Assembly: GCA_024072375.1 (NCBI GenBank)
Contig: CP099617.1
Location: 3,789,001-3,853,000, forward strand
DNA length: 64,000 nucleotides
Direction: 5' to 3'
Source: Sphingomonadaceae bacterium OTU29LAMAA1
GTDB lineage: Bacteria > Pseudomonadota > Alphaproteobacteria > Sphingomonadales > Sphingomonadaceae
Notes under the pieces: model-generated
Database searches by the model: none
Told to the model about the DNA's origin: nothing
Seen by the model: the letters and a program-made list of their open reading frames with translations, nothing else
Translations under genes and position numbers: made by a program
Shown here: positions 1-64,000 of the stretch, piece after piece
Position numbering within the stretch: position 1 is the stretch's first letter
How the letters are laid out: every line of letters begins with the position of its first letter

Positions 1-198
1 AACGACGCGACCAAGCCGCAGATCAAGGCTGCCATCGAAGCGATCTTCGATGTCAACGTGACCGGCGTGAACACGATCGTCCAGAAGGGCAAGACCAAGA
101 AGTGGAAGGGCGCTCCCTATCAGCGCTCCGACATGAAGAAGGCCATTGTCACCCTGAAGGACGGCCAGTCGATCGACGTAACCGAGGGGGCCAAGTAA
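1..198 (+). CDS. rplW: 50S ribosomal protein L23 (C-terminal part)
   Basis: The reading frame is open from the first base and ends at a TAA one base before the L2 start, so this is a gene cut by the window edge. The 65 visible residues contain the basic stretch KGKTKKWKG and a [13 protein letters not shown] segment typical of the C-terminal half of L23, the large-subunit protein at the peptide exit tunnel that docks signal recognition particle and trigger factor. Position directly before rplB is the normal S10-operon order. The start and the N-terminal third lie outside the window. Confidence 0.93.
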
Positions 199-199
199 G

Positions 200-1039
200 A
201 TGGCACTCAAGCATTATAATCCGACGACCCCCGCGCAGCGCGGTCTCGTCCTCGTCGACAAGTCGTCGCTCTGGAAGGGCAAGCCCGTCAAGGCGCTGAC
301 CGAGGGCAAGCGCAAGTCGGGCGGCCGCAACAACAAGGGCCATGTGACCAGCCGCGGCATCGCGGGCGGCCACAAGCAGAAGTACCGCTACGTCGACTTC
401 AAGCGTCGCAAGTGGGACGTCGAAGGCACCGTCGAGCGGCTCGAGTACGATCCGAACCGTACCGCGTTCATCGCGCTGGTGAAGTATGCCGACGAAGAGC
501 TGGCCTACATCATCGCGCCGCAGCGGCTGGCGCCGGGCGACAAGGTCCTCGCGGCCAAGAAGACCGACACGAAGCCGGGCAATGCCATGGAAATCGGTCA
601 GGTCCCCGTCGGCACCATCGTCCACAACGTGGAGATGAAGCCGGGCAAGGGTGGTCAGATCGCGCGTTCGGCCGGCACCTACGTGCAGGTCGTCGGTCGT
701 GACCGCGGCATGGTCATCGTGCGCCTCAATTCGGGCGAGCAGCGCTACATCCGTGGCGAGTGCATGGCGACGGTCGGTGCGGTGTCGAACCCGGACAACC
801 AGAACCAGAACCTCGGCAAAGCCGGGCGTTCGCGCTGGATGGGCAAGCGTCCGCTGACCCGCGGCGTCGCCAAGAACCCGGTCGACCATCCGCACGGCGG
901 TGGTGAAGGCCGGACCTCGGGCGGCCGTCATCCGGTCACCCCGTGGGGCAAGCCGACGAAGGGTGCGCGCACCCGTCACAATAAGTCGACCGACAAGATG
1001 ATTATCCGGTCGCGTCATTCGACTAAGAGGAAGGGCTAA
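200..1039 (+). CDS. rplB: 50S ribosomal protein L2
   Basis: L2 (279 residues, usual length about 275) is a primary 23S rRNA-binding protein needed for subunit association and peptidyl-transferase function. The conserved C-terminal block with [13 protein letters not shown] is present, followed by the basic tail ending STKRKG. The ATG begins one base after the L23 stop, so the two genes are tightly coupled. It belongs to the S10 operon and is followed two bases later by rpsS. Confidence 0.98.
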
Positions 1040-1041
1040 CC

Positions 1042-1317
1042 ATGGCTCGTTCAGTCTGGAAGGGCCCGTTCGTCGAACTGAGCCTTCTGAAGAAGGCCGA
1101 GACGGCTCAGGACACCAACGCGCGTTCGCCGATCAAGACCTGGTCGCGCCGCTCGACGATCCTGCCGTCGTTCGTCGGCCTCACGTTCAACGTCTACAAC
1201 GGCCGCAAGTTCGTGCCGGTGTCGGTCAATGAAGACATGGTCGGCATGAAGCTGGGTGAGTTCGCGCCGACGCGCTACTTCCCCGGCCACGCCGCCGACA
1301 AGAAGGGCAAGCGCTGA
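1042..1317 (+). CDS. rpsS: 30S ribosomal protein S19
   Basis: S19 (91 residues) forms a complex with S13 in the head of the small subunit and contacts the 16S rRNA near the A-site finger. The N-terminus [11 protein letters not shown] and the motif GRKFVPV are typical. Its TGA overlaps the ATG of rplV (ATGA arrangement), indicating translational coupling in the S10 operon. Confidence 0.98.
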
Positions 1318-1693
1318 TGAGCAAGCCAAAATCCACCCGCAAGGTCGGTGACAAGGAAGCGCTGTCGGTCGGCACGCAAATCCGTGGCTCCGCGCAGAAG
1401 CTGGGCCTCGTCGCCGCGCTCATCCGGGGCAAGCCGGTCGGCGATGCGATGAACATCCTCGCCTTTTCGACCAAGGGTATGGCAGTCGACGCGCGCAAGG
1501 TGCTGGCTTCGGCCATCGCCAACGCCGAGAACAACCATAACCTCGATGTCGATGCGTTGATCGTATCGGAGGCGTCGGTCGGCAAGTCGATCGTCATGAA
1601 GCGCTTCGCGACCCGCGGCCGTGGCAAGTCCACCCGCATCCTGAAGCCGTTCAGCCGTCTGCGCATCGTCGTGCGCGAGCAGGAAGAAGCATA

Positions 1694-1694
<1 letters not shown>
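1317..1694 (+). CDS. rplV: 50S ribosomal protein L22
   Basis: L22 (125 residues) lines the peptide exit tunnel with an extended beta-hairpin. The C-terminal segment [20 protein letters not shown] corresponds to that hairpin region. The protein is a little longer than the E. coli protein (110) because of an N-terminal extension beginning [10 protein letters not shown], which is usual for alphaproteobacteria. The ATG overlaps the S19 stop, and its own stop overlaps the rpsC start. Confidence 0.97.
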
Positions 1695-2401
<707 letters not shown>

Positions 2402-2413
2402 GGGGCAACAGAC

Positions 2414-2848
2414 ATGCTGCAACCGAAAAAGACCAAGTTCCGCAAGGCCTTCAAGGGCAAGATCTCCGGCGACGCCAAGAGTGGCTTTTCGCTCAATTTT
2501 GGGTCGTACGGCCTGAAGGCGATGGAGCCGGAGCGGATCACCGCACGTCAGATCGAGGCGGCTCGCCGCGCGATCACGCGCCACATCCGCCGTCAGGGCC
2601 GGTTGTGGATCCGCATCTTCCCGGACGTCCCCGTCTCGGGCAAGCCCGCCGAAGTCCGCATGGGCTCGGGCAAGGGTTCGCCGGAGTTCTGGGCCGCCCG
2701 TGTCAAGCCGGGCCGGATCCTGTTCGAGCTAGACGGCGTCGAAGGCAAGATCGCTGCGGAAGCGTTCGAGCGCGCCGCGATGAAGCTCCCGATCAAAGTC
2801 AAGGTCGTCGCCCGCCTGGGTGACACCAGCCACCTCGGAGGCGAGTAA
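2414..2848 (+). CDS. rplP: 50S ribosomal protein L16
   Basis: L16 (144 residues) binds near the A-site of the peptidyl-transferase centre and organises 23S rRNA there. The N-terminus [16 protein letters not shown] and the conserved segment [13 protein letters not shown] with [12 protein letters not shown] identify it. The gene follows rpsC by 12 bases, and rpmC begins two bases after its stop. Confidence 0.98.
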
Positions 2849-2850
2849 AC

Positions 2851-3054
2851 ATGGCTAAGACCGATTTCGTCAGCCAGAGCGACGATCAGCTGTCCGAGAA
2901 CCTCGGCCAACTGAAGCGTGAGCAGTTCAACCTCCGCTTCCAGGCGGCAACGAACCAGCTCGAGAAGCCGAGCCGCGTCAAGGAAGTCCGTCGCGACATC
3001 GCGCGGATCAAGACCCTCCAGGCGCAGCGCACCAGCGCCGCGGCTGCCAAGTAA
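2851..3054 (+). CDS. rpmC: 50S ribosomal protein L29
   Basis: L29 (67 residues) lies beside L23 at the exit tunnel. It is a short two-helix protein. The segment [19 protein letters not shown] and the basic [15 protein letters not shown] are the family signature. It lies between rplP and rpsQ in the standard order, with a ten-base gap to rpsQ. Confidence 0.97.
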
Positions 3055-3064
3055 GGATACAATC

Positions 3065-3337
3065 ATGCCGAAGCGCGTGCTGACCGGACTGATCGTGTCC
3101 GACAAGGGCGAGAAGACGGTGGTCGTGAACGTGGAGCGCAAGGTCAAGCACCCGCTCTACGGCAAGATCATCCGTCGTTCGAAGAAGTACCACGCCCATG
3201 ACGAGGCGAACGAGTACAAGCAGGGCGAGACCGTGCGCATCGAAGAGACTGCGCCGATCTCGAAGCTGAAGACCTGGAAGGTCGTCGATCGGGTCAACAC
3301 CCACGCGACGCCCGAGCGGGTCGACGTCGACGCATAA
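3065..3337 (+). CDS. rpsQ: 30S ribosomal protein S17
   Basis: S17 (90 residues) is an OB-fold protein that binds 16S rRNA in the body of the small subunit. The frame is open upstream to 2918, but the ATG at 3065 starts the conserved [18 protein letters not shown] and lies just after the L29 stop behind an AAGGA sequence. The motif [19 protein letters not shown] is typical. It is the last gene before a 162-base gap containing a strong hairpin. Confidence 0.97.
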
Positions 3338-3342
3338 TTCGC

Positions 3343-3360
3343 CGCCGGCCCCGGCCGGCG
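3343..3360. repeat. Short perfect inverted repeat after rpsQ
   Basis: Two 8-base arms, CGCCGGCC and GGCCGGCG, are separated by only two bases just after the rpsQ stop. In RNA this would fold as a small GC-rich hairpin. It is followed by a second weak hairpin (GGCAGG/CCTGCC) and then by the stronger UUCG hairpin at 3414-3439, so the leader of rplN is highly structured. Confidence 0.6.
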
Positions 3361-3413
3361 GATGAAGAGGGCAGGGCTTGCGTCCTGCCAGCGGAGTGGT
3401 TACAGGGCCGCTC

Positions 3414-3450
3414 CCCCGGTGCAGTTCGCTGCGCCGGGGTCATTATTTTA
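3414..3450 (+). terminator. UUCG-capped hairpin plus AT-rich tail between rpsQ and rplN
   Basis: Bases 3414-3424 pair with 3429-3439 to give an 11-bp stem (one G-U pair) closed by a TTCG tetraloop. It is followed by TCATTATTTTA, unusually AT-rich for this region. This is the shape of an intrinsic terminator, though the T-run is interrupted. It divides the S10 segment from the spc segment. Because no strong promoter is evident before rplN, it may act as a partial terminator or an RNA-processing or stability element. Confidence 0.6.
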
Positions 3451-3499
3451 GGCGGGGTTGGGTCGGTATCCACCCCATAGACGAGAAGGAAATGGATCG

Positions 3500-3868
3500 A
3501 TGATCCAGATGCAATCCAATCTCGACGTCGCAGACAACAGCGGCGCGAAGCGGGTGCAGTGCATCAAGGTGCTGGGCGGCTCGAAGCGTCGCACGGCATC
3601 GGTCGGCGACATCATCGTCGTCAGCATCAAGGAAGCACAGCCCCGCGGCAAGGTGAAGAAGGGTGACGTGCATCGTGCCGTCATCGTCCGCACCGCCAAG
3701 GACATCCACCGTGCCGATGGCTCGACCATCCGCTTCGACGGCAACGCTGCCGTTCTGGTCAACAAGAACGAGGAGCCGATCGGCACCCGTATCTTTGGCC
3801 CGGTCGTGCGCGAGCTGCGTGGCAAGAAGCACATGAAGATCATCTCTCTCGCTCCCGAGGTGCTGTAA
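3500..3868 (+). CDS. rplN: 50S ribosomal protein L14
   Basis: L14 (122 residues, the standard length) forms part of an inter-subunit bridge. The start [19 protein letters not shown] is nearly invariant and fixes the ATG at 3500, with AAGGA nine bases upstream. Conserved [18 protein letters not shown] and the C-terminal [10 protein letters not shown] are present. It opens the spc segment after the structured gap. Its stop overlaps the rplX ATG (TAATG). Confidence 0.98.
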
Positions 3869-4185
3869 TGGCTGCCGCGAAGATCAAGAAGGGTGACCGC
3901 GTCGTCGTTCTGTCCGGCAAGGACAAGGGCAAGACCGGCACCGTGACGCTGGCGATGCCGAAGGACGGCAAGGTCGTGGTCGAGGGCGTGAACATCGCCA
4001 CCCGCCACAAGAAGCCGACCCAGGCGAATCCGCAGGGCGGCCTCGAGAAGATCGAAGCGCCGATGCACATCTCGAAGGTTGCGCACGTGACCGCCGACGG
4101 CAAGCCCACCCGCGTTCGTTTCGAGACGCAGGACGGCAAGAAGGTCCGCGTGGCCGTGAAGACGGGGGACAAGATCGATGGCTGA
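3868..4185 (+). CDS. rplX: 50S ribosomal protein L24
   Basis: L24 (105 residues) initiates large-subunit assembly by binding the 5' end of 23S rRNA. A KOW motif is visible at the N-terminus ([20 protein letters not shown]). The gene overlaps rplN by one base and rplE by eight bases, so the three are likely translationally coupled. Confidence 0.97.
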
Positions 4186-4765
4186 TGCAGCTTACAAGCC
4201 CCGCATGAAGGGCATGTACGAAGACTCGATCATCAAGGCGATGGTCGAGAAGTTCGGCTACAAGAACGTCAACGAGATTCCGCGGATCGACAAGATCGTC
4301 CTGAACATGGGCGTCGGCGAGGCGACCCAGGACAAGAAGCGCGTCGATCAGGCTGCTTCCGAAATGGAGCTGATCGCGGGCCAGAAGCCGGTGATCACCA
4401 AGGCGAAGAAGTCGATCGCGCAGTTCAAGCTGCGTGAAGGCATGCCGATCGGCGTGAAGGTCACCCTTCGCCGCGAGCGCATGTACGAATTCCTCGACCG
4501 TTTCATCACGATCGCTCTTCCCCGCGTCCGCGATTTTCGTGGGCTCAATCCGAAGAGCTTCGATGGCCGCGGCAATTACGCCTGCGGTATCAAGGAGCAG
4601 ATCGTGTTCCCCGAGATCAACTATGACCGCATCGACAAGGTGCGCGGCATGGACGTGATCGTCACCACCACCGCGAAGACCGACGACGAAGCGCGCGAGC
4701 TGCTCCGCCTGTTCGGCTTCCCGTTCCCGCAGCCCGAGGCTGACGAGCAGAAGCAGGCTGCGTGA
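4178..4765 (+). CDS. rplE: 50S ribosomal protein L5
   Basis: L5 (195 residues) binds 5S rRNA and contacts P-site tRNA. The conserved [11 protein letters not shown] and the [19 protein letters not shown] segment are clear. It is slightly longer than E. coli L5 (179) through short N- and C-terminal tails (MADAAYKPR and EADEQKQAA). The start lies inside the last codons of rplX. Confidence 0.98.
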
Positions 4766-4806
4766 GCAGCCTCGCTTTGTCGAAGTAAGGAAGAGAGCTT
4801 AAGTCC

Positions 4807-5112
4807 ATGGCGAAACTGAGTTCGATCAACAAGAATGAGCGTCGCAAGAAGCTTGTGAAGCAATACGCTCCCAAGCTGGCGAAGCTGAAGGCAATGGCCA
4901 ACGACCAGAGCCTCGACGAGAGCGAGCGTCTGATCGCCCGCCTCAAGATGGCGGAACTGCCGCGCAATTCGAACCCGACCCGGATCCGCAACCGTTGCGA
5001 GATCACCGGTCGTCCGCGCGCGTACTACCGCAAGTTCCGTCTCGCTCGCGTGATGCTTCGTGATCTGGCCAACAAGGGCATGATCCCGGGCCTCACCAAG
5101 TCGAGCTGGTAA
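4807..5112 (+). CDS. rpsN: 30S ribosomal protein S14
   Basis: S14 (101 residues) is the long form without a zinc ribbon: the C-terminal [16 protein letters not shown] carries a single cysteine instead of the four found in the zinc-binding form. It binds 16S rRNA in the head late in assembly. The gene starts 41 bases after rplE, and rpsH begins ten bases after its stop. Confidence 0.98.
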
Positions 5113-5122
5113 GGATTCCATC

Positions 5123-5518
5123 ATGGCATTGACCGATCCCCTGGGTGATTTGCTCACCCGCATCCGCAACGGCCAGCGCGCGAAGAAGGACTCCGTCCTG
5201 TCGCCGTCGTCGAAGCTCCGCATCCGCGTTCTCGACGTGCTCCAGCGCGAAGGCTACATCCGTGGCTACAGCGACGAGCAGATGGGTCCGGCAGCGGGCG
5301 TCCGCATCGAGCTGAAGTATTTCGAGGGCCAGCCCGCGATCAAGCACGTCGCGCGCGTCTCGAAGCCCGGCCGCCGCGTCTATTCCGGTTCGCAGGAACT
5401 GCCGCGCGTCCGCAACGGCCTCGGCATCACCATCGTTTCGACGCCTCGCGGCGTTCTGTCCGACGCGGAAGCGCGCGAGCAGAATGTCGGCGGCGAAGTC
5501 CTTGCGGAGGTCTTCTGA
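5123..5518 (+). CDS. rpsH: 30S ribosomal protein S8
   Basis: S8 (131 residues) is a primary 16S rRNA-binding protein, and in E. coli it represses the spc operon by binding its mRNA near rplE. The start [18 protein letters not shown] and the C-terminal [19 protein letters not shown] are typical. Whether S8 autoregulation occurs here cannot be told from the sequence. The stop overlaps the rplF ATG (TGATG arrangement). Confidence 0.98.
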
Positions 5519-6051
5519 TGAGCCGCATCGGTAAGAAGCCGGTTCCCGTACCGGCCGGCGTGACGCCGTCGATCGACAAGGGCATCATCAGCGTGAAGGG
5601 TCCCAAGGGCACCCTCACGATGCCGATGCGCGACGAGATCAGCTACACGATCGAGGACGGCGGCATTTCGGTGCAGCCGGCGAACGACACCAAGCGCGCC
5701 CGTGCCTTCTGGGGCATGCAGCGTACGATGGTGCAGAACCTGGTGACCGGCGTGACCGACGGCTTCACCAAGAAGCTGCTCATCACCGGCGTCGGCTACC
5801 GCGCCGCGGCGCAGGGTCGCAACCTCAAGCTGCAGCTCGGCTACAGCCACGACGTCAACATCGACGTGCCGGAAGGCATCGAGGTGAAGACGCCGGACGC
5901 CACCACCGTCGAGATCAGCGGTTCCGACAAGCAGAAGGTCGGCCAGCTGGCCGCCGAGATTCGTCAGTGGCGCAAGCCCGAGCCGTACAAGGGCAAGGGC
6001 ATCAAGTACGACGGCGAGTTCATCTTCCGCAAGGAAGGGAAGAAGAAGTAA
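5518..6051 (+). CDS. rplF: 50S ribosomal protein L6
   Basis: L6 (177 residues) lies at the base of the factor-binding stalk and is formed of two related domains. [15 protein letters not shown] at the start and the C-terminal [18 protein letters not shown] are diagnostic. The gene is coupled on both sides, overlapping rpsH and rplR by single bases. Confidence 0.98.
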
Positions 6052-6407
6052 TGACCAAGGGTCTCTCTCTTTTCGCGAAGCGCCGTCGGCGCAACCGTAC
6101 CGCGCTGAAGGCGCGTTCGGGCACCCGTCCGCGGTTGTCCATCCATCGTTCGGGCAAGCATATGTACGCCCAGGTGATCGACGATGTCGCCGGCAAGACC
6201 GTTGCGTCGGCGTCCACCCTGGAAAAGGACGTGCGCGACACGTCCGGTGCGAACATCGCGGCAGCGGCGGCAGTCGGCACCCGCGTGGCGGAGGCCGCGA
6301 AGGCAGCCGGCGTGACGCAGGTCGTGTTCGATCGCGGTGGCTTCCTGTTCCACGGCCGTGTCAAGGCGCTGGCGGAAGCCGCGCGTGAAGCCGGATTGGA
6401 GTTCTAA
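6051..6407 (+). CDS. rplR: 50S ribosomal protein L18
   Basis: L18 (118 residues) binds 5S rRNA together with L5. The frame is open into rplF, but the ATG in the TAATG overlap at 6051 gives the expected start [20 protein letters not shown]. The conserved [20 protein letters not shown] and the C-terminal [20 protein letters not shown] confirm it. Confidence 0.97.
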
Positions 6408-6409
6408 TA

Positions 6410-7195
6410 ATGGCTGACGAGAACAACGTGCAGCCCGCAGCGGCTGAAGGCGCTTCCCAGGAGACGCAGGCACAGGCGCCCCAGGGTGGCCAGCAGGGCG
6501 GCGGCTATGCCGGTCCCGGCGGCGGTGGCCGTGGTGGTCCCCGTGGCGGTCGCGGTGGCGGCGGTGGCGGTCGCGGTCCGGGTGGCCCCGGCGGCAATCG
6601 CGGCGGTCGTGACGGTGGTCGCGGTCGCGACGGTCGTGGCGGTCGTCCGGGTCAGGACGACGGCGGCGAAGAGCTGATCGAGAAGCTGGTCCACATCAAT
6701 CGCGTCTCGAAGACGGTGAAGGGCGGCAAGCGCTTCGGCTTCGCGGCGCTGGTCGTCGTGGGCGACGGCAAGGGTCGTGTCGGCTTCGGCCACGGCAAGG
6801 CGCGCGAAGTGCCGGAAGCCATCTCCAAGGCCACTGCGGCTGCGAAGAAGGCGATGGTTCGCGTTCCCCTGAAGGACGGTCGCACGCTGCATCACGACGG
6901 CAACGGCCATTTCGGTGCCGGTCGCGTGACGCTCCGTTCGGCGCCGCAGGGCACCGGCATCATCGCAGGTGGCCCGATGCGCGCCATCTTCGAGAGCCTG
7001 GGTGTCGCGGACGTCGTGACCAAGTCGATCGGTACGTCCAACCCCTACAACATGATCCGCGCCACGTTCGAGGCACTGGGTGAGCAGACTTCGCCGAAGT
7101 CGGTCGCACAGCGTCGTGGCAAGAAGATCGCCGACCTGATCGGCCGCGGTGGTTCGCAGACCGCCGAGGCGGATGCTGCGGCCGTCGTGGAGTAA
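6410..7195 (+). CDS. rpsE: 30S ribosomal protein S5 with Gly/Arg-rich N-terminal extension
   Basis: S5 (261 residues, against 167 in E. coli) helps translational accuracy and mRNA unwinding at the entry tunnel. The family body starts near residue 87 ([20 protein letters not shown]) and includes [14 protein letters not shown]. Residues 1-24 are acidic and polar. Residues 25-81 form a block made almost only of Gly, Arg, Pro and Asp with RGG-like repeats. The extension is in frame, uses codons like those of the body and follows the rplR stop by two bases, so it is part of the gene. RGG blocks bind RNA in other proteins. That role here is inference. Confidence 0.96.
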
Positions 7196-7200
7196 CTGAC

Positions 7201-7377
7201 ATGGCAACCGTCAAGATCAAGCAGACCGGCTCGCCGATTCGCCGGACCAAGGACCAGCGCGCGACGCTGATCGGTCTCGGCCTCAACAAGATGCACAAGG
7301 TTTCGGAGCTGGAGGACAGCCCCGAGGTCCGCGGGATGATCCGCAAGGTGCAGCACATGGTCGAGGTGCAGGGCTAA
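7201..7377 (+). CDS. rpmD: 50S ribosomal protein L30
   Basis: This short gene (58 residues) starts at the ATG at 7201 and ends at TAA 7377. The product begins [19 protein letters not shown] and contains [19 protein letters not shown], the usual L30 pattern. It lies five bases after rpsE, in the normal place between rpsE and rplO. A strong intrinsic terminator follows it. Confidence 0.96.
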
Positions 7378-7411
7378 CCCCCGTTCCACGTTCACCACGT
7401 GACAAATACGG

Positions 7412-7442
7412 GGAAGGGGGCTAACCGGCCCCCTTCCTTTTT
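7412..7442 (+). terminator. Intrinsic terminator between rpmD and rplO
   Basis: Bases 7412-7421 pair with 7428-7437 in a perfect 10-bp GC-rich stem around a six-base loop, followed directly by TTTTT. This is a textbook intrinsic terminator inside the spc segment. No clear promoter is seen between it and rplO, so it probably allows some read-through and lowers expression of rplO-secY-adk relative to upstream genes. Confidence 0.8.
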
Positions 7443-7502
7443 CCAGTTTCCACAGCCCGGCCCCGGCCGGGAGCGCGACAAAAGCGAAAGCGAGTGCATA
7501 TC

Positions 7503-8045
7503 ATGAAGCTCAACGAACTCCGCGACAACCAGGGTGCCCGCAAGTCCAAGATCCGCGTCGGACGCGGTATCGGCTCGGGCAAGGGCAAGACCGGCGGTCG
7601 CGGCCAGAAGGGCCAGAAGAGCCGTGAAGGCGTCAGCATCGCCGGCTTCGAAGGCGGCCAGATGCCGCTCCACATGCGTCTGCCGAAGCGTGGCTTCAAC
7701 AACATCTTCGCCAAGGATTATGCCGAGGTGAACACCGGCGCGATCCAGAAGGCGATCGATTCGGGCAAGCTGTCGGCCGAAGGCACGATCGATCAGGCGG
7801 CGCTGAAGGCAGCCGGTTTGGTGCGTGGCGGCAAGGACGGCGTCCGTCTGCTCGCCAAGGGCGAACTGACGACCAAGCTGTCGTTCCTGGTTGCCGGCGC
7901 ATCGGCCGGTGCGAAGGCGCAGGTCGAAAAGACCGGCGGCGCGCTGGAAATCCCGGTCGTCGTGCCGGCCGCCGAGAAGGCCGCCGCCAAGAAGGGCGTG
8001 CAGTACAAGGCACGCCAGGAAAAGAAGGCGTCGTTCAAGGCGTAA
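7503..8045 (+). CDS. rplO: 50S ribosomal protein L15
   Basis: L15 (180 residues) is a late-assembly large-subunit protein. The ATG at 7503 gives the conserved start [20 protein letters not shown]. An in-frame GTG three codons upstream is unlikely. The glycine-rich [16 protein letters not shown] segment and [18 protein letters not shown] are family hallmarks. The C-terminus carries a longer Ala/Lys-rich tail than E. coli L15 (144). It lies after the rpmD terminator and 257 bases before secY. Confidence 0.97.
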
Positions 8046-8072
8046 GCCGTTCTCTTCGTTGTCTAGCCCCTC

Positions 8073-8159
8073 CGTCATGCTGGACTTGTTTCGGCATCCA
8101 CTCATCCGCTGAGGATTCCCTCGCGGCGCGGTGGACCCCGGGACAAGTCCGGGGTGACG
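8073..8159. repeat. Imperfect inverted repeat element upstream of secY
   Basis: Two 28-base arms (8073-8100 and 8132-8159) are imperfect inverted copies of each other around a 31-base centre. Their shared core reads GGACTTGT in one arm and ACAAGTCC in the other. The right arm can also fold on itself (ACCCCGGGACAAGTCCGGGGT, about 8136-8155). It looks like a dispersed intergenic palindromic repeat of the kind common in alphaproteobacterial genomes. It could also act as a weak transcription barrier before secY. Confidence 0.55.
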
Positions 8160-8302
8160 ATGGGGTTGGGGCGGCGGTTCGGTCCGATGAATGGGCCGAA
8201 AGGATAGCGTCGCGATTAGACAAGGCGCATCGAGCGCCTATATGAGCGGCGGGGCGGGTCAAAACGCATCCCGCCGCTTTTCGTTTCAGGACACCGACAC
8301 GC

Positions 8303-9667
8303 ATGGCATCCGCAGCCGACCAGATGGCGCAAAGCATCAGTCTGTCGAAATTCGCACAGGCGACCGACCTCAAGAAGCGGTTGTGGTTCACGATCGGTGC
8401 GCTGATCGTCTTCCGCCTGCTCAGCTACGTGCCGCTGCCGGGGATCGACCCGACCGCGCTCAACCTGCTGAGCGAGCGCACGACCGGTGGCGTGCTCGAC
8501 TTCTTCAACACCTTCTCGGGCGGTTCGCTCAGCCGCATGTCGCTGATCGCGCTCGGCGTGATGCCGTACATCACCGCATCGATCGTCGTGCAGCTCGCCA
8601 CCTCGCTGTCGCCGCAGCTCGCCGCGATCAAGAAGGAAGGCGAATCGGGCCGCAAGAAGCTCAACCAGTACACGCGCTACGGCACGGTCGCGCTGACCGC
8701 GATCCAGGGCTATTTCATCGCCGTCGGGCTCGAGGCGCTGTCGGCGACCAACGGCGTCGCTGCGGTGATCGAGCCGGGCATGACCTTCCGCATCGCAGCG
8801 GTGATCAGCCTGATCGGCGGCACGATGTTCCTGATGTGGCTGGGCGAGCAGATCACCAGCCGCGGCATCGGCAACGGCGTATCGCTCATCATCATGGCCG
8901 GCATCGTCGCGCATCTGCCGACGACGCTCGTCAACCTGCTCGAAGGCGGACGTTCGGGCTCGATCGACGCGGTGCGCCTGATCGGCATCGTCATCGCCGT
9001 AGTCGCGCTGATCCTTTTCATCTGCTTCATGGAGCGGGCGCAGCGTCGCATCCTGATCCAATACCCCAAGCGCCAAACGCAGCGCGGCATGCAGGCGGAT
9101 CGCAGCCACCTGCCGCTGAAGATCAACACCGCGGGCGTGATCCCGCCGATCTTCGCCTCGTCGCTGCTGCTGATGCCGCTGACGATCAGCCAGTTCGCCG
9201 GCCAGCGCGTCGCGGGTGAATCGAAGTGGGGCGATTTCATCATCACCCTCAACCAGTATCTGGCGCACGGGCAGCCGGTGTACATGGCGCTCTACGCCGC
9301 GGGCATCATCTTCTTCTCGTTCTTCTACACCGCGGTGGTGTTCAACCCGGAGGAGACCGCGGACAATCTGAAGCGCTATGGCGGCTTCATTCCCGGCATC
9401 CGTCCCGGCAAGAACACCGAGACGTATTTCGATTACGTGCTGACCCGCATCACCGTGATCGGTGCGGCGTATCTGACGATCATCTGCCTGTTGCCGGAAT
9501 ATCTGGTGTCGGCGCTGTCGATCCCGTTCTACCTTGGTGGCACCAGCCTGTTGATCGTCGTCAACGTGACGATGGACACGGTGACGCAGATCCAGTCGCA
9601 CCTGTTGGCCCACCAATATGGCGATTTGATCAAGAAGGCGAAGCTGAAGGGCGGGCGTCTCCGCTAA
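8303..9667 (+). CDS. secY: Protein translocase subunit SecY
   Basis: SecY (454 residues) is the channel of the SecYEG translocon in the inner membrane. It has the expected ten membrane segments, the early segment FRLLSYVPLPGIDP, and the cytoplasmic QVPKRQ-like loop (YPKRQTQRGMQADRSHLPLK) before the seventh segment, which precedes the ribosome- and SecA-binding loops. It starts MASAADQMAQSISLSKFAQ, within the spc cluster between rplO and adk. Confidence 0.97.
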   Translation: MASAADQMAQSISLSKFAQATDLKKRLWFTIGALIVFRLLSYVPLPGIDPTALNLLSERTTGGVLDFFNTFSGGSLSRMSLIALGVMPYITASIVVQLATSLSPQLAAIKKEGESGRKKLNQYTRYGTVALTAIQGYFIAVGLEALSATNGVAAVIEPGMTFRIAAVISLIGGTMFLMWLGEQITSRGIGNGVSLIIMAGIVAHLPTTLVNLLEGGRSGSIDAVRLIGIVIAVVALILFICFMERAQRRILIQYPKRQTQRGMQADRSHLPLKINTAGVIPPIFASSLLLMPLTISQFAGQRVAGESKWGDFIITLNQYLAHGQPVYMALYAAGIIFFSFFYTAVVFNPEETADNLKRYGGFIPGIRPGKNTETYFDYVLTRITVIGAAYLTIICLLPEYLVSALSIPFYLGGTSLLIVVNVTMDTVTQIQSHLLAHQYGDLIKKAKLKGGRLR

Positions 9668-9703
9668 CGAGGTCGTGACAACGGGCGAACAGGGAGAGCT
9701 CGC

Positions 9704-10348
9704 GTGAACATCATCCTTCTCGGGCCGCCGGGTGCAGGCAAGGGCACCCAGGCGCAGCGGCTGATGGCCGAGCGCGGCATGGTGCAATTGTCGACCGGCG
9801 ACATGCTGCGCGCCGCGGTCAAGGCGGGTTCGCCCGTCGGGTTGCAGGCCAGGGCCGTGATGGAAGCGGGCGAACTGGTGTCGGATGCGATCGTATCCGC
9901 GTTGATCGGCGAACGGTTGGATCAGGGTGTCGCCGGGGGCGCGATCTTCGATGGATATCCACGGACCGCGGCTCAGGCCGAAGCGCTTGATCTGCTGCTT
10001 GAGGAGCGCGGCCTGACGCTCGACCATGTCATCGAGCTGGAAGTCGACGAGGCAGCGCTGATCGAGCGCGTCGAGGGTCGCTATACCTGTGCCAAATGTG
10101 GCGAAGGGTATCACGATCGCTTCAAGCTGCCCCGGCAGGAGGGCGTCTGCGACGTCTGCGGCTCGACCGAGTTCAAGCGCCGCCCGGACGACAATGCGGA
10201 GACCGTCCGCACCCGTATGCAGGAATATCGCGCCAAGACTGCGCCGATCCTGCCGATCTATCAGGCGCGCGGGCTGGTGGAACGGGTGAACGGCATGGCG
10301 GATATCGACCATGTGTCACAGGCTATCGCCAGCATTCTGGACGGGTGA
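9704..10348 (+). CDS. adk: Adenylate kinase (zinc-type lid)
   Basis: Adenylate kinase (214 residues) interconverts ATP plus AMP with two ADP in the cytoplasm. The P-loop GPPGAGKGT is at residues 7-15, and IFDGYPRT carries the AMP-binding region. The lid has four cysteines (C129, C132, C149, C152) in a zinc-binding arrangement. The start is GTG at 9704, preceded by GGGAGAG. It follows secY by 36 bases, a common alphaproteobacterial order, and is the last gene before the repeat array. Confidence 0.97.
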   Translation: MNIILLGPPGAGKGTQAQRLMAERGMVQLSTGDMLRAAVKAGSPVGLQARAVMEAGELVSDAIVSALIGERLDQGVAGGAIFDGYPRTAAQAEALDLLLEERGLTLDHVIELEVDEAALIERVEGRYTCAKCGEGYHDRFKLPRQEGVCDVCGSTEFKRRPDDNAETVRTRMQEYRAKTAPILPIYQARGLVERVNGMADIDHVSQAIASILDG

Positions 10349-10377
10349 GGCCTCTTAAGCCAGTCCACCTCGCGCTC

Positions 10378-10990
10378 GCGTGGGAGGAATGGTGGTTCGA
10401 CTCCGGAAGCTCCACCCCAAACCGACCTTAACGACCGTTCAAGTCCTCCCCCGCCAGGGGAGGGGGGACCGTCAGCCGGATGGTGGATGGGGAGGTAAGC
10501 GACGCGTTGCATAGCGGCGGACGTCGCTTACCTCCCCCTCCGACACGGCTACGCCGCGCCACCTCCCCCTCGCGGGGGAGGAATGATGATACGACTCCGG
10601 AAGCTCCACCCCAAACCGATCCTAACGATCGTTCAAGTCCTCCCCCGCCAGGGGGAGGGGGACCGTCCGGCGTCAGCCGGATGGTGGATGGGGAGGTAAG
10701 CGACGCGTTGCATAGCGGCGGACGTCGCTTACCTCCCCCTCCGACACGGCTTCGCCGCGCCACCTCGCCCTCGCGTGGGAGGAATGGTGGTACGACTCCG
10801 GAAGCTCCACCCCAAACCGACCTTAACGACCGTTCAAGTCCTCCCCCGCTAGGGGGAAGGGGACGCCCGGCGTCAGCGGATGGTGGAGGGGGAGGTAAGC
10901 GACGCGTTGCATAACGGCGGGCGTCGCTTACCTCCCCCTCGACACGGCTACGCCGCGCCACCTCCCCCTTGCGGGGGAGGAATGATGGTG
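10378..10990. repeat. Tandem array of three ~197-bp hairpin-forming repeats
   Basis: Three direct copies, with a shared marker (CTCCGGAAGCTCCACCCCAA) starting at 10401, 10595 and 10796, give periods of 194 and 201 bases. Part of a fourth copy ends near 10990. Each copy holds a perfect 16-bp inverted repeat (GGGGAGGTAAGCGACG and its complement) with a 17-base loop at 10489-10537, 10690-10738 and 10889-10937. A second shorter palindrome lies in the CCTCCCCC...GGGGGAGG part. Frames through it are shadows of the repeat. This is a non-coding array between adk and the two-component genes. Bases 10991-11104 hold nothing I can identify. Confidence 0.9.
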
Positions 10991-11104
10991 CGGCTCCAGC
11001 CACTCCTCCCGCCCCTCCATGACGCTTTTGTCATGTCGCGGTCACACCGCAGCCACTCCGATCCGGGTAAAGCGATTACACGGTCGCGATGCGGCCAGCG
11101 AGAT

Positions 11105-11131
11105 CGGTACCCGACACTCCCGGGGGTGCCG
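11105..11131 (+). other. Leader hairpin upstream of the two-component genes
   Basis: Bases 11105-11112 pair with 11124-11131 (8 bp with one G-U pair) around an 11-base loop. It lies just upstream of a stronger terminator-like hairpin. Together they could be the end of a small RNA or a structured leader of the response-regulator gene. Nothing in the sequence decides between these. Confidence 0.4.
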
Positions 11132-11136
11132 TAGGG

Positions 11137-11169
11137 GGCCGGCGGAAGGGATGCTTTCCGCCGGCCTTT
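11137..11169 (+). terminator. Terminator-like hairpin upstream of response regulator
   Basis: Bases 11137-11147 and 11156-11166 form a perfect 11-bp stem (GGCCGGCGGAA with its complement) around an eight-base loop, followed by TTTC. It points rightward, so it could end transcription coming from adk through the repeat array, or serve as an attenuator for the two-component operon 31 bases downstream. The T-run is short. Confidence 0.55.
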
Positions 11170-11199
11170 CCTGTATCGGAGATGCGTGAGGAGGGTCCC

Positions 11200-11895
11200 G
11201 TGAGCCGCAAGATCCTGATCGTCGAGGATGACAGCTCGACCGCAGCCTATCTGGCGAAAGGGCTGTCGGAGGCCGGTTATGCGGTCGAGGTGACACATGA
11301 CGGGCGCGATGGCCTGTTCCTTGCCAGCGAAGGCATCTTCGACCTCATCATCGCCGATCGCATGCTGCCGGGGCTCGACGGCCTCGCGATGGTGAGCGCG
11401 ATCCGTGGCGCGGGCATCGCGACGCCGGTGCTCGTCCTCTCCGCGCTTGCGGCAGTCGACGACCGGGTCGACGGGTTGAAGGCGGGTGCCGACGATTATC
11501 TCTGCAAACCATTCTCGTTCGCCGAACTGTCCGCGCGGATCGAGGCGCTCGTCCGACGTTCGGATCGTGCCGCGACCGAACCGGCGCGGACGAGGCTGGC
11601 GGTCGGAGACCTCGAAATCGATCTCCTCTCCCGCGCCGTCACCCGCGCCGGTCGCACGATCCCGCTGGGTGCGCGCGAATTCAACCTGCTCGAATTCCTG
11701 GCCCGCCACGCCGGGCAGGTCGTCACCCGCACGATGATGCTGGAAAAGATCTGGAACTATCATTTCGATCCGGGCAGCAACGTCGTCGATGTCCATATCG
11801 GCCGGCTGCGCCGCAAGCTTGAGGATGGCTTTGCCTCGCCGATCCTGCATACGGTGCGCGGTGCCGGCTATCGGCTGGCGGCCGACGCCGGCTGA
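11200..11895 (+). CDS. OmpR-family response regulator
   Basis: This 231-residue DNA-binding response regulator has an N-terminal receiver (ILIVEDD at 6-11, phospho-acceptor Asp53 in IIADRMLPG, and conserved KPFSF) and a C-terminal winged-helix domain ending VRGAGYRL. The GTG at 11200 is chosen because AGGAGG lies about seven bases upstream and the receiver begins at once after it. The frame is open further upstream. It is paired with the histidine kinase 80 bases downstream. The pair sits inside the interrupted ribosomal cluster. The signal and target genes cannot be told from the sequence. Confidence 0.9.
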   Translation: MSRKILIVEDDSSTAAYLAKGLSEAGYAVEVTHDGRDGLFLASEGIFDLIIADRMLPGLDGLAMVSAIRGAGIATPVLVLSALAAVDDRVDGLKAGADDYLCKPFSFAELSARIEALVRRSDRAATEPARTRLAVGDLEIDLLSRAVTRAGRTIPLGAREFNLLEFLARHAGQVVTRTMMLEKIWNYHFDPGSNVVDVHIGRLRRKLEDGFASPILHTVRGAGYRLAADAG

Positions 11896-11975
11896 AGCCC
11901 GGTGGGGACGCAAGGCCGGGGCTGATCCGCGTAACGGACTGTCGCCATTCGCCATGGCCGGGTTTAGGAGGGGCG

Positions 11976-13313
11976 ATGCGCCTGTCGGTCACCGCCCGTA
12001 TCGCCTTGCTCTCGATCGGTCTGGCGCTCGTCTCCAATCTGGTGCTGGTCGGTTTCGTCTGGACCCGCACCGATGCGGCGGTGATCGGCACCGTGCGGCG
12101 CGAGACGATCGAGCAGTCGGATGCGATGCGTGCGCTCTACCGGGCGGGGGGCTTGCCGGCGGTGATCGAAGCGATCGAGCATGCACGTGCCGCGGGAGAT
12201 ACTTCGCTGCTGCTGGCGGTGCTCAATCGCAACGGTGATCGCGTCGCCGGCTTCGGGCCACGGCGGATCGCGGTGCCGCTGGTCCCCAGCCTGTTCCGCA
12301 TCGCCGATGTCGACGCATCCGCCGCCACCGGCGATATCGGCTATTCGCTGCGCCCGATCGGCGGACACTGGCTGCTCGCCGGACGTCGGCTGGACCTCGT
12401 CGAGGCGGAGCGGCGCGCGATCGAGGGCGCGCTGGCGATCGCGGTGCTGCTGTCGCTGGTGCTCGGCGTCGCTGCGGGGCTGGTGCTGGCCCGCTACGTC
12501 GGCAGGCGGCTCAACCGGATCGCGGCGGTGATCGCGGCCGCAGGCGAGGGCGATCTGTCGCGCCGCGTTCCCGTCGCGGTCGCCCGCCGCGATTCGTTCG
12601 ATCGGCTCGGCCATCAACTCAATCTGATGCTGGGCAAGCTGGAACGGCTGATGGTGGAACTCCGCCTCGTCACCGACAGCCTGGCACACGATCTGCGCTC
12701 GCCGCTCACGCGGTTGCGCACCAAGACCGAACAGGCGGTGCTGATCGCCGATCCTGCTGCACGAGAGGCGGCGTTGGGCGGGCTACTGGTCGAAACCGAC
12801 CTCGTCATGCGCATGCTGACCATGGTTATCGAAATCAGCCGTTCCGAATCGGTCTCACGCGATCGCTTCATCATGGTCGAGCCTGCCGCACTCGTCGGGG
12901 AAATCGCCGAACTGTACGAGCCAGTGGCGGAGGAGGCGGGGCTCGACTTCACCGTCGCGATCGACGCGTCCGCGCCGGCGATGCCGCTGCATCGCGAGTT
13001 GCTCAGTCAGGCGATCACCAACCTGATCGACAATGCGCTGAAGCATGCCGCCGACGGGGGCGTGTTGACGCTGCGGCTGGTCGTGCACGGGCAGGCGATC
13101 GCAATCCAGGTCGAGGATCGCGGCTCCGGCATCGCCGAATCGGATCGCGCGCAGGCACGCAAGCGCTTCGGGCGGCTGGATGCCGCGCGGACCACGCCGG
13201 GGGCCGGACTCGGCATGGCTTTGATCGAGGCGGCGGCGCGGCTGCACGACGGCCGCTTCGAACTGGCCGACAACGCACCCGGACTGATCGCACGGATCGT
13301 CCTGCCGATCTGA
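11976..13313 (+). CDS. Sensor histidine kinase with HAMP domain
   Basis: This 445-residue inner-membrane kinase has TM1 at about 10-29, a periplasmic part of about 120 residues and TM2 at 151-171. These are followed by HAMP at about 172-225, the phosphorylated His238 in SLAHDLRSPLTRLR, and an ATPase domain with NLIDNALKHA, DRGSGI and GAGLGMALI. The start follows a strong AGGAGG. It is the partner of the OmpR-type regulator just upstream. The overall pattern resembles QseC/CzcS-like kinases, but no substrate is evident. Confidence 0.9.
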   Translation: MRLSVTARIALLSIGLALVSNLVLVGFVWTRTDAAVIGTVRRETIEQSDAMRALYRAGGLPAVIEAIEHARAAGDTSLLLAVLNRNGDRVAGFGPRRIAVPLVPSLFRIADVDASAATGDIGYSLRPIGGHWLLAGRRLDLVEAERRAIEGALAIAVLLSLVLGVAAGLVLARYVGRRLNRIAAVIAAAGEGDLSRRVPVAVARRDSFDRLGHQLNLMLGKLERLMVELRLVTDSLAHDLRSPLTRLRTKTEQAVLIADPAAREAALGGLLVETDLVMRMLTMVIEISRSESVSRDRFIMVEPAALVGEIAELYEPVAEEAGLDFTVAIDASAPAMPLHRELLSQAITNLIDNALKHAADGGVLTLRLVVHGQAIAIQVEDRGSGIAESDRAQARKRFGRLDAARTTPGAGLGMALIEAAARLHDGRFELADNAPGLIARIVLPI

Positions 13314-13471
13314 AGCGAGCGAATTCGTCGCGTTTCCCGCCCGGCTGAGGGTTAACCGCTTGCTAGCGTGGGCACGATATAGTGTTCGACGATGGCGGTC
13401 GGGGGGCCGCTTACGACACGCGGCCGGCAGGTCGCGGGGGCTTTGCGCCGGTTTCGGCAAAAAGGAGCGTT

Positions 13472-13672
13472 ATGCTTGGGGCGATCGTCTTTACCTATGG
13501 CATGCTGATGAGCTTCGTGTTGCAGGGTGCGTCCCGCAACGCCCGGCTCAAGCGGCCCAATCCACCGATGCTGCAATATATCGGCTATGTGCTGTGCGGC
13601 CTGTCTGCGGGCCTGTCGGGCATGCTGTTGCTGATGGCCTTCTCCGCCCGGGCGCCGTTCCCGCTGATGTAG
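13472..13672 (+). CDS. Small hypothetical membrane protein (66 aa)
   Basis: The ATG at 13472 is preceded by AAAGGAG at good spacing and opens a 66-residue product. It has two likely membrane segments (about 2-20 and 37-62, FTYGMLMSFVLQ and YVLCGLSAGLSGMLLLMAF) linked by a basic, proline-containing loop. I do not recognise a family. It follows the kinase gene by 158 bases on the same strand and could be part of that unit or have its own promoter (a TATAGT lies at about 13377). Confidence 0.6.
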   Translation: MLGAIVFTYGMLMSFVLQGASRNARLKRPNPPMLQYIGYVLCGLSAGLSGMLLLMAFSARAPFPLM

Positions 13673-13688
13673 GCTGGTGCCCGCGACC

Positions 13689-13832
13689 TCAGGACGCGCG
13701 CCGTTCGAGCAGTGCGGCGTCGATTCGCGCGATCAGGTCCCGCATCGGCGGTGGCGACCAGCCCGCGGTGGCCGGCAAGGGGGCCTGCACCTTCTTGGCG
13801 ATCCGGCTATAGACATGCTGTGACAGGGCCAT
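13689..13832 (-). CDS. Very small hypothetical protein (47 aa)
   Basis: On the minus strand an ATG at 13832, with AAAGGA ten or so bases upstream, opens a 47-residue frame ending TGA at 13689. The product is basic and proline-containing (MALSQHVYSRIAKKVQ, then an amphipathic C-terminal helix RDLIARIDAALLERRAS). I do not recognise it. It lies between two small + strand membrane-protein genes without overlapping them. The clear ribosome site and good codon composition support it, but at this length it could be chance. Confidence 0.45.
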   Translation of the reverse strand: MALSQHVYSRIAKKVQAPLPATAGWSPPPMRDLIARIDAALLERRAS

Positions 13833-13953
13833 GGCGCAATCCTTTGAACGAGCCCCGGCTATCGCGCTTTCCGACCTACCAAATGGTTAACGGCGTCGAT
13901 CCGGCCGCAGTATCGGGCCATGATCGCGGCAGAGAATCGATCAGGAGATCCCG

Positions 13954-14232
13954 ATGAATTCGCTCAACATGTTCGGCCTGTTCGCCATCCTGTTCATGCT
14001 GCTCTGCTATATGATGGAGGCGCGCTCGCCGTGGTGGACGCTGGGCTTCGCGTTCGGCTGCCTGCTCAGTTCCGCCTATGGCTTCCTGCAAGGTGCATGG
14101 CCATTCGGTGCGGTCGAGCTGTTGTGGACCGGCATCGCGCTTCATCGCTGGCGGCAAGCGCTGGTGCGGCAGCGCGGCGGAACTGCGGCGCCGGGCATGA
14201 TCGACCGCGGTCCGGCGGAACCCGTTGCTTGA
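13954..14232 (+). CDS. Small hypothetical membrane protein (92 aa)
   Basis: The ATG at 13954 follows AGGAGA and opens a 92-residue product. It has two hydrophobic segments (about 5-20, and 27-58 with two halves) and a basic C-terminal tail, so it is probably an inner-membrane protein with a cytoplasmic tail. The family is not recognised. Its TGA overlaps the -35 box of the candidate alpha-operon promoter, so it closes the inserted block before rpsM. Confidence 0.6.
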   Translation: MNSLNMFGLFAILFMLLCYMMEARSPWWTLGFAFGCLLSSAYGFLQGAWPFGAVELLWTGIALHRWRQALVRQRGGTAAPGMIDRGPAEPVA

Positions 14233-14257
14233 CACCGCGTTAGCGCGCGCCTAACTG
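14229..14257 (+). promoter_or_regulatory. Candidate sigma-70 promoter for rpsM-rpsK-rpoA-rplQ
   Basis: A perfect -35 TTGACA at 14229-14234 is followed after 17 bases by TAACTG at 14252-14257. The -35 is ideal. The -10 is weak, which is common in alphaproteobacteria. It gives a leader of about 155 bases before rpsM, containing a stretch able to form hairpins. It would restart transcription of the alpha operon after the insertion that separates it from adk. Confidence 0.55.
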
Positions 14258-14419
14258 CACATCCCTCCGAAATACCGGATGCTCCGGCGGCGCTCGTCTG
14301 CGCTCGCCGCGCTTTGCGTAGACGCAATGGCAGGAGCGGGCGGTGTTGTTCGGAGGATGCGACGAGATGGGGGTCGTGGCTAGCCATGCCGACCCCTGTG
14401 GAGCTAGGAGAAACATTTC

Positions 14420-14788
14420 ATGGCACGTATCGCGGGTGTCAACATCCCGACCAACAAGCGCGTGGTGATCGCGCTGACCTACATTCACGGCATTGGTCTG
14501 ACCAAGTCGAAGGAAATCACCGCCAAGCTGAACATCGCGCCCGAGCGCCGCGTTCAGGACCTGACCGATCAGGAGGTTCTCCAGATCCGCGAGACGATCG
14601 ACGCCGACCACACGGTCGAGGGTGATCTGCGTCGCGAGACCGCGATGAACATCAAGCGCCTGATGGACCTCGCCTGCTATCGCGGCCTGCGTCATCGCAA
14701 GGGCCTGCCGGTCCGCGGCCAGCGCACGCACACCAATGCGCGCACCCGCAAGGGCAAGGCGAAGCCGATCGCAGGTAAGAAGAAGTAA
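14420..14788 (+). CDS. rpsM: 30S ribosomal protein S13
   Basis: S13 (122 residues) bridges the subunits and contacts tRNAs from the head of the small subunit. [22 protein letters not shown] and [21 protein letters not shown] are diagnostic. The start follows GCTAGGAGAAA. It is the first gene of the alpha segment and is separated from adk by about 4 kb, whereas these genes are usually adjacent in related genomes. Confidence 0.98.
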
Positions 14789-14869
14789 GCGCCAGCCGCG
14801 CTCACTTCTCCGCCGGAGCAGGTCGGAAACGATCGCCCGGCGTTCAGCTAACAAGGTCAGGAATCATCC

Positions 14870-15259
14870 ATGGCACGTGAACCGCAGCGTATTCGCCGTC
14901 GCGAACGCAAGAACATCACCTCTGGCGTCGCGCATGTGAACGCCAGCTTCAACAACACCATGATCACCATCACCGACGCGCAGGGCAACGCCATTTCGTG
15001 GTCGTCCGCCGGCGCGATGGGATTCAAGGGCAGCCGCAAGTCGACCCCGTACGCCGCTCAGGTGGCCGCGGAAGACGCCGGCAAGAAGGCCGCCGAGCAC
15101 GGCGTTCGCACCATCGAAGTCGAAGTGAAGGGTCCGGGTTCGGGCCGTGAATCGGCTCTCCGTGCGCTGCAGGCGGTCGGTTTCCAGATCACGTCGATCC
15201 GCGACGTCACCTCGATCCCGCACAATGGCGTGCGTCCTTCGAAGCGTCGTCGCGTCTGA
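14870..15259 (+). CDS. rpsK: 30S ribosomal protein S11
   Basis: S11 (129 residues) sits on the platform near the Shine-Dalgarno helix. The segment [19 protein letters not shown] and the C-terminal [18 protein letters not shown] are the family signature. It follows rpsM by 81 bases. A hairpin with a T-run lies between its stop and rpoA. Confidence 0.98.
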
Positions 15260-15266
15260 TCTTTCA

Positions 15267-15295
15267 CGCGCCGGCTGACGAGTCGGTGCGTTTTT
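15267..15295 (+). terminator. Terminator-like hairpin between rpsK and rpoA
   Basis: Bases 15267-15276 pair with 15281-15290 (10 bp including two G-U pairs) around a GACG loop and are followed by TTTTT. It lies within the alpha operon, eight bases after the rpsK stop. It may be a partial terminator that sets the ratio of ribosomal protein to RNA polymerase alpha, or a 3'-end stabilising hairpin. Confidence 0.65.
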
Positions 15296-15343
15296 CTCCC
15301 GGCTGGAGCTGCCCCCTGTTCCGGCCCAAATTAGGGGACACCT

Positions 15344-16411
15344 GTGTCTGTCAATGCAAAGAACTGGCAGGAACTGAAGAAGCCCAACGGCCTTGAGAAG
15401 AAGGGCGGCGATGGCAAGCGCAAGGCTAGCTTCGTGGCCGAGCCGCTGGAGCGTGGCTTCGGCCTGACACTCGGCAACGCGCTGCGTCGCGTGTTGCTCT
15501 CCTCGCTGCAGGGTGCCGCCGTGACCTCGATCAAGATCGAGAACGTGCTGCACGAATTCTCCAGCCTGGCGGGCGTTCGCGAGGACGTCACCGACATCGT
15601 TCTGAACGTCAAGCAGATCGCGATCCGCATGCAGGGCGAGGGGCCGAAGCGCCTCCAGCTTTCCGCAACGGGTCCCGGCGAAGTGAAGGCCGGCGACATT
15701 GCCGTGTCGGGCGACATCGAAGTGATGAACCCCGAGCTGGTGCTGTGCCATCTCGATGAAGGTGCGACGCTCAACATGGAGCTGACCGCCGACATCGGTA
15801 AGGGCTACGTGCCTGCGACCGCAAACCGTCCGGCCGATGCGCCGATCGGTCTGATCCCGGTCGATGCGCTCTACTCGCCGGTACGTCAGGTGTCCTACAA
15901 GGTCGACCCGACCCGCGTCGGACAGGACCTGGATTACGACAAGCTGACGCTGACGATCGAGACCGACGGCACGGTGACCCCGGAAGACGCGGTGGCCTAT
16001 GCCGGTCGCATCCTTCAGGACCAGCTCGCGCTGTTCGTTCACTTCGACGATTCGTCGATCACGCGTTCGTCCGCTCCGATCGGTCAGGCGGCTGCTCCGG
16101 CGGCTGGCGGCGAGACGGCGGGCGATACCCAGCAGATCAATCGTTACCTTCTCAAGAAGGTCGACGAGCTCGAACTGTCGGTGCGTTCGGCGAACTGCCT
16201 CAAGAACGACAACATCATCTATATCGGTGACCTGGTCGGCAAGACCGAGGCCGAGATGCTTCGGACCCCGAACTTCGGCCGCAAGTCGTTGAACGAGATC
16301 AAGGAAGTGTTGTCCTCGATGGGTCTGCGCCTCGGCATGGAGATCCCGGGCTGGCCGCCCGAGAACATCGAAGAGATGGCGAAGAAGCTCGAGCAGGAAA
16401 TCATGGGCTGA
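15344..16411 (+). CDS. rpoA: DNA-directed RNA polymerase subunit alpha
   Basis: The alpha subunit (355 residues) assembles RNA polymerase as a dimer and contacts upstream promoter DNA and activators. The N-terminal domain includes [22 protein letters not shown]. The C-terminal domain has [16 protein letters not shown] and [21 protein letters not shown]. The start is GTG at 15344, preceded by TTAGGGGA. It is somewhat longer than the E. coli subunit (329) because of the linker ([11 protein letters not shown]) and N-terminal lysine-rich residues. Confidence 0.97.
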
Positions 16412-16416
16412 TCGCA

Positions 16417-16568
16417 GGCGGATAGCGATGCTATCCGCCGCCTCGGCGATCAGCCCGGCCGACGGGCAGGAGAGCGGCCAAGCCGCGACACTGACCCGTT
16501 CGACGTGAACGGTGCGGCTTTGCCGTACCGCCCTTTCCCAACCCTCTCCCAAGCTCGTGCGGGAGAGG
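16417..16568. repeat. Cluster of three hairpins between rpoA and rplQ
   Basis: A perfect 10-bp stem with a GAT loop (16417-16426 with 16430-16439) lies directly after the rpoA stop. A 9-bp stem with a TTT loop (16510-16518 with 16522-16530) and an 8-bp stem (16543-16550 with 16561-16568) follow. None has a T-run, so they are not clear terminators. They fill most of the 244-base gap and resemble dispersed palindromic elements seen elsewhere in the window. Confidence 0.6.
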
Positions 16569-16655
16569 TAACAAGACAGGCAAAGGGTGGCTGCCTCATA
16601 TGTCACCGGCTCTGGGGTACCTCGAACGGCCCCTTAACGAACGAAGGAATTACCC

Positions 16656-17078
16656 ATGCGTCATCGCGTTGGCGGTCGTAAGCTGCAGCGTACCTCGGCC
16701 CATCGTACGGCCCTGTTCCGCAACATGTCGGCCGCGCTCATCAAGCATGAGCAGATCACCACCACCGTCGCCAAGGCGAAGGAACTGCGTCCCTACATCG
16801 AGAAGCTGATCACGCTGGCGAAGAAGGGTGGCCTGTCCAACCGTCGTCTGGCGCATGCGCGTTTGCTCGACGATGCGCAGCTGGTGAAGCTGTTCGACGT
16901 TCTCGCGTCGCGCTACGCCGACCGCAACGGCGGCTACACCCGCATCATCAAGGCCGGCATCCGTGCATCGGACGCCTCGCCGATGGCGATCATCGAGTTC
17001 GTCGATCGCGACGTGTCGGCGAAGGGCCAGGATTCGGGTCCCGTCCAGTCGGACGAGGATTTCGACGAGGCGGCATAA
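16656..17078 (+). CDS. rplQ: 50S ribosomal protein L17
   Basis: L17 (140 residues) is a large-subunit protein near the exit tunnel. [24 protein letters not shown] is the classical N-terminus, and [24 protein letters not shown] completes the fold. It has an acidic C-terminal tail (SDEDFDEAA) beyond the E. coli length. It ends the ribosomal cluster and is followed by an intrinsic terminator. Confidence 0.98.
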
Positions 17079-17132
17079 AAGCCAGCGAAGCTGGGTCGAG
17101 GCTAAAGCCTCGTCCGGCGTCGCGAAAAGCGA

Positions 17133-17264
17133 CGTCCGACGACACGGCTTTGCCGGGTCGCTGCAATAGGAGGAGGCCGTACCAGCGATGGTGCGGCCTT
17201 TTTCGTTTTGCGGCATGTGAGGGCGTATCCCAATCGCGTCGCGGCAAAGCCGCGTCGTCGGACG
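17133..17264. repeat. 28-bp inverted repeat flanking the rplQ terminator
   Basis: Arm one (17133-17160) and arm two (17237-17264) are inverted copies matching at 25 of 28 positions, with a core containing CGGCTTTGCCG in one orientation. Each arm is itself partly palindromic. They enclose the terminator at 17175-17203. The arrangement looks like two copies of a small mobile palindromic element inserted in opposite orientation. Confidence 0.6.
17175..17203 (+). terminator. Intrinsic terminator after rplQ
   Basis: Bases 17175-17183 pair with 17190-17198 (9 bp with one T-G pair) around a six-base loop and are followed by TTTTT and, four bases on, another TTTT. It is the natural end of the ribosomal protein super-cluster. 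Confidence 0.8.
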
Positions 17265-17317
17265 GGGCGATGCCCCGCCGGCCGGGCTTGGCCTTATGCG
17301 GCTGCGCCGCTAAGGCC
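17241..17317 (+). other. Serial hairpins in the guaA leader
   Basis: Three hairpins follow one another just upstream of guaA. The first is CGCGGC/GCCGCG around AAA. The second is GGGGC/GCCCC around GAT. The third is a 12-bp stem with one bulge at 17290-17317 (GGCCTTA and GCGGC arms around TGC). The last ends eight bases before the guaA ATG, and no clear Shine-Dalgarno is left free. The leader may control translation, or it may simply be repeat-element debris. It does not match a riboswitch I know. Confidence 0.5.
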
Positions 17318-17324
17318 TGCGCCC

Positions 17325-18881
17325 ATGCAGCACCCCGACAGCATCCTCATCGTCGATTTCGGCAGCCAGGTGACCCAGCTCATCGCCCGTCGCGTCCGCG
17401 AAGCCGGCGTCTATAGCGAGATCGCCCCTTTCCAGTCCGCCGAGGAAGCCTTCGACCGGATGAAGCCCGCCGGGATCATCCTGTCTGGCGGCCCCGCATC
17501 CGTCACGCTCGCCACGTCGCCCCGCGCCCCGCAGCGGTTCTTCGAAGCCGGCGTGCCCATCCTAGGCATCTGCTACGGCCAGCAGTTGATGAGTGCGCAG
17601 CTCGGCGGCAACGTGATCATCTCCGGCGACGGCGGCGAGTTCGGCAAGGCATTCGTCGACGTGAAGTCCGACTGCGGCCTGTTCCACGGCCTGTGGGCGG
17701 AGGGTGAGCGCCATCAGGTGTGGATGAGCCACGGCGACAAGGTCGACGCGCTTCCCCCCGGCTTCGTCCCCGTCGCCACCTCGGAAGGCGCGCCGTTCGC
17801 GATCGTCGCCGACGAGGCGCGCCGGTTCTACGGCGTCCAGTTCCACCCCGAGGTTGTTCACACTCCCGATGGCGGCAAGCTGATCGCCAACTTCGCCCGC
17901 CACGTCTGCGGCCTCAAGGGCGACTGGACGATGGCCGAATTCCGCGACGCGAAGATCGCGGAAATCCGCGAACAGGTCGGCAAGGGCAAGGTCATCTGCG
18001 GTCTGTCCGGCGGTGTCGATTCCTCGGTCGCTGCGCTCTTGATCCACGAGGCGATCGGCGACCAGCTGACCTGCGTCTTCGTCGACGGCGGCATCCTGCG
18101 GGCAGGGGAGGCGGAGCAGGTCGTCGGCCTGTTCCGGGGCCATTACAACATCCCGCTCGTCCATGTGCAGGCGCAGACGCTGTTCATGAACGGCCTTGCC
18201 GGCGTCACCGATCCCGAGGCCAAACGCAAGTTCATCGGCAAGACCTTCATCGACGTCTTCGAAGCCGAAGCCAAGAAGATCGGCGGCGCGGAGTTCCTGG
18301 CGCAGGGCACGCTCTATCCCGACGTGATCGAGAGCGTCAGCTTCACCGGCGGCCCGTCGGTGACGATCAAGAGTCACCACAATGTCGGTGGCCTGCCCGA
18401 ACGCATGAACATGAAGCTCGTCGAGCCGTTGCGCGAATTGTTCAAGGACGAGGTGCGCGCGCTGGGTCGCGAACTGGGTCTGCCCGACGTGTTCGTCGGT
18501 CGCCATCCGTTCCCCGGACCTGGCCTCGCCATCCGCATACCCGGCGAGGTCACAAGGGAACGTTGCGACATCCTGCGCAAGGCCGACGCGGTGTATCTCG
18601 AAGAAATCCGCAACGCCGGCCTCTACGATGCGATCTGGCAGGCGTTCGCGGTGTTGCTGCCGGTCCGCACGGTCGGCGTGATGGGCGACGGCCGCACCTA
18701 CGATTACGTCCTCGCGCTGCGCGCGGTAACGTCCACGGACGGCATGACGGCGGAGGTGTTCGACTTCCCCAGCGACTTCCTGCCTCGGGTGGCGACGCGG
18801 ATCGTCAACGAGGTGAAGGGCGTCAACCGCGTCGTCTACGACTATACGTCGAAGCCGCCCGGCACGATCGAGTGGGAATGA
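17325..18881 (+). CDS. guaA: GMP synthase (glutamine-hydrolysing)
   Basis: GuaA (518 residues) converts XMP to GMP using ATP and glutamine. The class I amidotransferase domain has nucleophile Cys83 in GICYGQQL and His174/Glu176 in QFHPEV. The ATP-pyrophosphatase domain has the P-loop SGGVDSS at 228-234, and the C-terminal dimerisation domain ends [11 protein letters not shown]. The ATG at 17325 begins [20 protein letters not shown] at the usual place. The frame is open 39 codons further upstream through repeat sequence. It lies after the ribosomal cluster terminator and just before a tRNA on the other strand. Confidence 0.97.
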
Positions 18882-18883
18882 GC

Positions 18884-18960
18884 TGGCGCGCCCGGCAGGA
18901 CTCGAACCTGCAACTCCAAGCTTAGAAGGCTCGTGCTCTATCCAGTTGAACTACGGGCGC
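18884..18960 (-). tRNA. tRNA-Arg (anticodon TCT)
   Basis: Read on the minus strand, a 77-base cloverleaf is complete. It has acceptor GCGCCCG pairing with CGGGCGC, a D arm with GTTC/GAGC, and an anticodon stem CGAGC/GCTTG with loop CTTCTAA (anticodon TCT). The T arm is GCAGG-TTCGAGT-CCTGC, the discriminator is G, and the CCA end is encoded. It reads AGA arginine codons, rare in this GC-rich genome. It starts two bases after the guaA stop on the opposite strand. Confidence 0.95.
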
Positions 18961-19019
18961 GCGCCGGGGCCGGATAGCGCGGATTGCGCGGAACGGGAAC
19001 AGCCATATAGTCGCGGTCC

Positions 19020-19760
19020 ATGAACGATGCGGTTGATCCGGCGGTTGACGCGGGCGCGATGAGCGGACGGGTGTTTCGCTATTACGATTTCGTCATGGCG
19101 GCGTTCGTCGCGATCCTGCTGCTGTCGAACGTGATCGGCGCGGGCAAGGTCGCGCAGATCGTACTGCCGGGGATCGGGCCGTGGCCGTTCGGCGCCGGCA
19201 TCCTTTTTTTCCCCATCAGCTATGTCATCGGCGACGTGCTGACCGAGGTCTATGGCTATGCGCGTGCGCGCCGCGTGATCTGGGCCGGCACCGCCGCCGT
19301 GGTGTTCATGGCCTTCATGAGCTGGATCGTCGTCGCGCTGCCGCCGGCGCCGACATGGACCAACCAGGCGGCCTATGCGACGATCTTCGGCCAGGTGCCG
19401 CGGATCGTGCTGGCCAGCGTCTGCGCCTTCTGGGCGGGCGAATTCGTCAATTCCTACGTCATGGCGCGGATGAAGCTGTGGAGCGACGGCAAGCATCTAT
19501 GGGCGCGCACGATCGGTTCTACGGTGCTGGGGGAGGGGGTGGACAGCCTGATCTTCTACCCGCTCGCGTTCCTCGGCGCGGAGGGGTTCACACCGGGTCT
19601 GGTGGTGACGGTCATGCTGACGCAATGGGCGTTGAAGGTGGCGTGGGAGGTCGTGCTGACGCCGCTGACCTACGCCATCGTGGGAGCGCTGAAGCGGGCG
19701 GAGGGTGTGGATGTGTTCGATCGCGAGACCGACTTCACGCCGTTCCGCGCACGGGTGTAG
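19020..19760 (+). CDS. Queuosine precursor transporter, YhhQ family
   Basis: This 246-residue inner-membrane protein has about six membrane segments and the family signature FFPISYVIGDVLTEVYGYARAR (Vut_1/YhhQ family), with W...NQAAY and TxxGEGVDSLIFYPLAF regions. Family members import queuosine precursors such as 7-cyano-7-deazaguanine used to modify tRNA wobble guanines. The start at 19020 is the first ATG. A second ATG at residue 14 is possible. It follows the tRNA gene, and its own promoter is likely. Confidence 0.85.
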   Translation: MNDAVDPAVDAGAMSGRVFRYYDFVMAAFVAILLLSNVIGAGKVAQIVLPGIGPWPFGAGILFFPISYVIGDVLTEVYGYARARRVIWAGTAAVVFMAFMSWIVVALPPAPTWTNQAAYATIFGQVPRIVLASVCAFWAGEFVNSYVMARMKLWSDGKHLWARTIGSTVLGEGVDSLIFYPLAFLGAEGFTPGLVVTVMLTQWALKVAWEVVLTPLTYAIVGALKRAEGVDVFDRETDFTPFRARV

Positions 19761-19767
19761 GACGGGC

Positions 19768-20436
19768 TCAGGCCCCGATCGTTTCCAGCACGCCTTCGAA
19801 CAGGCGTCGCCCGTCGGTCCCGCCGTGGGCGGTCTCGATCTTGCGCTCGGGGTGGGGCATCATGCCGAGGACGTTGCCGTCCGCGTTGAGGATACCGGCG
19901 ATGTTGCGCGCCGAGCCGTTGACCTGCTCGCCATAGCGGAAGGCGACGCGGCCTTCGCCTTCGAGTCGGTCGAGCGTCGCGTCATCGGCGAAGTAATTGC
20001 CGTCATGGTGCGCGACGGGAACGGTGATAGTCTCGCCGGCGCCATAGCGGCTGGTGAAGGCCGATTGCGCGTTATCCACCGTCAGCGCGACATCGCGGCA
20101 GACGAAGTTCAGCCCGGCATTGCGCATCAGCGCGCCGGGCAGCAGGCCGGCTTCGGTCAGCACCTGAAAGCCGTTGCAGACGCCGAGCACCGGCAGTCCC
20201 TTGCCTGCCCGTTCGACGACCGCCTGCATGATCGGCGAGCGGGCAGCGATCGCGCCGGAGCGAAGGTAATCGCCGTAGGAGAAGCCGCCGGGGACGGCGA
20301 CGAGGCCGATGCCGTCCGGCAGTTCGCTGTCGCCGTGCCAGACCATCGCCGGCTTGACGCCGGTCACCGCTTCCAGCGCGACGGCAAGGTCGCGGTCGCA
20401 GTTGGAGCCTGGAAAGACGATGACCGCGGTCTGCAT
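19768..20436 (-). CDS. purQ: Phosphoribosylformylglycinamidine synthase, glutaminase subunit
   Basis: PurQ (222 residues) supplies ammonia from glutamine to PurL in step four of purine synthesis. The nucleophile Cys87 is in GVCNGFQV. The catalytic His and Glu lie in the C-terminal MMPHPER, and FPGSNCDRD is at the N-terminus. The ATG at 20436 overlaps the purS stop by one base (TAATG), which fixes the start even though the frame extends further. It is the last gene of purC-purS-purQ. purL is not in the window beside it. Confidence 0.96.
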
Positions 20437-20666
20437 TACAGGCGCTCCACCCGGTAGTTTTCGATGACGGTGTTGGCGAGCAACTGGCGGCACATGCCGT
20501 CGATCGCCTCGTCCGTGGTCGCGTCGGCGACTTCGATTTCGAACACCTTGCCGGCGCGGACGTCCTCGACTCCCTCGAATCCGAGCGATCCGAGCGCGTG
20601 ATGGATGGCGCGGCCCTGCGGGTCGAGCACGCCGGGCTTCAGGGTGACGAAGATACGCAGTTTCAT
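20436..20666 (-). CDS. purS: Phosphoribosylformylglycinamidine synthase subunit PurS
   Basis: PurS (76 residues) is the small bridging subunit that joins PurQ to PurL in organisms with the split enzyme. The pattern [24 protein letters not shown] is typical. It lies four bases after purC and overlaps purQ, so the three genes form a coupled unit. Confidence 0.95.
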
Positions 20667-20670
20667 GAGC

Positions 20671-21450
20671 TTACTTACCCCGCCGCTTGCGATGGCTGTC
20701 GAGATCGAGGACGGCGCTGTCTTCGCCTTCGGGCATCAGGCCGAGGCGGCGCGCGACCTCCTGATAGGCCTCCGCCTCTCCGCCGAGGTCTCGGCGGAAG
20801 CGGTCCTTGTCCATCTTCTCGTTGGTGTCCATGTCCCACAGGCGGCAGCCGTCGGGGCTGATCTCGTCCGCCAGGATGATGCGGCCGTAATCATTGTCCC
20901 AGATGCGGCCGAATTCGAGCTTGAAGTCGACCAGCTTGATGCCGACGCCGGCGAAAAGGCCGGTGAGGAAGTCGTTCACGCGGATCGCGAGGTCGGCGAT
21001 GTCGTGCATCTCCTCCTGGCTCGCCCAGCCGAACGCAGCGATATGTTCGTCGGAGATCATCGGATCGCCGAGCGCGTCGTCCTTGTAATAATATTCGATG
21101 ATCGTGCGGGGCAGCTTGACGCCCTCTTCGATCCCCAGCCGCTTCGACAGCGAGCCGGCGGCGATGTTGCGTACCACCACTTCGATCGGCACGATCTCGA
21201 CCTGGCGGATCAGCTGTTCGCGCATGTTGAGGCGGCGGATGAAGTGCGTCGGCACGCCGATCGCGTCGAGCAGCGTGAAGATGTGCTCGGAAATCCGGTT
21301 GTTGAGTACGCCCTTGCCGTTGATCGTACCCTTTTTCTGGGCGTTGAAGGCGGTGGCGTCGTCCTTGAAATACTGGATCAGCGTGCCGGGTTCGGGACCC
21401 TCGTACAGGATCTTGGCCTTGCCTTCGTAGATCTGGCGGCGCCGAGCCAT
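20671..21450 (-). CDS. purC: SAICAR synthase
   Basis: PurC (259 residues from this start) joins aspartate to CAIR in purine synthesis. [15 protein letters not shown] at the start, [21 protein letters not shown], and VDFKLEFGR with [14 protein letters not shown] are the family motifs. Two ATGs are possible. The one at 21450 is preferred because GGGG lies eight bases upstream of it but only two bases from the ATG at 21456. A candidate promoter lies about 70 bases upstream. Confidence 0.95.
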
Positions 21451-21519
21451 GCGCATGTCCCCTGAATAGAGCAGCCCCGGCGGCGCGAGGGATCGCGGGC
21501 CGGGGCCGGAATGGGCGGG

Positions 21520-21548
21520 GCTATAAGGGAAGGGGGGCGGGGGTGCAA
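21520..21548 (-). promoter_or_regulatory. Candidate sigma-70 promoter for purC-purS-purQ
   Basis: On the minus strand TTGCAC (21548-21543) is separated by 17 bases from TATAGC (21525-21520). Both boxes match four of six consensus bases. The transcript would start about 60 bases before purC. It lies just after the end of the upstream lipoprotein gene. Confidence 0.5.
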
Positions 21549-21558
21549 TCGGTGTGGA

Positions 21559-22395
21559 TCATGCCGGATCGCGAGGTTGCGCCACTGGCCGATCCGTCGC
21601 GGCGAGCAGGCGCGCCCAAAGTGGACGGCCGAACCGGCGCCAGAGCAACGCGAGGATGATCAGCCCCAGGAAAGGCGGCCCCAGGACCGCGAGCAGCCAT
21701 AGCGCCGCGCCGAGCGTGGCGGCGGTGGAGCCGAGGGCGGTGTCGGCCGAATCGCGCAGCCGGTTGACGAAGCCGGCGCCGCGACCGGTGGAATAGGTGA
21801 AGTGGACGGGTGCGGTGACGATGCTGGCCCGCGCTCCGGTGCGGGTGCCCGCTGCGGCGCGCAGATCGGCAAGGCGGACGGCGCGCTGCGACTGGAGCTC
21901 GGCGCGCTCGGCGGCGGGCAGGTCGGAACGGGCAAGTTCACGGTCGATGCGGGCGAGGTCGACCTGCGCTTCGCCGGACTGGCCAGTGGCCGCGGACACC
22001 TCCGCCGCCGCTTCGGTGCCGCCGATATTGGCACCCGTCAGCGTCGCGCCGACGCGTTCGGCAGCGGTGATCGCGTCGCGGCCGAAGCGGCGGGCGAGCG
22101 GTGCCGCGACGTTGGCGGACAGGCTGGCCGACACGTCGCCGGCATGGTCGACGTTATAGGTGATGCCGGTGATACGGCAGCGTTCGGAGCCCAGCGCTTC
22201 GCAGGCAGCGGCATGCGCTTCCTGCAATTCGTCGATCGCACGTGCAGGAAGAGTGAGGCTGTAGCCGTAGGTAAAGGCCAGTCCGGCCGTGGTCGCATTG
22301 CCCAATACCGGGCCGGTCTCGGCGCTGTCGGGCGCCCTGCTGCATCCTGCCAGCGAGAGTGCTGCGATACCGACCGTTGCAACGAACCTGCGCAT
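21559..22395 (-). CDS. Predicted lipoprotein, DUF4349-like
   Basis: This 278-residue product has a lipoprotein signal (MRRFVATVGIAALSLAGC, lipid-modified Cys18), a periplasmic part with a helical coiled segment rich in Ala, Arg and Glu (about 150-200), a segment VHFTYSTGRG and one C-terminal membrane segment (about 225-250) followed by a basic tail. This layout matches the DUF4349 family of unknown function. It is divergent from the DUF2490-like gene. Confidence 0.7.
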   Translation of the reverse strand: MRRFVATVGIAALSLAGCSRAPDSAETGPVLGNATTAGLAFTYGYSLTLPARAIDELQEAHAAACEALGSERCRITGITYNVDHAGDVSASLSANVAAPLARRFGRDAITAAERVGATLTGANIGGTEAAAEVSAATGQSGEAQVDLARIDRELARSDLPAAERAELQSQRAVRLADLRAAAGTRTGARASIVTAPVHFTYSTGRGAGFVNRLRDSADTALGSTAATLGAALWLLAVLGPPFLGLIILALLWRRFGRPLWARLLAATDRPVAQPRDPA

Positions 22396-22427
22396 GGCAT
22401 TCTCTCCCGCGATGTCGATATACCATC

Positions 22428-22453
22428 GGCTTGATAGGATATCGCGTCAAGCC
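22428..22453. promoter_or_regulatory. Inverted repeat in a divergent intergenic region
   Basis: GGCTTGA and TCAAGCC form 7-base arms 12 bases apart in the 114-base gap between the divergent DUF4349-like and DUF2490-like genes. It could be an operator or part of overlapping promoters (GATATACC and TAGGATAT lie close by). The support is only positional. Confidence 0.3.
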
Positions 22454-22509
22454 GGGCATCAGGTGCGATGAGCGGTGACATCGCTGTTGCGCCGGCGTAA
22501 CGCGCAGGT

Positions 22510-23220
22510 GTGACCCATCCGTCCATCCTGCGCGCCGCATGGCGCCCGATCTGCGCTGCGGGGTTGGCGATCGTCGCCCTGCCCGCAAGCGCGCAACAGC
22601 AGGACGAGCAGCTGTGGACGCAGATCAACACCAACGTGCCGCTGACCGAGGATGTGCGCGTCACGCTGGAACAGATCGCACGGTTCAGCGATCGCCAGGA
22701 TGGATTGTACCAGACCGAATTCGGAGCGTTGCTGGGCATCAAGGCGACCAAGAGCCTTGAGCTGGGCCTAGGCTATCGAAAGGTCGGTGCGCATAATGGC
22801 AATTCGGGAACCAACGAGGACCGGTTTCGACAGCAGGTCGTGGGGACGTTCGGGCCGATCACGACGCGGTTCCGCGTAGATGAACGCTTCAGCCCGCGCG
22901 GCGACGAGATCGGATTCCGGATCAGACCATTGGTGCGGTACAATCATCGGATCGGTGCAGGGAAGACCGCGGTGTTCGTCAGCCACGAAAGCTTCTTCCT
23001 GCCCAACACAACGCGTTGGGGCCAGCGCAGCGGCTATGAGCGGATGCGCAACATCGTCGGTGTGATGCTGCCGATCGGCAAGCAGATGATGGCGGATATC
23101 GGGTATCTCAACCAGTTGCGACCGGGACGTTCGGGATCGCGGGCGCAGATGGACCATGCGCTGAACCTGCAGCTGACGATCAATATCCGCGGCGTCCTGT
23201 TCCCGCATCTGAACGATTGA
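22510..23220 (+). CDS. DUF2490-like outer-membrane protein
   Basis: The 236-residue product has a signal peptide (cut after LPASAQ, about residue 28) and alternating short beta strands ending in a typical outer-membrane C-terminal strand. DEQLWTQINTNVPL and DERFSPRGDEIGFRIRPLVRY resemble DUF2490 proteins, predicted beta-barrels of unknown function. The start is GTG at 22510 with only a weak upstream site. It converges on the porin-like gene that follows on the other strand. Confidence 0.75.
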   Translation: MTHPSILRAAWRPICAAGLAIVALPASAQQQDEQLWTQINTNVPLTEDVRVTLEQIARFSDRQDGLYQTEFGALLGIKATKSLELGLGYRKVGAHNGNSGTNEDRFRQQVVGTFGPITTRFRVDERFSPRGDEIGFRIRPLVRYNHRIGAGKTAVFVSHESFFLPNTTRWGQRSGYERMRNIVGVMLPIGKQMMADIGYLNQLRPGRSGSRAQMDHALNLQLTINIRGVLFPHLND

Positions 23221-23241
23221 GTTCGCCGGGGCTTACCGCGT

Positions 23242-23979
23242 TCAGAAGCCTAGCATGACCCGGCCGACCAGCCGATCGTCACTGTGGCGCAGATCGGTGA
23301 AGCGGCCGGGCCGGGCGTCGCGGTCGATATCCGTGCCGGTGTAATCGAGGCCCAGCGTCAGCGCATTGCGGCGATGCTCGATGCCAAGACGCCAGTCCAT
23401 ATACGAACCGTCCGGGCGCAGCCGGCGGGCGCGATCCGGATCGTCGACGTCTCCGGAAGATCGCCCCAGCCGCGTCAGCACGGTGAACGGGGTGCCCGGC
23501 ACGCCGGCATTGGCGGCGGCGTAGACATAGACGTTGCTGCCGCCGATGGCGCGCTGCGACGGGGCGATTATCGTGCCGAGCGTCGCGAAGACCGGGCCAA
23601 GGCCGTATCCCGCCGACGCGCCGATCTCGTGATAATCCATGCCGCCGCGTGCGCCTGCGAACAGATGGCTGGCCGCTTCCGCCCGAACGGTGAACCCGCC
23701 CAGATCCCAGTTCGTCGACAGGCCTAGGTCGACGACCGCATCGGCATCACCGTGCCGCGCGCTGTTGCGAAGTGTCACGATCCGCACCAAGCCGTCGATC
23801 GGGCCGACCACAGCCTGCCCGTCCACACTGGCCGCCGCGCGGCCACCCGTCCAGCTGAGACCGCGGCGAACCTCGTCGGTCGATATCTCGACACCGGCCG
23901 AGGGTGATAGTTGCGCCCGGGCCGGCACGGCAAGCCCACAGGCGAGCGCACCCATCAGTCCCGCGATCCGCCCGATCAT
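23242..23979 (-). CDS. TorF-family putative porin
   Basis: This 245-residue exported protein has a signal peptide ending VPARAQ and a short beta-barrel pattern. VEISTDEVRRGLSW near the N-terminus and a terminal aromatic strand (RVMLGF) are typical of the TorF/Gcw_chp porin-like family. Family members are outer-membrane proteins of unknown substrate. It starts 12 bases after the stop of the next minus-strand gene, so the two may share a transcript. Confidence 0.7.
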   Translation of the reverse strand: MIGRIAGLMGALACGLAVPARAQLSPSAGVEISTDEVRRGLSWTGGRAAASVDGQAVVGPIDGLVRIVTLRNSARHGDADAVVDLGLSTNWDLGGFTVRAEAASHLFAGARGGMDYHEIGASAGYGLGPVFATLGTIIAPSQRAIGGSNVYVYAAANAGVPGTPFTVLTRLGRSSGDVDDPDRARRLRPDGSYMDWRLGIEHRRNALTLGLDYTGTDIDRDARPGRFTDLRHSDDRLVGRVMLGF

Positions 23980-23991
23980 GCCCGCGTCCGG

Positions 23992-24441
23992 TCAGCCTGC
24001 ACGCTGCGCGCCATGAATGCGATCGAGTTCGTTGCGGAGTGCCTCATGGTCCTCCTGCGCCAGATCGATCAAATGGCCCTTCATGTCGGCGGCGCGGTCG
24101 GCCACCTCCTGCGCGATGGCGGCGCGGTGGGTGCTGCACCAACCGGGTCGCGTGCCCTTCAGAACGGCCTCGCGTTCGATCTGACGGGTCATCGTCGCAC
24201 CCGATGCAGCGACGGCGTGACGATCGACGACCATGTTCGCTGCCCATCGGCAGCGCAGGGTGGACATCTTGCCTGCGGGGGCGACCGCCCCGACCTGCTG
24301 GTGCGACACCGCGATCGTTCCGCGGTATTGCGCCGCGACCGGGCCGCTATGGTGATCCACACGGCTCTGATGATCGACGGTCATGCCGACCGCGGCGCTC
24401 GCGGCGCCCAGCAGCAATCCGGCGGTCAAGAGATAGGCCAT
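23992..24441 (-). CDS. Hypothetical exported protein
   Basis: The ATG at 24441 is chosen because AGGAGAGG lies just upstream. The frame is open ten codons further. The 149-residue product has an N-terminal signal or anchor (MAYLLTAGLLLGAASAAVG) and a polar, His- and Arg-rich body containing two cysteines (CRWAANMVV and GWCSTHR). It ends with an acidic/basic helix. I do not recognise a family. It probably shares a transcript with the porin-like gene. Confidence 0.6.
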   Translation of the reverse strand: MAYLLTAGLLLGAASAAVGMTVDHQSRVDHHSGPVAAQYRGTIAVSHQQVGAVAPAGKMSTLRCRWAANMVVDRHAVAASGATMTRQIEREAVLKGTRPGWCSTHRAAIAQEVADRAADMKGHLIDLAQEDHEALRNELDRIHGAQRAG

Positions 24442-24572
24442 CGTTCCTCTCCTCATATCTGTCCGATCCATGCCGATCGGTTGGGTGGCCCGATGGGCCT
24501 ATGGTCCATCAATGCGGCATAGCGGATGTTGGTTGCTGCGTTTTCGCCGCGCAATAAAATGTAAAAGCGAGT

Positions 24573-25787
24573 TCAGGTTACCGTGTTGCGCTCGCCGAAT
24601 TCCGGGGCACGCCATGCCTCGCTCGCGACGATCGCGCGGAGGTGTTCGCCGGCCTGCCAGACGTCCTCGTGGCTGAGGTAGAGCGGGGTCAAGCCGAGGC
24701 GAAGGATATCCGGGTCGCGAAAATCGCCGATGACGCCGCGGGCGATCAGCGCTTGCGTCAGCTCGTAGGCATGGGGCGCGCGGAAGCTGATGTGGCTGCC
24801 GCGCGATGCTGCGTCGGCAGGGCTGACGCAGGCGAGGCCGGCCTGCGCGCCGGCGCCGGCAAGAATATCGAACAGAGCGGCGCTTTTCGCGGTTAGGGCG
24901 GCCATGTCGATGTCGGTCCACAGGTCGAGCGCGGCTTCGAGACTGGCCATGGCGAGGATCGAAGGGGTGCCGACCAGCCAGCGCTTCATTCCGGCGGCAG
25001 GGCGATAGCCATCCTGGAAGGCGAAGGGTTCGGCATGGCCCATCCAGCCGCTTACCGGGTTGGCGAACGCCTCCTGATGGCGGCGCGCGACGTAGAGGAA
25101 GGCGGGTGCGCCGGGGCCGCCGTTGAGGTATTTATACGAGCAGCCCACGGCGAGATCGGCATTTGCGGCGGTGACGTCGAGCGGGATCGCGCCGACGCTG
25201 TGGCTGAAGTCCCACAGGACGAGAGCGCCGGCGGCGTGCGCGCGGGCGGTCCAGGCCGCGAGATCGAAACGGTCGGACGTCTTGTAGTGGACATGGGTGA
25301 GCAGCAGCAGCGCAGTGTCGTCGTCCAGTGCGTCGGCAAGCGCGGCGCGATCGACCACCTTCAGCCGCGCGCCGGGGACGCAGGCGACCGCGCCCTCGGC
25401 GATATGCAGATCGGTGGGAAAGTTTCCGGCCTCGCTCAGCACCGTCCGGCGGGCGGGATCGTGACGGAGCGCGGCGACGATCGCCTTGAACAGATGGGTC
25501 GAGGTGGTGTCGCCGACGATGACCTCGTCCGCCGCCGCGCCGATGATGGGGGCGATCTTCGCGCCGAGCCGCTCCGGCGCGTCGATCCAGCCTTCGTTCC
25601 AGCTGCGGATCAGGCGATCGCCCCATTGACGGGTGGTCGCGTCGGCGATGGCGGCCGGCACCGCGCGGGGCAGGGCGCCAAGCGAGTTGCCGTCGAGATA
25701 GATGATGCCATTCGGCAAGGCGAAGCGGTCGCGAAAGCGTGCGAGCGGATCGGCGGCATCGAGGGCGCGTGCGTCTTCGCGGGTCAT
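24573..25787 (-). CDS. kynU: Kynureninase
   Basis: KynU (404 residues) is a PLP enzyme that cleaves kynurenine to anthranilate and alanine. The PLP-binding lysine is Lys219 in CSYKYLNGGPGAPAFLYV. YLDGNSLGALP near the start and FSHSVGAIPLDV (with the cofactor-binding Asp in LWDFSHS) are typical. The ATG at 25787 overlaps the stop of the upstream hydrolase gene (ATGA), so the much longer open frame upstream is not used. Anthranilate could feed tryptophan recycling or other pathways. A tryptophan dioxygenase gene is not in the window. Confidence 0.94.
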   Translation of the reverse strand: MTREDARALDAADPLARFRDRFALPNGIIYLDGNSLGALPRAVPAAIADATTRQWGDRLIRSWNEGWIDAPERLGAKIAPIIGAAADEVIVGDTTSTHLFKAIVAALRHDPARRTVLSEAGNFPTDLHIAEGAVACVPGARLKVVDRAALADALDDDTALLLLTHVHYKTSDRFDLAAWTARAHAAGALVLWDFSHSVGAIPLDVTAANADLAVGCSYKYLNGGPGAPAFLYVARRHQEAFANPVSGWMGHAEPFAFQDGYRPAAGMKRWLVGTPSILAMASLEAALDLWTDIDMAALTAKSAALFDILAGAGAQAGLACVSPADAASRGSHISFRAPHAYELTQALIARGVIGDFRDPDILRLGLTPLYLSHEDVWQAGEHLRAIVASEAWRAPEFGERNTVT

Positions 25788-26614
25788 GCGGTGGCTCCGA
25801 GGGCGGCGAGGATCAGGGTGCGGGTTTGTGCCCAGGCGGGCGTGCCGGGGGCGATCAATTCGACATGACCGGTTTCGGCGACGGTGTGGAGGCTGACGAC
25901 ATCGCCGGACTTGCGGGCGCGGGCGACATAGTCCTCCGCCATGCGATACGGCACGATCCTGTCCTCGCGGCCGGCGACAAGTGCCTGCGGCACGCCGAGC
26001 GGCAGGAGCGGCGGAATCGAGGTGTCCGCGAAGGGCGCGGGACGGTCGCCGACGAGCTGCGCGATCACCTCCGTCCCGCAGCCATTGTCGGGACTGGCAG
26101 CGACCGCTTCGAGATCGGGCAGGCCGCCGAGGACGATGACATAGGGGATCGACAGTGGATCGGGATCGTGGAGCGGGCTGTCGATGGGCAGGCGGGGCCG
26201 TGCCGCCAGCCAGAGCGCGAGATGGCCACCGGCGGAATGGCCGACCGCGACCATGCGGCTGACGTCGAGGCCATAAGCGGCGGCGTCGCCGCGCAGGCGG
26301 TCGGCTGCGGCTGCCGTGTCGCGAAAGGTGCCGGGATAGCCGCCGCCGTCGCGATCGACGCCGCGATAATCGATGTTCCATACCGCCACGCCCGTGCTGC
26401 GCAGGTCGGCGGCGACCCAGTCCATCAGGCGGCGATCGGCGATACCCGTCTGCCAGCAGCCGCCGTGGACCATCAGCACGACCGGGTGCGGCCCCGCACC
26501 GGCGGGACGCCACAGGTCGATGCGGTGGAGTGGATCTGGGCCGTAGGCGATCGTCGCATCCGGGGTTTCGCGCGGACGGGCGGTCAGATCGGGCCAGGTG
26601 AGATAGTCGGTCAT
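25784..26614 (-). CDS. Alpha/beta hydrolase, probable kynurenine formamidase
   Basis: This 276-residue alpha/beta hydrolase has the oxyanion-type motif HGGCW at 50-54, a GHSAGGH nucleophile elbow with Ser127, and matching Asp218 and His250. HGGXW is the signature of the eukaryotic-type kynurenine formamidases (AFMID/Bna7), not of the metal-dependent bacterial KynB. Its overlap with kynU strongly suggests that it hydrolyses N-formylkynurenine. No kynB-like gene is visible. The assignment is by context and motif. Confidence 0.75.
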   Translation of the reverse strand: MTDYLTWPDLTARPRETPDATIAYGPDPLHRIDLWRPAGAGPHPVVLMVHGGCWQTGIADRRLMDWVAADLRSTGVAVWNIDYRGVDRDGGGYPGTFRDTAAAADRLRGDAAAYGLDVSRMVAVGHSAGGHLALWLAARPRLPIDSPLHDPDPLSIPYVIVLGGLPDLEAVAASPDNGCGTEVIAQLVGDRPAPFADTSIPPLLPLGVPQALVAGREDRIVPYRMAEDYVARARKSGDVVSLHTVAETGHVELIAPGTPAWAQTRTLILAALGATA

Positions 26615-26731
26615 GGGCGACTCTCGCGCTAGCCGATGTGGTGGCGACCATCCACTGCCCTGCGCGAAGGCGAGTTGTTAAGGGTGGCGCGGCTACGCAA
26701 TCTTTCGTTACGCGAGCGCAAGGGGGCGGCG

Positions 26732-27922
26732 ATGAAAATTCTGGTTCTGTCCAGCCTGTACCCGAACGACGCGCAGCGGCGGCACGGCATCTTCATCGAG
26801 CACCGCGTTGCGCATCTGGTCGCACCCGGCGACGAGGTGCGGGTGGTCGCACCGGTGCCGTGGTTCCCGAGCGTCAACGCGATCTTCGGTCGCTACGCGG
26901 CATTCGCGCAGGCGCCGCGCGAGGCGGTGCGGCGCGGGGTCGCGGTGAGCCATCCGCGGTATCCGGTGGTGCCGAAGGTCGGGATGATGGCGGCACCCGG
27001 GCTGATGGCGGCGGCGCTGTATCCGCATATCGCCAAGCTGCGCAGGACGTTCGATTTCGACGTGATCGACAGCTATTACCTGTACCCGGACGGGGTGGCT
27101 GCGGGGCTGTTGGCGCGGGCGTTCGGGCGGCCGTATCTGATGAGCGCGCTCGGCACGGACGTCAGCCTGATCCCGCAGCATCGCGCGGAGCGGCGCATGA
27201 TCCTGCGGGCCGTGGAGCGGGCGGCGGCGGTGACGACCGTATGCGGTGCGCTGCGCGACGAACTGCTGGCATTGGGTGCGGCGGCGGACAAGGTGAGCGT
27301 GGTGGAACATGGCGTCGACCTCGTCCTGTTCCGGCCGCCGGCGGATCGGGCGGCGTTGCGCCGCGAACTGGGGATCGAGGGACCTGCATTGCTCTCGGTC
27401 GGACATCTGATCGATCGCAAGGGGCATGATCTGGCGATCCGGGCGGTGGCGGACCTGCCGGAATGCACGCTGATGATCGCGGGCGACGGGCCGCGCGACA
27501 CGGCGCTGCGGACGCTGGCGGTCGAGCTGGGCGTGGCGGATCGTGTGCGGTTCCTTGGCCATGTCGAGCAGCAGCGGTTGCCCGACCTGTACGGTGCGGC
27601 GGACATCGCGCTGAACTGCGCGGATCGCGAAGGGATCGCCAACGTGCTGCTGGAAGCGCTGGCATGCGGCACGCCGCTGGTCGCGACGCCGGTCTGGGGT
27701 TCGCCCGAGGTAGTGAAAGTGCCCGAGGCGGGATTGCTGAGCGCGGATCGTTCCGCAGGTGCGATTCGGGATGCGGTGGCGCGTTTGCTGAACGCGCTGC
27801 CGGATCGGCCGACGACGCGGGTCTATGCCGAACGCTACGACTGGCGCGAGACCGGGCGGCAACATCGGGCGCTATTGGCGGCCGCAGTAGGGGACGTTGC
27901 CGTTTCCGGCCCTGCCGCTTAG
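26732..27922 (+). CDS. Glycosyltransferase family 4
   Basis: This 396-residue GT-B fold enzyme begins MKILVLSSLYPNDAQRRHGIFIEHR. It has the nucleotide-sugar-binding C-terminal domain (LSVGHLIDRKGHDLAIRAV, AGDGPRD) and the EX7E motif in EGIANVLLEALACGTPLVAT. The start at 26732 follows AAGGGGGCGGCG. The frame is open further upstream. It is divergent from the kynurenine genes and closely followed by parC. The acceptor is unknown. Cell-surface polysaccharide or exopolysaccharide synthesis is likely. Confidence 0.85.
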   Translation: MKILVLSSLYPNDAQRRHGIFIEHRVAHLVAPGDEVRVVAPVPWFPSVNAIFGRYAAFAQAPREAVRRGVAVSHPRYPVVPKVGMMAAPGLMAAALYPHIAKLRRTFDFDVIDSYYLYPDGVAAGLLARAFGRPYLMSALGTDVSLIPQHRAERRMILRAVERAAAVTTVCGALRDELLALGAAADKVSVVEHGVDLVLFRPPADRAALRRELGIEGPALLSVGHLIDRKGHDLAIRAVADLPECTLMIAGDGPRDTALRTLAVELGVADRVRFLGHVEQQRLPDLYGAADIALNCADREGIANVLLEALACGTPLVATPVWGSPEVVKVPEAGLLSADRSAGAIRDAVARLLNALPDRPTTRVYAERYDWRETGRQHRALLAAAVGDVAVSGPAA

Positions 27923-27934
27923 GGTGTTCCCGAT

Positions 27935-30187
27935 ATGGCCACCGACTTTCAGGAACCCCCGATCGGCATCCTCGATGCGCCGTTCGATACCGCTCTGTCC
28001 GACCGCTATCTGGTCTATGCATTGTCGACGATCACCGCGCGATCCTTGCCGGATGTGCGCGATGGCCTGAAGCCTGTTCACAGGCGTCTTCTGTGGGCGA
28101 TGCGGCTGCTGAAGCTCGATCCATCGCAGGGTTACAAGAAATGCGCGCGCGTCGTCGGCGACGTCATCGGCAAGTACCATCCGCATGGCGACCAATCGGT
28201 CTACGACGCGATGGTCCGCCTCGCGCAGGATTTCGCGCTGCGCTATCCGCTGGTCGACGGGCAGGGCAATTTCGGCAACATCGATGGCGATAATGCCGCC
28301 GCCTATCGCTACACCGAGGCGCGGCTGACGCAGGTCGCGATCGACCTGATGGACGGGCTGGACGAGGATGCCGTCGCCTATCGCCCGACGTACAACGGTG
28401 AGGAGCAGGAGCCGGAACTGTTCCCCGGCCTGTTCCCCAATCTGCTGGCGAACGGCGCGAGCGGCATCGCAGTCGGCATGGCCACCAGTATCCCGCCGCA
28501 TAATGCCGCCGAACTGCTCGATGCCGCGATCATGCTGGTCGACAAGCCCGACGCACCCGACGTGGCGGTGCTGGACTATGTGAAGGGTCCGGATTTTCCG
28601 ACCGGCGGGCTGGTGGTCGATCCGGCAGCGGTGATCGCGGAAAGCTACGCCACCGGGCGCGGCGGCTTCCGGGTGCGCGCGCGTTGGGTAATCGAGCGTG
28701 AGAAGGGCGGCGGATGGCAGGTGGTTGTCAGCCAGATTCCCTACGGCGTGCAGAAGGGCAAGCTGATCGAACAGATCGCCGGCCTGATCAACGACAAGAA
28801 ATTCCCGATCCTGACCGACGTGCGCGACGAATCGGATGCCGAGGTGCGCATCGTGCTGGAGCCGCGCAGCCGCACGGTCGATCCGCAGGTGCTGATAGAC
28901 GGACTGTTCCGCTTTTCCGATCTGGAGACGCGGATCAGCCTGAACCTCAACGTGCTCGACAAGGATCGCACGCCGCGGGTGATGTCGCTGGGCGGCGCGC
29001 TGAAGGCCTGGGTCGAGCATCAGTTCGTGGTGCTGGAACGACGCACGCGGCATCGGCTGGGCAAGATCGCCGACCGGATCGAGCTGCTCGAAGGCTATCT
29101 GGTCGCCTATCTCAACCTCGACCGGGTGATTGAGATCATCCGGACCGAAGACGAGCCGAAGCAGGTGATGATCGCCGAATTCAGCCTGACCGACCGGCAG
29201 GCGGAGGCGATCCTGAACATGCGGCTGCGCAGCTTGCGCCGGCTGGAGGAATTCGAGATCCGCGGCGAGCGCGACAAGCTCGACAAGGAGCGCGGCGAGC
29301 TGGAGGCGCTGCTCGCCGATCCGGCCAAGCAGAAGCGGCGGATGAAGCGTGACCTGAAGAAGGTGCGCGACCGCTACGGGCCGGAAACGGCGCTGGGGGC
29401 GCGGCGAACGACGATCGAGGAAGCCGCGCCGACGCGCGACATTCCGCTGGAGGCGATGATCGAGCGCGAGCCGATCACCGTCATCCTGTCGCAGCGCGGC
29501 TGGATTCGCGCGATGAAGGGGCATGGCGATCTCTCGTCGGCCGAGACGCTGAAGTTCAAGGAGGGCGATGGTCCCGCCTTCGCCTTTCACGCGCAGACGA
29601 CGGACAAGCTGCTGCTCGCGGCGGAGAACGGCCGGTTCTTTACGCTGGGCGCGGACAAGCTGCCGGGCGGGCGCGGATTCGGCGAGCCGGTGCGGGCGAT
29701 GATCGACCTCGACGGGTCCATCGGTATCACCGCCTTTCTGAATGCGCGCGGGATCGAGCAATTGCTGATCGCCGCGACCGATGGGCGCGGTTTCAGGGTG
29801 CCGGTGGCAGAGGTGATCGCCGAGACGCGCAAGGGCAAGACGGTCATGACGCCGCGTGTCGGTGCCAGACTGCTGATCGTCCGGCCGGTCGTCGCCAACG
29901 CCGATTACGTCGCGGCGATCGGCGACAACCGCAAATTCCTGGTCTTTCCGATTGCCGAACTGCCGGTGATGACCCGCGGACAGGGCGTGCAGATCCAGCG
30001 TTTCCGCGAAGGCAGCCTGTCCGACGCGACCACGTTCGTATTCGCCGAGGGAATGAGCTGGCCGATGGGTGGCGGCACCGGACGCACGCGTACCGAAAGC
30101 GATCTGTCGCTGTGGCGGACCGCACGCGGTGCGGCGGGACGGACGCCGCCGACCGGTTTTCCGCGTGACAACCGGTTCGGCAGCTGA
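27935..30187 (+). CDS. parC: DNA topoisomerase IV subunit A
   Basis: ParC (750 residues) is the DNA-cleaving subunit of topoisomerase IV, which decatenates daughter chromosomes. The catalytic tyrosine is Tyr126 in AYRYTEARL. The quinolone-determining helix reads [13 protein letters not shown] (residues 83-95). The C-terminal part forms the DNA-wrapping blades. Its length and motifs favour ParC over GyrA. The gene follows the glycosyltransferase by 12 bases. parE is not nearby. Confidence 0.93.
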
Positions 30188-30272
30188 CGTCAGTCGGCCC
30201 GACTGGCGCCGCTGTCGGACATAATAACGGGATTTTCAGTCGCTCTTAACGAACCATGCCTACACGGGCGCT

Positions 30273-31967
30273 ATGGCAACCGCCTCGTCCGACATGTTCC
30301 CCCAACCGATCGACGGGCCGGATCTGTTCGAGCGCGATCTGGAATTGATCCCGATCCCGACGGTGCAGGTCGTTCGCGCCGGGCCGGCGTTCGAATTTCT
30401 TGCGGTCAATCGCGCCTATCGGCTGGCCGGACTGGGCGTGAATGCGGACCGGTCGCCGATGCTGGCGCTGCTCAGCAGCCGGATCGACGCGTTTCTGCGA
30501 TCCACCGACGTTCGCAGCGATTTCGACTGGTCGATCGGACAGGTGATCGATTCGCGCTATTATCGGGTTACGCTGGCGCGGCCGACACCCGCCCTGCGCG
30601 ACCGATGCCAGGTCGCCTTCATCGACCTGACCGCGCAGGTCCATACCGAACGATCGCTGCGGCGGGAGATGACGACCGACAGCCTGACCGGCCTGCCGAA
30701 CCGCGAAGGCTTCAGCGACATGATCGAGGCGGTGCAGGCCGATCGCGGCGGGCATGCCGTGCTGGTCATCGACCTCGACCGGTTCGGGCGGCTGAACGCC
30801 TGTCTGGGCGGCCTTGCGGGCGACGAACTGCTGATCACGGTCGCGCGGCGCATCAAGGGGGCGCTCCGCGCGCGCGATTCGCTGGCGCGGATCGGCGGCG
30901 ACGAATTCGGAATCCTGATGGCGGTCGACGACGATCCTGCCGAAGCGACGCGGCTCGCCGAACGCATCCAGCGGGCGCTGTCAGCACCGTTCCGCCTGAG
31001 CGATTACGAGATCGGGGTCGAATGCTCGATCGGCATCGCGCACGGCAACGATGCGATCGACGATGTCGAGGAACTGATCCGCAACGCGCAATTCGCAGTC
31101 AAGCGGGCGAAGACGGGCCGGCAGGTCGAAAGCTATCAGACGCAGGCGTTCGCGCTGGCGCGGGAACAGTTCGCGATGGAAACCGCGCTGCGCCGCGCGA
31201 TCGAGGAACGCCAGCTGCGCCTCGCCTTCCAGCCGATCTGCGATCTGGCGAGCGGATCGATCGTCTCGTTCGAAGCGCTGGCCCGCTGGCGCGACGAATC
31301 GGGTGTCGAGCACGAACCCAGTGCGTTCATTCCCGTCGCCGAGGAATCGGGACTGATCGTCCCGCTCGGCCGCTGGGCGATGGACGAAGCCGCGCGAACG
31401 CTGCGCTGGTGGGACGAGGAATGCGGCGGTGACTGCAGGATGCGCGTCGCCGTCAACCTGTCCGCTATCCAGATGCAGCGCGACGATATCGCCCCGGTGG
31501 TCGAGGCAGCGTTGATCCGCCATAACCTGGCCGGCAGCCGCTTCAACCTGGAGCTGACCGAAAGCGCGATCGTGAGCGATCCCGACCGTATCGCCGGTAT
31601 CATGCATGCGCTGAAGGCGCTCGGCACGACACTGGCGATGGACGATTTCGGCACCGGTTATTCGAACCTCGCCTATCTGCAGAAGCTGCCGATCGATATT
31701 CTGAAGATCGACCGCAGTTTCGTGTCGGGCATGCTGGCGGACCGCGACAAGATCGCGATCGTACGCGCCGTGCTCAGCCTGGCGCAGGCACTCGGCATGA
31801 AGACGACGGCGGAGGGCGTCGAAAGCAACGAACTGGCGCAAACGCTGGCGGCGCTCGGCTGCACCTATGGTCAGGGCTATCTTTATGCGCGTCCGCTGGA
31901 GGCGGTCGACGCGCTGTCGATGATCGTTGCCGCGCGGGCATCGGCGACCGCCTCGTCGGCCAGCTGA
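30273..31967 (+). CDS. PAS-GGDEF-EAL cyclic-di-GMP enzyme
   Basis: This 564-residue protein has a PAS-like sensor at about 15-125, a GGDEF domain with intact GGDEF at 208-212 and an inhibitory RxxD site (RARD at 199-202) five residues before it, and an EAL domain with intact EAL at 334-336. The segments NLSAIQMQ, ELTESAIV and MDDFGTGYSNL of active EAL enzymes are also present. It could both make and degrade cyclic-di-GMP. No membrane segment is evident, so it is probably cytoplasmic. Its 3' end overlaps the convergent CCA transferase gene by 85 bases. Confidence 0.92.
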   Translation: MATASSDMFPQPIDGPDLFERDLELIPIPTVQVVRAGPAFEFLAVNRAYRLAGLGVNADRSPMLALLSSRIDAFLRSTDVRSDFDWSIGQVIDSRYYRVTLARPTPALRDRCQVAFIDLTAQVHTERSLRREMTTDSLTGLPNREGFSDMIEAVQADRGGHAVLVIDLDRFGRLNACLGGLAGDELLITVARRIKGALRARDSLARIGGDEFGILMAVDDDPAEATRLAERIQRALSAPFRLSDYEIGVECSIGIAHGNDAIDDVEELIRNAQFAVKRAKTGRQVESYQTQAFALAREQFAMETALRRAIEERQLRLAFQPICDLASGSIVSFEALARWRDESGVEHEPSAFIPVAEESGLIVPLGRWAMDEAARTLRWWDEECGGDCRMRVAVNLSAIQMQRDDIAPVVEAALIRHNLAGSRFNLELTESAIVSDPDRIAGIMHALKALGTTLAMDDFGTGYSNLAYLQKLPIDILKIDRSFVSGMLADRDKIAIVRAVLSLAQALGMKTTAEGVESNELAQTLAALGCTYGQGYLYARPLEAVDALSMIVAARASATASSAS

Positions 31968-33100
31968 TCGACGCGCGGCTGTTCGGGGAAACCTTCGGCG
32001 ATCCACGCAGTCTCGATCCGGCGGAGCGTCGCGATCACCTCCGGCCCCTTGCGCAGACCGCGTTGTACCAGCGCGCCGCCGCCGATCGGTAGCACCGGCG
32101 GAATCCAGTCGCGGACCGATGCGACACCGGGGTCGCCGGCCAGCAGCAACCGATCGATCGCACCGGCGACGCCGACCCGATAGGCGAGCGCGTGCGGCCC
32201 TTCGTCTCCCACACCGGAAGCCGCACCGATCAGGCGCTTCCGATCCGCGTTCGACAGCCTCAATCGCGCGCCGACCGACTCCGTGGCGTCCGGCGGCAGC
32301 AGGGCGGCGAGCCGGCGGATCGGGTCGGGCGGGATCGCGGCGGCGGCCTCATGCGCGACCAGTGCCGCGAACCGGGTGCCATCCGTGATTTCGGGCAGGA
32401 CGGCGCGAAAGATGCCATGCTCGATCATCAGCGCCACCACGGGTACGGCGTGTCGCGCGACCAGTAGCCTGAGCACCTCGGCGGCGATCCGTTCCCGCGA
32501 CAGCGCCATCAGATCGTTCGTGCGTGCCGCACAGGCGGCCAGGCCATCGGCATCGATCGTCTCGCCGAAGCGGGCATGGAAGCGGAAGAAGCGCAGGATC
32601 CGCAGGTGATCCTCGGCAATGCGCCCGTAGGGATCGCCGATGAACCGCACCCGGGCGGCAGCGAGATCGTCCAGCCCGTGGAAATAGTCGTAAATCTGCC
32701 CGGTACGGGGATCGGCGTAGAGCGCGTTGATCGTGAAATCGCGCCGAGCGGCATCGTCGACCCAGGCGTCGGTGAACGCAACGACGGCGTGCCGCCCATC
32801 GGTCGATACGTCGCGCCGCAGCGTCGTCACCTCGATCGGGCCCGACGGCAGGATGGCGGTAACGGTGCCATGCGCGAACCCGGTCGGCACCGCGCGTATG
32901 CCGGCGGTCTTCAGCGCCGCCAGTACCGCTTCGGGCAGCAGCGATGTCGCCAGATCGACATCGGCGGGTTCGATGCCGAGTAGCGTGTCGCGCACGACAC
33001 CGCCGACCAGCCGGACCATCGCCGGACCGCCGAGCGCGTCGACCAACCCCTCGAAACCCGGCAACGCCCGGATGCGGTCGAGATCGAGCGTCACGCCCAT
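31883..33100 (-). CDS. CCA tRNA nucleotidyltransferase / poly(A) polymerase family
   Basis: This 405-residue enzyme carries the nucleotidyltransferase motif LVGGVVRDTLLGIEPADVDLAT (metal ligands Asp48 and Asp50), RRDFTINALYADPRTGQIYD, and DHLRILRFFRFHARFG of the class II family. It probably adds or repairs CCA at tRNA 3' ends. The ATG at 33100 is used, because the frame upstream lies inside the NUDIX gene. It overlaps the NUDIX gene by ten bases, and its tail overlaps the PAS-GGDEF-EAL gene. Confidence 0.9.
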   Translation of the reverse strand: MGVTLDLDRIRALPGFEGLVDALGGPAMVRLVGGVVRDTLLGIEPADVDLATSLLPEAVLAALKTAGIRAVPTGFAHGTVTAILPSGPIEVTTLRRDVSTDGRHAVVAFTDAWVDDAARRDFTINALYADPRTGQIYDYFHGLDDLAAARVRFIGDPYGRIAEDHLRILRFFRFHARFGETIDADGLAACAARTNDLMALSRERIAAEVLRLLVARHAVPVVALMIEHGIFRAVLPEITDGTRFAALVAHEAAAAIPPDPIRRLAALLPPDATESVGARLRLSNADRKRLIGAASGVGDEGPHALAYRVGVAGAIDRLLLAGDPGVASVRDWIPPVLPIGGGALVQRGLRKGPEVIATLRRIETAWIAEGFPEQPRVDQLADEAVADARAATIIDSASTASSGRA

Positions 33101-33687
33101 GCGAGCCGCCGCGACAGGTTGACGATCATCGCCGCCGTCGCGCCCCAGATGCGGCGGTCCTGCCAAATGATCTCATGATAATGTCTCATCTCGCCGCGGA
33201 ACATCGCGCTCGCCTCGACCTGATTGGCGGGATCGAGCAGGAAGTCGAGCGGCACCTCGAACACCGCGGCGACCTCCGCCTCGCTCGGTACCAGCGGCAC
33301 ATCGGGCGGCACGACCGCCAGCACCGGTGTGACGGTGAAGCCGGTGACGGTGCGATACCGGTCGACCTCTCCCAATACCGTCACCAGTGTCCGGGGCAGG
33401 GCGATCTCCTCTTCCGCCTCGCGCAGGGCCGCCGCGATCGGGGTTTCGTTCGGGTCGAGCCGCCCGCCGGGAAAGGCGACCTGTCCGGCATGGTTGCGCA
33501 GCGTATCGGTCCGCTGTGTCAGCAGGACACCTGGCCGGCCGCGGTCGGTGATCGCCACCAACACCGCGGCGGGGGTCATATCCGACTCGTCGCGTGCGTC
33601 CAGTTCGCGGAAATCGCCGGTGAGCAGCACGGGCTTGGACGTGCGTCCGCGGTCGAGAGCTGCCGTCAGCCGTCGGGCGAGTGTCAC
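33091..33687 (-). CDS. NUDIX hydrolase, CoA-pyrophosphatase-like
   Basis: This 198-residue enzyme has the UPF0035-type lead-in LLTQRTDTLRNHAGQVAFPG followed by the Nudix box GRLDPNETPIAAALREAEEE. The usual Gly after the EE pair is Ala here (EEEIAL). The lead-in sequence is typical of the NudL/NUDT7 group that hydrolyses CoA and acyl-CoA. It lies in a tight minus-strand chain, overlapping both neighbours. Confidence 0.85.
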   Translation of the reverse strand: MTLARRLTAALDRGRTSKPVLLTGDFRELDARDESDMTPAAVLVAITDRGRPGVLLTQRTDTLRNHAGQVAFPGGRLDPNETPIAAALREAEEEIALPRTLVTVLGEVDRYRTVTGFTVTPVLAVVPPDVPLVPSEAEVAAVFEVPLDFLLDPANQVEASAMFRGEMRHYHEIIWQDRRIWGATAAMIVNLSRRLAWA

Positions 33688-34250
33688 GCGCCGGATTCCA
33701 GCGCGAAGAAGGCGCCATCGCTCCAGACGCCGGGTCTGTCGTCTTCGCCATCAAGTGCGCGGGCGGCAAGGTCGTAATAGACGGATCGCGCCACCAGCGC
33801 CTCGAGCCCGCCACGGACGTGCAGATAGGGGCGGGGGCCATCGGCATCCGTGGCAAAGCGCAGCGGATGCGCGGCGGATGCGGTAACGAGGTCGCCGGTG
33901 TTGAGGCGGAAAATCAGGCGCGCGTCGGCACCGTCGCCATCCACCTTCATCTCCACCGCGATGAAGGGGGCATCCTCCACCACGATGTCGAGCTTCTCGA
34001 CCGGGGTGACCAGCACATAGCCGCCGTCGGCCTCGCGTCGCAGGATCGTCGAGAACAGGCGTACCATCGCGATCCGGCCGATCGGCGATCCCTGATGAAA
34101 CCACGTTCCGTCGCGCGCGATCCGCATCTCGCTGTCGCCGCAATGCGTCGGGTTCCACTGTTCCACCGGCGGCAATCGCCGCTGTTCGACGAGCGCGGCG
34201 ATCCCGGCAAGGTCGAGACTGGCGAGATCGGGGATATCCTCCATCGGCAT
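33684..34250 (-). CDS. DUF1285 family protein
   Basis: This 188-residue protein matches the DUF1285 pattern (VEQWNPTHCGDSEMRIARDGTWFHQGSPI and FRLNTGDLVTASAAHPLRF). It is a small soluble protein of unknown function. The ATG at 34250 is the first of two close ATGs, and the one at 34244 is also possible. Its stop overlaps the NUDIX start, so it is translated in the same chain. Conservation of this gene next to the CoA NUDIX and CCA transferase genes in relatives is my recollection. Confidence 0.8.
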   Translation of the reverse strand: MPMEDIPDLASLDLAGIAALVEQRRLPPVEQWNPTHCGDSEMRIARDGTWFHQGSPIGRIAMVRLFSTILRREADGGYVLVTPVEKLDIVVEDAPFIAVEMKVDGDGADARLIFRLNTGDLVTASAAHPLRFATDADGPRPYLHVRGGLEALVARSVYYDLAARALDGEDDRPGVWSDGAFFALESGA

Positions 34251-34290
34251 GCTGGCGAGGTAGGGTGTGCAGGGCCTTGCGTAAAGGCGC

Positions 34291-34803
34291 TCAGGTGGAC
34301 GCGGTGACGACCGGGCCGAGCATTCCCGCAACGGCGGGCACGTCGTCGCCACGCGCCAGCAGCCGGTGGCGCTCGACCGGACCGGGCAACCGCCACCCGC
34401 CGGTATGCGTCGCGTCGAAGCCGAAGAAACGGCCATAATATTCGGGATCGCCGATCAGCATCAGGGCGCCATCCGACCCTTCGGCCTTCGCCGCCGCCAG
34501 CGCCTGGATCATCAATTGCCGGCCGATGCCGTCGCGCTGACGCTCCGGCTCTACCGCGACGGGGCCGATCATCACCAGATCGTAGCGCCTGCCGTCATCG
34601 CCATGCAGATGGATGGGCCAGCATTGGACCGTGCCGATCAGCACGTCGTCGTCCCGTGCGGCGAGGCTGAGACCGGCAAGCGGGGCCGCATCGCCGCGGA
34701 CCTTGTAGGCGGTGCGCGCGTGGCGATCGGAACCGAATGCGCGGTCGAGCAGCGCCTCCACGGCGGCTCGGTCGACGGTGCTGAGCGGCACGAAAGCGAT
34801 CAC
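34291..34803 (-). CDS. GNAT-family N-acetyltransferase
   Basis: The product (170 residues) starts at GTG 34803, with AAGGA about eight bases upstream. It has a GNAT fold with the acetyl-CoA-binding loop in PERQRDGIGRQLMIQALAAAK and GDPEYYGRFFGF near the C-terminus, as in the YhbS-like group. Its acceptor is unknown. It is the most upstream gene of the minus-strand chain and is divergent from folB. Confidence 0.82.
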   Translation of the reverse strand: MIAFVPLSTVDRAAVEALLDRAFGSDRHARTAYKVRGDAAPLAGLSLAARDDDVLIGTVQCWPIHLHGDDGRRYDLVMIGPVAVEPERQRDGIGRQLMIQALAAAKAEGSDGALMLIGDPEYYGRFFGFDATHTGGWRLPGPVERHRLLARGDDVPAVAGMLGPVVTAST

Positions 34804-34941
34804 GGCGGCTGTCCTTGTCGGCCCGATGCGGGCGGGCCGCGCGCATGAGACGTTGACGCTTTGAACGCAAGCGGAATGCGCGCGCGCGATTCGCAAGCGG
34901 TGACTGTCCGTGGCGTGCCACCGTTGCTAAAGGCCATCGCC

Positions 34942-35313
34942 ATGCAAGACAGTCTACAGCTGGAGGTCCACGATCTCGAGGTTCAGGTGCTCACCGGCAT
35001 CTATTCGGAGGAGACGCATCTGCCGCAGCCGCTGCGGATCGATCTGACGGTCGATCTGCGCTGCCCCGAGCATTTCGCGCCCGACACGCCGCTGTCCGCA
35101 TCCAAGAACTACCTCGACCTGAAACATGCCGCGACCAGCGCGTTGCCCGAGGGGCTGCATTTCACGCTGATCGAGGCGGTTGCGGATCATATTTGCGAAA
35201 CGTTGTTCGTTGCCGACGAGCGCGTGCTCCGGATCAAGGTGAAGATCGTGAAGCTGGCGATCGCGGAAGCGGGCGAATCGATCGGCATCACGCTCGTCCG
35301 CCATCGGCGCTGA
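34942..35313 (+). CDS. folB: Dihydroneopterin aldolase (FolB family)
   Basis: FolB (123 residues) converts dihydroneopterin in folate synthesis. LEVQVLTGIYSEETHLPQPL at the start and HFTLIEAVADHICETL with RIKVKIVKL in the second half are typical. The ATG at 34942 follows AAAGG. The open frame begins further upstream without a ribosome site. It converges on the exported-protein gene, with only four bases between them. Confidence 0.88.
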   Translation: MQDSLQLEVHDLEVQVLTGIYSEETHLPQPLRIDLTVDLRCPEHFAPDTPLSASKNYLDLKHAATSALPEGLHFTLIEAVADHICETLFVADERVLRIKVKIVKLAIAEAGESIGITLVRHRR

Positions 35314-35317
35314 TCGT

Positions 35318-36184
35318 TCAGCGAAGCGTACGAGTTCGCCCGCACGGGCCGAGCTGTTGCACGACGAAGGCGTAATCCTCCTGCGCGATCGCGGCGTTCC
35401 CGGCATCGAGCGAAGCTGTGCTCTTCGGCGGCAGCGTACCGGGCAACGCGCAGGCGAGTCGATACCAGAGCAGCGTATCGCGCGCCGGCGGGGCGGCCGC
35501 CTCGTCCACGATTTCGGATAGCGCCACCGCCCAGCGCGGCTGTTCGCCCGGTCGACGCAGGATGGTGAGCGACACGGGCGCGCCGTTGGCGGTGGTCAGG
35601 AAAACCTGCGTCTCCCCTTCGCCGGGCAGCGCACCGGGAACGTGAAAGGCGTTGCCGATGCCGGTGATCACCGGTGGGGCGTCGGCGGCGACGAGCGCCT
35701 GCGCGATACCGCGGACGCGCTGGTCGTCCGCCGGAGTCCACGCGATCTGCGCATCCGGCGCGACCAGCTGGATCTGGTTCGGCACGCCGGGCACCGGCCG
35801 GCCGAACAGCAGGACGCGCAACTTCTTCAGTTTCGGTAGACGGCCGCTCGCATCCGGCATGACGTCGAGGAGATAGCCGACTCGCGGGGGCAGGCCGCCG
35901 GCGCCCTTCACCAGGGCGCCGAGATCCGCCTCGATATAATAACGTGTCGCCCCCGGTGCGGCGCCGACGGCATCGGCTCCCTTCAGCTTGATGGTGGAGC
36001 GGATAGTGGCGTCTGCGATGACGGGCGCGGCAGTGACCAGATCGGTGAGGTCGGCATAACCGGTGCCGGCGACCGGCCCATACGCTGCACCGGTCGTTGC
36101 GGATTGCGCGTGGGCCTGCATCGAAGACAGCGTCATCACGAGCGCGGCGGCTGCCAGCCCGGTGGATTGGAATCGCGGAATCAT
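35318..36184 (-). CDS. Hypothetical exported protein
   Basis: This 288-residue product has a clear signal peptide (cut after MQAHAQ, about 27). The mature part contains no motif I know. Two cysteines (near 255 and 280) could form a disulphide. It holds repeated segments of the type LPKLKKLRVLLFGRPVPGVPNQIQL that suggest a beta-rich periplasmic fold. The gene ends four bases from folB and is divergent from the TonB operon. Confidence 0.65.
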   Translation of the reverse strand: MIPRFQSTGLAAAALVMTLSSMQAHAQSATTGAAYGPVAGTGYADLTDLVTAAPVIADATIRSTIKLKGADAVGAAPGATRYYIEADLGALVKGAGGLPPRVGYLLDVMPDASGRLPKLKKLRVLLFGRPVPGVPNQIQLVAPDAQIAWTPADDQRVRGIAQALVAADAPPVITGIGNAFHVPGALPGEGETQVFLTTANGAPVSLTILRRPGEQPRWAVALSEIVDEAAAPPARDTLLWYRLACALPGTLPPKSTASLDAGNAAIAQEDYAFVVQQLGPCGRTRTLR

Positions 36185-36216
36185 GCGCTTTGGCTAGCCG
36201 AGCGCGGATGAACGAT

Positions 36217-36232
36217 ACAGAAATAATTCTGT
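36217..36232. promoter_or_regulatory. Palindrome upstream of the TonB operon
   Basis: ACAGAAATAATTCTGT has 6-base perfect arms around a four-base AT centre, striking in this GC-rich gap between the divergent exported-protein gene and tonB. It may be a repressor site for either gene. It does not match a regulator box I can name with confidence. Confidence 0.35.
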
Positions 36233-36401
36233 CTTTCGCCGATTGTACGTTTGTTGCGTCCGACAAAGCGTTTGCGTGGCGGGAAACGGGACGATAGGGT
36301 CCGCCCACTGCCAAGCACGGCGTAACGCCGGGGCAGGGGCCTACGCGCGTTCTTCCCCCGGGCGCTGCGAGGACCACGAGATTAGGGAGTGTCGTTGCTG
36401 A

Positions 36402-37076
36402 ATGGCCTATGCTGACCAGAAGATGTCCGGTGGCAGGGTGGTCGCGATCGTCATCGTCGTGCTCATCCATGCGGCGCTGGGCTATGCCTTCGTCACCGGG
36501 CTCGCGTACCAATACGTGAAGAAGGCCCAAGAAAAACTTAACACGTTCGACGTGGAGGAGCCGCCTCCCCCGCCGCCGGACGAACCGCCGCCCCCTCCGC
36601 CCGACACGCCGATGACGCCGCCGCCCGTGGTGTCGCCGCCGCCGATCGTGCAGAACCCGAATCCGCCGCCCGTGGTGATTCAGACGGTTTCGACGCCGCC
36701 GCCCGCCGTCAATCTGACGCCGATCGCTGCGCCGCCCGCACCGCCTGCGCCGCCCGCACCGCCGGCACCGCCGACGGTCAGCAAGGCTGCCGGTGCGAAG
36801 GGTGATCCGTCCGCGTGGGTTTCGACCGACGACTATCCGCCGAGCTCGCTTCGTTCCAACGAGGAAGGCACCAGCGCGATTGCATGGACGATCAATACGC
36901 AGGGCCGGGTCGAGAATTGTCGCGTCACGTCGTCCAGCGGTTCCGCCGCTCTCGACCGGGCGGCATGCCAGGCGATCACGCGGCGGGGTCGTTATACCCC
37001 TGCCCAGGATGCGTCGGGCAATCCGATCAGCACGTCGTCTTCGCGTCGTGTGGTCTGGAAGATTCCGAAGGACTGA
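36402..37076 (+). CDS. tonB: Energy transducer TonB
   Basis: TonB (224 residues) transmits proton-motive force to TonB-dependent outer-membrane receptors. It has an N-terminal anchor (about 13-36), a proline-rich spacer (54-124) and a C-terminal TonB domain (about 135-224). The motif IAWTINTQGRVENCRV is present, with two cysteines (173 and 189) that could pair. It heads tonB-exbB-exbD-exbD, the usual complete set in sphingomonads. Confidence 0.93.
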   Translation: MAYADQKMSGGRVVAIVIVVLIHAALGYAFVTGLAYQYVKKAQEKLNTFDVEEPPPPPPDEPPPPPPDTPMTPPPVVSPPPIVQNPNPPPVVIQTVSTPPPAVNLTPIAAPPAPPAPPAPPAPPTVSKAAGAKGDPSAWVSTDDYPPSSLRSNEEGTSAIAWTINTQGRVENCRVTSSSGSAALDRAACQAITRRGRYTPAQDASGNPISTSSSRRVVWKIPKD

Positions 37077-37083
37077 TGCGGTC

Positions 37084-37122
37084 CCCGTCCGTCGCCCGGA
37101 ATTGGCCGGAGCGACGGACGGG
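37084..37122 (+). other. Intercistronic hairpin between tonB and exbB
   Basis: A perfect 12-bp stem (CCCGTCCGTCGC at 37084-37095 with its complement at 37111-37122) around a 15-base loop fills the tonB-exbB gap. No T-run follows, so it is more likely an RNA-processing or stability element than a terminator. Confidence 0.65.
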
Positions 37123-37166
37123 TCCTCTGCGAACATTTACACCGTTTGATAAGGACTCATTTCACC

Positions 37167-37964
37167 ATGCTCACCACCATTCTCGCGGCCGGCGGCACCG
37201 CGGCAGCCGAAAGCCAGTTCGGCCTCCAGGCCGCACTGAAGGAAGGCGGCCTGATCTCGCAGTCGGTGTTCACCATCCTCGTGCTCATGTCGATCGTGTC
37301 GTTCTACATCCTGTTCTCGAAGCTGTTCGAGCAGCAGAAGATCATGAACCAGGCGAAGCGCGTCCGTCAGGCTTTCTGGCAGTCGAGCAATCTGCGCGAG
37401 GGCTCCGCGAAGCTGGAGAAGAACTCGGCCTACAAGCAGCTCGTCGACGACGGCCTGCAGGCGCAGGACCAGCACAGCAAGCTGACCGATCCGGTCGAGG
37501 CGCATGACTGGCTGCACGGTTCGCTTGCCCGCTCGGAAGCGGCGATCAACTCGAAGCTGGGCGGCGGTCTTGCCTTCCTCGCGACGGTCGGCGCGACCGC
37601 ACCGTTCATCGGTCTGTTCGGCACCGTGGTCGGCATCTACCGCGCACTGATCAAGATCGGCGCATCGGGCGATCCGTCGATCGACAAGGTCGCCGGTCCG
37701 GTCGGTGAGGCGCTCATCATGACCGCACTCGGCCTGGTCGTCGCGGTTCCGGCCGTGCTCGCCTACAACTGGCTGCAGCGCCGCAACAAGTCGATCGCCG
37801 AAGACCTGTCGGCCTTCTCGAACGACGTGCTGGGCTTCCTTGCCTCGAACGGCGCAGTGAAGCCGACGATGGCCGGTCTCGCCACGACCGCCAAGGCTCC
37901 GGTGAAGCCGGCAGCGGCAACCACGACCGCCGGCCAGGCCGGTGGCGTGCAGACCCGCCCGTAA
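37167..37964 (+). CDS. exbB: ExbB/MotA/TolQ-family proton channel protein
   Basis: ExbB (265 residues) forms the pentameric motor around ExbD that drives TonB. There are three membrane segments. The first is near residues 28-50 and starts FTILVLMSIVSFYILFS. The central pair around 145-210 includes GGGLAFLATVGATAPFIGLFGTVVGIYRAL and LGLVVAVPAVLAYNWL. The ATG at 37167 follows AAGGA. It lies between hairpins on both sides. Confidence 0.92.
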   Translation: MLTTILAAGGTAAAESQFGLQAALKEGGLISQSVFTILVLMSIVSFYILFSKLFEQQKIMNQAKRVRQAFWQSSNLREGSAKLEKNSAYKQLVDDGLQAQDQHSKLTDPVEAHDWLHGSLARSEAAINSKLGGGLAFLATVGATAPFIGLFGTVVGIYRALIKIGASGDPSIDKVAGPVGEALIMTALGLVVAVPAVLAYNWLQRRNKSIAEDLSAFSNDVLGFLASNGAVKPTMAGLATTAKAPVKPAAATTTAGQAGGVQTRP

Positions 37965-37978
37965 ATACCAAAAGGCTG

Positions 37979-38003
37979 CGGGGCCGTCATGATGGCGGCC
38001 CCG
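37979..38003 (+). other. Intercistronic hairpin between exbB and exbD
   Basis: CGGGGCCG at 37979-37986 pairs with CGGCCCCG at 37996-38003, and the stem can extend inward by two more pairs around a short loop. There is no T-run. It probably affects the relative expression or stability of the exbB and exbD parts of the message. Confidence 0.6.
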
Positions 38004-38058
38004 CTACCGGTCGATGGCACAAGCCATCGGCAAGAGGAATGGATAGGATAGCTCGCAC

Positions 38059-38544
38059 ATGGCGATGAGCGCTGGCGGAGGAGGAGGTTCCTCCGAAAAA
38101 CCACTATCGGACATCAACACCACGCCCCTCGTGGACGTGATGCTGGTGCTTCTGATCATCTTCCTGATCGCCGTTCCGGTCGCAATCCAGACGGTCAAGG
38201 GCATCGTCCTGCCCAAGGTCGCGTTCGATCCGACGACGACCAAGCCCGAGAACGTGTTGCTCTCGGTCACGACCGGCCCGGACGGCAATTGCATGGTGTA
38301 TTGGGGAACGTCCCCGATCACGAGCAAGGACCTGCTGACCCGTGCGGTCGACAAGTTGAAGCTGGAAATCGAACGTCAGGGTGGCGCAGGCAATCCCGAC
38401 CTCGAACTTCCGGAAGTTCACATTCGCGGCGACGTCAACACGCCGTACAAGTGCATTGGTGGTTCGGTCTACACGATGCAGCAGGCCGGGTTCGCCAAGG
38501 TCGGCTTCATCTCGCAGCCGCCACCCGCGGGCGGCGCGTCCTGA
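38059..38544 (+). CDS. exbD: ExbD-family biopolymer transporter, first copy
   Basis: This 161-residue ExbD has a single N-terminal membrane segment with the conserved proton-path aspartate Asp26 in DINTTPLVDVMLVLLIIF. The periplasmic domain is larger than usual and carries two cysteines (78 and 132) that could form a disulphide. A Gly/Ser-rich run precedes the membrane segment. It lies after exbB and before a second, different ExbD. The two probably form a heteromer or serve different complexes. Confidence 0.93.
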   Translation: MAMSAGGGGGSSEKPLSDINTTPLVDVMLVLLIIFLIAVPVAIQTVKGIVLPKVAFDPTTTKPENVLLSVTTGPDGNCMVYWGTSPITSKDLLTRAVDKLKLEIERQGGAGNPDLELPEVHIRGDVNTPYKCIGGSVYTMQQAGFAKVGFISQPPPAGGAS

Positions 38545-38574
38545 TCCGTACCGCCCGACCCAGGAGTATCTGAT

Positions 38575-39003
38575 ATGGCAATGAGTGGTGGCTCGGAAGA
38601 CGGCGAGCCGATGATGGAAATGAACACGACGCCGTTGATCGACGTCATGCTCGTTCTCCTCATCATGTTCATCATTACGCTTCCCATCCCGACCCATGCG
38701 GTGAAGGTCGATCTTCCGGTCAACGACCCGCGGAACCAGACCCCTCCGGTCGATCCGCAGAAGAACAAGATCATCATCGATGCGGCGGGCACGGTTTCGT
38801 GGAACGGCACGCCGGTCGACGAAGTGACGCTGCGCCAGTATCTCGATACGGCGGCAGCGATCAATCCGGAGCCGGAACTGCACTTCCAGCCGGACCCGGC
38901 GGCGAAGTACGAGAAGGTCGACCAGACGCTGGCAGTGATCAAGCGTTCGGCCGTGACCAAGCTCGGCTTCATCGGCAACGAGCAATATCGCAACGATTTC
39001 TGA
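38575..39003 (+). CDS. exbD: ExbD-family biopolymer transporter, second copy
   Basis: This 142-residue ExbD has the conserved Asp23 in MNTTPLIDVMLVLLIMF and a conventional periplasmic domain without cysteines. It differs clearly from the first copy, so this is not a recent duplication. It starts 30 bases after the first copy and is followed by a strong terminator, ending the operon. Confidence 0.93.
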   Translation: MAMSGGSEDGEPMMEMNTTPLIDVMLVLLIMFIITLPIPTHAVKVDLPVNDPRNQTPPVDPQKNKIIIDAAGTVSWNGTPVDEVTLRQYLDTAAAINPEPELHFQPDPAAKYEKVDQTLAVIKRSAVTKLGFIGNEQYRNDF

Positions 39004-39029
39004 TCTGTCGATCGGAACGATGTGAAAGA

Positions 39030-39057
39030 GGGCGGTCCCGCGAGGGGCCGCCCTTTT
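39030..39057 (+). terminator. Intrinsic terminator after the TonB-ExbBDD operon
   Basis: Bases 39030-39039 pair with 39044-39053 (10 bp with one T-G pair) closed by a GCGA tetraloop of the stable GNRA type and followed by TTTT. It is placed 27 bases after the second exbD stop. Confidence 0.85.
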
Positions 39058-39551
39058 GCTGTGTCGATCGCCGAAGGACCCAGCTTCGGCTGGTTTCACA
39101 GCAGCCGGACGGCAGGGGCGAGCACGTGTGGAGGAGTATTACGACCGGGACCTGTCGTGACATGGCCGCAGGTCTGCAAGCACGTGTGCCGTCGTCGCAT
39201 CCCGTTTCGGGCCGCATTCCGTTTCGGCCCACATCCCGTTTCAGGGCCGCGCGGCATTGAGGATCGATCCCGCGAACTCGGCCTCGGCATCAACATGCGC
39301 CCGCCCCATCACGAAGGACAGCGCGTCGACGGTCGCCACGGAGCGCGTGTACGTGGCACCAAGGCGATGATCGTCGACACCCGTGCCTTCAGCACACGTC
39401 GATCGCGGGCCAGGCGGGATCAAGACTATCAGCCCGCCGGTGATCGTTGTCGACGCCGGTGACGATCCCGCTTGCGCGCATGTCTTCGAAGTGACACAAC
39501 AGTGTCACAAAAATGAAACCTGTCGATCTGGCAGGAGAAGGAGACGATGCA
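39058..39551. other. Gene-poor region with short tandem repeats
   Basis: No convincing gene lies in this stretch. A + strand frame of 146 codons starts inside the terminator and is Arg/Gly-rich without family signs. A minus-strand frame (39241-39423, TTG start) ends in a plausible helical segment VDALSFVMGRAHVDAEAEFA. It could be the remnant of a gene but has no ribosome site. The 17-base tandem repeat at 39197-39247 is the only clear structure. Confidence 0.5.
39197..39247. repeat. Three tandem copies of a 17-base repeat
   Basis: Three successive units, GCATCCCGTTTCGGGCC, GCATTCCGTTTCGGCCC and ACATCCCGTTTCAGGGCC, start at 39197, 39214 and 39231. Each unit holds a small CCCGTTTCGGG-type inverted repeat. 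The function is unknown. The period is too short and the number too low for a CRISPR. Confidence 0.7.
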
Positions 39552-39896
39552 ATGCGTGTGATTGTCGCGACGATGCTGGTGGGTGCGTGCCTGACGACGC
39601 CAGCGCTGGCTGCCGACCGAACCGGCTATCAGGCGATCGCTGCCGGTGACTTCACCGCGGCGGCAAAGCGGATCGAGGCGGAGCGGCGGATTTTTCCGGA
39701 TCGTCCCGAATTGATGCTCAACCTGGCCGTCGCCTATGCGCGGACCGGACGCACGTCGGATGCGCGCGCGCTCTACAGCGAAGTGCTGCAGCGACCCGAA
39801 GTGGCGATGGATATGCCCAATGGCGCCATCGTGTCTTCGCACGACGTGGCGACGCGCGGGCTGTCGCGGATGACGACGACGCTCGCGACGCGTTGA
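39552..39896 (+). CDS. Small exported TPR-like protein
   Basis: The ATG at 39552 follows AAGGAGACG at good spacing. The 114-residue product has a signal peptide (cut near LTTPALAAD) and one tetratricopeptide-like helix pair (AAKRIEAERRIFPDRPELMLNLAVAYARTGRTSDARALYSE). A single TPR unit suggests a small periplasmic adaptor. Its partner is unknown. It converges on dcd. Confidence 0.7.
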   Translation: MRVIVATMLVGACLTTPALAADRTGYQAIAAGDFTAAAKRIEAERRIFPDRPELMLNLAVAYARTGRTSDARALYSEVLQRPEVAMDMPNGAIVSSHDVATRGLSRMTTTLATR

Positions 39897-39935
39897 CCTG
39901 GCGGCGGCCCGCCCGATGGAGCGGGCCGTCGGCTG

Positions 39936-40490
39936 TTACAGTCGCGGGAGCGTGACCCCGCGCTGACCCATGTATTTGCCGGCCCGATCGGCGTAGCTGA
40001 TCTCGCAGGGTTCGTTGCCTTGCAGGAACAGGAACTGGCAGGCGCCTTCGTTGGCATAGATCTTGGCGGGCAGGGGCGTGGTGTTCGAGAATTCGAGCGT
40101 GACATGCCCTTCCCAGCCCGGCTCCAGCGGCGTCACGTTGACGATGATGCCGCATCGCGCATAGGTCGATTTGCCGAGGCAGATGACCAGCACGTCGCGC
40201 GGCACCCGGAAATATTCTACCGTGCGGGCAAGCGCGAAGCTGTTCGGCGGAATGATGCAGACATCGGTCTTGCGATCGACGAAGCTGTTCGCGGCGAAGT
40301 CCTTTGGGTCGACGAGAGCGTTGTCGACGTTGGTGAAGATCTTGAACTCGTCGGCGACCCTCGCGTCATAGCCGTACGACGACAAGCCATAGCTGATGCA
40401 GCCTTCCCGCCGCTGGTTCTCGACGAACGGTTCGATCATCTGCTGGCCGAGTGCTGCCTCGCGAATCCAGCGGTCGGACAATATGGACAT
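39936..40490 (-). CDS. dcd: dCTP deaminase
   Basis: Dcd (184 residues) converts dCTP to dUTP for thymidylate synthesis. [52 protein letters not shown] and the C-terminal [11 protein letters not shown] are diagnostic. The ATG at 40490 gives the standard length, although the frame is open further upstream. It is divergent from a NUDIX gene. Confidence 0.96.
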
Positions 40491-40558
40491 CACGGCTCCC
40501 CTTCGACGCGCGTCTTTGCCGGTTCGACGGGTGAGGGCAAGGTGTGTAGCGTTATCGC

Positions 40559-41020
40559 ATGCGACCACTGATCGACTTCGCGTACCGGATGCGCCTTCGC
40601 ATACTGGCGCTGCTGCGGTGGCGGACACGAGGGGTGAAAGTGATGGCTTTCGATCCCGCCGGCCGGCTGCTGCTGGTGCGGCATCGCTATGGACGATCGG
40701 ATTTGTGGATGCTGCCAGGTGGGGGGATCGCACGGGGTGAGACGCCCGAGGTGGCAGCGGTGCGGGAACTGGCCGAAGAGACCGGATGTCGGCTGGATGC
40801 GGTGGTGCCGATCGGTCGCTACGAATCGGGCAGTGAGGGGCGGCGCGACACCGTCCATCTATTTCGCGCACTGACGGCGGGCGAACCGGTTATCGATGCG
40901 GTCGAATTGGCGGAGGCGCGGTTCTTCGCACTCGATGCCCTGCCGGACACGCTGTCGCCGGCGACGCGGCGGCGGGTGGACGAGTTGGCCGGGGCGCGGC
41001 AACGGGATGGCCGGTGGTAG
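40559..41020 (+). CDS. NUDIX hydrolase
   Basis: This 153-residue protein has a full Nudix box, [23 protein letters not shown], in the middle and a basic N-terminus ([21 protein letters not shown]) that may touch the membrane. It is similar in build to MutT-like house-cleaning pyrophosphatases. The substrate is unknown. It is divergent from dcd, which could suggest a role in nucleotide-pool hygiene, but this is only position. Confidence 0.85.
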
Positions 41021-41061
41021 CAGGTGGTTCGATGAGCTGGTGGCTCGCTGATCCGGAGCCA

Positions 41062-41118
41062 TTGCTTACCTCACCCTCCGGCAGCTTCTCTGCCACCTCC
41101 CGGTTACGGGGAGGAACG
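41062..41118. repeat. Degenerate fragment of the adk-rpsM repeat unit
   Basis: The sequence CTTACCTCACCCTCCGGCAG followed by GCCACCTCCC and a GGGGAGGAACGG end resembles the right-hand part of the ~197-bp unit arrayed at 10378-10990 (GCTTACCTCCCCCTCC, then CGCCACCTCC, then GGGGGAGGAATG). It appears to be a decayed single copy, which indicates that the unit is dispersed in the genome. Confidence 0.5.
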
Positions 41119-41121
41119 GGG

Positions 41122-41571
41122 TTAGTGTATGCCTAGATCTGCCGGGCCAAAGGCTTGGGGGAGCAGTTCCGACAAGCGGTAGCTGGCCACCGCATCGCCC
41201 TCGGCTGCACCGCAATGGACCATCAGGTCGCGGCCACCGAGTTGCGCGGCTTCGTTGAGGATCTGGCGACAGCGACCGCAGGGGCTGACGGGGGCGGTGC
41301 CGGTGGCATGGCCTTCGGCATCCATCGCGCCTCCGATCACCCCGATCGACACGACATCGCGCAACCGGCCGGCCGCACTGGCGGTGGCGATCGCCACCGT
41401 CTCGGCGCAGAGCGACAGCCCATAGCTCGCGTTTTCGACGTTGGCACCGGTGATCAGACTGCCGTCCGTCATCAACAATGCCGCGCCCACCGCGAAGCGC
41501 GAATAGGGGGCATGGGCGCGCGTCGCCGCTTCGCGCGCGGCAAGGATCAGGCGTTGGCGGTCTTCGGTCAT
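41122..41571 (-). CDS. cdd: Cytidine deaminase
   Basis: Cdd (149 residues) deaminates cytidine and deoxycytidine in pyrimidine salvage. The zinc site is complete: Cys55 and the proton-shuttling Glu57 in CAE, and Cys98/Cys101 in PCGRC. NVENASYGLSLCAE is the classical block. The ATG at 41571 overlaps the stop of the upstream GH25-like gene (ATGA). Confidence 0.95.
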   Translation of the reverse strand: MTEDRQRLILAAREAATRAHAPYSRFAVGAALLMTDGSLITGANVENASYGLSLCAETVAIATASAAGRLRDVVSIGVIGGAMDAEGHATGTAPVSPCGRCRQILNEAAQLGGRDLMVHCGAAEGDAVASYRLSELLPQAFGPADLGIH

Positions 41572-42245
41572 GGTGCGACGACGTTCCAGTTCACAGGGCC
41601 TTCGATGCCGTCGATGCGGCGGATATCGCTCGCCCGCCACATTCGCCACGGATGGGCGGCATACGCGGGGGGGAAGAGGTTGGCGATCGCCCAGACCGGT
41701 CGGTCGATCGCGGCGGACACCTGATATTCGGCGTCCACCGCCTTGGTCAGCCGCAACAGCACCGGCTTGCGCGTATGGCTCTCCACCATCCTGATGAAGG
41801 TCCGTAATTCGCCGATCAGTACGTCGCGATCCGGGCGGGCGGTGCAATCGTCGTGGAAGCCGACGTCGATCGCGGCGGGCAGGGCGTCGGCGGTGCGGGG
41901 GACAAAGGTATTAAAGGCATTCGCCTGATCCGCCGCGAGCTGGCACAGCGAATAGAGGTGGACCGCACCGCGTCGCAGGCCGGCATCGGGGAGGGCCGCC
42001 CAGTTGGCTTCGAACCCCGGATCACGCCGGTCCGCGCCCGATGTCGCGACGAGATAGGCGAAGTCGGCACCGCGCGCCCGCACCGTGCCCCATTCGATGT
42101 CACCGGGATTCTCGTTCAGGTCGATGCCCTGCAACGGATACTGGCTTTGTGCGGGATGCCAGCCGGTCGCGAAGCTCCAGCCACCGATGCCGAGCAGACC
42201 CGCGCCGATCAGCACGCCCGCAGCCTTGAGCAATCCATACCCCAT
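41568..42245 (-). CDS. GH25-like (lysozyme-fold) protein, membrane-anchored
   Basis: This 225-residue protein has one N-terminal membrane segment (about 5-27) and a periplasmic domain with a GH25 lysozyme layout: GIDLNENPGDIEW near the start (first aspartate Asp42), FAYLVATSGADRRDPGFEANW, then HLYSL and AIDVGFHDDC. In active GH25 enzymes the central motif is DxE. Here it reads DVG (Asp127, Gly129), so the catalytic Glu appears to be absent. It may bind rather than cut peptidoglycan. It is coupled on both sides in UPF0262-GH25-cdd. Confidence 0.75.
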   Translation of the reverse strand: MGYGLLKAAGVLIGAGLLGIGGWSFATGWHPAQSQYPLQGIDLNENPGDIEWGTVRARGADFAYLVATSGADRRDPGFEANWAALPDAGLRRGAVHLYSLCQLAADQANAFNTFVPRTADALPAAIDVGFHDDCTARPDRDVLIGELRTFIRMVESHTRKPVLLRLTKAVDAEYQVSAAIDRPVWAIANLFPPAYAAHPWRMWRASDIRRIDGIEGPVNWNVVAP

Positions 42246-42727
42246 CAGCCGCGCAGATGCAGAACGCAGATCAGCGTGAACAGGCGACGCGCAGTATCGA
42301 AATCGACCTCGATCTTGCCCTCCAGCCGCTCGCGCAGGAGTTCGGCGGCATCATTGTGGACGGCACGACGGGCCATGTCGACGGTCTCGATCTGTTGTGG
42401 GGTGGAGGCCCGTATCGCCTGATAGTAACTATCGCAAATCGCGAAGTAATCCTTGATCGACCGGCGGAAGCGGCCGAGCGCCAGCACCAGCGTCTCGAGA
42501 TGGCTGTCGTCCTCGCGATGAATGTGGATGCCGAGCCGTCCCTCCGCCGATTCGAGCTTAATCCGGTAGGGGCCCGCATAATCGTCGGCATGCGCACGCT
42601 GCGGCGCAAAGTGATTCCCTTCCAGCAGGTCGAAAATCGCGATCCGCCGTTCCTGATCGACGTCGGCCGATCGCCAGCCGATGCTGTGCTCGTCCAGGGT
42701 GACGTCGATGATCCGCGGGTCGGCCAT
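42245..42727 (-). CDS. UPF0262 family protein
   Basis: This 160-residue protein matches the alphaproteobacterial UPF0262 family (DVTLDEHSIGWRSADVDQERRIAIFDLLE, and the central LALGRFRRSIKDYFAICDSYY). It is soluble and of unknown function. It heads the minus-strand trio and is divergent from dnaB across a 73-base gap with a palindrome. Its stop overlaps the GH25-like start by one base. Confidence 0.9.
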   Translation of the reverse strand: MADPRIIDVTLDEHSIGWRSADVDQERRIAIFDLLEGNHFAPQRAHADDYAGPYRIKLESAEGRLGIHIHREDDSHLETLVLALGRFRRSIKDYFAICDSYYQAIRASTPQQIETVDMARRAVHNDAAELLRERLEGKIEVDFDTARRLFTLICVLHLRG

Positions 42728-42773
42728 ATGGTCCGATAGTCGGGTTCAGCCGATACGACAAACCGTGTTGCCA

Positions 42774-42789
42774 TCCGAATTTTCGGATA
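42774..42789. promoter_or_regulatory. Palindrome 11 bases upstream of dnaB
   Basis: ATCCGAATTTTCGGAT has perfect 7-base arms around TT and lies between the divergent UPF0262 gene and dnaB. It could be an operator overlapping the dnaB promoter or an mRNA hairpin close to the start codon. The dnaB Shine-Dalgarno is not evident after it. Confidence 0.4.
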
Positions 42790-42800
42790 CAAGCGCGGGT

Positions 42801-44294
42801 ATGGCCACTCTCGCATTCCCGACTCCGGCGGTTCCCGCCGAACCGCTCCAGCTGCCCCGCAACGTCGAAGCCGAGGCCGCGATGCTCGGCGCGATGATGA
42901 TCGACAATCGCCTCGCCGACGATCTGGTCGACCGGCTGGAGCCGGCCCACTTCTACGAACCCGTTCACGGCCGCATCTTCGCCGCGATCAAGACGCTGCG
43001 GGTCAACGACATGCTGGCTACGCCCGTGACGCTGCGCCCGATGTTCGACGCGGACGAGGGGATGCGCGAGCTGGGCGGGCCGTCGTATCTCGCCAGCCTG
43101 ACCGGATCGGGCGCCGGCCTGATCGGCGCGCGCCAGTTCGCGACCCAGATCTATGACCTCGCCATGCTGCGCGCGCTGGTCAGCGTCGGCCGGACACTGG
43201 TCGAGCGGGCGATGGACACCTCGGAAGAGGTCAACCCACGCGCGCAGATCGAGGCGGCGGAGGAGGAATTGTACAAGGTCGCCGGCGACGGCGGTGCGGA
43301 CAATGCCACCAAGAGCTTCGCGCAGGCGACGACGATGGCGGTCAAGATGGCTGAACGCGCGCTGAATTCCGGCGGTAACCTGTCGGGCGTCACCACCGGC
43401 CTCGACAGCGTCAATTCCAAGATCGGCGGCATGCATCATTCCGACTTGATGATCCTGGCGGGGCGTCCCGGCATGGGCAAGACGTCGCTGGCGACCAACA
43501 TCGCCTTCAACGCGGCGCGGCGCTGGATGCGCGACATGCAGGACGGGATTCCGCCGGCTGAATCGGTCGGCGCGAAGGTGGTGTTCTTCAGCCTGGAAAT
43601 GAGCGCCGACCAGCTGGCGACGCGTATTCTGGCCGAACAATCCGGAATCAGTTCCGAATCGCTGCGCATGGGCAAGATCAGCAAGGCAGAGTTCGGCCAA
43701 TTGGCGGCAGCGGCAGCGGAGCTGGAGACGTTGCCGCTGTTCATCGACGATACCGGCGGCCTGAGCATCAGCGCGCTGCACACCCGCGTGCGCCGCCTGC
43801 AACGGCGGCACAACAACGAGATCGGGCTGGTGGTGGTCGATTACCTCCAGCTGCTGACCGGTGGTGGCAAGGGATCGAAGGAGAACCGCGTGCAGGAGAT
43901 CTCTGAGATTTCGCGCGGATTGAAAACGCTGGCGAAGGACATGAACGTGCCGGTGCTGGCGCTGTCGCAGCTGAGCCGCGCGGTCGAAAGCCGCGAGGAC
44001 AAACGGCCGATGCTGTCCGACCTTCGCGAATCGGGGTCGATCGAGCAGGACGCCGACATGGTCTGGTTCGTGTTCCGCGAAGATTATTACACCGCCCAGC
44101 GCGAACCGAAGCGGCCGATGGAAGGCGACGAGGCTAGGGTGTTCGAGGATCACGCCAAATGGGCGAGCGACATGGAGCGCGTGTTCGGCCTCGCCGAGCT
44201 GATCGTCGCGAAGCAGCGCCATGGTGCGACCGGCAAGGTGGTGCTGAAGTTCGATCCGACGATCACGAAGTTCAGCGACTTCGCGGGGTATTGA
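42801..44294 (+). CDS. dnaB: Replicative DNA helicase DnaB
   Basis: DnaB (497 residues) is the hexameric helicase that unwinds DNA at the replication fork. The N-terminal domain contains NVEAEAAMLGAMMID. The RecA-like domain has the Walker A in LAGRPGMGKTSLATNI, Walker B VVVDYLQLL and LSQLSRAVESREDKRP. The ATG at 42801 begins MATLAFPTPAVPAEPLQLPRN. The frame is open upstream. The gene is monocistronic by layout. Confidence 0.96.
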   Translation: MATLAFPTPAVPAEPLQLPRNVEAEAAMLGAMMIDNRLADDLVDRLEPAHFYEPVHGRIFAAIKTLRVNDMLATPVTLRPMFDADEGMRELGGPSYLASLTGSGAGLIGARQFATQIYDLAMLRALVSVGRTLVERAMDTSEEVNPRAQIEAAEEELYKVAGDGGADNATKSFAQATTMAVKMAERALNSGGNLSGVTTGLDSVNSKIGGMHHSDLMILAGRPGMGKTSLATNIAFNAARRWMRDMQDGIPPAESVGAKVVFFSLEMSADQLATRILAEQSGISSESLRMGKISKAEFGQLAAAAAELETLPLFIDDTGGLSISALHTRVRRLQRRHNNEIGLVVVDYLQLLTGGGKGSKENRVQEISEISRGLKTLAKDMNVPVLALSQLSRAVESREDKRPMLSDLRESGSIEQDADMVWFVFREDYYTAQREPKRPMEGDEARVFEDHAKWASDMERVFGLAELIVAKQRHGATGKVVLKFDPTITKFSDFAGY

Positions 44295-44368
44295 TCGGCA
44301 GAGCGGATCATCCTCTTCCGACCTATCGTCCCCGCGAACGTCGGGATGGCGAGGTATGGGAGGAGACC

Positions 44369-44384
44369 GGCTGAAAATTCAGCC
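44369..44384. repeat. Short palindrome upstream of the L,D-transpeptidase gene
   Basis: GGCTGAAAATTCAGCC is a 16-base palindrome with 7-base arms in the 188-base gap after dnaB. It may be a weak terminator for dnaB (an AT-rich CATTATCAG follows) or an operator for the next gene. Confidence 0.35.
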
Positions 44385-44482
44385 CATTATCAGTAGTCAG
44401 CACCGGCCCGTTCAGCCTAGAGCGAGGTGAACGGTGCGAGGGCCGGCGCGGTGTCGCGTGAGAGGGTCCCGGAAGGAACAGC

Positions 44483-45934
44483 ATGATGAGAACCACAGCG
44501 ACGGTGGCCATGGCCGCCATGCTCCTGCCGGCGATTCCGGCTACGGCGCAGGTGGTGCAGGTGCCGGTGCCGCCCTCGGCTGCCGTAGCGCCACCGGTGG
44601 TGATGCCGACGATGCCGCTGCCGCAGTTGAGCGATGCGCAGGCGTCGCAGCTTGCCGCCCTGCTGGCGCGCGACACGCTGGCGCAGGGTCTGGCCGTGGC
44701 AGCGCCACAGCCGATGGATGCGGCCGCCCGCGACCGGCTGGTGCGCGATGCGCTGGATCATGCCCGCGCAGTGCATGCCGGACGACTGGCCGAGGCGGAT
44801 TTCCAGCGCGACTGGGGATTGCGGCCACCGGTATTCGATCCGTTGCCGGGCTTTGCCGATGCCGTGAAGCGCGATCGTATCGCGGCATGGTTCGCGGCAT
44901 TGCCGCCGCCCTATTCGGGCTATGACGGGCTGAAGGCGGGGCTTGAACGCTATCGCAGCATCGCTGCGGCGGGCGGCTGGTCGACGTTGGCGGGGGGACC
45001 CGATCTGGCGATGGGTGCGACCGGCGCGCGGGTGCTGGCGCTGCGTCAACGACTGGCAGTGGAAGACGCTGACGTCGCTGCGAGCGGTTCCAGCTTCGAT
45101 GCCGCACTGGTCGAAGGCGTCCGCCGCGCGCAGCGGCGTTACGGCCTGAACCCTACGGGTACGGTCGCCGGTCAGACGCTGGCGGCGCTGAACGTCCCCG
45201 CGGCGGCGCGGGTGCGGCAGATCATGGCGAACATGGAGCGGTGGCGCTGGCTGCCGCAGCAACTGCCGCGGGACCGTATTCAGGTGAACATCGCCGCGGC
45301 GGTGCTGACCGTGTTCGATGGCGACGCACCGGTCATGTCGATGCGTGCGGTCACCGGCCGACCGGGGGATGAAACGCCGATGCTGTCGTCGACGATCCAC
45401 AGCGTCGTGATCAATCCGCCGTGGAACGTGCCGACGTCGATCGCGACGAAGGAGCTGTGGCCGAAGGAAAAGGCCAGCCCGGGCTATTTCAAACGCAACG
45501 GTTTCCGCGTGATCGACGGCACCCGCCTGCAACAGCGGGCGGGCGACCAGAGCGCGCTCGGCCGCTACAAGTTCGATTTCGACAACGCTTTTTCGGTGTA
45601 TCTGCACGACACGCCGTCGCGTGCGAAATTCGCAAGCTTCAGCCGGCTGGCGAGCCACGGCTGCGTGCGGCTGGAAAAGCCCGCCGACCTCGCCGAACTG
45701 CTGTTGAAGGGCGATCCTGCCTGGACGCCGGAGGCGATCGCCGCCGCCGTGGACAAGGGCGACACGGTGCGGGCGCGGCTGACCAAGCCGGTGTCGGTGT
45801 ATCTGCTGTACTGGACTGCCTTCGCCAGCGGTAACGGCCAGATGAATTTCCGCGCCGATCCGTATGGCTGGGATTCGACTTTAGCGTCGAAGATCGAGGC
45901 GCGCTCGGCGACGCAACTGATCGCGGCACGGTGA
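44483..45934 (+). CDS. L,D-transpeptidase, YcbB type
   Basis: This 483-residue periplasmic enzyme makes 3-3 cross-links in peptidoglycan. It has a signal peptide (MMRTTATVAMAAMLLPAIPATAQ) and a scaffold domain. A peptidoglycan-binding segment follows (RRAQRRYGLNPTGTVAGQTLAALN), and then the catalytic YkuD domain with SHGCVRLE, nucleophile Cys394 and His392. The size and domain order fit YcbB/LdtD. The start follows GGAAGGAACAGC. The next gene overlaps its stop region, and a D,D-carboxypeptidase follows. Confidence 0.9.
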   Translation: MMRTTATVAMAAMLLPAIPATAQVVQVPVPPSAAVAPPVVMPTMPLPQLSDAQASQLAALLARDTLAQGLAVAAPQPMDAAARDRLVRDALDHARAVHAGRLAEADFQRDWGLRPPVFDPLPGFADAVKRDRIAAWFAALPPPYSGYDGLKAGLERYRSIAAAGGWSTLAGGPDLAMGATGARVLALRQRLAVEDADVAASGSSFDAALVEGVRRAQRRYGLNPTGTVAGQTLAALNVPAAARVRQIMANMERWRWLPQQLPRDRIQVNIAAAVLTVFDGDAPVMSMRAVTGRPGDETPMLSSTIHSVVINPPWNVPTSIATKELWPKEKASPGYFKRNGFRVIDGTRLQQRAGDQSALGRYKFDFDNAFSVYLHDTPSRAKFASFSRLASHGCVRLEKPADLAELLLKGDPAWTPEAIAAAVDKGDTVRARLTKPVSVYLLYWTAFASGNGQMNFRADPYGWDSTLASKIEARSATQLIAAR

Positions 45935-45945
45935 AGGGGACGAGA

Positions 45946-46299
45946 ATGATGCAATATCGCAGGATCAGGATCGCCGTATCGGCGACCGCGGGGCTGCTGG
46001 CGCTGGCGGCCTGCTCGCGGAACGAACCGGAACAGCCACCGGTCGAAAACGCGGCAGTCGAGGAGATTGCTCCGGACGAGGCGCCGTCGCCGGTCGAGAC
46101 GCCATCGGCCGCGCCGACCCCGGCAGCGATCGACAACAGCGTTGCGATCGCGCCACCGCCCGTCGAGGAGATCGCACCCGACATGCAGGTGCTCGACGAT
46201 GCCGACGCGACGGGCATGACGGCGCGGGTGTCGCGCGACGAGGCACCCGCCGCCGATCCGACGCCGTCCGCGCCGGGCAACGACGAGGCGGCGCAATAA
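45946..46299 (+). CDS. Small predicted lipoprotein
   Basis: This 117-residue product has a lipoprotein signal (RIAVSATAGLLALAAC, modified Cys about 22) followed by an unstructured Pro/Ala/Glu-rich acidic chain without a fold. The ATG at 45946 is chosen after AAGGGGACGAGA. An ATG at 45949 is equally possible, and a GTG at 45931 overlaps the upstream stop. It is probably co-transcribed with the L,D-transpeptidase. The function is unknown. Confidence 0.7.
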   Translation: MMQYRRIRIAVSATAGLLALAACSRNEPEQPPVENAAVEEIAPDEAPSPVETPSAAPTPAAIDNSVAIAPPPVEEIAPDMQVLDDADATGMTARVSRDEAPAADPTPSAPGNDEAAQ

Positions 46300-46357
46300 C
46301 GACGGGCTCGTTAGTCGGGCCCTTCCATTCGGACCACAACCATCGGGTAGCGTAGCG

Positions 46358-47329
46358 ATGACCATGTTCCGACGCGCATCGGGTATGATGCGCGGCATGC
46401 TGGCGTTCTGGTGCATGCTGGCGGCGATGTCGGCAGTGACGACGCTGGCATCGCCGGCGTCGGCGGCGACGCGGCCAGTATCCGCCATCCTGATGGATGC
46501 GGACGACGGCAGCATATTGTACGCCGAGAATGCCGGGATCGTCCGGCGGCCGGCGTCGCTGACCAAAATGATGACGTTGTTTCTGGTGTTCGACGCGCTC
46601 GACGCCGGGACGTTGCGACCGGGTGATCCGGTGCGGATCTCTCGCTATGCCGCCAGTCAGCCGCCGTCGCGGGTCGGATTGCGTCCGGGGGCGTCGATGA
46701 CGATCGATCAGGCGATCCGGGCGATCGCCGTGGTGTCGGCCAACGATGTTGCGGTGGCGCTGGCAGAGACACTGGGTGGAACCGAGGATCGGTTCGCCCG
46801 GATGATGACGGCCAAGGCTCGCGCGCTCGGGCTGGAGGATACGTCGTTCACCAACGCATCGGGCCTGCCCGGTCACAATCTGACGACGGCGCAGGACATC
46901 GCCCGACTGTCGCTGGCGCTGCTGCGCGATCATCCGGATCGCTATGCTGCGTTCAGCGTGCGATCGTTCAGCTGGGGCAAGCGGCGGGTACAGAGCCACA
47001 ACCATCTGCTCGGCGCGTTTCAGGGCGCGGACGGGATCAAGACCGGCTATACGGCGGAGGCGGGCTTCGCGCTGGCGGCATCGGCGAAGCGTAACGGGCG
47101 CCGCCTGATCGCGGTGGTGATCGGCGAGCGGTCGGTGCAGATCCGCGACCGCAGGGTGGCAAAGATGCTGGAGGAAGGATTTCGGGGTCTCGCGCCATCA
47201 GGCGCCGTGGCGAGCAAGACGACGCGCGCCGAAGAGGGGCTGCTGGGGCCGGGCTTCGCGGCGACGATCGCCGCGCTGGGCGCGGCAGCGGATGCCGACG
47301 AAACGCCGGAAGGCGGCGGCGGGGACTGA
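46358..47329 (+). CDS. D-alanyl-D-alanine carboxypeptidase (class C type low-molecular-weight PBP)
   Basis: This 323-residue periplasmic serine enzyme has all three motifs: SLTK (Ser67-Lys70), SAN (127-129) and KTG (228-230). It has a signal peptide ending SPASA. It trims the terminal D-Ala of peptidoglycan stems and so produces the tetrapeptides used as donors by L,D-transpeptidases like the one two genes upstream. It is a peptidase S11 member. Confidence 0.92.
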   Translation: MTMFRRASGMMRGMLAFWCMLAAMSAVTTLASPASAATRPVSAILMDADDGSILYAENAGIVRRPASLTKMMTLFLVFDALDAGTLRPGDPVRISRYAASQPPSRVGLRPGASMTIDQAIRAIAVVSANDVAVALAETLGGTEDRFARMMTAKARALGLEDTSFTNASGLPGHNLTTAQDIARLSLALLRDHPDRYAAFSVRSFSWGKRRVQSHNHLLGAFQGADGIKTGYTAEAGFALAASAKRNGRRLIAVVIGERSVQIRDRRVAKMLEEGFRGLAPSGAVASKTTRAEEGLLGPGFAATIAALGAAADADETPEGGGGD

Positions 47330-47375
47330 GCGGCGCTCCGCTGGTCCGCAGCCTTCACAGGCGCTATAGCGGGGC

Positions 47376-49031
47376 ATGCTCCGCATCACCGAACTGAAGC
47401 TGCCCCTCAATCATCCGGAGGAGGCACTGGCGGCGGCGATCCGCAATCGCCTGCGTATCACGCCGCGTGACCTGATCCGCTACACCGTTGCGCGCCGGGC
47501 GCATGACGCGCGCGACAAGATGGACATCCACTTCGTCTATTCGATCGACGTGACGGTAAAGAACGAGCCGCAGGTGCTGGCTCGCTTCAAACGTGATCGC
47601 GACGTCAATATCACGCCCGACACCGGCTATCGCTTCGTGACAAGGGCTCCCGCGGATTACGTCGGGCCACGCCCCGTGGTGGTGGGCGCGGGGCCGTGCG
47701 GATTGTTCGCCGGGCTGATCCTGGCCCAGATGGGCTTCCGGCCGATCATCCTCGATCGCGGCAAGCTGGTACGCGAGCGGACCAAGGACACCTGGGGACT
47801 GTGGCGCCGCAGCGAGCTGAACCCCGAATCGAACGTCCAGTTCGGAGAGGGCGGAGCAGGGACCTTCTCGGACGGCAAATTGTGGAGCCAGATCAAGGAC
47901 CCGCGCCACCTCGGCCGCAAGGTGCTGACGGAATTCGTCAAGGCGGGCGCGCCGCCCGAGATCCTGACCGAGGCGCATCCGCATATCGGCACATTCCGGC
48001 TGGTGACGATGGTCGAGAGCATGCGCGCGACGGTCGAGGCACTGGGCGGCGAATACCGGTTCCAGCACCGCGTCGACGATATCGAGGTGGACACGGCGGC
48101 GGACGGCAGCCGGCGGTTGCGCGGCCTGACGCTGCAGACCGGCGAACGGATGGAGACGGGGCCGGTTGTGCTGGCGCTCGGCCACAGCGCGCGCGACACG
48201 TTCCACATGCTTCATGATCGCGGCGTGCATCTGGAGGCGAAGCCGTTCTCGATCGGGGTGCGGATCGAACATCCGCAAAGCTGGATCGACGAGGCCCGGT
48301 TCGGGCCGTGCGCCGGCCATCCCGATCTGGGGGCGGCGGCGTACAGCCTGTCGCACCATTGCACCAACGGACGAACGGTCTACAGCTTTTGCATGTGTCC
48401 GGGCGGCACCGTCGTCGCGGCGACAAGCGAGCCGGGGCGGGTCGCCACCAACGGCATGAGCCAATATTCGCGCAACGAACGCAACGCCAACTCCGGCATC
48501 GTCGTCGGCATCGATCCGGCACGCGACTATCCGGGTAATCCGCTCGCCGGGATCGAACTGCAACGGCATTGGGAAAGCCGGGCGTTCGAGGTCGGTGGCG
48601 GCGATTACAAGGCACCGGCGCAGCGGCTGGGCGACTTCCTCGCCGGACGGCCCTCGACGCAGCTTGGCAGCGTGATCCCGTCCTATCGCCCCGGCGTGCA
48701 CCTGACCGACCTTGCCGCGTGCCTGCCCGACTTCGCGGTCTCCGCGATGCGCGAGGCATTGGTGGCGTTCGGTCGCGAGATTCCGGGCTATGACCATCCC
48801 GACGCGGTAATGACCGGCGTCGAGACCCGGACGTCGTCACCCGTGCGGATCACCCGCGGTGACGACTTCCAGAGCATCAACACCGCCGGGCTGTATCCTG
48901 CGGGCGAGGGGGCGGGTTACGCTGGCGGCATCCTGTCGGCTGCGGTCGACGGCATCAAGATCGCGGAAGCGGTGGCGCGCGGCCTGATGGCGGAACGGGC
49001 CGGCGCCGCTCGACTGGCAACCGCCGCGTGA
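47376..49031 (+). CDS. FAD-dependent oxidoreductase, COG2509 type
   Basis: This 551-residue flavoprotein has the dinucleotide-binding motif VVGAGPCGLFAGLILAQMG after an N-terminal extension of about 110 residues with a small alpha/beta fold (LKLPLNHPEEALAAAIRNRL). The conserved GEGGAGTFSDGKLWSQIKDPRH and the C-terminal SINTAGLYPAGEGAGYAGGI are typical of the COG2509 dehydrogenases. The substrate is unknown. Confidence 0.85.
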   Translation: MLRITELKLPLNHPEEALAAAIRNRLRITPRDLIRYTVARRAHDARDKMDIHFVYSIDVTVKNEPQVLARFKRDRDVNITPDTGYRFVTRAPADYVGPRPVVVGAGPCGLFAGLILAQMGFRPIILDRGKLVRERTKDTWGLWRRSELNPESNVQFGEGGAGTFSDGKLWSQIKDPRHLGRKVLTEFVKAGAPPEILTEAHPHIGTFRLVTMVESMRATVEALGGEYRFQHRVDDIEVDTAADGSRRLRGLTLQTGERMETGPVVLALGHSARDTFHMLHDRGVHLEAKPFSIGVRIEHPQSWIDEARFGPCAGHPDLGAAAYSLSHHCTNGRTVYSFCMCPGGTVVAATSEPGRVATNGMSQYSRNERNANSGIVVGIDPARDYPGNPLAGIELQRHWESRAFEVGGGDYKAPAQRLGDFLAGRPSTQLGSVIPSYRPGVHLTDLAACLPDFAVSAMREALVAFGREIPGYDHPDAVMTGVETRTSSPVRITRGDDFQSINTAGLYPAGEGAGYAGGILSAAVDGIKIAEAVARGLMAERAGAARLATAA

Positions 49032-49059
49032 CGCGAATGAGTTTCAGTCCGCAACGGTC

Positions 49060-49088
49060 TTGTTTGTCGACGGTCGAAGTTCTATACT
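49060..49088 (+). promoter_or_regulatory. Candidate sigma-70 promoter for the TetR gene at 49096
   Basis: TTGTTT (49060-49065) and TATACT (49083-49088) are separated by 17 bases. The -10 matches five of six consensus positions. The expected start of transcription, 6-8 bases after the -10, falls at or next to the ATG at 49096, so the message would have almost no leader. Confidence 0.6.
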
Positions 49089-49095
49089 GAGCGAT

Positions 49096-49707
49096 ATGGA
49101 AAGCGTTGCAACTCTGCCCCACAAGGGTCGCCCGCGGGAATTCTGCACCGATGCCGCGCTGGCGGCGGCGCTGCGCGTGTTCTGGAGCAAGGGATATGAA
49201 GGTGCCTCGCTCGCCGACCTGACGGAGGCGATGCAGATCACGCGTCCCAGCCTGTATGCCGCGTTCGGCAACAAGGAGGCCTTGTTCCACAAGGCGCTCG
49301 ACCTCTACGAGGCAGAGAAGCTGGAATATACCCGCGTCGCATTGGAACAGCCGACCGCGCGCGCCGTCGCCGAGCATTTCATGCGCGGCGCGCTCGCGAT
49401 GCAGACCAGCCAATGCGATCCCAAGGGGTGCCTTGGCGTGATCAGCGCGATGGCCTGCGGTGCGGAAGCCGAATCGATCAAGGCCGACGTGATCGCCCGC
49501 CGCGCATCGTCTCAGGCGGCACTGGTAGACCGATTCGAACAGGCGAAACGCGACGGCGACCTGCCCGCGCACGTCGATGCCCTTGGCCTGACCAGTTATC
49601 TCTACGCCCTGTTGCAGGGCATGGCGGTGCAGGCCGGATCGGGTGCGACCCGTGCCGAACTCGAGCGGCTGGTCGACACCAGCCTCGCAGTCTGGCCGAG
49701 CCGCTGA
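49096..49707 (+). CDS. TetR-family transcriptional regulator
   Basis: This 203-residue repressor-type protein has an N-terminal helix-turn-helix (EGASLADLTEAMQITRPSLYAAFGNKEALF, about 35-65) and a ligand-binding helical domain containing CDPKGCLGV. No Shine-Dalgarno precedes the ATG, and a strong -10 box ends only seven bases upstream, so leaderless translation is likely. Its target cannot be told, because the neighbour genes are on the same strand and of unrelated type. Confidence 0.85.
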   Translation: MESVATLPHKGRPREFCTDAALAAALRVFWSKGYEGASLADLTEAMQITRPSLYAAFGNKEALFHKALDLYEAEKLEYTRVALEQPTARAVAEHFMRGALAMQTSQCDPKGCLGVISAMACGAEAESIKADVIARRASSQAALVDRFEQAKRDGDLPAHVDALGLTSYLYALLQGMAVQAGSGATRAELERLVDTSLAVWPSR

Positions 49708-49768
49708 TCGCACAGCCGCCGACGATTTCCTGAACCTTCCAGACCCATCTGTGGCAGGTCGGTAGTCG

Positions 49769-51541
49769 ATGAACGTGCCACGTCGGATCTGGTTTGGCCT
49801 GCTCGCGGCGGCGGTGATCGCCGCATTGCTGGCGATCGGGAACCGCTGGGTCGACACATCGGCACGTGCGGCCGCGGATCGCAATGCGCTGGCCCTGGCG
49901 CGCACCCATCGGGGCCTGCTCGAAAGCGAATTGCAGAAGTTCCGGCTGCTCCCGCTGGTGCTCGCCGAATACCCCGACGTCGCTTCTGCCATCGGCGGCA
50001 GCGATCCCGCCGCGGTGGGCCGGCTCGACCGCACGCTGGCATCGCTCGCGGCACGTACCGACGCCGCTGTCCTCTATGCGATCGACGCGAAAGGACGCGC
50101 GCGCGCCGCTAGCAATTGGCAGCAACCCACGAGCTTCGTCGGACAGGATTATACCTTTCGCCGCTATTTCACCGAGGCGATGGCGCGTGGCGGTTCGGAG
50201 CTGTTTGCGCTCGGGTCGGTTAGCGGCCGGCCAGGCCTGTATCTCGCGCGGCGGATCGACCGGGGTGGACGCAAGCTGGGAGTGATCGTCGTCAAGGTCG
50301 AGTTCGACCGGCTGGAACGTGAATGGGCGCGATCGCCCGGCGCGACGATCGTCGCAGACCGGCTCGGTCTGGTGCTGATCACCAGCGTGCCGGGCTGGCG
50401 GTTCCATCCCACCCGCCCACTCGATCCCCGCACGTTCGCGACGATGCGACGATCGCGCCAGTTCGGTGCGATGCTGTCGGCCGACGCCGCCTTTACGCGA
50501 GACGGGCGCGACGTGGTGATACCGGGCCGGCGGGGAACCGAACGCTTCCGGCTCGCGATGCTGACGGCGCCGCTCGCGGGCGCCACGCTGATGCATCTGT
50601 CCCCCCTTGCGCCGCCGCTCGCCGCCGCGCGGTCGCAGGCGTTGTCACTGGGGTTTGCACTGCTGCTGATCCTCGGCCTGTCCGGCGGGATCGGCCTGCG
50701 GGCGGCGGAGCGGCGACGCCTGCAACGCCGGGCGCGCGTAGCACTGGAGGAAGAGGTGATCCGCCGGACCGCCGAGTTGCGCGATGCCAACGCCAGACTG
50801 GTGATCGAATCCGAGGAGCGCGCCGGCGCGGACCGGCGGTTCCGTGCCGCGCGCGAGGAACTGGCGCAGGCGAACCGGCTGGGATCGCTGGGCCAGATCA
50901 CTGCCGGCGTAGCGCATGAGATCAACCAGCCGCTCGCCGCGATCCGCACTTTCGCCGAGAACGGCTCGAGGTTGCTGGACCGCGGTGCACCCGATCTGGC
51001 GAGGGAAAATCTGGGGCGGATCGTCGGCCTGACCGAACGCATCGGCACGATCACCGGCGAACTGCGCGCCTTCGCACGCCGCCGCACGCCATCGCGCGGG
51101 ACGCCGACCCTCGGTTCGGCAATCGATGGCACGATGCTGCTGATCGGCGATCGCGCCCGGCCAGTCGTGGTGGACGACATTGCGGCGGAGACGCGTGCAT
51201 TGTGTGTCGACGGCGACCGTATCCGGCTGGAGCAGATCCTCGTCAACCTGATCCAGAACGCGCTGGATGCGGTTGCAGGCCGGCCCGACGCGCGGGTGAC
51301 GCTGTCGGCGGAGCGGCAGGGGGCTAAGCGATTGCTGGTCCGCATCGCCGATAACGGTCCCGGGGTCGATGCCAGTCTGGACGACACGCTGTTCACCCCG
51401 TTCGCATCGGCCAAACCCGAAGGGCTCGGGCTTGGCCTTGCCATCGCCCGCGACATCGCGCGCGAATTCGGTGGCGAGCTCGCGCTCGTCGAGACCGCCG
51501 GGCAGGGCGCGGTGTTCAAACTGACGTTGTCGATCGCATGA
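49769..51541 (+). CDS. DctB-like sensor histidine kinase
   Basis: This 590-residue kinase has TM1 (about 8-25), a large periplasmic double-Cache-like sensor (30-285, with FVGQDYTFRRYFTEAMARG), TM2 (about 290-312), a coiled linker, and His383 in GVAHEINQPLAAIR. An ATPase domain with NLIQNALDAVAG and GLGLGLAIARDIA completes it. This matches the DctB group that senses C4-dicarboxylates. No dicarboxylate transporter is nearby. Its stop overlaps the start of the response regulator. Confidence 0.88.
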   Translation: MNVPRRIWFGLLAAAVIAALLAIGNRWVDTSARAAADRNALALARTHRGLLESELQKFRLLPLVLAEYPDVASAIGGSDPAAVGRLDRTLASLAARTDAAVLYAIDAKGRARAASNWQQPTSFVGQDYTFRRYFTEAMARGGSELFALGSVSGRPGLYLARRIDRGGRKLGVIVVKVEFDRLEREWARSPGATIVADRLGLVLITSVPGWRFHPTRPLDPRTFATMRRSRQFGAMLSADAAFTRDGRDVVIPGRRGTERFRLAMLTAPLAGATLMHLSPLAPPLAAARSQALSLGFALLLILGLSGGIGLRAAERRRLQRRARVALEEEVIRRTAELRDANARLVIESEERAGADRRFRAAREELAQANRLGSLGQITAGVAHEINQPLAAIRTFAENGSRLLDRGAPDLARENLGRIVGLTERIGTITGELRAFARRRTPSRGTPTLGSAIDGTMLLIGDRARPVVVDDIAAETRALCVDGDRIRLEQILVNLIQNALDAVAGRPDARVTLSAERQGAKRLLVRIADNGPGVDASLDDTLFTPFASAKPEGLGLGLAIARDIAREFGGELALVETAGQGAVFKLTLSIA

Positions 51542-52884
51542 CGGCCGTCGCCGATCAGACCGTCTACTTCGTCGAGGACGACGACGCCCTGCGCTTTGCG
51601 ACGACGCAGGCGCTTGAGCTCGCCGGATTGACCGTGCGCGCCTTCGCCGGGGCGGAAGCGGCACTGGCGGCGATTACGCCCGATCTCGACGGCGTCGTCG
51701 TGTCCGATATCCGGATGCCGCGCATGGACGGACTGCAGTTGCTCGCCCGCCTCCGGGACATCGACCGGGATCTGCCGGTGATCCTCATTACCGGGCATGG
51801 CGACGTGCCGATGGCGGTCTCGGCGCTGCGCGATGGCGCATGGGATTTCCTGACCAAGCCGTTCGCGACCGATCACCTGATCGCGACGGTCAGCCGCGCG
51901 CTGGAGCGGCGCGGGTTGCTGGTGGAGAACCGCCGGCTGCGCGCGGCGGCGGCGGCAGGCGAGGCGGAAAGCCCGTTGATCGGCGACAGTGCGGCGCTGG
52001 TGCAATTGCGTGCCACGATCCGTCAGCTGGCGCAGGCGGACGTCGACGTTCTGGTGGAGGGAGAGACAGGGACCGGCAAGGAGCTGGCGGCATTGATGCT
52101 GCATCGGCTGGGGCCGCGCCGGTCGCGCCCGTTCATGGCGGCGCATTGCGCGGCATTGACCGACGAGAATGCCGGGATCGAGCTGTTCGGCCATGCGGCG
52201 GACAGCGTGCCGCATACCCGGCTGGCGCGGACCGGCACGATCGCGTTGTCCAGCGGCGGCACGTTGCTGCTCGACGAGGTCGGCGATCTGGCGCCGGCCA
52301 GCCAGGCCGCACTGTTGCGCGTGATCGAGGAGCGCGAGGTGCAGCCGATCGGTGCTGCGCGCGCGGAGGCGCTCAACCTTCGCGTCGTCGCGACCAGCAG
52401 CGTCGATCTAGCGAAGGCGGTGCAGGACGGCCGGTTCCGTGGCGACCTGTATCACCGTTTCGCCGCGACGCGCCTGCACATTCCGCCGTTGCGCGAGCGC
52501 GAACACGACCGGATGATCCTGTTCGTCGCCTTCGTCGATCAGGCGCGCGATCAGCTGGCGCAACCGGATTACGTCATCGACGAGGCGGACCGCCGCCACG
52601 TCCTGACGCATCACTGGCCGGGGAACGTCCGCGAATTGCGCAACTATGCGTTCGATCGCGTCCTGAGCTTCGGCGGCGCGGCGGCGGGCGATGCCGGCAT
52701 CCGCGACCTGCCGACCCGCGTCGCCGATTTCGAGGCCGCGACGATTGTCGACGCCCTGCGCGCCTGCGGCGGCAACGTCGTGCGGGCGGTTGACGTGCTC
52801 GGCATCCCGCGCAAGACGCTATACTACAAGCTCACACGCTACGGCATCGATCCCGACGCGTTCCGATCGTCGACGCGGTCATAG
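51538..52884 (+). CDS. NtrC/DctD-type response regulator lacking GAFTGA
   Basis: This 448-residue regulator has a receiver (Asp57 in SDIRMPRMDG, Lys107 in TKPF), an AAA+ domain with Walker A GETGTGKE (175-182) and Walker B LLLDEV (243-248), and a Fis-type helix-turn-helix near the C-terminus (GNVVRAVDVLGIPRKTLYYKL). At the place of the sigma-54-contacting loop GAFTGA it reads ADSVPHT (221-227). It may therefore not activate sigma-54. It is coupled to the DctB-like kinase by a four-base overlap. Confidence 0.88.
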   Translation: MTAVADQTVYFVEDDDALRFATTQALELAGLTVRAFAGAEAALAAITPDLDGVVVSDIRMPRMDGLQLLARLRDIDRDLPVILITGHGDVPMAVSALRDGAWDFLTKPFATDHLIATVSRALERRGLLVENRRLRAAAAAGEAESPLIGDSAALVQLRATIRQLAQADVDVLVEGETGTGKELAALMLHRLGPRRSRPFMAAHCAALTDENAGIELFGHAADSVPHTRLARTGTIALSSGGTLLLDEVGDLAPASQAALLRVIEEREVQPIGAARAEALNLRVVATSSVDLAKAVQDGRFRGDLYHRFAATRLHIPPLREREHDRMILFVAFVDQARDQLAQPDYVIDEADRRHVLTHHWPGNVRELRNYAFDRVLSFGGAAAGDAGIRDLPTRVADFEAATIVDALRACGGNVVRAVDVLGIPRKTLYYKLTRYGIDPDAFRSSTRS

Positions 52885-52972
52885 GTGCGGTTTCATCATT
52901 GCTATCCAGCCGTTCGGTTCTCGTCTCCGCTAAAGAGCTTGAGATCCGGAATCGCACGAAGGTTAAGCCTTC

Positions 52973-53611
52973 TTACGCTGGAACCCGCGCCTCTGCGCGC
53001 AGGACGTCGATCTCCCGGTCGACAATCGCGATCAGCGATGTGATCAGCTGATCTGTCGGAACGTGCGGTCGAACCAGCCGATGGTGCATCAGCCCGAGGC
53101 TCATCGTCAGGATCGTATCGGCGAGCGTTGCCCGCCGCTCCGCCAGATGGTCGCCTGGCGCGAGCATCTCGACCGCTTTCAGCATCTGCGCACGGACATC
53201 CTCGTGGATGACATTGAAGATATTGGCGATCCGTGTGTTACGGGCGGCTTCCGCCACGATCTCCGCGAACAATTGCTCGCCGTCCTCGTCGTCGTCGTCG
53301 GGCTGAACAAACTGATGCAGCCAGTCGCGAACCTGCTGGTCATCGCCCTGCTGGATAGCGAGTCGTAGCGAATCAGCGGCCATGAACGTGCGGCAATCGG
53401 CGTTGACGATCGCAGCGACGATATCCTCCTTGGCGGAAAAATCCCGATACAGCTGGCCAACCGCGACACCCGATTCCCTGGAAATCTGGGCGATCCCGGT
53501 CGCGTGAAATCCGTTTGCGATGAATAACTTACGTGCTGCGTCGATGACGAGCTGGCGACGCATCTCCAGCTTGTTTTTTGACGCACCGCAACAAATTTCC
53601 GATCCGATCAT
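52973..53611 (-). CDS. TetR-family regulator of the RND efflux operon
   Basis: This 212-residue protein has an N-terminal helix-turn-helix (TGIAQISRESGVAVGQLYRDFSAKEDIV, about 38-66) and a ligand-binding domain with an acidic run (PDDDDEDGE). It is divergent from the adaptor gene of the efflux operon, with a 20-bp palindrome between them, the usual layout of AcrR/TtgR-type local repressors. The inducing compounds are unknown. Confidence 0.88.
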   Translation of the reverse strand: MIGSEICCGASKNKLEMRRQLVIDAARKLFIANGFHATGIAQISRESGVAVGQLYRDFSAKEDIVAAIVNADCRTFMAADSLRLAIQQGDDQQVRDWLHQFVQPDDDDEDGEQLFAEIVAEAARNTRIANIFNVIHEDVRAQMLKAVEMLAPGDHLAERRATLADTILTMSLGLMHHRLVRPHVPTDQLITSLIAIVDREIDVLRAEARVPA

Positions 53612-53666
53612 TCCGTCCTCGTCCCGGCGAGCCTTGACGCCAATTCACAAGAGGTAGTAGCAGGGC

Positions 53667-53686
53667 GTGAGTGATCGATCACTCAC
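53667..53686. promoter_or_regulatory. Perfect 20-bp operator-like palindrome
   Basis: GTGAGTGATCGATCACTCAC is a perfect 20-base inverted repeat in the 99-base gap between the divergent TetR gene and the RND operon. It is followed by AATTTTATCA that could hold a -10 region for the efflux genes. Its size and position are those of a TetR-family operator. The binding protein is inferred from context. Confidence 0.75.
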
Positions 53687-53710
53687 AATTTTATCAGCGG
53701 ACATTTTGGC

Positions 53711-54904
53711 ATGGCGAATAAGCGACACGGAGTGGCGGTGCTCGCGTTGGCACTGGCTCTGGCGGCGTGCGGGGGCGGCAACGAGCAGCAACAGCAGGCG
53801 CCGCAGGGCCCGCCCAGCGTTGGTTATGTCGTTGTTCGCCCGCAGGCGGTGACGCTCACCAACGAGCTACCCGGCCGCACCACCGCGTTCGAAACCTCCG
53901 AAGTACGCCCGCAGGTCAACGGTCTTGTACTGGACCGGTTGTTCGTCGAGGGCGATGTCGTCCGCAAGGGCCAGCCTTTGTACCGGATCGACCCGTCGCC
54001 GTATCAGGCGCAGGTCGCCAGCGCCCGCGCGGCGCTGGCGCGTGCGCGTGCCAGCATCGCCTCCAGCGCGGCGCTGGCCCGCCGCTACGGCGAGTTGGTC
54101 AAGATCAACGCGATCTCACGCCAGGATCTCGAAAACGCACAGACGACGGCGCAACAGGCGCAGGCGGATGTGGCCGCGCAGCAGGCGGCGCTGCGTACCG
54201 CGCAGATCGATCTTGCGCGCACCACCATCCGCGCGCCGATCACCGGCCGCATCGGCCGCTCGGTCTTCACCACCGGTGCGCTGGTGTCCGCCGCGCAGAC
54301 CGATGCGCTCGCGACGATCCAGCGGATCGACCCGATCTACGTCGATATCCAGCAGTCGAGCGCCGACCTGCTCAAGCTGCGCCAGCAGATCATGAACGGC
54401 CAGCTGACGCGCGACGGCAATGCGCCGGTCAAGCTGAAGCTGGAGGACGGCAGCGATTACGGTCCGCAGGGGACGCTGCGCTTCGCCGACGTCACCGTCG
54501 ATCCGACGACCGGCTCGCAGGTCATCCGTGCGCTGTTCCCCAATCCCAACGGCTTGCTGCTGCCGGGCATGTTCGTCCGCGCCTCGCTGGCGCAGGGAAC
54601 GGATCAGAATGCGATCCTGGTACCGCAGCGCGCGGTGACGCGTGACGAAAAGGGCAATGCGACCGTGATGGTCATCGGGGCGGACAACAAGGTGCAGCCG
54701 CGCGTGCTCCAGACCGGACGGACGATCGGCGACAATTGGCTCGTCACCGGCGGTCTGAAGGCGGGCGACAAGGTGATCGTCGAGGGCGGCATGATGCTGC
54801 GCCCCGGCATGGCCGTGCAGGGCAAGCCGTGGAACCCCAACGCGCCCGCCGCCGGAGCCCAGCCGGGCAACGGCGCCGGTGCACCCGCAGCGCAGGCGAA
54901 GTAA
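53711..54904 (+). CDS. RND efflux periplasmic adaptor (AcrA/MexA family)
   Basis: This 397-residue membrane-fusion protein has a lipoprotein signal (MANKRHGVAVLALALALAAC, modified Cys20). A lipoyl half-motif (LFVEGDVVRKGQPLYRIDPSPY) precedes a coiled-coil hairpin (about 100-160), and a second lipoyl half follows (TTIRAPITGRIGRSVFTTGALV). It links the inner-membrane pump and the outer-membrane channel encoded just downstream. A glycine- and alanine-rich C-terminal tail closes it. Confidence 0.93.
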   Translation: MANKRHGVAVLALALALAACGGGNEQQQQAPQGPPSVGYVVVRPQAVTLTNELPGRTTAFETSEVRPQVNGLVLDRLFVEGDVVRKGQPLYRIDPSPYQAQVASARAALARARASIASSAALARRYGELVKINAISRQDLENAQTTAQQAQADVAAQQAALRTAQIDLARTTIRAPITGRIGRSVFTTGALVSAAQTDALATIQRIDPIYVDIQQSSADLLKLRQQIMNGQLTRDGNAPVKLKLEDGSDYGPQGTLRFADVTVDPTTGSQVIRALFPNPNGLLLPGMFVRASLAQGTDQNAILVPQRAVTRDEKGNATVMVIGADNKVQPRVLQTGRTIGDNWLVTGGLKAGDKVIVEGGMMLRPGMAVQGKPWNPNAPAAGAQPGNGAGAPAAQAK

Positions 54905-54910
54905 CCCCAG

Positions 54911-58114
<3,204 letters not shown>

Positions 58115-58119
58115 GTGTG

Positions 58120-59622
58120 ATGAATAGTAAATGTGTCCTCGGCCTGCTCGCGGCCACGGCGCTCGCCGGCTGCAACCTGGCGCCGAAGTATGTACGCCCG
58201 GTCGGCGCGGTCCCGGCGGCGCTGCCGCAGGGCGGCGTCTATCCGGCGGCGGCGACCGACGCGCCCGACGTGACGAAGATCGGCTGGAGGACGTTTTTCA
58301 CGGACGAGCGATTGCGCGACACGATCGCGCTGGGGCTCGAAAACAACCGCGATCTGCGCGTCGCCGCGGCGAACGTATTGCAGGCTCGGGCACAATATCG
58401 TGTTTCGCGCGCCGATCTGGTGCCGTCGACCACGGTGTCCGGATCGGGAACCTACACCAATAACATCCAGGGTGCGGCCGGTGCGCTGGGCGGTGCGGCT
58501 GGTGGCGGTACATCCGGGGGTGGTGCTGGAGCCGGTGCCGGGGCGGGCGGCGGCGGCGCCGGCGTTGGAACCGGCGTAGGCGGGGCATCGTCGAACCTGG
58601 AATTCTATTCCGTCAATGCCGGCTTTTCGGCGTTCGAGCTCGACCTGTTCGGGCGGGTGCGCAACCTGAACCGCGCGGCTTTGGAGCAGTATTTCGCGAC
58701 GGAAGAGGCGCAACGATCAACGCGGATCAGCCTGATCGCGGAGATTGCGACGGCCTGGCTGACGCTGGCGTCGGATCAGGATCAGCTGCGTATTTCGCAG
58801 GATTCGCTGAAGTCGTTCGAACAGTCGCTGGAGCTGACGCGGGCGCAGTTCCGCATCGGCGTAGCGTCTGAACTGGAAGCGCGGCAGGCTGAGACGACCT
58901 ACCAGACGGCGCGCAACGATATCGCGGTGTTGAAGACGCGGGTTGCGCGGGACAAGAACGCGCTCGACCTGCTGGTCGGCACGTCCGTCGGCCCCGAACT
59001 GCTGCCGCAGGGGCTGGGTAATGGCGATGCCGCGTTGCAGGTGCTGCCGGCAGGCGTCGCATCCGACGTGCTGCTGCGGCGGCCGGACGTGTTGCAGGCC
59101 GAGCATCAGCTGATCGCACAGAACGCCAATATCGGTGCGGCGCGCGCAGCCCTGTTTCCGCGCATCTCGCTGACAGCGACGTTGGGTACGATCAGCACGG
59201 CGTTGAGCGGGTTGTTCTCGGGCGGCAGCTTCACCTACACCGGAGCGCCTTCGGTTTCGCTGCCGCTGTTCGATGGCGGACGCCTGCGCGGCAACGTGGA
59301 CGTCGCACGGGCGCAACAGCAGTCCGCGGTCGCGACCTATGAGAAGACGGTGCAAACCGCGTTCCGCGAGGTTGCGGATGCGCTGGCGCAGCGCGGCACG
59401 ATCGACGAGCAGATCGCCGCACAGACGGCCCGGGCGAATGCGGCCGACGTCGCGTTCCGGATTTCCGATGCACGATACCGGGCGGGGGTGGATTCCTTCC
59501 TCACCACACTCGACTCGCAACGCAACCTCTACACGGCGCAGCAGCAGCTGGTGACGACGCGACTTTCGCGGGGGAGCAATCTGGTCGAACTGTATCGGTC
59601 ACTGGGTGGCGGGCTGGAGTGA
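58120..59622 (+). CDS. Outer-membrane efflux channel (OprM/NodT family) with Gly-rich insertion
   Basis: This 500-residue channel is the third part of the tripartite pump. It has a lipoprotein signal with Cys18 in LAGCNLAPKYVRP and two helical-barrel repeats. The ATG at 58120 is chosen. GTGs at 58111 and 58117 are also possible, and GGGAG sits seven bases before 58117. Between the first two beta strands, residues 117-157 are nearly all Gly and Ala, with a GAGAGAGGGG run absent from typical family members. Its 3' end overlaps the convergent glycosyltransferase by 24 bases. Confidence 0.9.
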   Translation: MNSKCVLGLLAATALAGCNLAPKYVRPVGAVPAALPQGGVYPAAATDAPDVTKIGWRTFFTDERLRDTIALGLENNRDLRVAAANVLQARAQYRVSRADLVPSTTVSGSGTYTNNIQGAAGALGGAAGGGTSGGGAGAGAGAGGGGAGVGTGVGGASSNLEFYSVNAGFSAFELDLFGRVRNLNRAALEQYFATEEAQRSTRISLIAEIATAWLTLASDQDQLRISQDSLKSFEQSLELTRAQFRIGVASELEARQAETTYQTARNDIAVLKTRVARDKNALDLLVGTSVGPELLPQGLGNGDAALQVLPAGVASDVLLRRPDVLQAEHQLIAQNANIGAARAALFPRISLTATLGTISTALSGLFSGGSFTYTGAPSVSLPLFDGGRLRGNVDVARAQQQSAVATYEKTVQTAFREVADALAQRGTIDEQIAAQTARANAADVAFRISDARYRAGVDSFLTTLDSQRNLYTAQQQLVTTRLSRGSNLVELYRSLGGGLE

Positions 59623-60654
59623 TCCCGCTCGGGCCGCGTTGACGGCCGGCGCCCGGATCGGCGCCAGGTTGTCGAGGAACTGCGCCGCGCTGTTCGCCCA
59701 GGTGAAGCGGCTGGCATAGGCGGTGCATCGGGCACGATCGCGGGTGTTTGCGCGATGTATCGCCGTTGCCAGATCGGCGTGGATCGCGCCGATGCTCTCG
59801 TCGAGGATGTCGAGCGGCCCCGGAGCGGGAAAGGCGGCAACAGGCGTGCCGCATGCCAGCGCTTCGATCATCACCAGACCAAAGGTGTCGGTGAGACTGG
59901 GAAAGACCAGCACGTCGGCGCTGCGATAGGCTGCCGCCAGATCGGCGCCGAATTTGGCGCCGAGAAACCGCACGTGGGGATAGCGGGCGGCCAGCATTGC
60001 GCGGGCGGGGCCGTCGCCGACGACGACCTTCGTGCCGGTGACGGGCGTTTCCAGGAACGTCTCGACGTTCTTCTCCACCGCGACGCGCCCGACATACAGC
60101 AGGATCGGGCCAGCAAGCGCTTCGATCGCCGGATCGTGCGCGCCGTCGGCGGAGAAGGTCGAAAGGTCGACGCCGCGGCCCCAGCGTCGCAGCGACGAAA
60201 GGCCGTGCGCACGCAATATGGCGTCGACCGATGGCGTCGAGGTCAGGATCGCGTCGGCGGGGGCGTGGAACCACCTGATATAACGCCAGATCCATTCGGG
60301 ATTCGCGCCGGTGCGCGTCGCTACATAATCGGGAAACTGGGTGTGATAGGCGGTCGTGAAGCGCAACCCCCTGGCGACGCACCAACGCCGGGCGGCCAGA
60401 CCGAGCGGACCTTCGGTGGCGATGTGGATCGCATCGGCGTCGAAGGCGCGGATGAGGCGACCGATCGTGCTGCCCCGTGCCAGCGCCAGCCGGATTTCGG
60501 GATAGCTGGGGCAGGGCAGGTTGACGAAGCGATCGGGCGAGATCGTCAGCACGGCATGCCCCTGCCCCTCCAGTTCCTTGGTGACCGCGGTCAGCGTGCG
60601 CACGACGCCGTTGACCTGCGGGGTCCAGGCGTCGGTGACGAGGGCGATACGCAT
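59599..60654 (-). CDS. Glycosyltransferase family 4
   Basis: This 351-residue GT-B enzyme starts MRIALVTDAWTPQVNGVVRTL, a common start of glycolipid mannosyl- or glucosyltransferases. The nucleotide-sugar domain has ILLYVGRVAVEKNVETFL and the EX7E motif in DTFGLVMIEALACGTPVAAF. It begins at the stop of the phosphoesterase gene (one-base overlap), so the two are translated together. A lipid acceptor is plausible. Confidence 0.85.
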   Translation of the reverse strand: MRIALVTDAWTPQVNGVVRTLTAVTKELEGQGHAVLTISPDRFVNLPCPSYPEIRLALARGSTIGRLIRAFDADAIHIATEGPLGLAARRWCVARGLRFTTAYHTQFPDYVATRTGANPEWIWRYIRWFHAPADAILTSTPSVDAILRAHGLSSLRRWGRGVDLSTFSADGAHDPAIEALAGPILLYVGRVAVEKNVETFLETPVTGTKVVVGDGPARAMLAARYPHVRFLGAKFGADLAAAYRSADVLVFPSLTDTFGLVMIEALACGTPVAAFPAPGPLDILDESIGAIHADLATAIHRANTRDRARCTAYASRFTWANSAAQFLDNLAPIRAPAVNAARAGSLQPATQ

Positions 60655-61517
60655 CAGGCGGCCAGCGTTCCGGCGCGGTCGCCCGCGTCGCGCCTGGCGA
60701 TTTCGTCCGCCCAGTGCAGCAATTCCATGCGTCCGTCGAAATGTTCGACCAATGCGGTGCAGCCTTCCACCCAGTCGCCATCGTTATAGTAAGCGACATC
60801 GCCGATCTGGCGGATTTCGGCCGTGTGGATGTGGCCGCAAACGACCCCGTCGACGCCGCGGGATCCCGCGGCGTGCGCAACGACCTCCTCGAATTGCGAG
60901 ATGAAGGCGACGGCGTTCTTGACCTTGGCCTTGGCGTGCTTCGACAGCGACCAATAGGGAAGGCCCAGTCGCCGCCGGGTGAAATTGACCCATTGATTGA
61001 CGACCATCAGCGCGGTGTAGGCACTGTCGCCGACCAGTGCGACCCAGCGGTGCGCGAGGGTGATCGCGTCGAATTCGTCACCGTGCAGGACGAGCAGACG
61101 ACGGCCATCGGCGGTGGTATGGATCGCCTTGCGCCGGATCCTGACGCCGCCGAAGTCGAGACCGGCGAACTGACGGAAGATCTCGTCGTGATTGCCGGGG
61201 ATGTAGGTGACGCGGGTGCCACGCTTGGCGCGCTTCATCAGGCGCCAGACGACGTCATTGTGCGCGGGCGGCCAGTAGAAGCGCTTCTTGAGCCGCCAGC
61301 CGTCGATCATGTCGCCGACGAGATAAAGCTGCTCGCTGTCGACGTGGTCGAGGAAGTCGATCAGCATTCCGGCATTGCAGCCGCGTGTGCCGAGGTGGAC
61401 GTCGCTGATCCAGATCGTGCGGAAGCGGCGGCGAGTGACGCCGGTGCGCTCCGGCAGCGTCGGACGCTGCGGCGTGAACGCAATGATGTCGGCGGTGATC
61501 TGATCGTCGGTGGTCAT
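60654..61517 (-). CDS. LpxH-like metallophosphoesterase
   Basis: This 287-residue enzyme has the two-metal phosphoesterase motifs ISDVHLG (Asp39, His41), GDMIDGW (Asp69), GNHDE (109-111), LHGDEFD and GHIHTA. The order and spacing are those of UDP-2,3-diacylglucosamine hydrolase-like proteins (COG2908). In alphaproteobacteria lipid A synthesis often uses LpxI instead, so the true substrate may be another lipid-linked pyrophosphate. It is coupled to a lipid-type glycosyltransferase. Confidence 0.85.
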   Translation of the reverse strand: MTTDDQITADIIAFTPQRPTLPERTGVTRRRFRTIWISDVHLGTRGCNAGMLIDFLDHVDSEQLYLVGDMIDGWRLKKRFYWPPAHNDVVWRLMKRAKRGTRVTYIPGNHDEIFRQFAGLDFGGVRIRRKAIHTTADGRRLLVLHGDEFDAITLAHRWVALVGDSAYTALMVVNQWVNFTRRRLGLPYWSLSKHAKAKVKNAVAFISQFEEVVAHAAGSRGVDGVVCGHIHTAEIRQIGDVAYYNDGDWVEGCTALVEHFDGRMELLHWADEIARRDAGDRAGTLAA

Positions 61518-61631
61518 GCATGGCCCCCCGGAACGCGCTGTTCCTGACGAAGGCTATGCCCGTGCGATGTTACGGCCCGGTCACGGCAGCGTTACGGATG
61601 TGTGGCGGTCGATGAGCGCTGGTCGGGCGCC

Positions 61632-63269
61632 TCAACCCATCGTCGTGCGCAGTACCGTCAGCAGGAGCCAGTACAACGTTCCCGCCAGCAGCATCGCGGC
61701 CGGCAGTGTCATGACCCAGGCGAGCGCCATGTTGCGGATCGTGCGCCATTGCAGTCCCGCGCCGTTGGCGACCGACGCGCCCGCGACGCCCGAGGACAGG
61801 ATGTGCGTGGTCGAGACCGGCATCGCGAAGCGTTCGGCGAGCAGGATCGTCGCGGCGGTCATCAGTTCCGCCGCCATGCCCATGCCATAGGTCAGATGCG
61901 TCTTGCCGATCCGTTCGCCGACGGTGACGACGATGCGCCGCCAGCCGACCATCGTGCCGAGGCCGAGCGCGATCGCGACGGTGACCTTGACCCACAGCGG
62001 GATATAGCGGGTGCCCTGTTCCAGCGCGTTGCCGTACCCTTTGATCCCCTCGATCTCCTGTGCCGTAAAGCGGCCCTTGGCGCCCTCGCTGGCGACGACC
62101 ATCTTGCTGGCGTCGAGGACGAGATACATGTCGCCGCGCAAGTTCGGCGTGGCGGCGGCGGGAACCTTGCCGAGCGAACCGTAGCTTTCGAGTCGGTCGC
62201 CGACGTCGCGCGACAGGGACGACAACGCACCGTACACGGCAGGGGTGTCGATACGGCGATTGGCCAGACCCTGCGTCACGGTCGCACGGGCGGCGTCGAT
62301 CGAGGTGGGCTCGGGCCCCGGCTGACGTGCGAAGATGGCTTGCGCGGCGCGCGCCTGCTGGACGAAGGCGGGTGTCGCGCTTTCCGGCACCGTGCGGTTG
62401 AGGGCGTAGGCGGTGGGGGCGCAGCCGATCAGGATGAGCATGATGAGACCCATGCCCTTCTGCCCGTCGTTGCTGCCGTGCGCGAAGCTGACCGCGGTGC
62501 AGGTAAGGATCAGCGTGGCACGGATGCCTTTCGGCGGCGGCGCACCGACGTCGGGCGCACGATAGAGCTTGGGGTCGCGCAGGAAGCGCTTCATCACGAG
62601 CAGCAGCAGGAGCGCTCCGCCGAAGCCGATCAGCGGGCTGACCATCAGCGCCGACAAGACCTTTTCCGCCTGATGCCAGTCGACGCCGGAGGTGCCGCCG
62701 GTGTTCGACAGCAGCTGGTTGGCGAGGCCGACGCCGAGGATCGAGCCGATCAGCGCATGGCTGGAAGAATTGGGCAGGCCGACGTACCAGGTGGCGAGGT
62801 TCCACAGCACGGCTGCCAGCAACAGCGCGAAGATCATCGCGAACCCGCCCGCGGACCCGATGTGCAGGATCAGTTCGACCGGCAACAGCGTGATGATCGA
62901 ATAGGCGACGGCGCCCGATGAGAAAAGCACACCGAGGAAATTGAAGAATCCAGACCAGACGACCGCGAGCGGCGCGGGCATGGCATGCGTGTAGATGACA
63001 GTGGCAACGGCATTGGCGGCGTCGTGGAAGCCGTTGACGAATTCGAACCCGAGCGCGATCAGCAGCGCCAGCCCCAGGAACATGAATACGCCGGTGGCCA
63101 GCGTTTCGCCGACCTCTGCCGTGTCGGCGATGATGCTGGCCCCGGCATAGCCGAGCGCACCGATCAGGACCGCGAGGAATATCCAGCGCCCCGCCGGATG
63201 CAGGTGGCCATCGAGGCGGGGACCGCGCGCCGCCGTGGAAGAAGGTGCTGCGTGGACCATGGTAGCCAT
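61632..63269 (-). CDS. Low-affinity inorganic phosphate transporter (PiT family)
   Basis: This 545-residue inner-membrane protein has the two PiT signature regions, FVNGFHDAANAVATVIYTHAMP near the N-terminus and a matching GWRRIVVTVGERIGKTHLTYGMG-containing half near the C-terminus, with about ten membrane segments and a hydrophilic middle loop. It carries phosphate (often as a metal complex) by proton symport. An ATG three codons inside is also possible as start. No Pho box is evident upstream. Confidence 0.9.
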   Translation of the reverse strand: MATMVHAAPSSTAARGPRLDGHLHPAGRWIFLAVLIGALGYAGASIIADTAEVGETLATGVFMFLGLALLIALGFEFVNGFHDAANAVATVIYTHAMPAPLAVVWSGFFNFLGVLFSSGAVAYSIITLLPVELILHIGSAGGFAMIFALLLAAVLWNLATWYVGLPNSSSHALIGSILGVGLANQLLSNTGGTSGVDWHQAEKVLSALMVSPLIGFGGALLLLLVMKRFLRDPKLYRAPDVGAPPPKGIRATLILTCTAVSFAHGSNDGQKGMGLIMLILIGCAPTAYALNRTVPESATPAFVQQARAAQAIFARQPGPEPTSIDAARATVTQGLANRRIDTPAVYGALSSLSRDVGDRLESYGSLGKVPAAATPNLRGDMYLVLDASKMVVASEGAKGRFTAQEIEGIKGYGNALEQGTRYIPLWVKVTVAIALGLGTMVGWRRIVVTVGERIGKTHLTYGMGMAAELMTAATILLAERFAMPVSTTHILSSGVAGASVANGAGLQWRTIRNMALAWVMTLPAAMLLAGTLYWLLLTVLRTTMG

Positions 63270-63353
63270 GACACCGCCGGTGGACCCGCAATGTGACGGG
63301 TTCGTGACAGGACGGATGTTATCATGGGTTGGGCGTAGTGGCGAAGCGGCGGC

Positions 63354-64000
63354 TTACACCGTTCCCATCACCTGCGCGGCGAAGCGTTCCATTTCCTCTT
63401 CCTGCGGACTCATCTGGAGCAGAAGCAGATCGAGACCGGCCGCTTCATATTCGGCGATCCGTTCCTTCAGCTGTTCGGGCGTGCCGACAAGATTGGGGCG
63501 CAAGCCACGGTTGGAGACGGAATATTCCTGGATCTTCAGTTCGCGCTCAAGCTGCGTTCCGGACAGCCACTGGTCGAAATTCGCGTATCCTGCCGGCAGA
63601 TCGCTGATCTGCGTGATGCGGTCGAGTTCGCGCTTCGCCTCCGCCTCGCTATCCCGGACGATGGCATAGGCGGCCATGCCATAGTGCATCGGCGCACCGC
63701 CTGCGGCTTCGCGGCGCGCGGCCATGTCGGCGATCTTCGGGGCGATCGCCGCGACCGGATCGCCGTGCATGACATAGGCATCGCATCGCGCGGCGATCAT
63801 CGTCTTCGCCTTTTCGCTCTCGCCGCCGGCGTAGATGGTGGGCGGTTTCACCGGCTTGGGAGCGCAGATCGCGTCCTGCGTTCGGTAATATGCGCCTTCG
63901 AAGGTAAAACGCTCCTGCGTCCACAGGCCGTCGACGACGCTGAGCCATTCCTCGGTACGGGCGTAGCGGTCGTCGTGCTGGTCGAATTGCAGGCCATATT
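63354..64000 (-). CDS. Luciferase-like FMN-dependent monooxygenase (3' part)
   Basis: The frame is open from the end of the window to a TAA at 63354, giving the C-terminal 214 residues or so of a luciferase-like monooxygenase. The visible part contains DRYARTEEWLSVVDGLWTQ, PPTIYAGGESEKAKTM and NLVGTPEQLKERIAEYEAAG, typical of LLM flavin oxidoreductases close to the FMNH2-dependent sulfone/alkanesulfonate monooxygenases (SfnG/SsuD). The N-terminus and start are outside the window. A GTG at 63851 is internal. Confidence 0.85.
   Translation of the reverse strand, partial: YGLQFDQHDDRYARTEEWLSVVDGLWTQERFTFEGAYYRTQDAICAPKPVKPPTIYAGGESEKAKTMIAARCDAYVMHGDPVAAIAPKIADMAARREAAGGAPMHYGMAAYAIVRDSEAEAKRELDRITQISDLPAGYANFDQWLSGTQLERELKIQEYSVSNRGLRPNLVGTPEQLKERIAEYEAAGLDLLLLQMSPQEEEMERFAAQVMGTV

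Follow-up and report, generated by a model that had tools for sequence, protein, structure and literature searches.

How does a DctD-type response regulator work when GAFTGA, the motif that its homologues carry in loop L1, is missing? Activators of this class without GAFTGA have so far been described singly, case by case. In the window (the whole stretch of 64,000 nucleotides of Sphingomonadaceae DNA analysed here), a preliminary description had pointed out such a protein, with AADSVPHT following ELFGH where GAFTGA belongs, and had treated it as a single odd one. The features of the regulator and of its partner kinase, with window positions, are as follows.

49769..51541, + strand: DctB-type sensor histidine kinase, 590 aa, with putative dCache sensor region, HisKA and HATPase_c
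51538..52884, + strand: DctD-type response regulator without GAFTGA, 448 aa (ORF, domain profiles, tree)
51706..51708, + strand: D57 of the receiver, predicted from homology as the phosphorylated aspartate, present in 55/55 clade members
52060..52083, + strand: Walker A GETGTGKE, aa 175-182, intact
52180..52194, + strand: ELFGH, conserved lead-in to loop L1, aa 215-219
52195..52230, + strand: replacement loop AADSVPHTRLAR, aa 220-231 (alignment, pN/pS)
52264..52281, + strand: Walker B LLLDEV, aa 243-248, intact
52435..52461, + strand: arginine-finger segment FRGDLYHRF, aa 300-308, intact
52720..52842, + strand: Fis-type HTH, aa 395-435 (domain profile)
52825..52827, + strand: Y430 of PRKTLYYK, Asp in Y-D-K homologues (operator covariation, TGTGCG to TGTGCA)

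The regulator, its loop and its relatives

The translation of the ORF at 51538-52884 reads ...GIELFGHAADSVPHTRLARTGTIALSSGGTLLLDEV... around the loop, and AADSVPHT makes up residues 220-227 (52195-52218), in place of GAFTGA. A gapless alignment with the GAFTGA-bearing homologue L138 (GHEAGAFTGAQKKRIG against GHAADSVPHTRLARTG; ELFGH-AADSVPHT-RLARTG against ELFGH-EAGAFTGA-QKKRIG) bears out the original reading and shows that residues 222-227 occupy the GAFTGA position of homologues; GAFTGA is found nowhere else in the 448 residues. A profile search recovered the receiver, the AAA+ domain (Sigma54_activat) and the Fis-type HTH which, with GETGTGKE and LLLDEV intact, agrees with the earlier statement that the Walker motifs and the DNA-binding domain remain; GNVREL is intact as well. 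The predicted structure (mean pLDDT 87.7, from 29 sequences) has the usual fold of the class, and its best fold matches include NtrX, NtrC1 and the FleQ central domain. The start of the regulator gene overlaps the stop of the kinase gene by four bases (51538 and 51541). The kinase scores above the cut-off for HATPase_c and HisKA, reaches 43.8 bits for dCache_1 against a cut-off of 45, and contains the motifs HEINQPL, NLIQNA, DNGPGV and GLGLGL.

We searched the own genome for AAA+ family members and found nine strong matches, of 13 in all. Five carry GAFTGA (L001-L005), one has GAFTDA in its place (L006, C2:3018226), and one has an NtrX-like deletion (L007); the remaining two, both without GAFTGA, are the window regulator and a 68% identical paralogue whose loop reads ELFGHAANTMPHT. 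The check for rpoN proposed in the preliminary description was run, and the genome encodes one copy. Loss of rpoN is therefore not the cause of the missing GAFTGA, and it is ruled out more widely by the presence of rpoN in 50/50 genomes checked, each of which has a relative of the regulator (that of G178 lies outside the clade described below).

A relative of the window regulator was found in 37/249 family genomes (E <= 1e-70). We built a tree of 88 rows with the loop columns excluded and four other activators as outgroup, in which rows were named DctD from operator and dctA linkage, with no named reference sequence. The relatives group into a single 55-row clade (SH-aLRT 98), nested within the GAFTGA-bearing DctD of Alphaproteobacteria; this position, together with the Rhizobium operator carried by the relatives' loci, upholds the DctD-type assignment. 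The clade consists of Sphingomonadaceae plus one row (L139) from another alphaproteobacterial family, and two Sphingomonadaceae rows (L060, L061) fall outside it, in a GAFPGA group. The proposed alignment of orthologues gave GAFTGA in 0/55 clade members, so that a sequence error, the alternative raised at the outset, fails: orthologues and paralogue agree at the loop, and the window regulator is, by these alignments, neither an error nor a lone oddity.

Intermediate loops occur (NAFPGA/GAFPGA in L032 and L054, GAFAGA in L063; others are deleted) and look like steps of decay. Passages of PMC3162934 had already noted that deviant members of this class tend to have Pro in place of the Thr. The 28 other alphaproteobacterial DctD-like rows comprise 19 with GAFTGA, four with GAFPGA, four with a deleted loop and L139, already counted among the 55. 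The presence or absence of GAFTGA needs four changes on the tree, and the motif has therefore been lost in other lineages too. GAFPGA or deleted loops were also seen in other alphaproteobacterial DctD-like regulators (L180, L183, L191; L187-L190; L294, L295), two of them from Brevundimonas records; those in the tree are separate losses. In the named-genome set, GAFTGA occurs only in L333 and L334, both from Rokubacteria. A different replacement loop, GSDLIDRxxGKLG, is found in L271-L291 (mostly Sphingopyxis), alike in most Sphingopyxis loci, and may be a second conserved loop type.

We measured pN/pS along the gene in 12-codon windows. In 27 genus sequences, FGHAADSVPHTR has the lowest value of 437 such windows (0.069; lowest Walker A window 0.080), in a scan that omits L229 (changed loop), L257 (deleted loop) and two near-duplicates, an omission that favours conservation. 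With all 31 rows, FGHAADSVPHTR is still lowest (0.085, Walker A 0.086). This stretch takes in the old FGH as well as the new loop, and taken by itself the loop, AADSVPHTRLAR, comes 13th in the scan of 27 rows and 19th in that of 31. These values show that, within the window's subclade, the replacement loop is under strong constraint and is not junk.

The functional residues of the protein have been kept to different degrees. The receiver Asp is kept in 55/55 clade members and 19/19 GAFTGA rows and Walker A in 51/55 against 18/19, whereas the first arginine finger is kept in 33/55 against 19/19 and the Walker B Glu in 25/55 against 19/19, being replaced in 30/55 clade members and in 4/7 window-type sequences. 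In the AAA+ domain, clade members average 0.46 identity and GAFTGA DctD 0.62; for the receiver the values are 0.55 and 0.50. Since the Walker B Glu is so often replaced and AAA+ identity is down, much of the family can apparently do without ATP hydrolysis.

Promoters and operators of dctA

The 68% paralogue has a dctA gene adjoining its dctBD, as do 44/51 family neighbourhoods (divergent and near), whereas dctA is absent from beside the window pair and from six orthologous loci (G722, G659, G839, G783, G652 and G016). The stretch directly downstream of the window regulator (52973-59622) holds a TetR gene with acrA-acrB running divergently from it, together with an outer-membrane efflux gene, and the G016 orthologue is flanked by a similar gene order. 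In 21/41 dctA-linked neighbourhoods (L074, L076-L113) a cluster 3 gene near dctA reads, from its translation, as a TonB-dependent outer-membrane receptor, and others of this set carry hydrolase-like or MFS-transporter-like genes; perhaps these form a route for a dicarboxylate-bearing compound.

For the comparison of promoters we took, from 80 neighbourhoods, the 52 loci with dctA divergent and near (L097 was omitted as too far), and rechecked the loop state of all of them: seven have GAFTGA (one as GSFTGA) and 45 do not. A -24/-12 site scoring at least 9/10 precedes dctA in 7/7 GAFTGA loci (six have TGGCAC-N5-TTGC at 10/10, one scores 9/10) and in 0/45 of the others. The Fisher P over the 52 loci (7.5e-9) overstates the case, because the 45 loci largely share one loss event. 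At the same threshold, no site was found in 24 genus loci (four of which repeat earlier ones) or in eight orphan dctA promoters, and one was found in 62 loci of named genomes (L317, 9/10); when a positive locus is shuffled, about 1% of the resulting sequences reach 9, and this single hit therefore matches chance. A scan of 25 outgroup neighbourhoods gave sigma-54 sites in 9/17 GAFTGA, 0/3 GAFPGA, 1/4 deleted-loop and 0/1 ASG-type loci, but carries little weight, since its filter on predicted gene starts missed five GAFTGA loci known to have the site. Across the 52 loci compared, then, the promoter has changed along with the regulator, with no -24/-12 site where GAFTGA is missing.

The operators, in contrast to the promoter, are retained. 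Reading the dctA intergenic regions directly, we found an inverted repeat, TGTGCG-N6-CGCACA, that fits the Rhizobium DctD site TGTGCGgaaatCCGCACA given in a passage of PMC11077940. At least two operators at >=9/12 are present in 7/7 GAFTGA loci and in 48/65 other loci (15 have one and two have none). The commonest spacings in GAFTGA loci are 32 and 34 bp (three each); in loci without GAFTGA, 32 bp leads with 32 pairs, followed by 31 bp with 10, so that, by these matches, DctD operators are kept in both groups, mostly paired 31-34 bp apart. Scanning with the IHF consensus, we found an IHF-like core in 6/7 GAFTGA loci and 12/65 others (shuffles 1.2%), a difference that is suggestive only.

The operator also varies with the protein. 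A recognition helix with Y-Y-K/R for Y-D-K goes with the form TGTGCA-N6-TGCACA: 10/10 Y-Y rows fit this A-type better, while 38/40 Y-D/Y-E rows fit the TGTGCG form, or G-type, better (L095 ties and L101 is without a clear operator; L088 and L106, whose helix was misread, are omitted). The named genomes repeat the pattern, with 33/33 Y-Y rows A-type and 22 Y-D rows divided into 14 G-type, eight ties and no A-type. These counts weigh less because related rows inherit both their helix type and their operator type; even so, they tie the proteins to their sites.

Both own-genome copies, the window regulator and the paralogue, have Y-Y-K. G-type operators are not above chance in the own genome (253 matches per strand at two mismatches against 257 for the control; four against five for a fuller pattern at three mismatches) or in the 64,000-nt window (42 matches at <=3 mismatches, shuffle mean 68), and no A-type site within one mismatch lies in the window. 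At their own start, window-type pairs have a best operator match of only 9/12. Genome-wide, TGTGCA-N6-TGCACA is matched with at most one mismatch at five sites (control 3). Of these, two precede dctA genes: one is between dctB and dctA of the paralogue, and another is 187 bp before an orphan dctA that sits at ~1.72 Mb of the same contig, with a malic enzyme gene nearby (names from reading translations). The other three do not precede dctA.

An orphan dctA with a TGTGCA operator is found in 8/8 genomes, namely seven with a window-type pair, the own genome included, and G642. In G642 no window-type pair was found, and the paralogue can therefore also be a partner of this gene. At C4:1136244-1138548 the same genome has a kinase of the dctA-linked type that is split in two, the pieces showing 90% and 89% identity to the own-genome paralogue; next to it lies an open frame of 199 aa with 53% identity to the DctA query. 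With this reservation about the partner, the most likely target of the window pair is the orphan dctA at ~1.72 Mb, as operator and helix type suggest.

Elements resembling RpoD promoters stand at regular distances from these operators. In 8/8 orphan dctA loci, TTG[CT]C[GT]-N18-CATNNT starts 94-96 nt after the operator (shuffles 0.15%), and most of the sequence between the two is not conserved. In dctA-linked loci, scanned without four repeats (L229, L253, L254, L255), CTGGNN-N17-TANRRT occurs in 11/65 (shuffles 0.19%), seven of the 11 being near relatives; it lies 76-77 nt from the dctA-proximal operator in four loci, 108 nt (76 + 32) from the distal operator in six, and at a distance of 65 nt in one (L077). 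The shuffle rates flatter both patterns, because these were first seen by eye in the scored sequences.

Probable action on the RpoD holoenzyme and its alternatives

Absence of GAFTGA throughout the clade, no -24/-12 site, kept operators, covariation of helix and operator, and RpoD-like elements at a fixed distance were observed directly. On this basis we think it probable that a DctB-DctD system for C4-dicarboxylates has gone off sigma-54 and works with the RpoD holoenzyme at dctA, most likely as an activator. The counts behind this reading are not independent, since a single event accounts for most of the 45 losses, and common ancestry for the helix and operator types. In the family, DctB senses C4-dicarboxylates; here it would likewise sense them and phosphorylate DctD at D57, after which phospho-DctD would bind the dctA operators, at least some 100 bp ahead of the predicted transcription start. 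Bound DctD would then act on RpoD holoenzyme at a promoter that has replaced the old -24/-12 site, most likely activating it, with ATP binding probably kept for assembly. What speaks for activation is that the sites are far upstream and clear of the promoter-like elements, and that much of the ancestral sigma-54 layout is kept. More tentatively, the whole sigma-54 enhancer system may have moved, with paired operators, IHF-like site and promoter position kept, the promoter rewritten, and L1 turned into a new conserved contact, FGHAADSVxHTRLxR; should that doubtful extension hold, the contact would perhaps be with RpoD or with the polymerase alpha subunit.

The preliminary description had suggested action on sigma-70 promoters or, alternatively, repression. 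The former gains indirect support from predicted targets that have RpoD-like elements at a fixed operator distance and no -24/-12 site; the latter is less likely. If the protein is a repressor or autoregulator under the control of phosphorylation, its binding would turn off dctBD and perhaps also dctA, the latter being run by a constitutive promoter. Several dctA-linked loci (L077 and L086 among them) do have the distal operator only a few bases away from where dctB probably starts, and TyrR, which is without GAFTGA, can repress. Passages of PMC10274813 report the same for Caulobacter NtrC at some promoters. Nevertheless, the operators remain paired and are placed, like those of GAFTGA loci, far ahead of the dctA promoter without overlapping it; the orphan dctA has an operator with no dctB beside it, at a constant 94-96 nt from the promoter-like element; and window-type pairs are without a good operator at their own start (<=9/12). 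We therefore regard repression as unlikely, although not negligibly so. Somewhat less probable still is that the window pair controls a target other than dctA, such as the neighbouring efflux genes. It has no adjoining dctA, TetR genes lie on both sides and acrAB downstream, but the window holds neither G-type operators above chance nor an A-type site within one mismatch, and the TGTGCA-type operator predicted from the helix precedes the orphan dctA in 7/7 genomes with a window-type pair. In four of these genomes (G722, G783, G652, G016), moreover, a kinase search (E <= 1e-90) gave one match each, of the window type.

The state of the AAA+ domain bears on two further readings. The domain might be decaying, its loop functionless debris and the protein on its way to a plain receiver-HTH regulator. 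This would suit the parts of the clade in which the loop is deleted and Walker B and arginine finger are gone, the drop in AAA+ identity that the receiver does not share, and the changed or deleted loops of the own-genome paralogue and L257. The pN/pS minimum at FGHAADSVPHTR in the window's subclade and the retention of Walker A argue against it, and we hold decay to be improbable. Alternatively, the protein could be a partner or a brake in mixed rings with a GAFTGA-bearing activator, still acting at sigma-54 promoters. The own genome has rpoN and five GAFTGA activators to offer, yet the predicted target dctA promoters of the clade are without -24/-12 sites, and the Walker B Glu and first arginine finger, needed by a working ring, are lost in many members, which makes mixed rings very improbable indeed.

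The view of the window regulator as a single odd protein does not stand, then: the absence of GAFTGA is clade-wide and matched by a change of promoter, and the loop that took its place is conserved within the window's subclade. One clade in which protein and promoter can be compared, with joint losses, retained parts and the intermediates GAFPGA and GAFAGA, makes the question of how a regulator switches polymerase testable in harmless bacteria of soil and water. Automatic annotation of these Sphingomonadaceae DctD proteins as 'sigma-54-dependent regulator' or the like is probably incorrect.

Comparison with known systems

DctD of Sinorhizobium and Rhizobium shares with the window regulator and its family the domain order and the DctB-type partner kinase and, with the family, the divergent dctA and the operator TGTGCGgaaatCCGCACA at more than one site; the best receiver-only PDB chains for the window regulator are DctD, 1qkk and 1l5y. 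Unlike Rhizobium DctD, the window regulator and its family are without GAFTGA and without a -24/-12 site at dctA, ATPase residues are eroding in the family, and the window pair lies away from dctA. Our searches of an open-access library turned up no report of clade-wide GAFTGA loss in DctD.

NtrX has the receiver, AAA+ domain, HTH, alphaproteobacterial origin and absence of GAFTGA in common with the window regulator, and Brucella NtrX (5m7o) is the best fold match of its model. The window regulator is nevertheless not NtrX, as it scores 292.7 bits with the NCBIfam NtrX equivalog against a cut-off of 600; L007, a separate gene of the own genome, we take to be NtrX-like from its resemblance. Nor is it TyrR, since a receiver is present and the TyrR score is 159.9 bits against a cut-off of 576. 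TyrR and HupR are GAFTGA-deviant regulators of this class, and VpsR is described as regulating sigma-70 promoters. All three have, like the window regulator, lost or broken GAFTGA, but they differ in having other input domains or belonging to other orthologous groups.

The nearest precedent is NtrC of R. capsulatus, which belongs, however, to a different orthologous group; its sites reportedly lie more than 100 bp upstream, and ATP binding reportedly suffices. Passages of PMC10274813 describe this protein as an NtrC-class response regulator that is without GAFTGA and activates through sigma-70, and describe Caulobacter NtrC as being without GAFTGA, regulating sigma-70-dependent promoters and needing ATP binding and hydrolysis. 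Caulobacter NtrC has an eight-residue deletion and again belongs to a different group from the window regulator. In R. capsulatus NtrC, too, the motif is deleted, whereas the window's subclade has a new conserved loop instead, and the change seen here is clade-wide and goes with the loss of the sigma-54 promoter.
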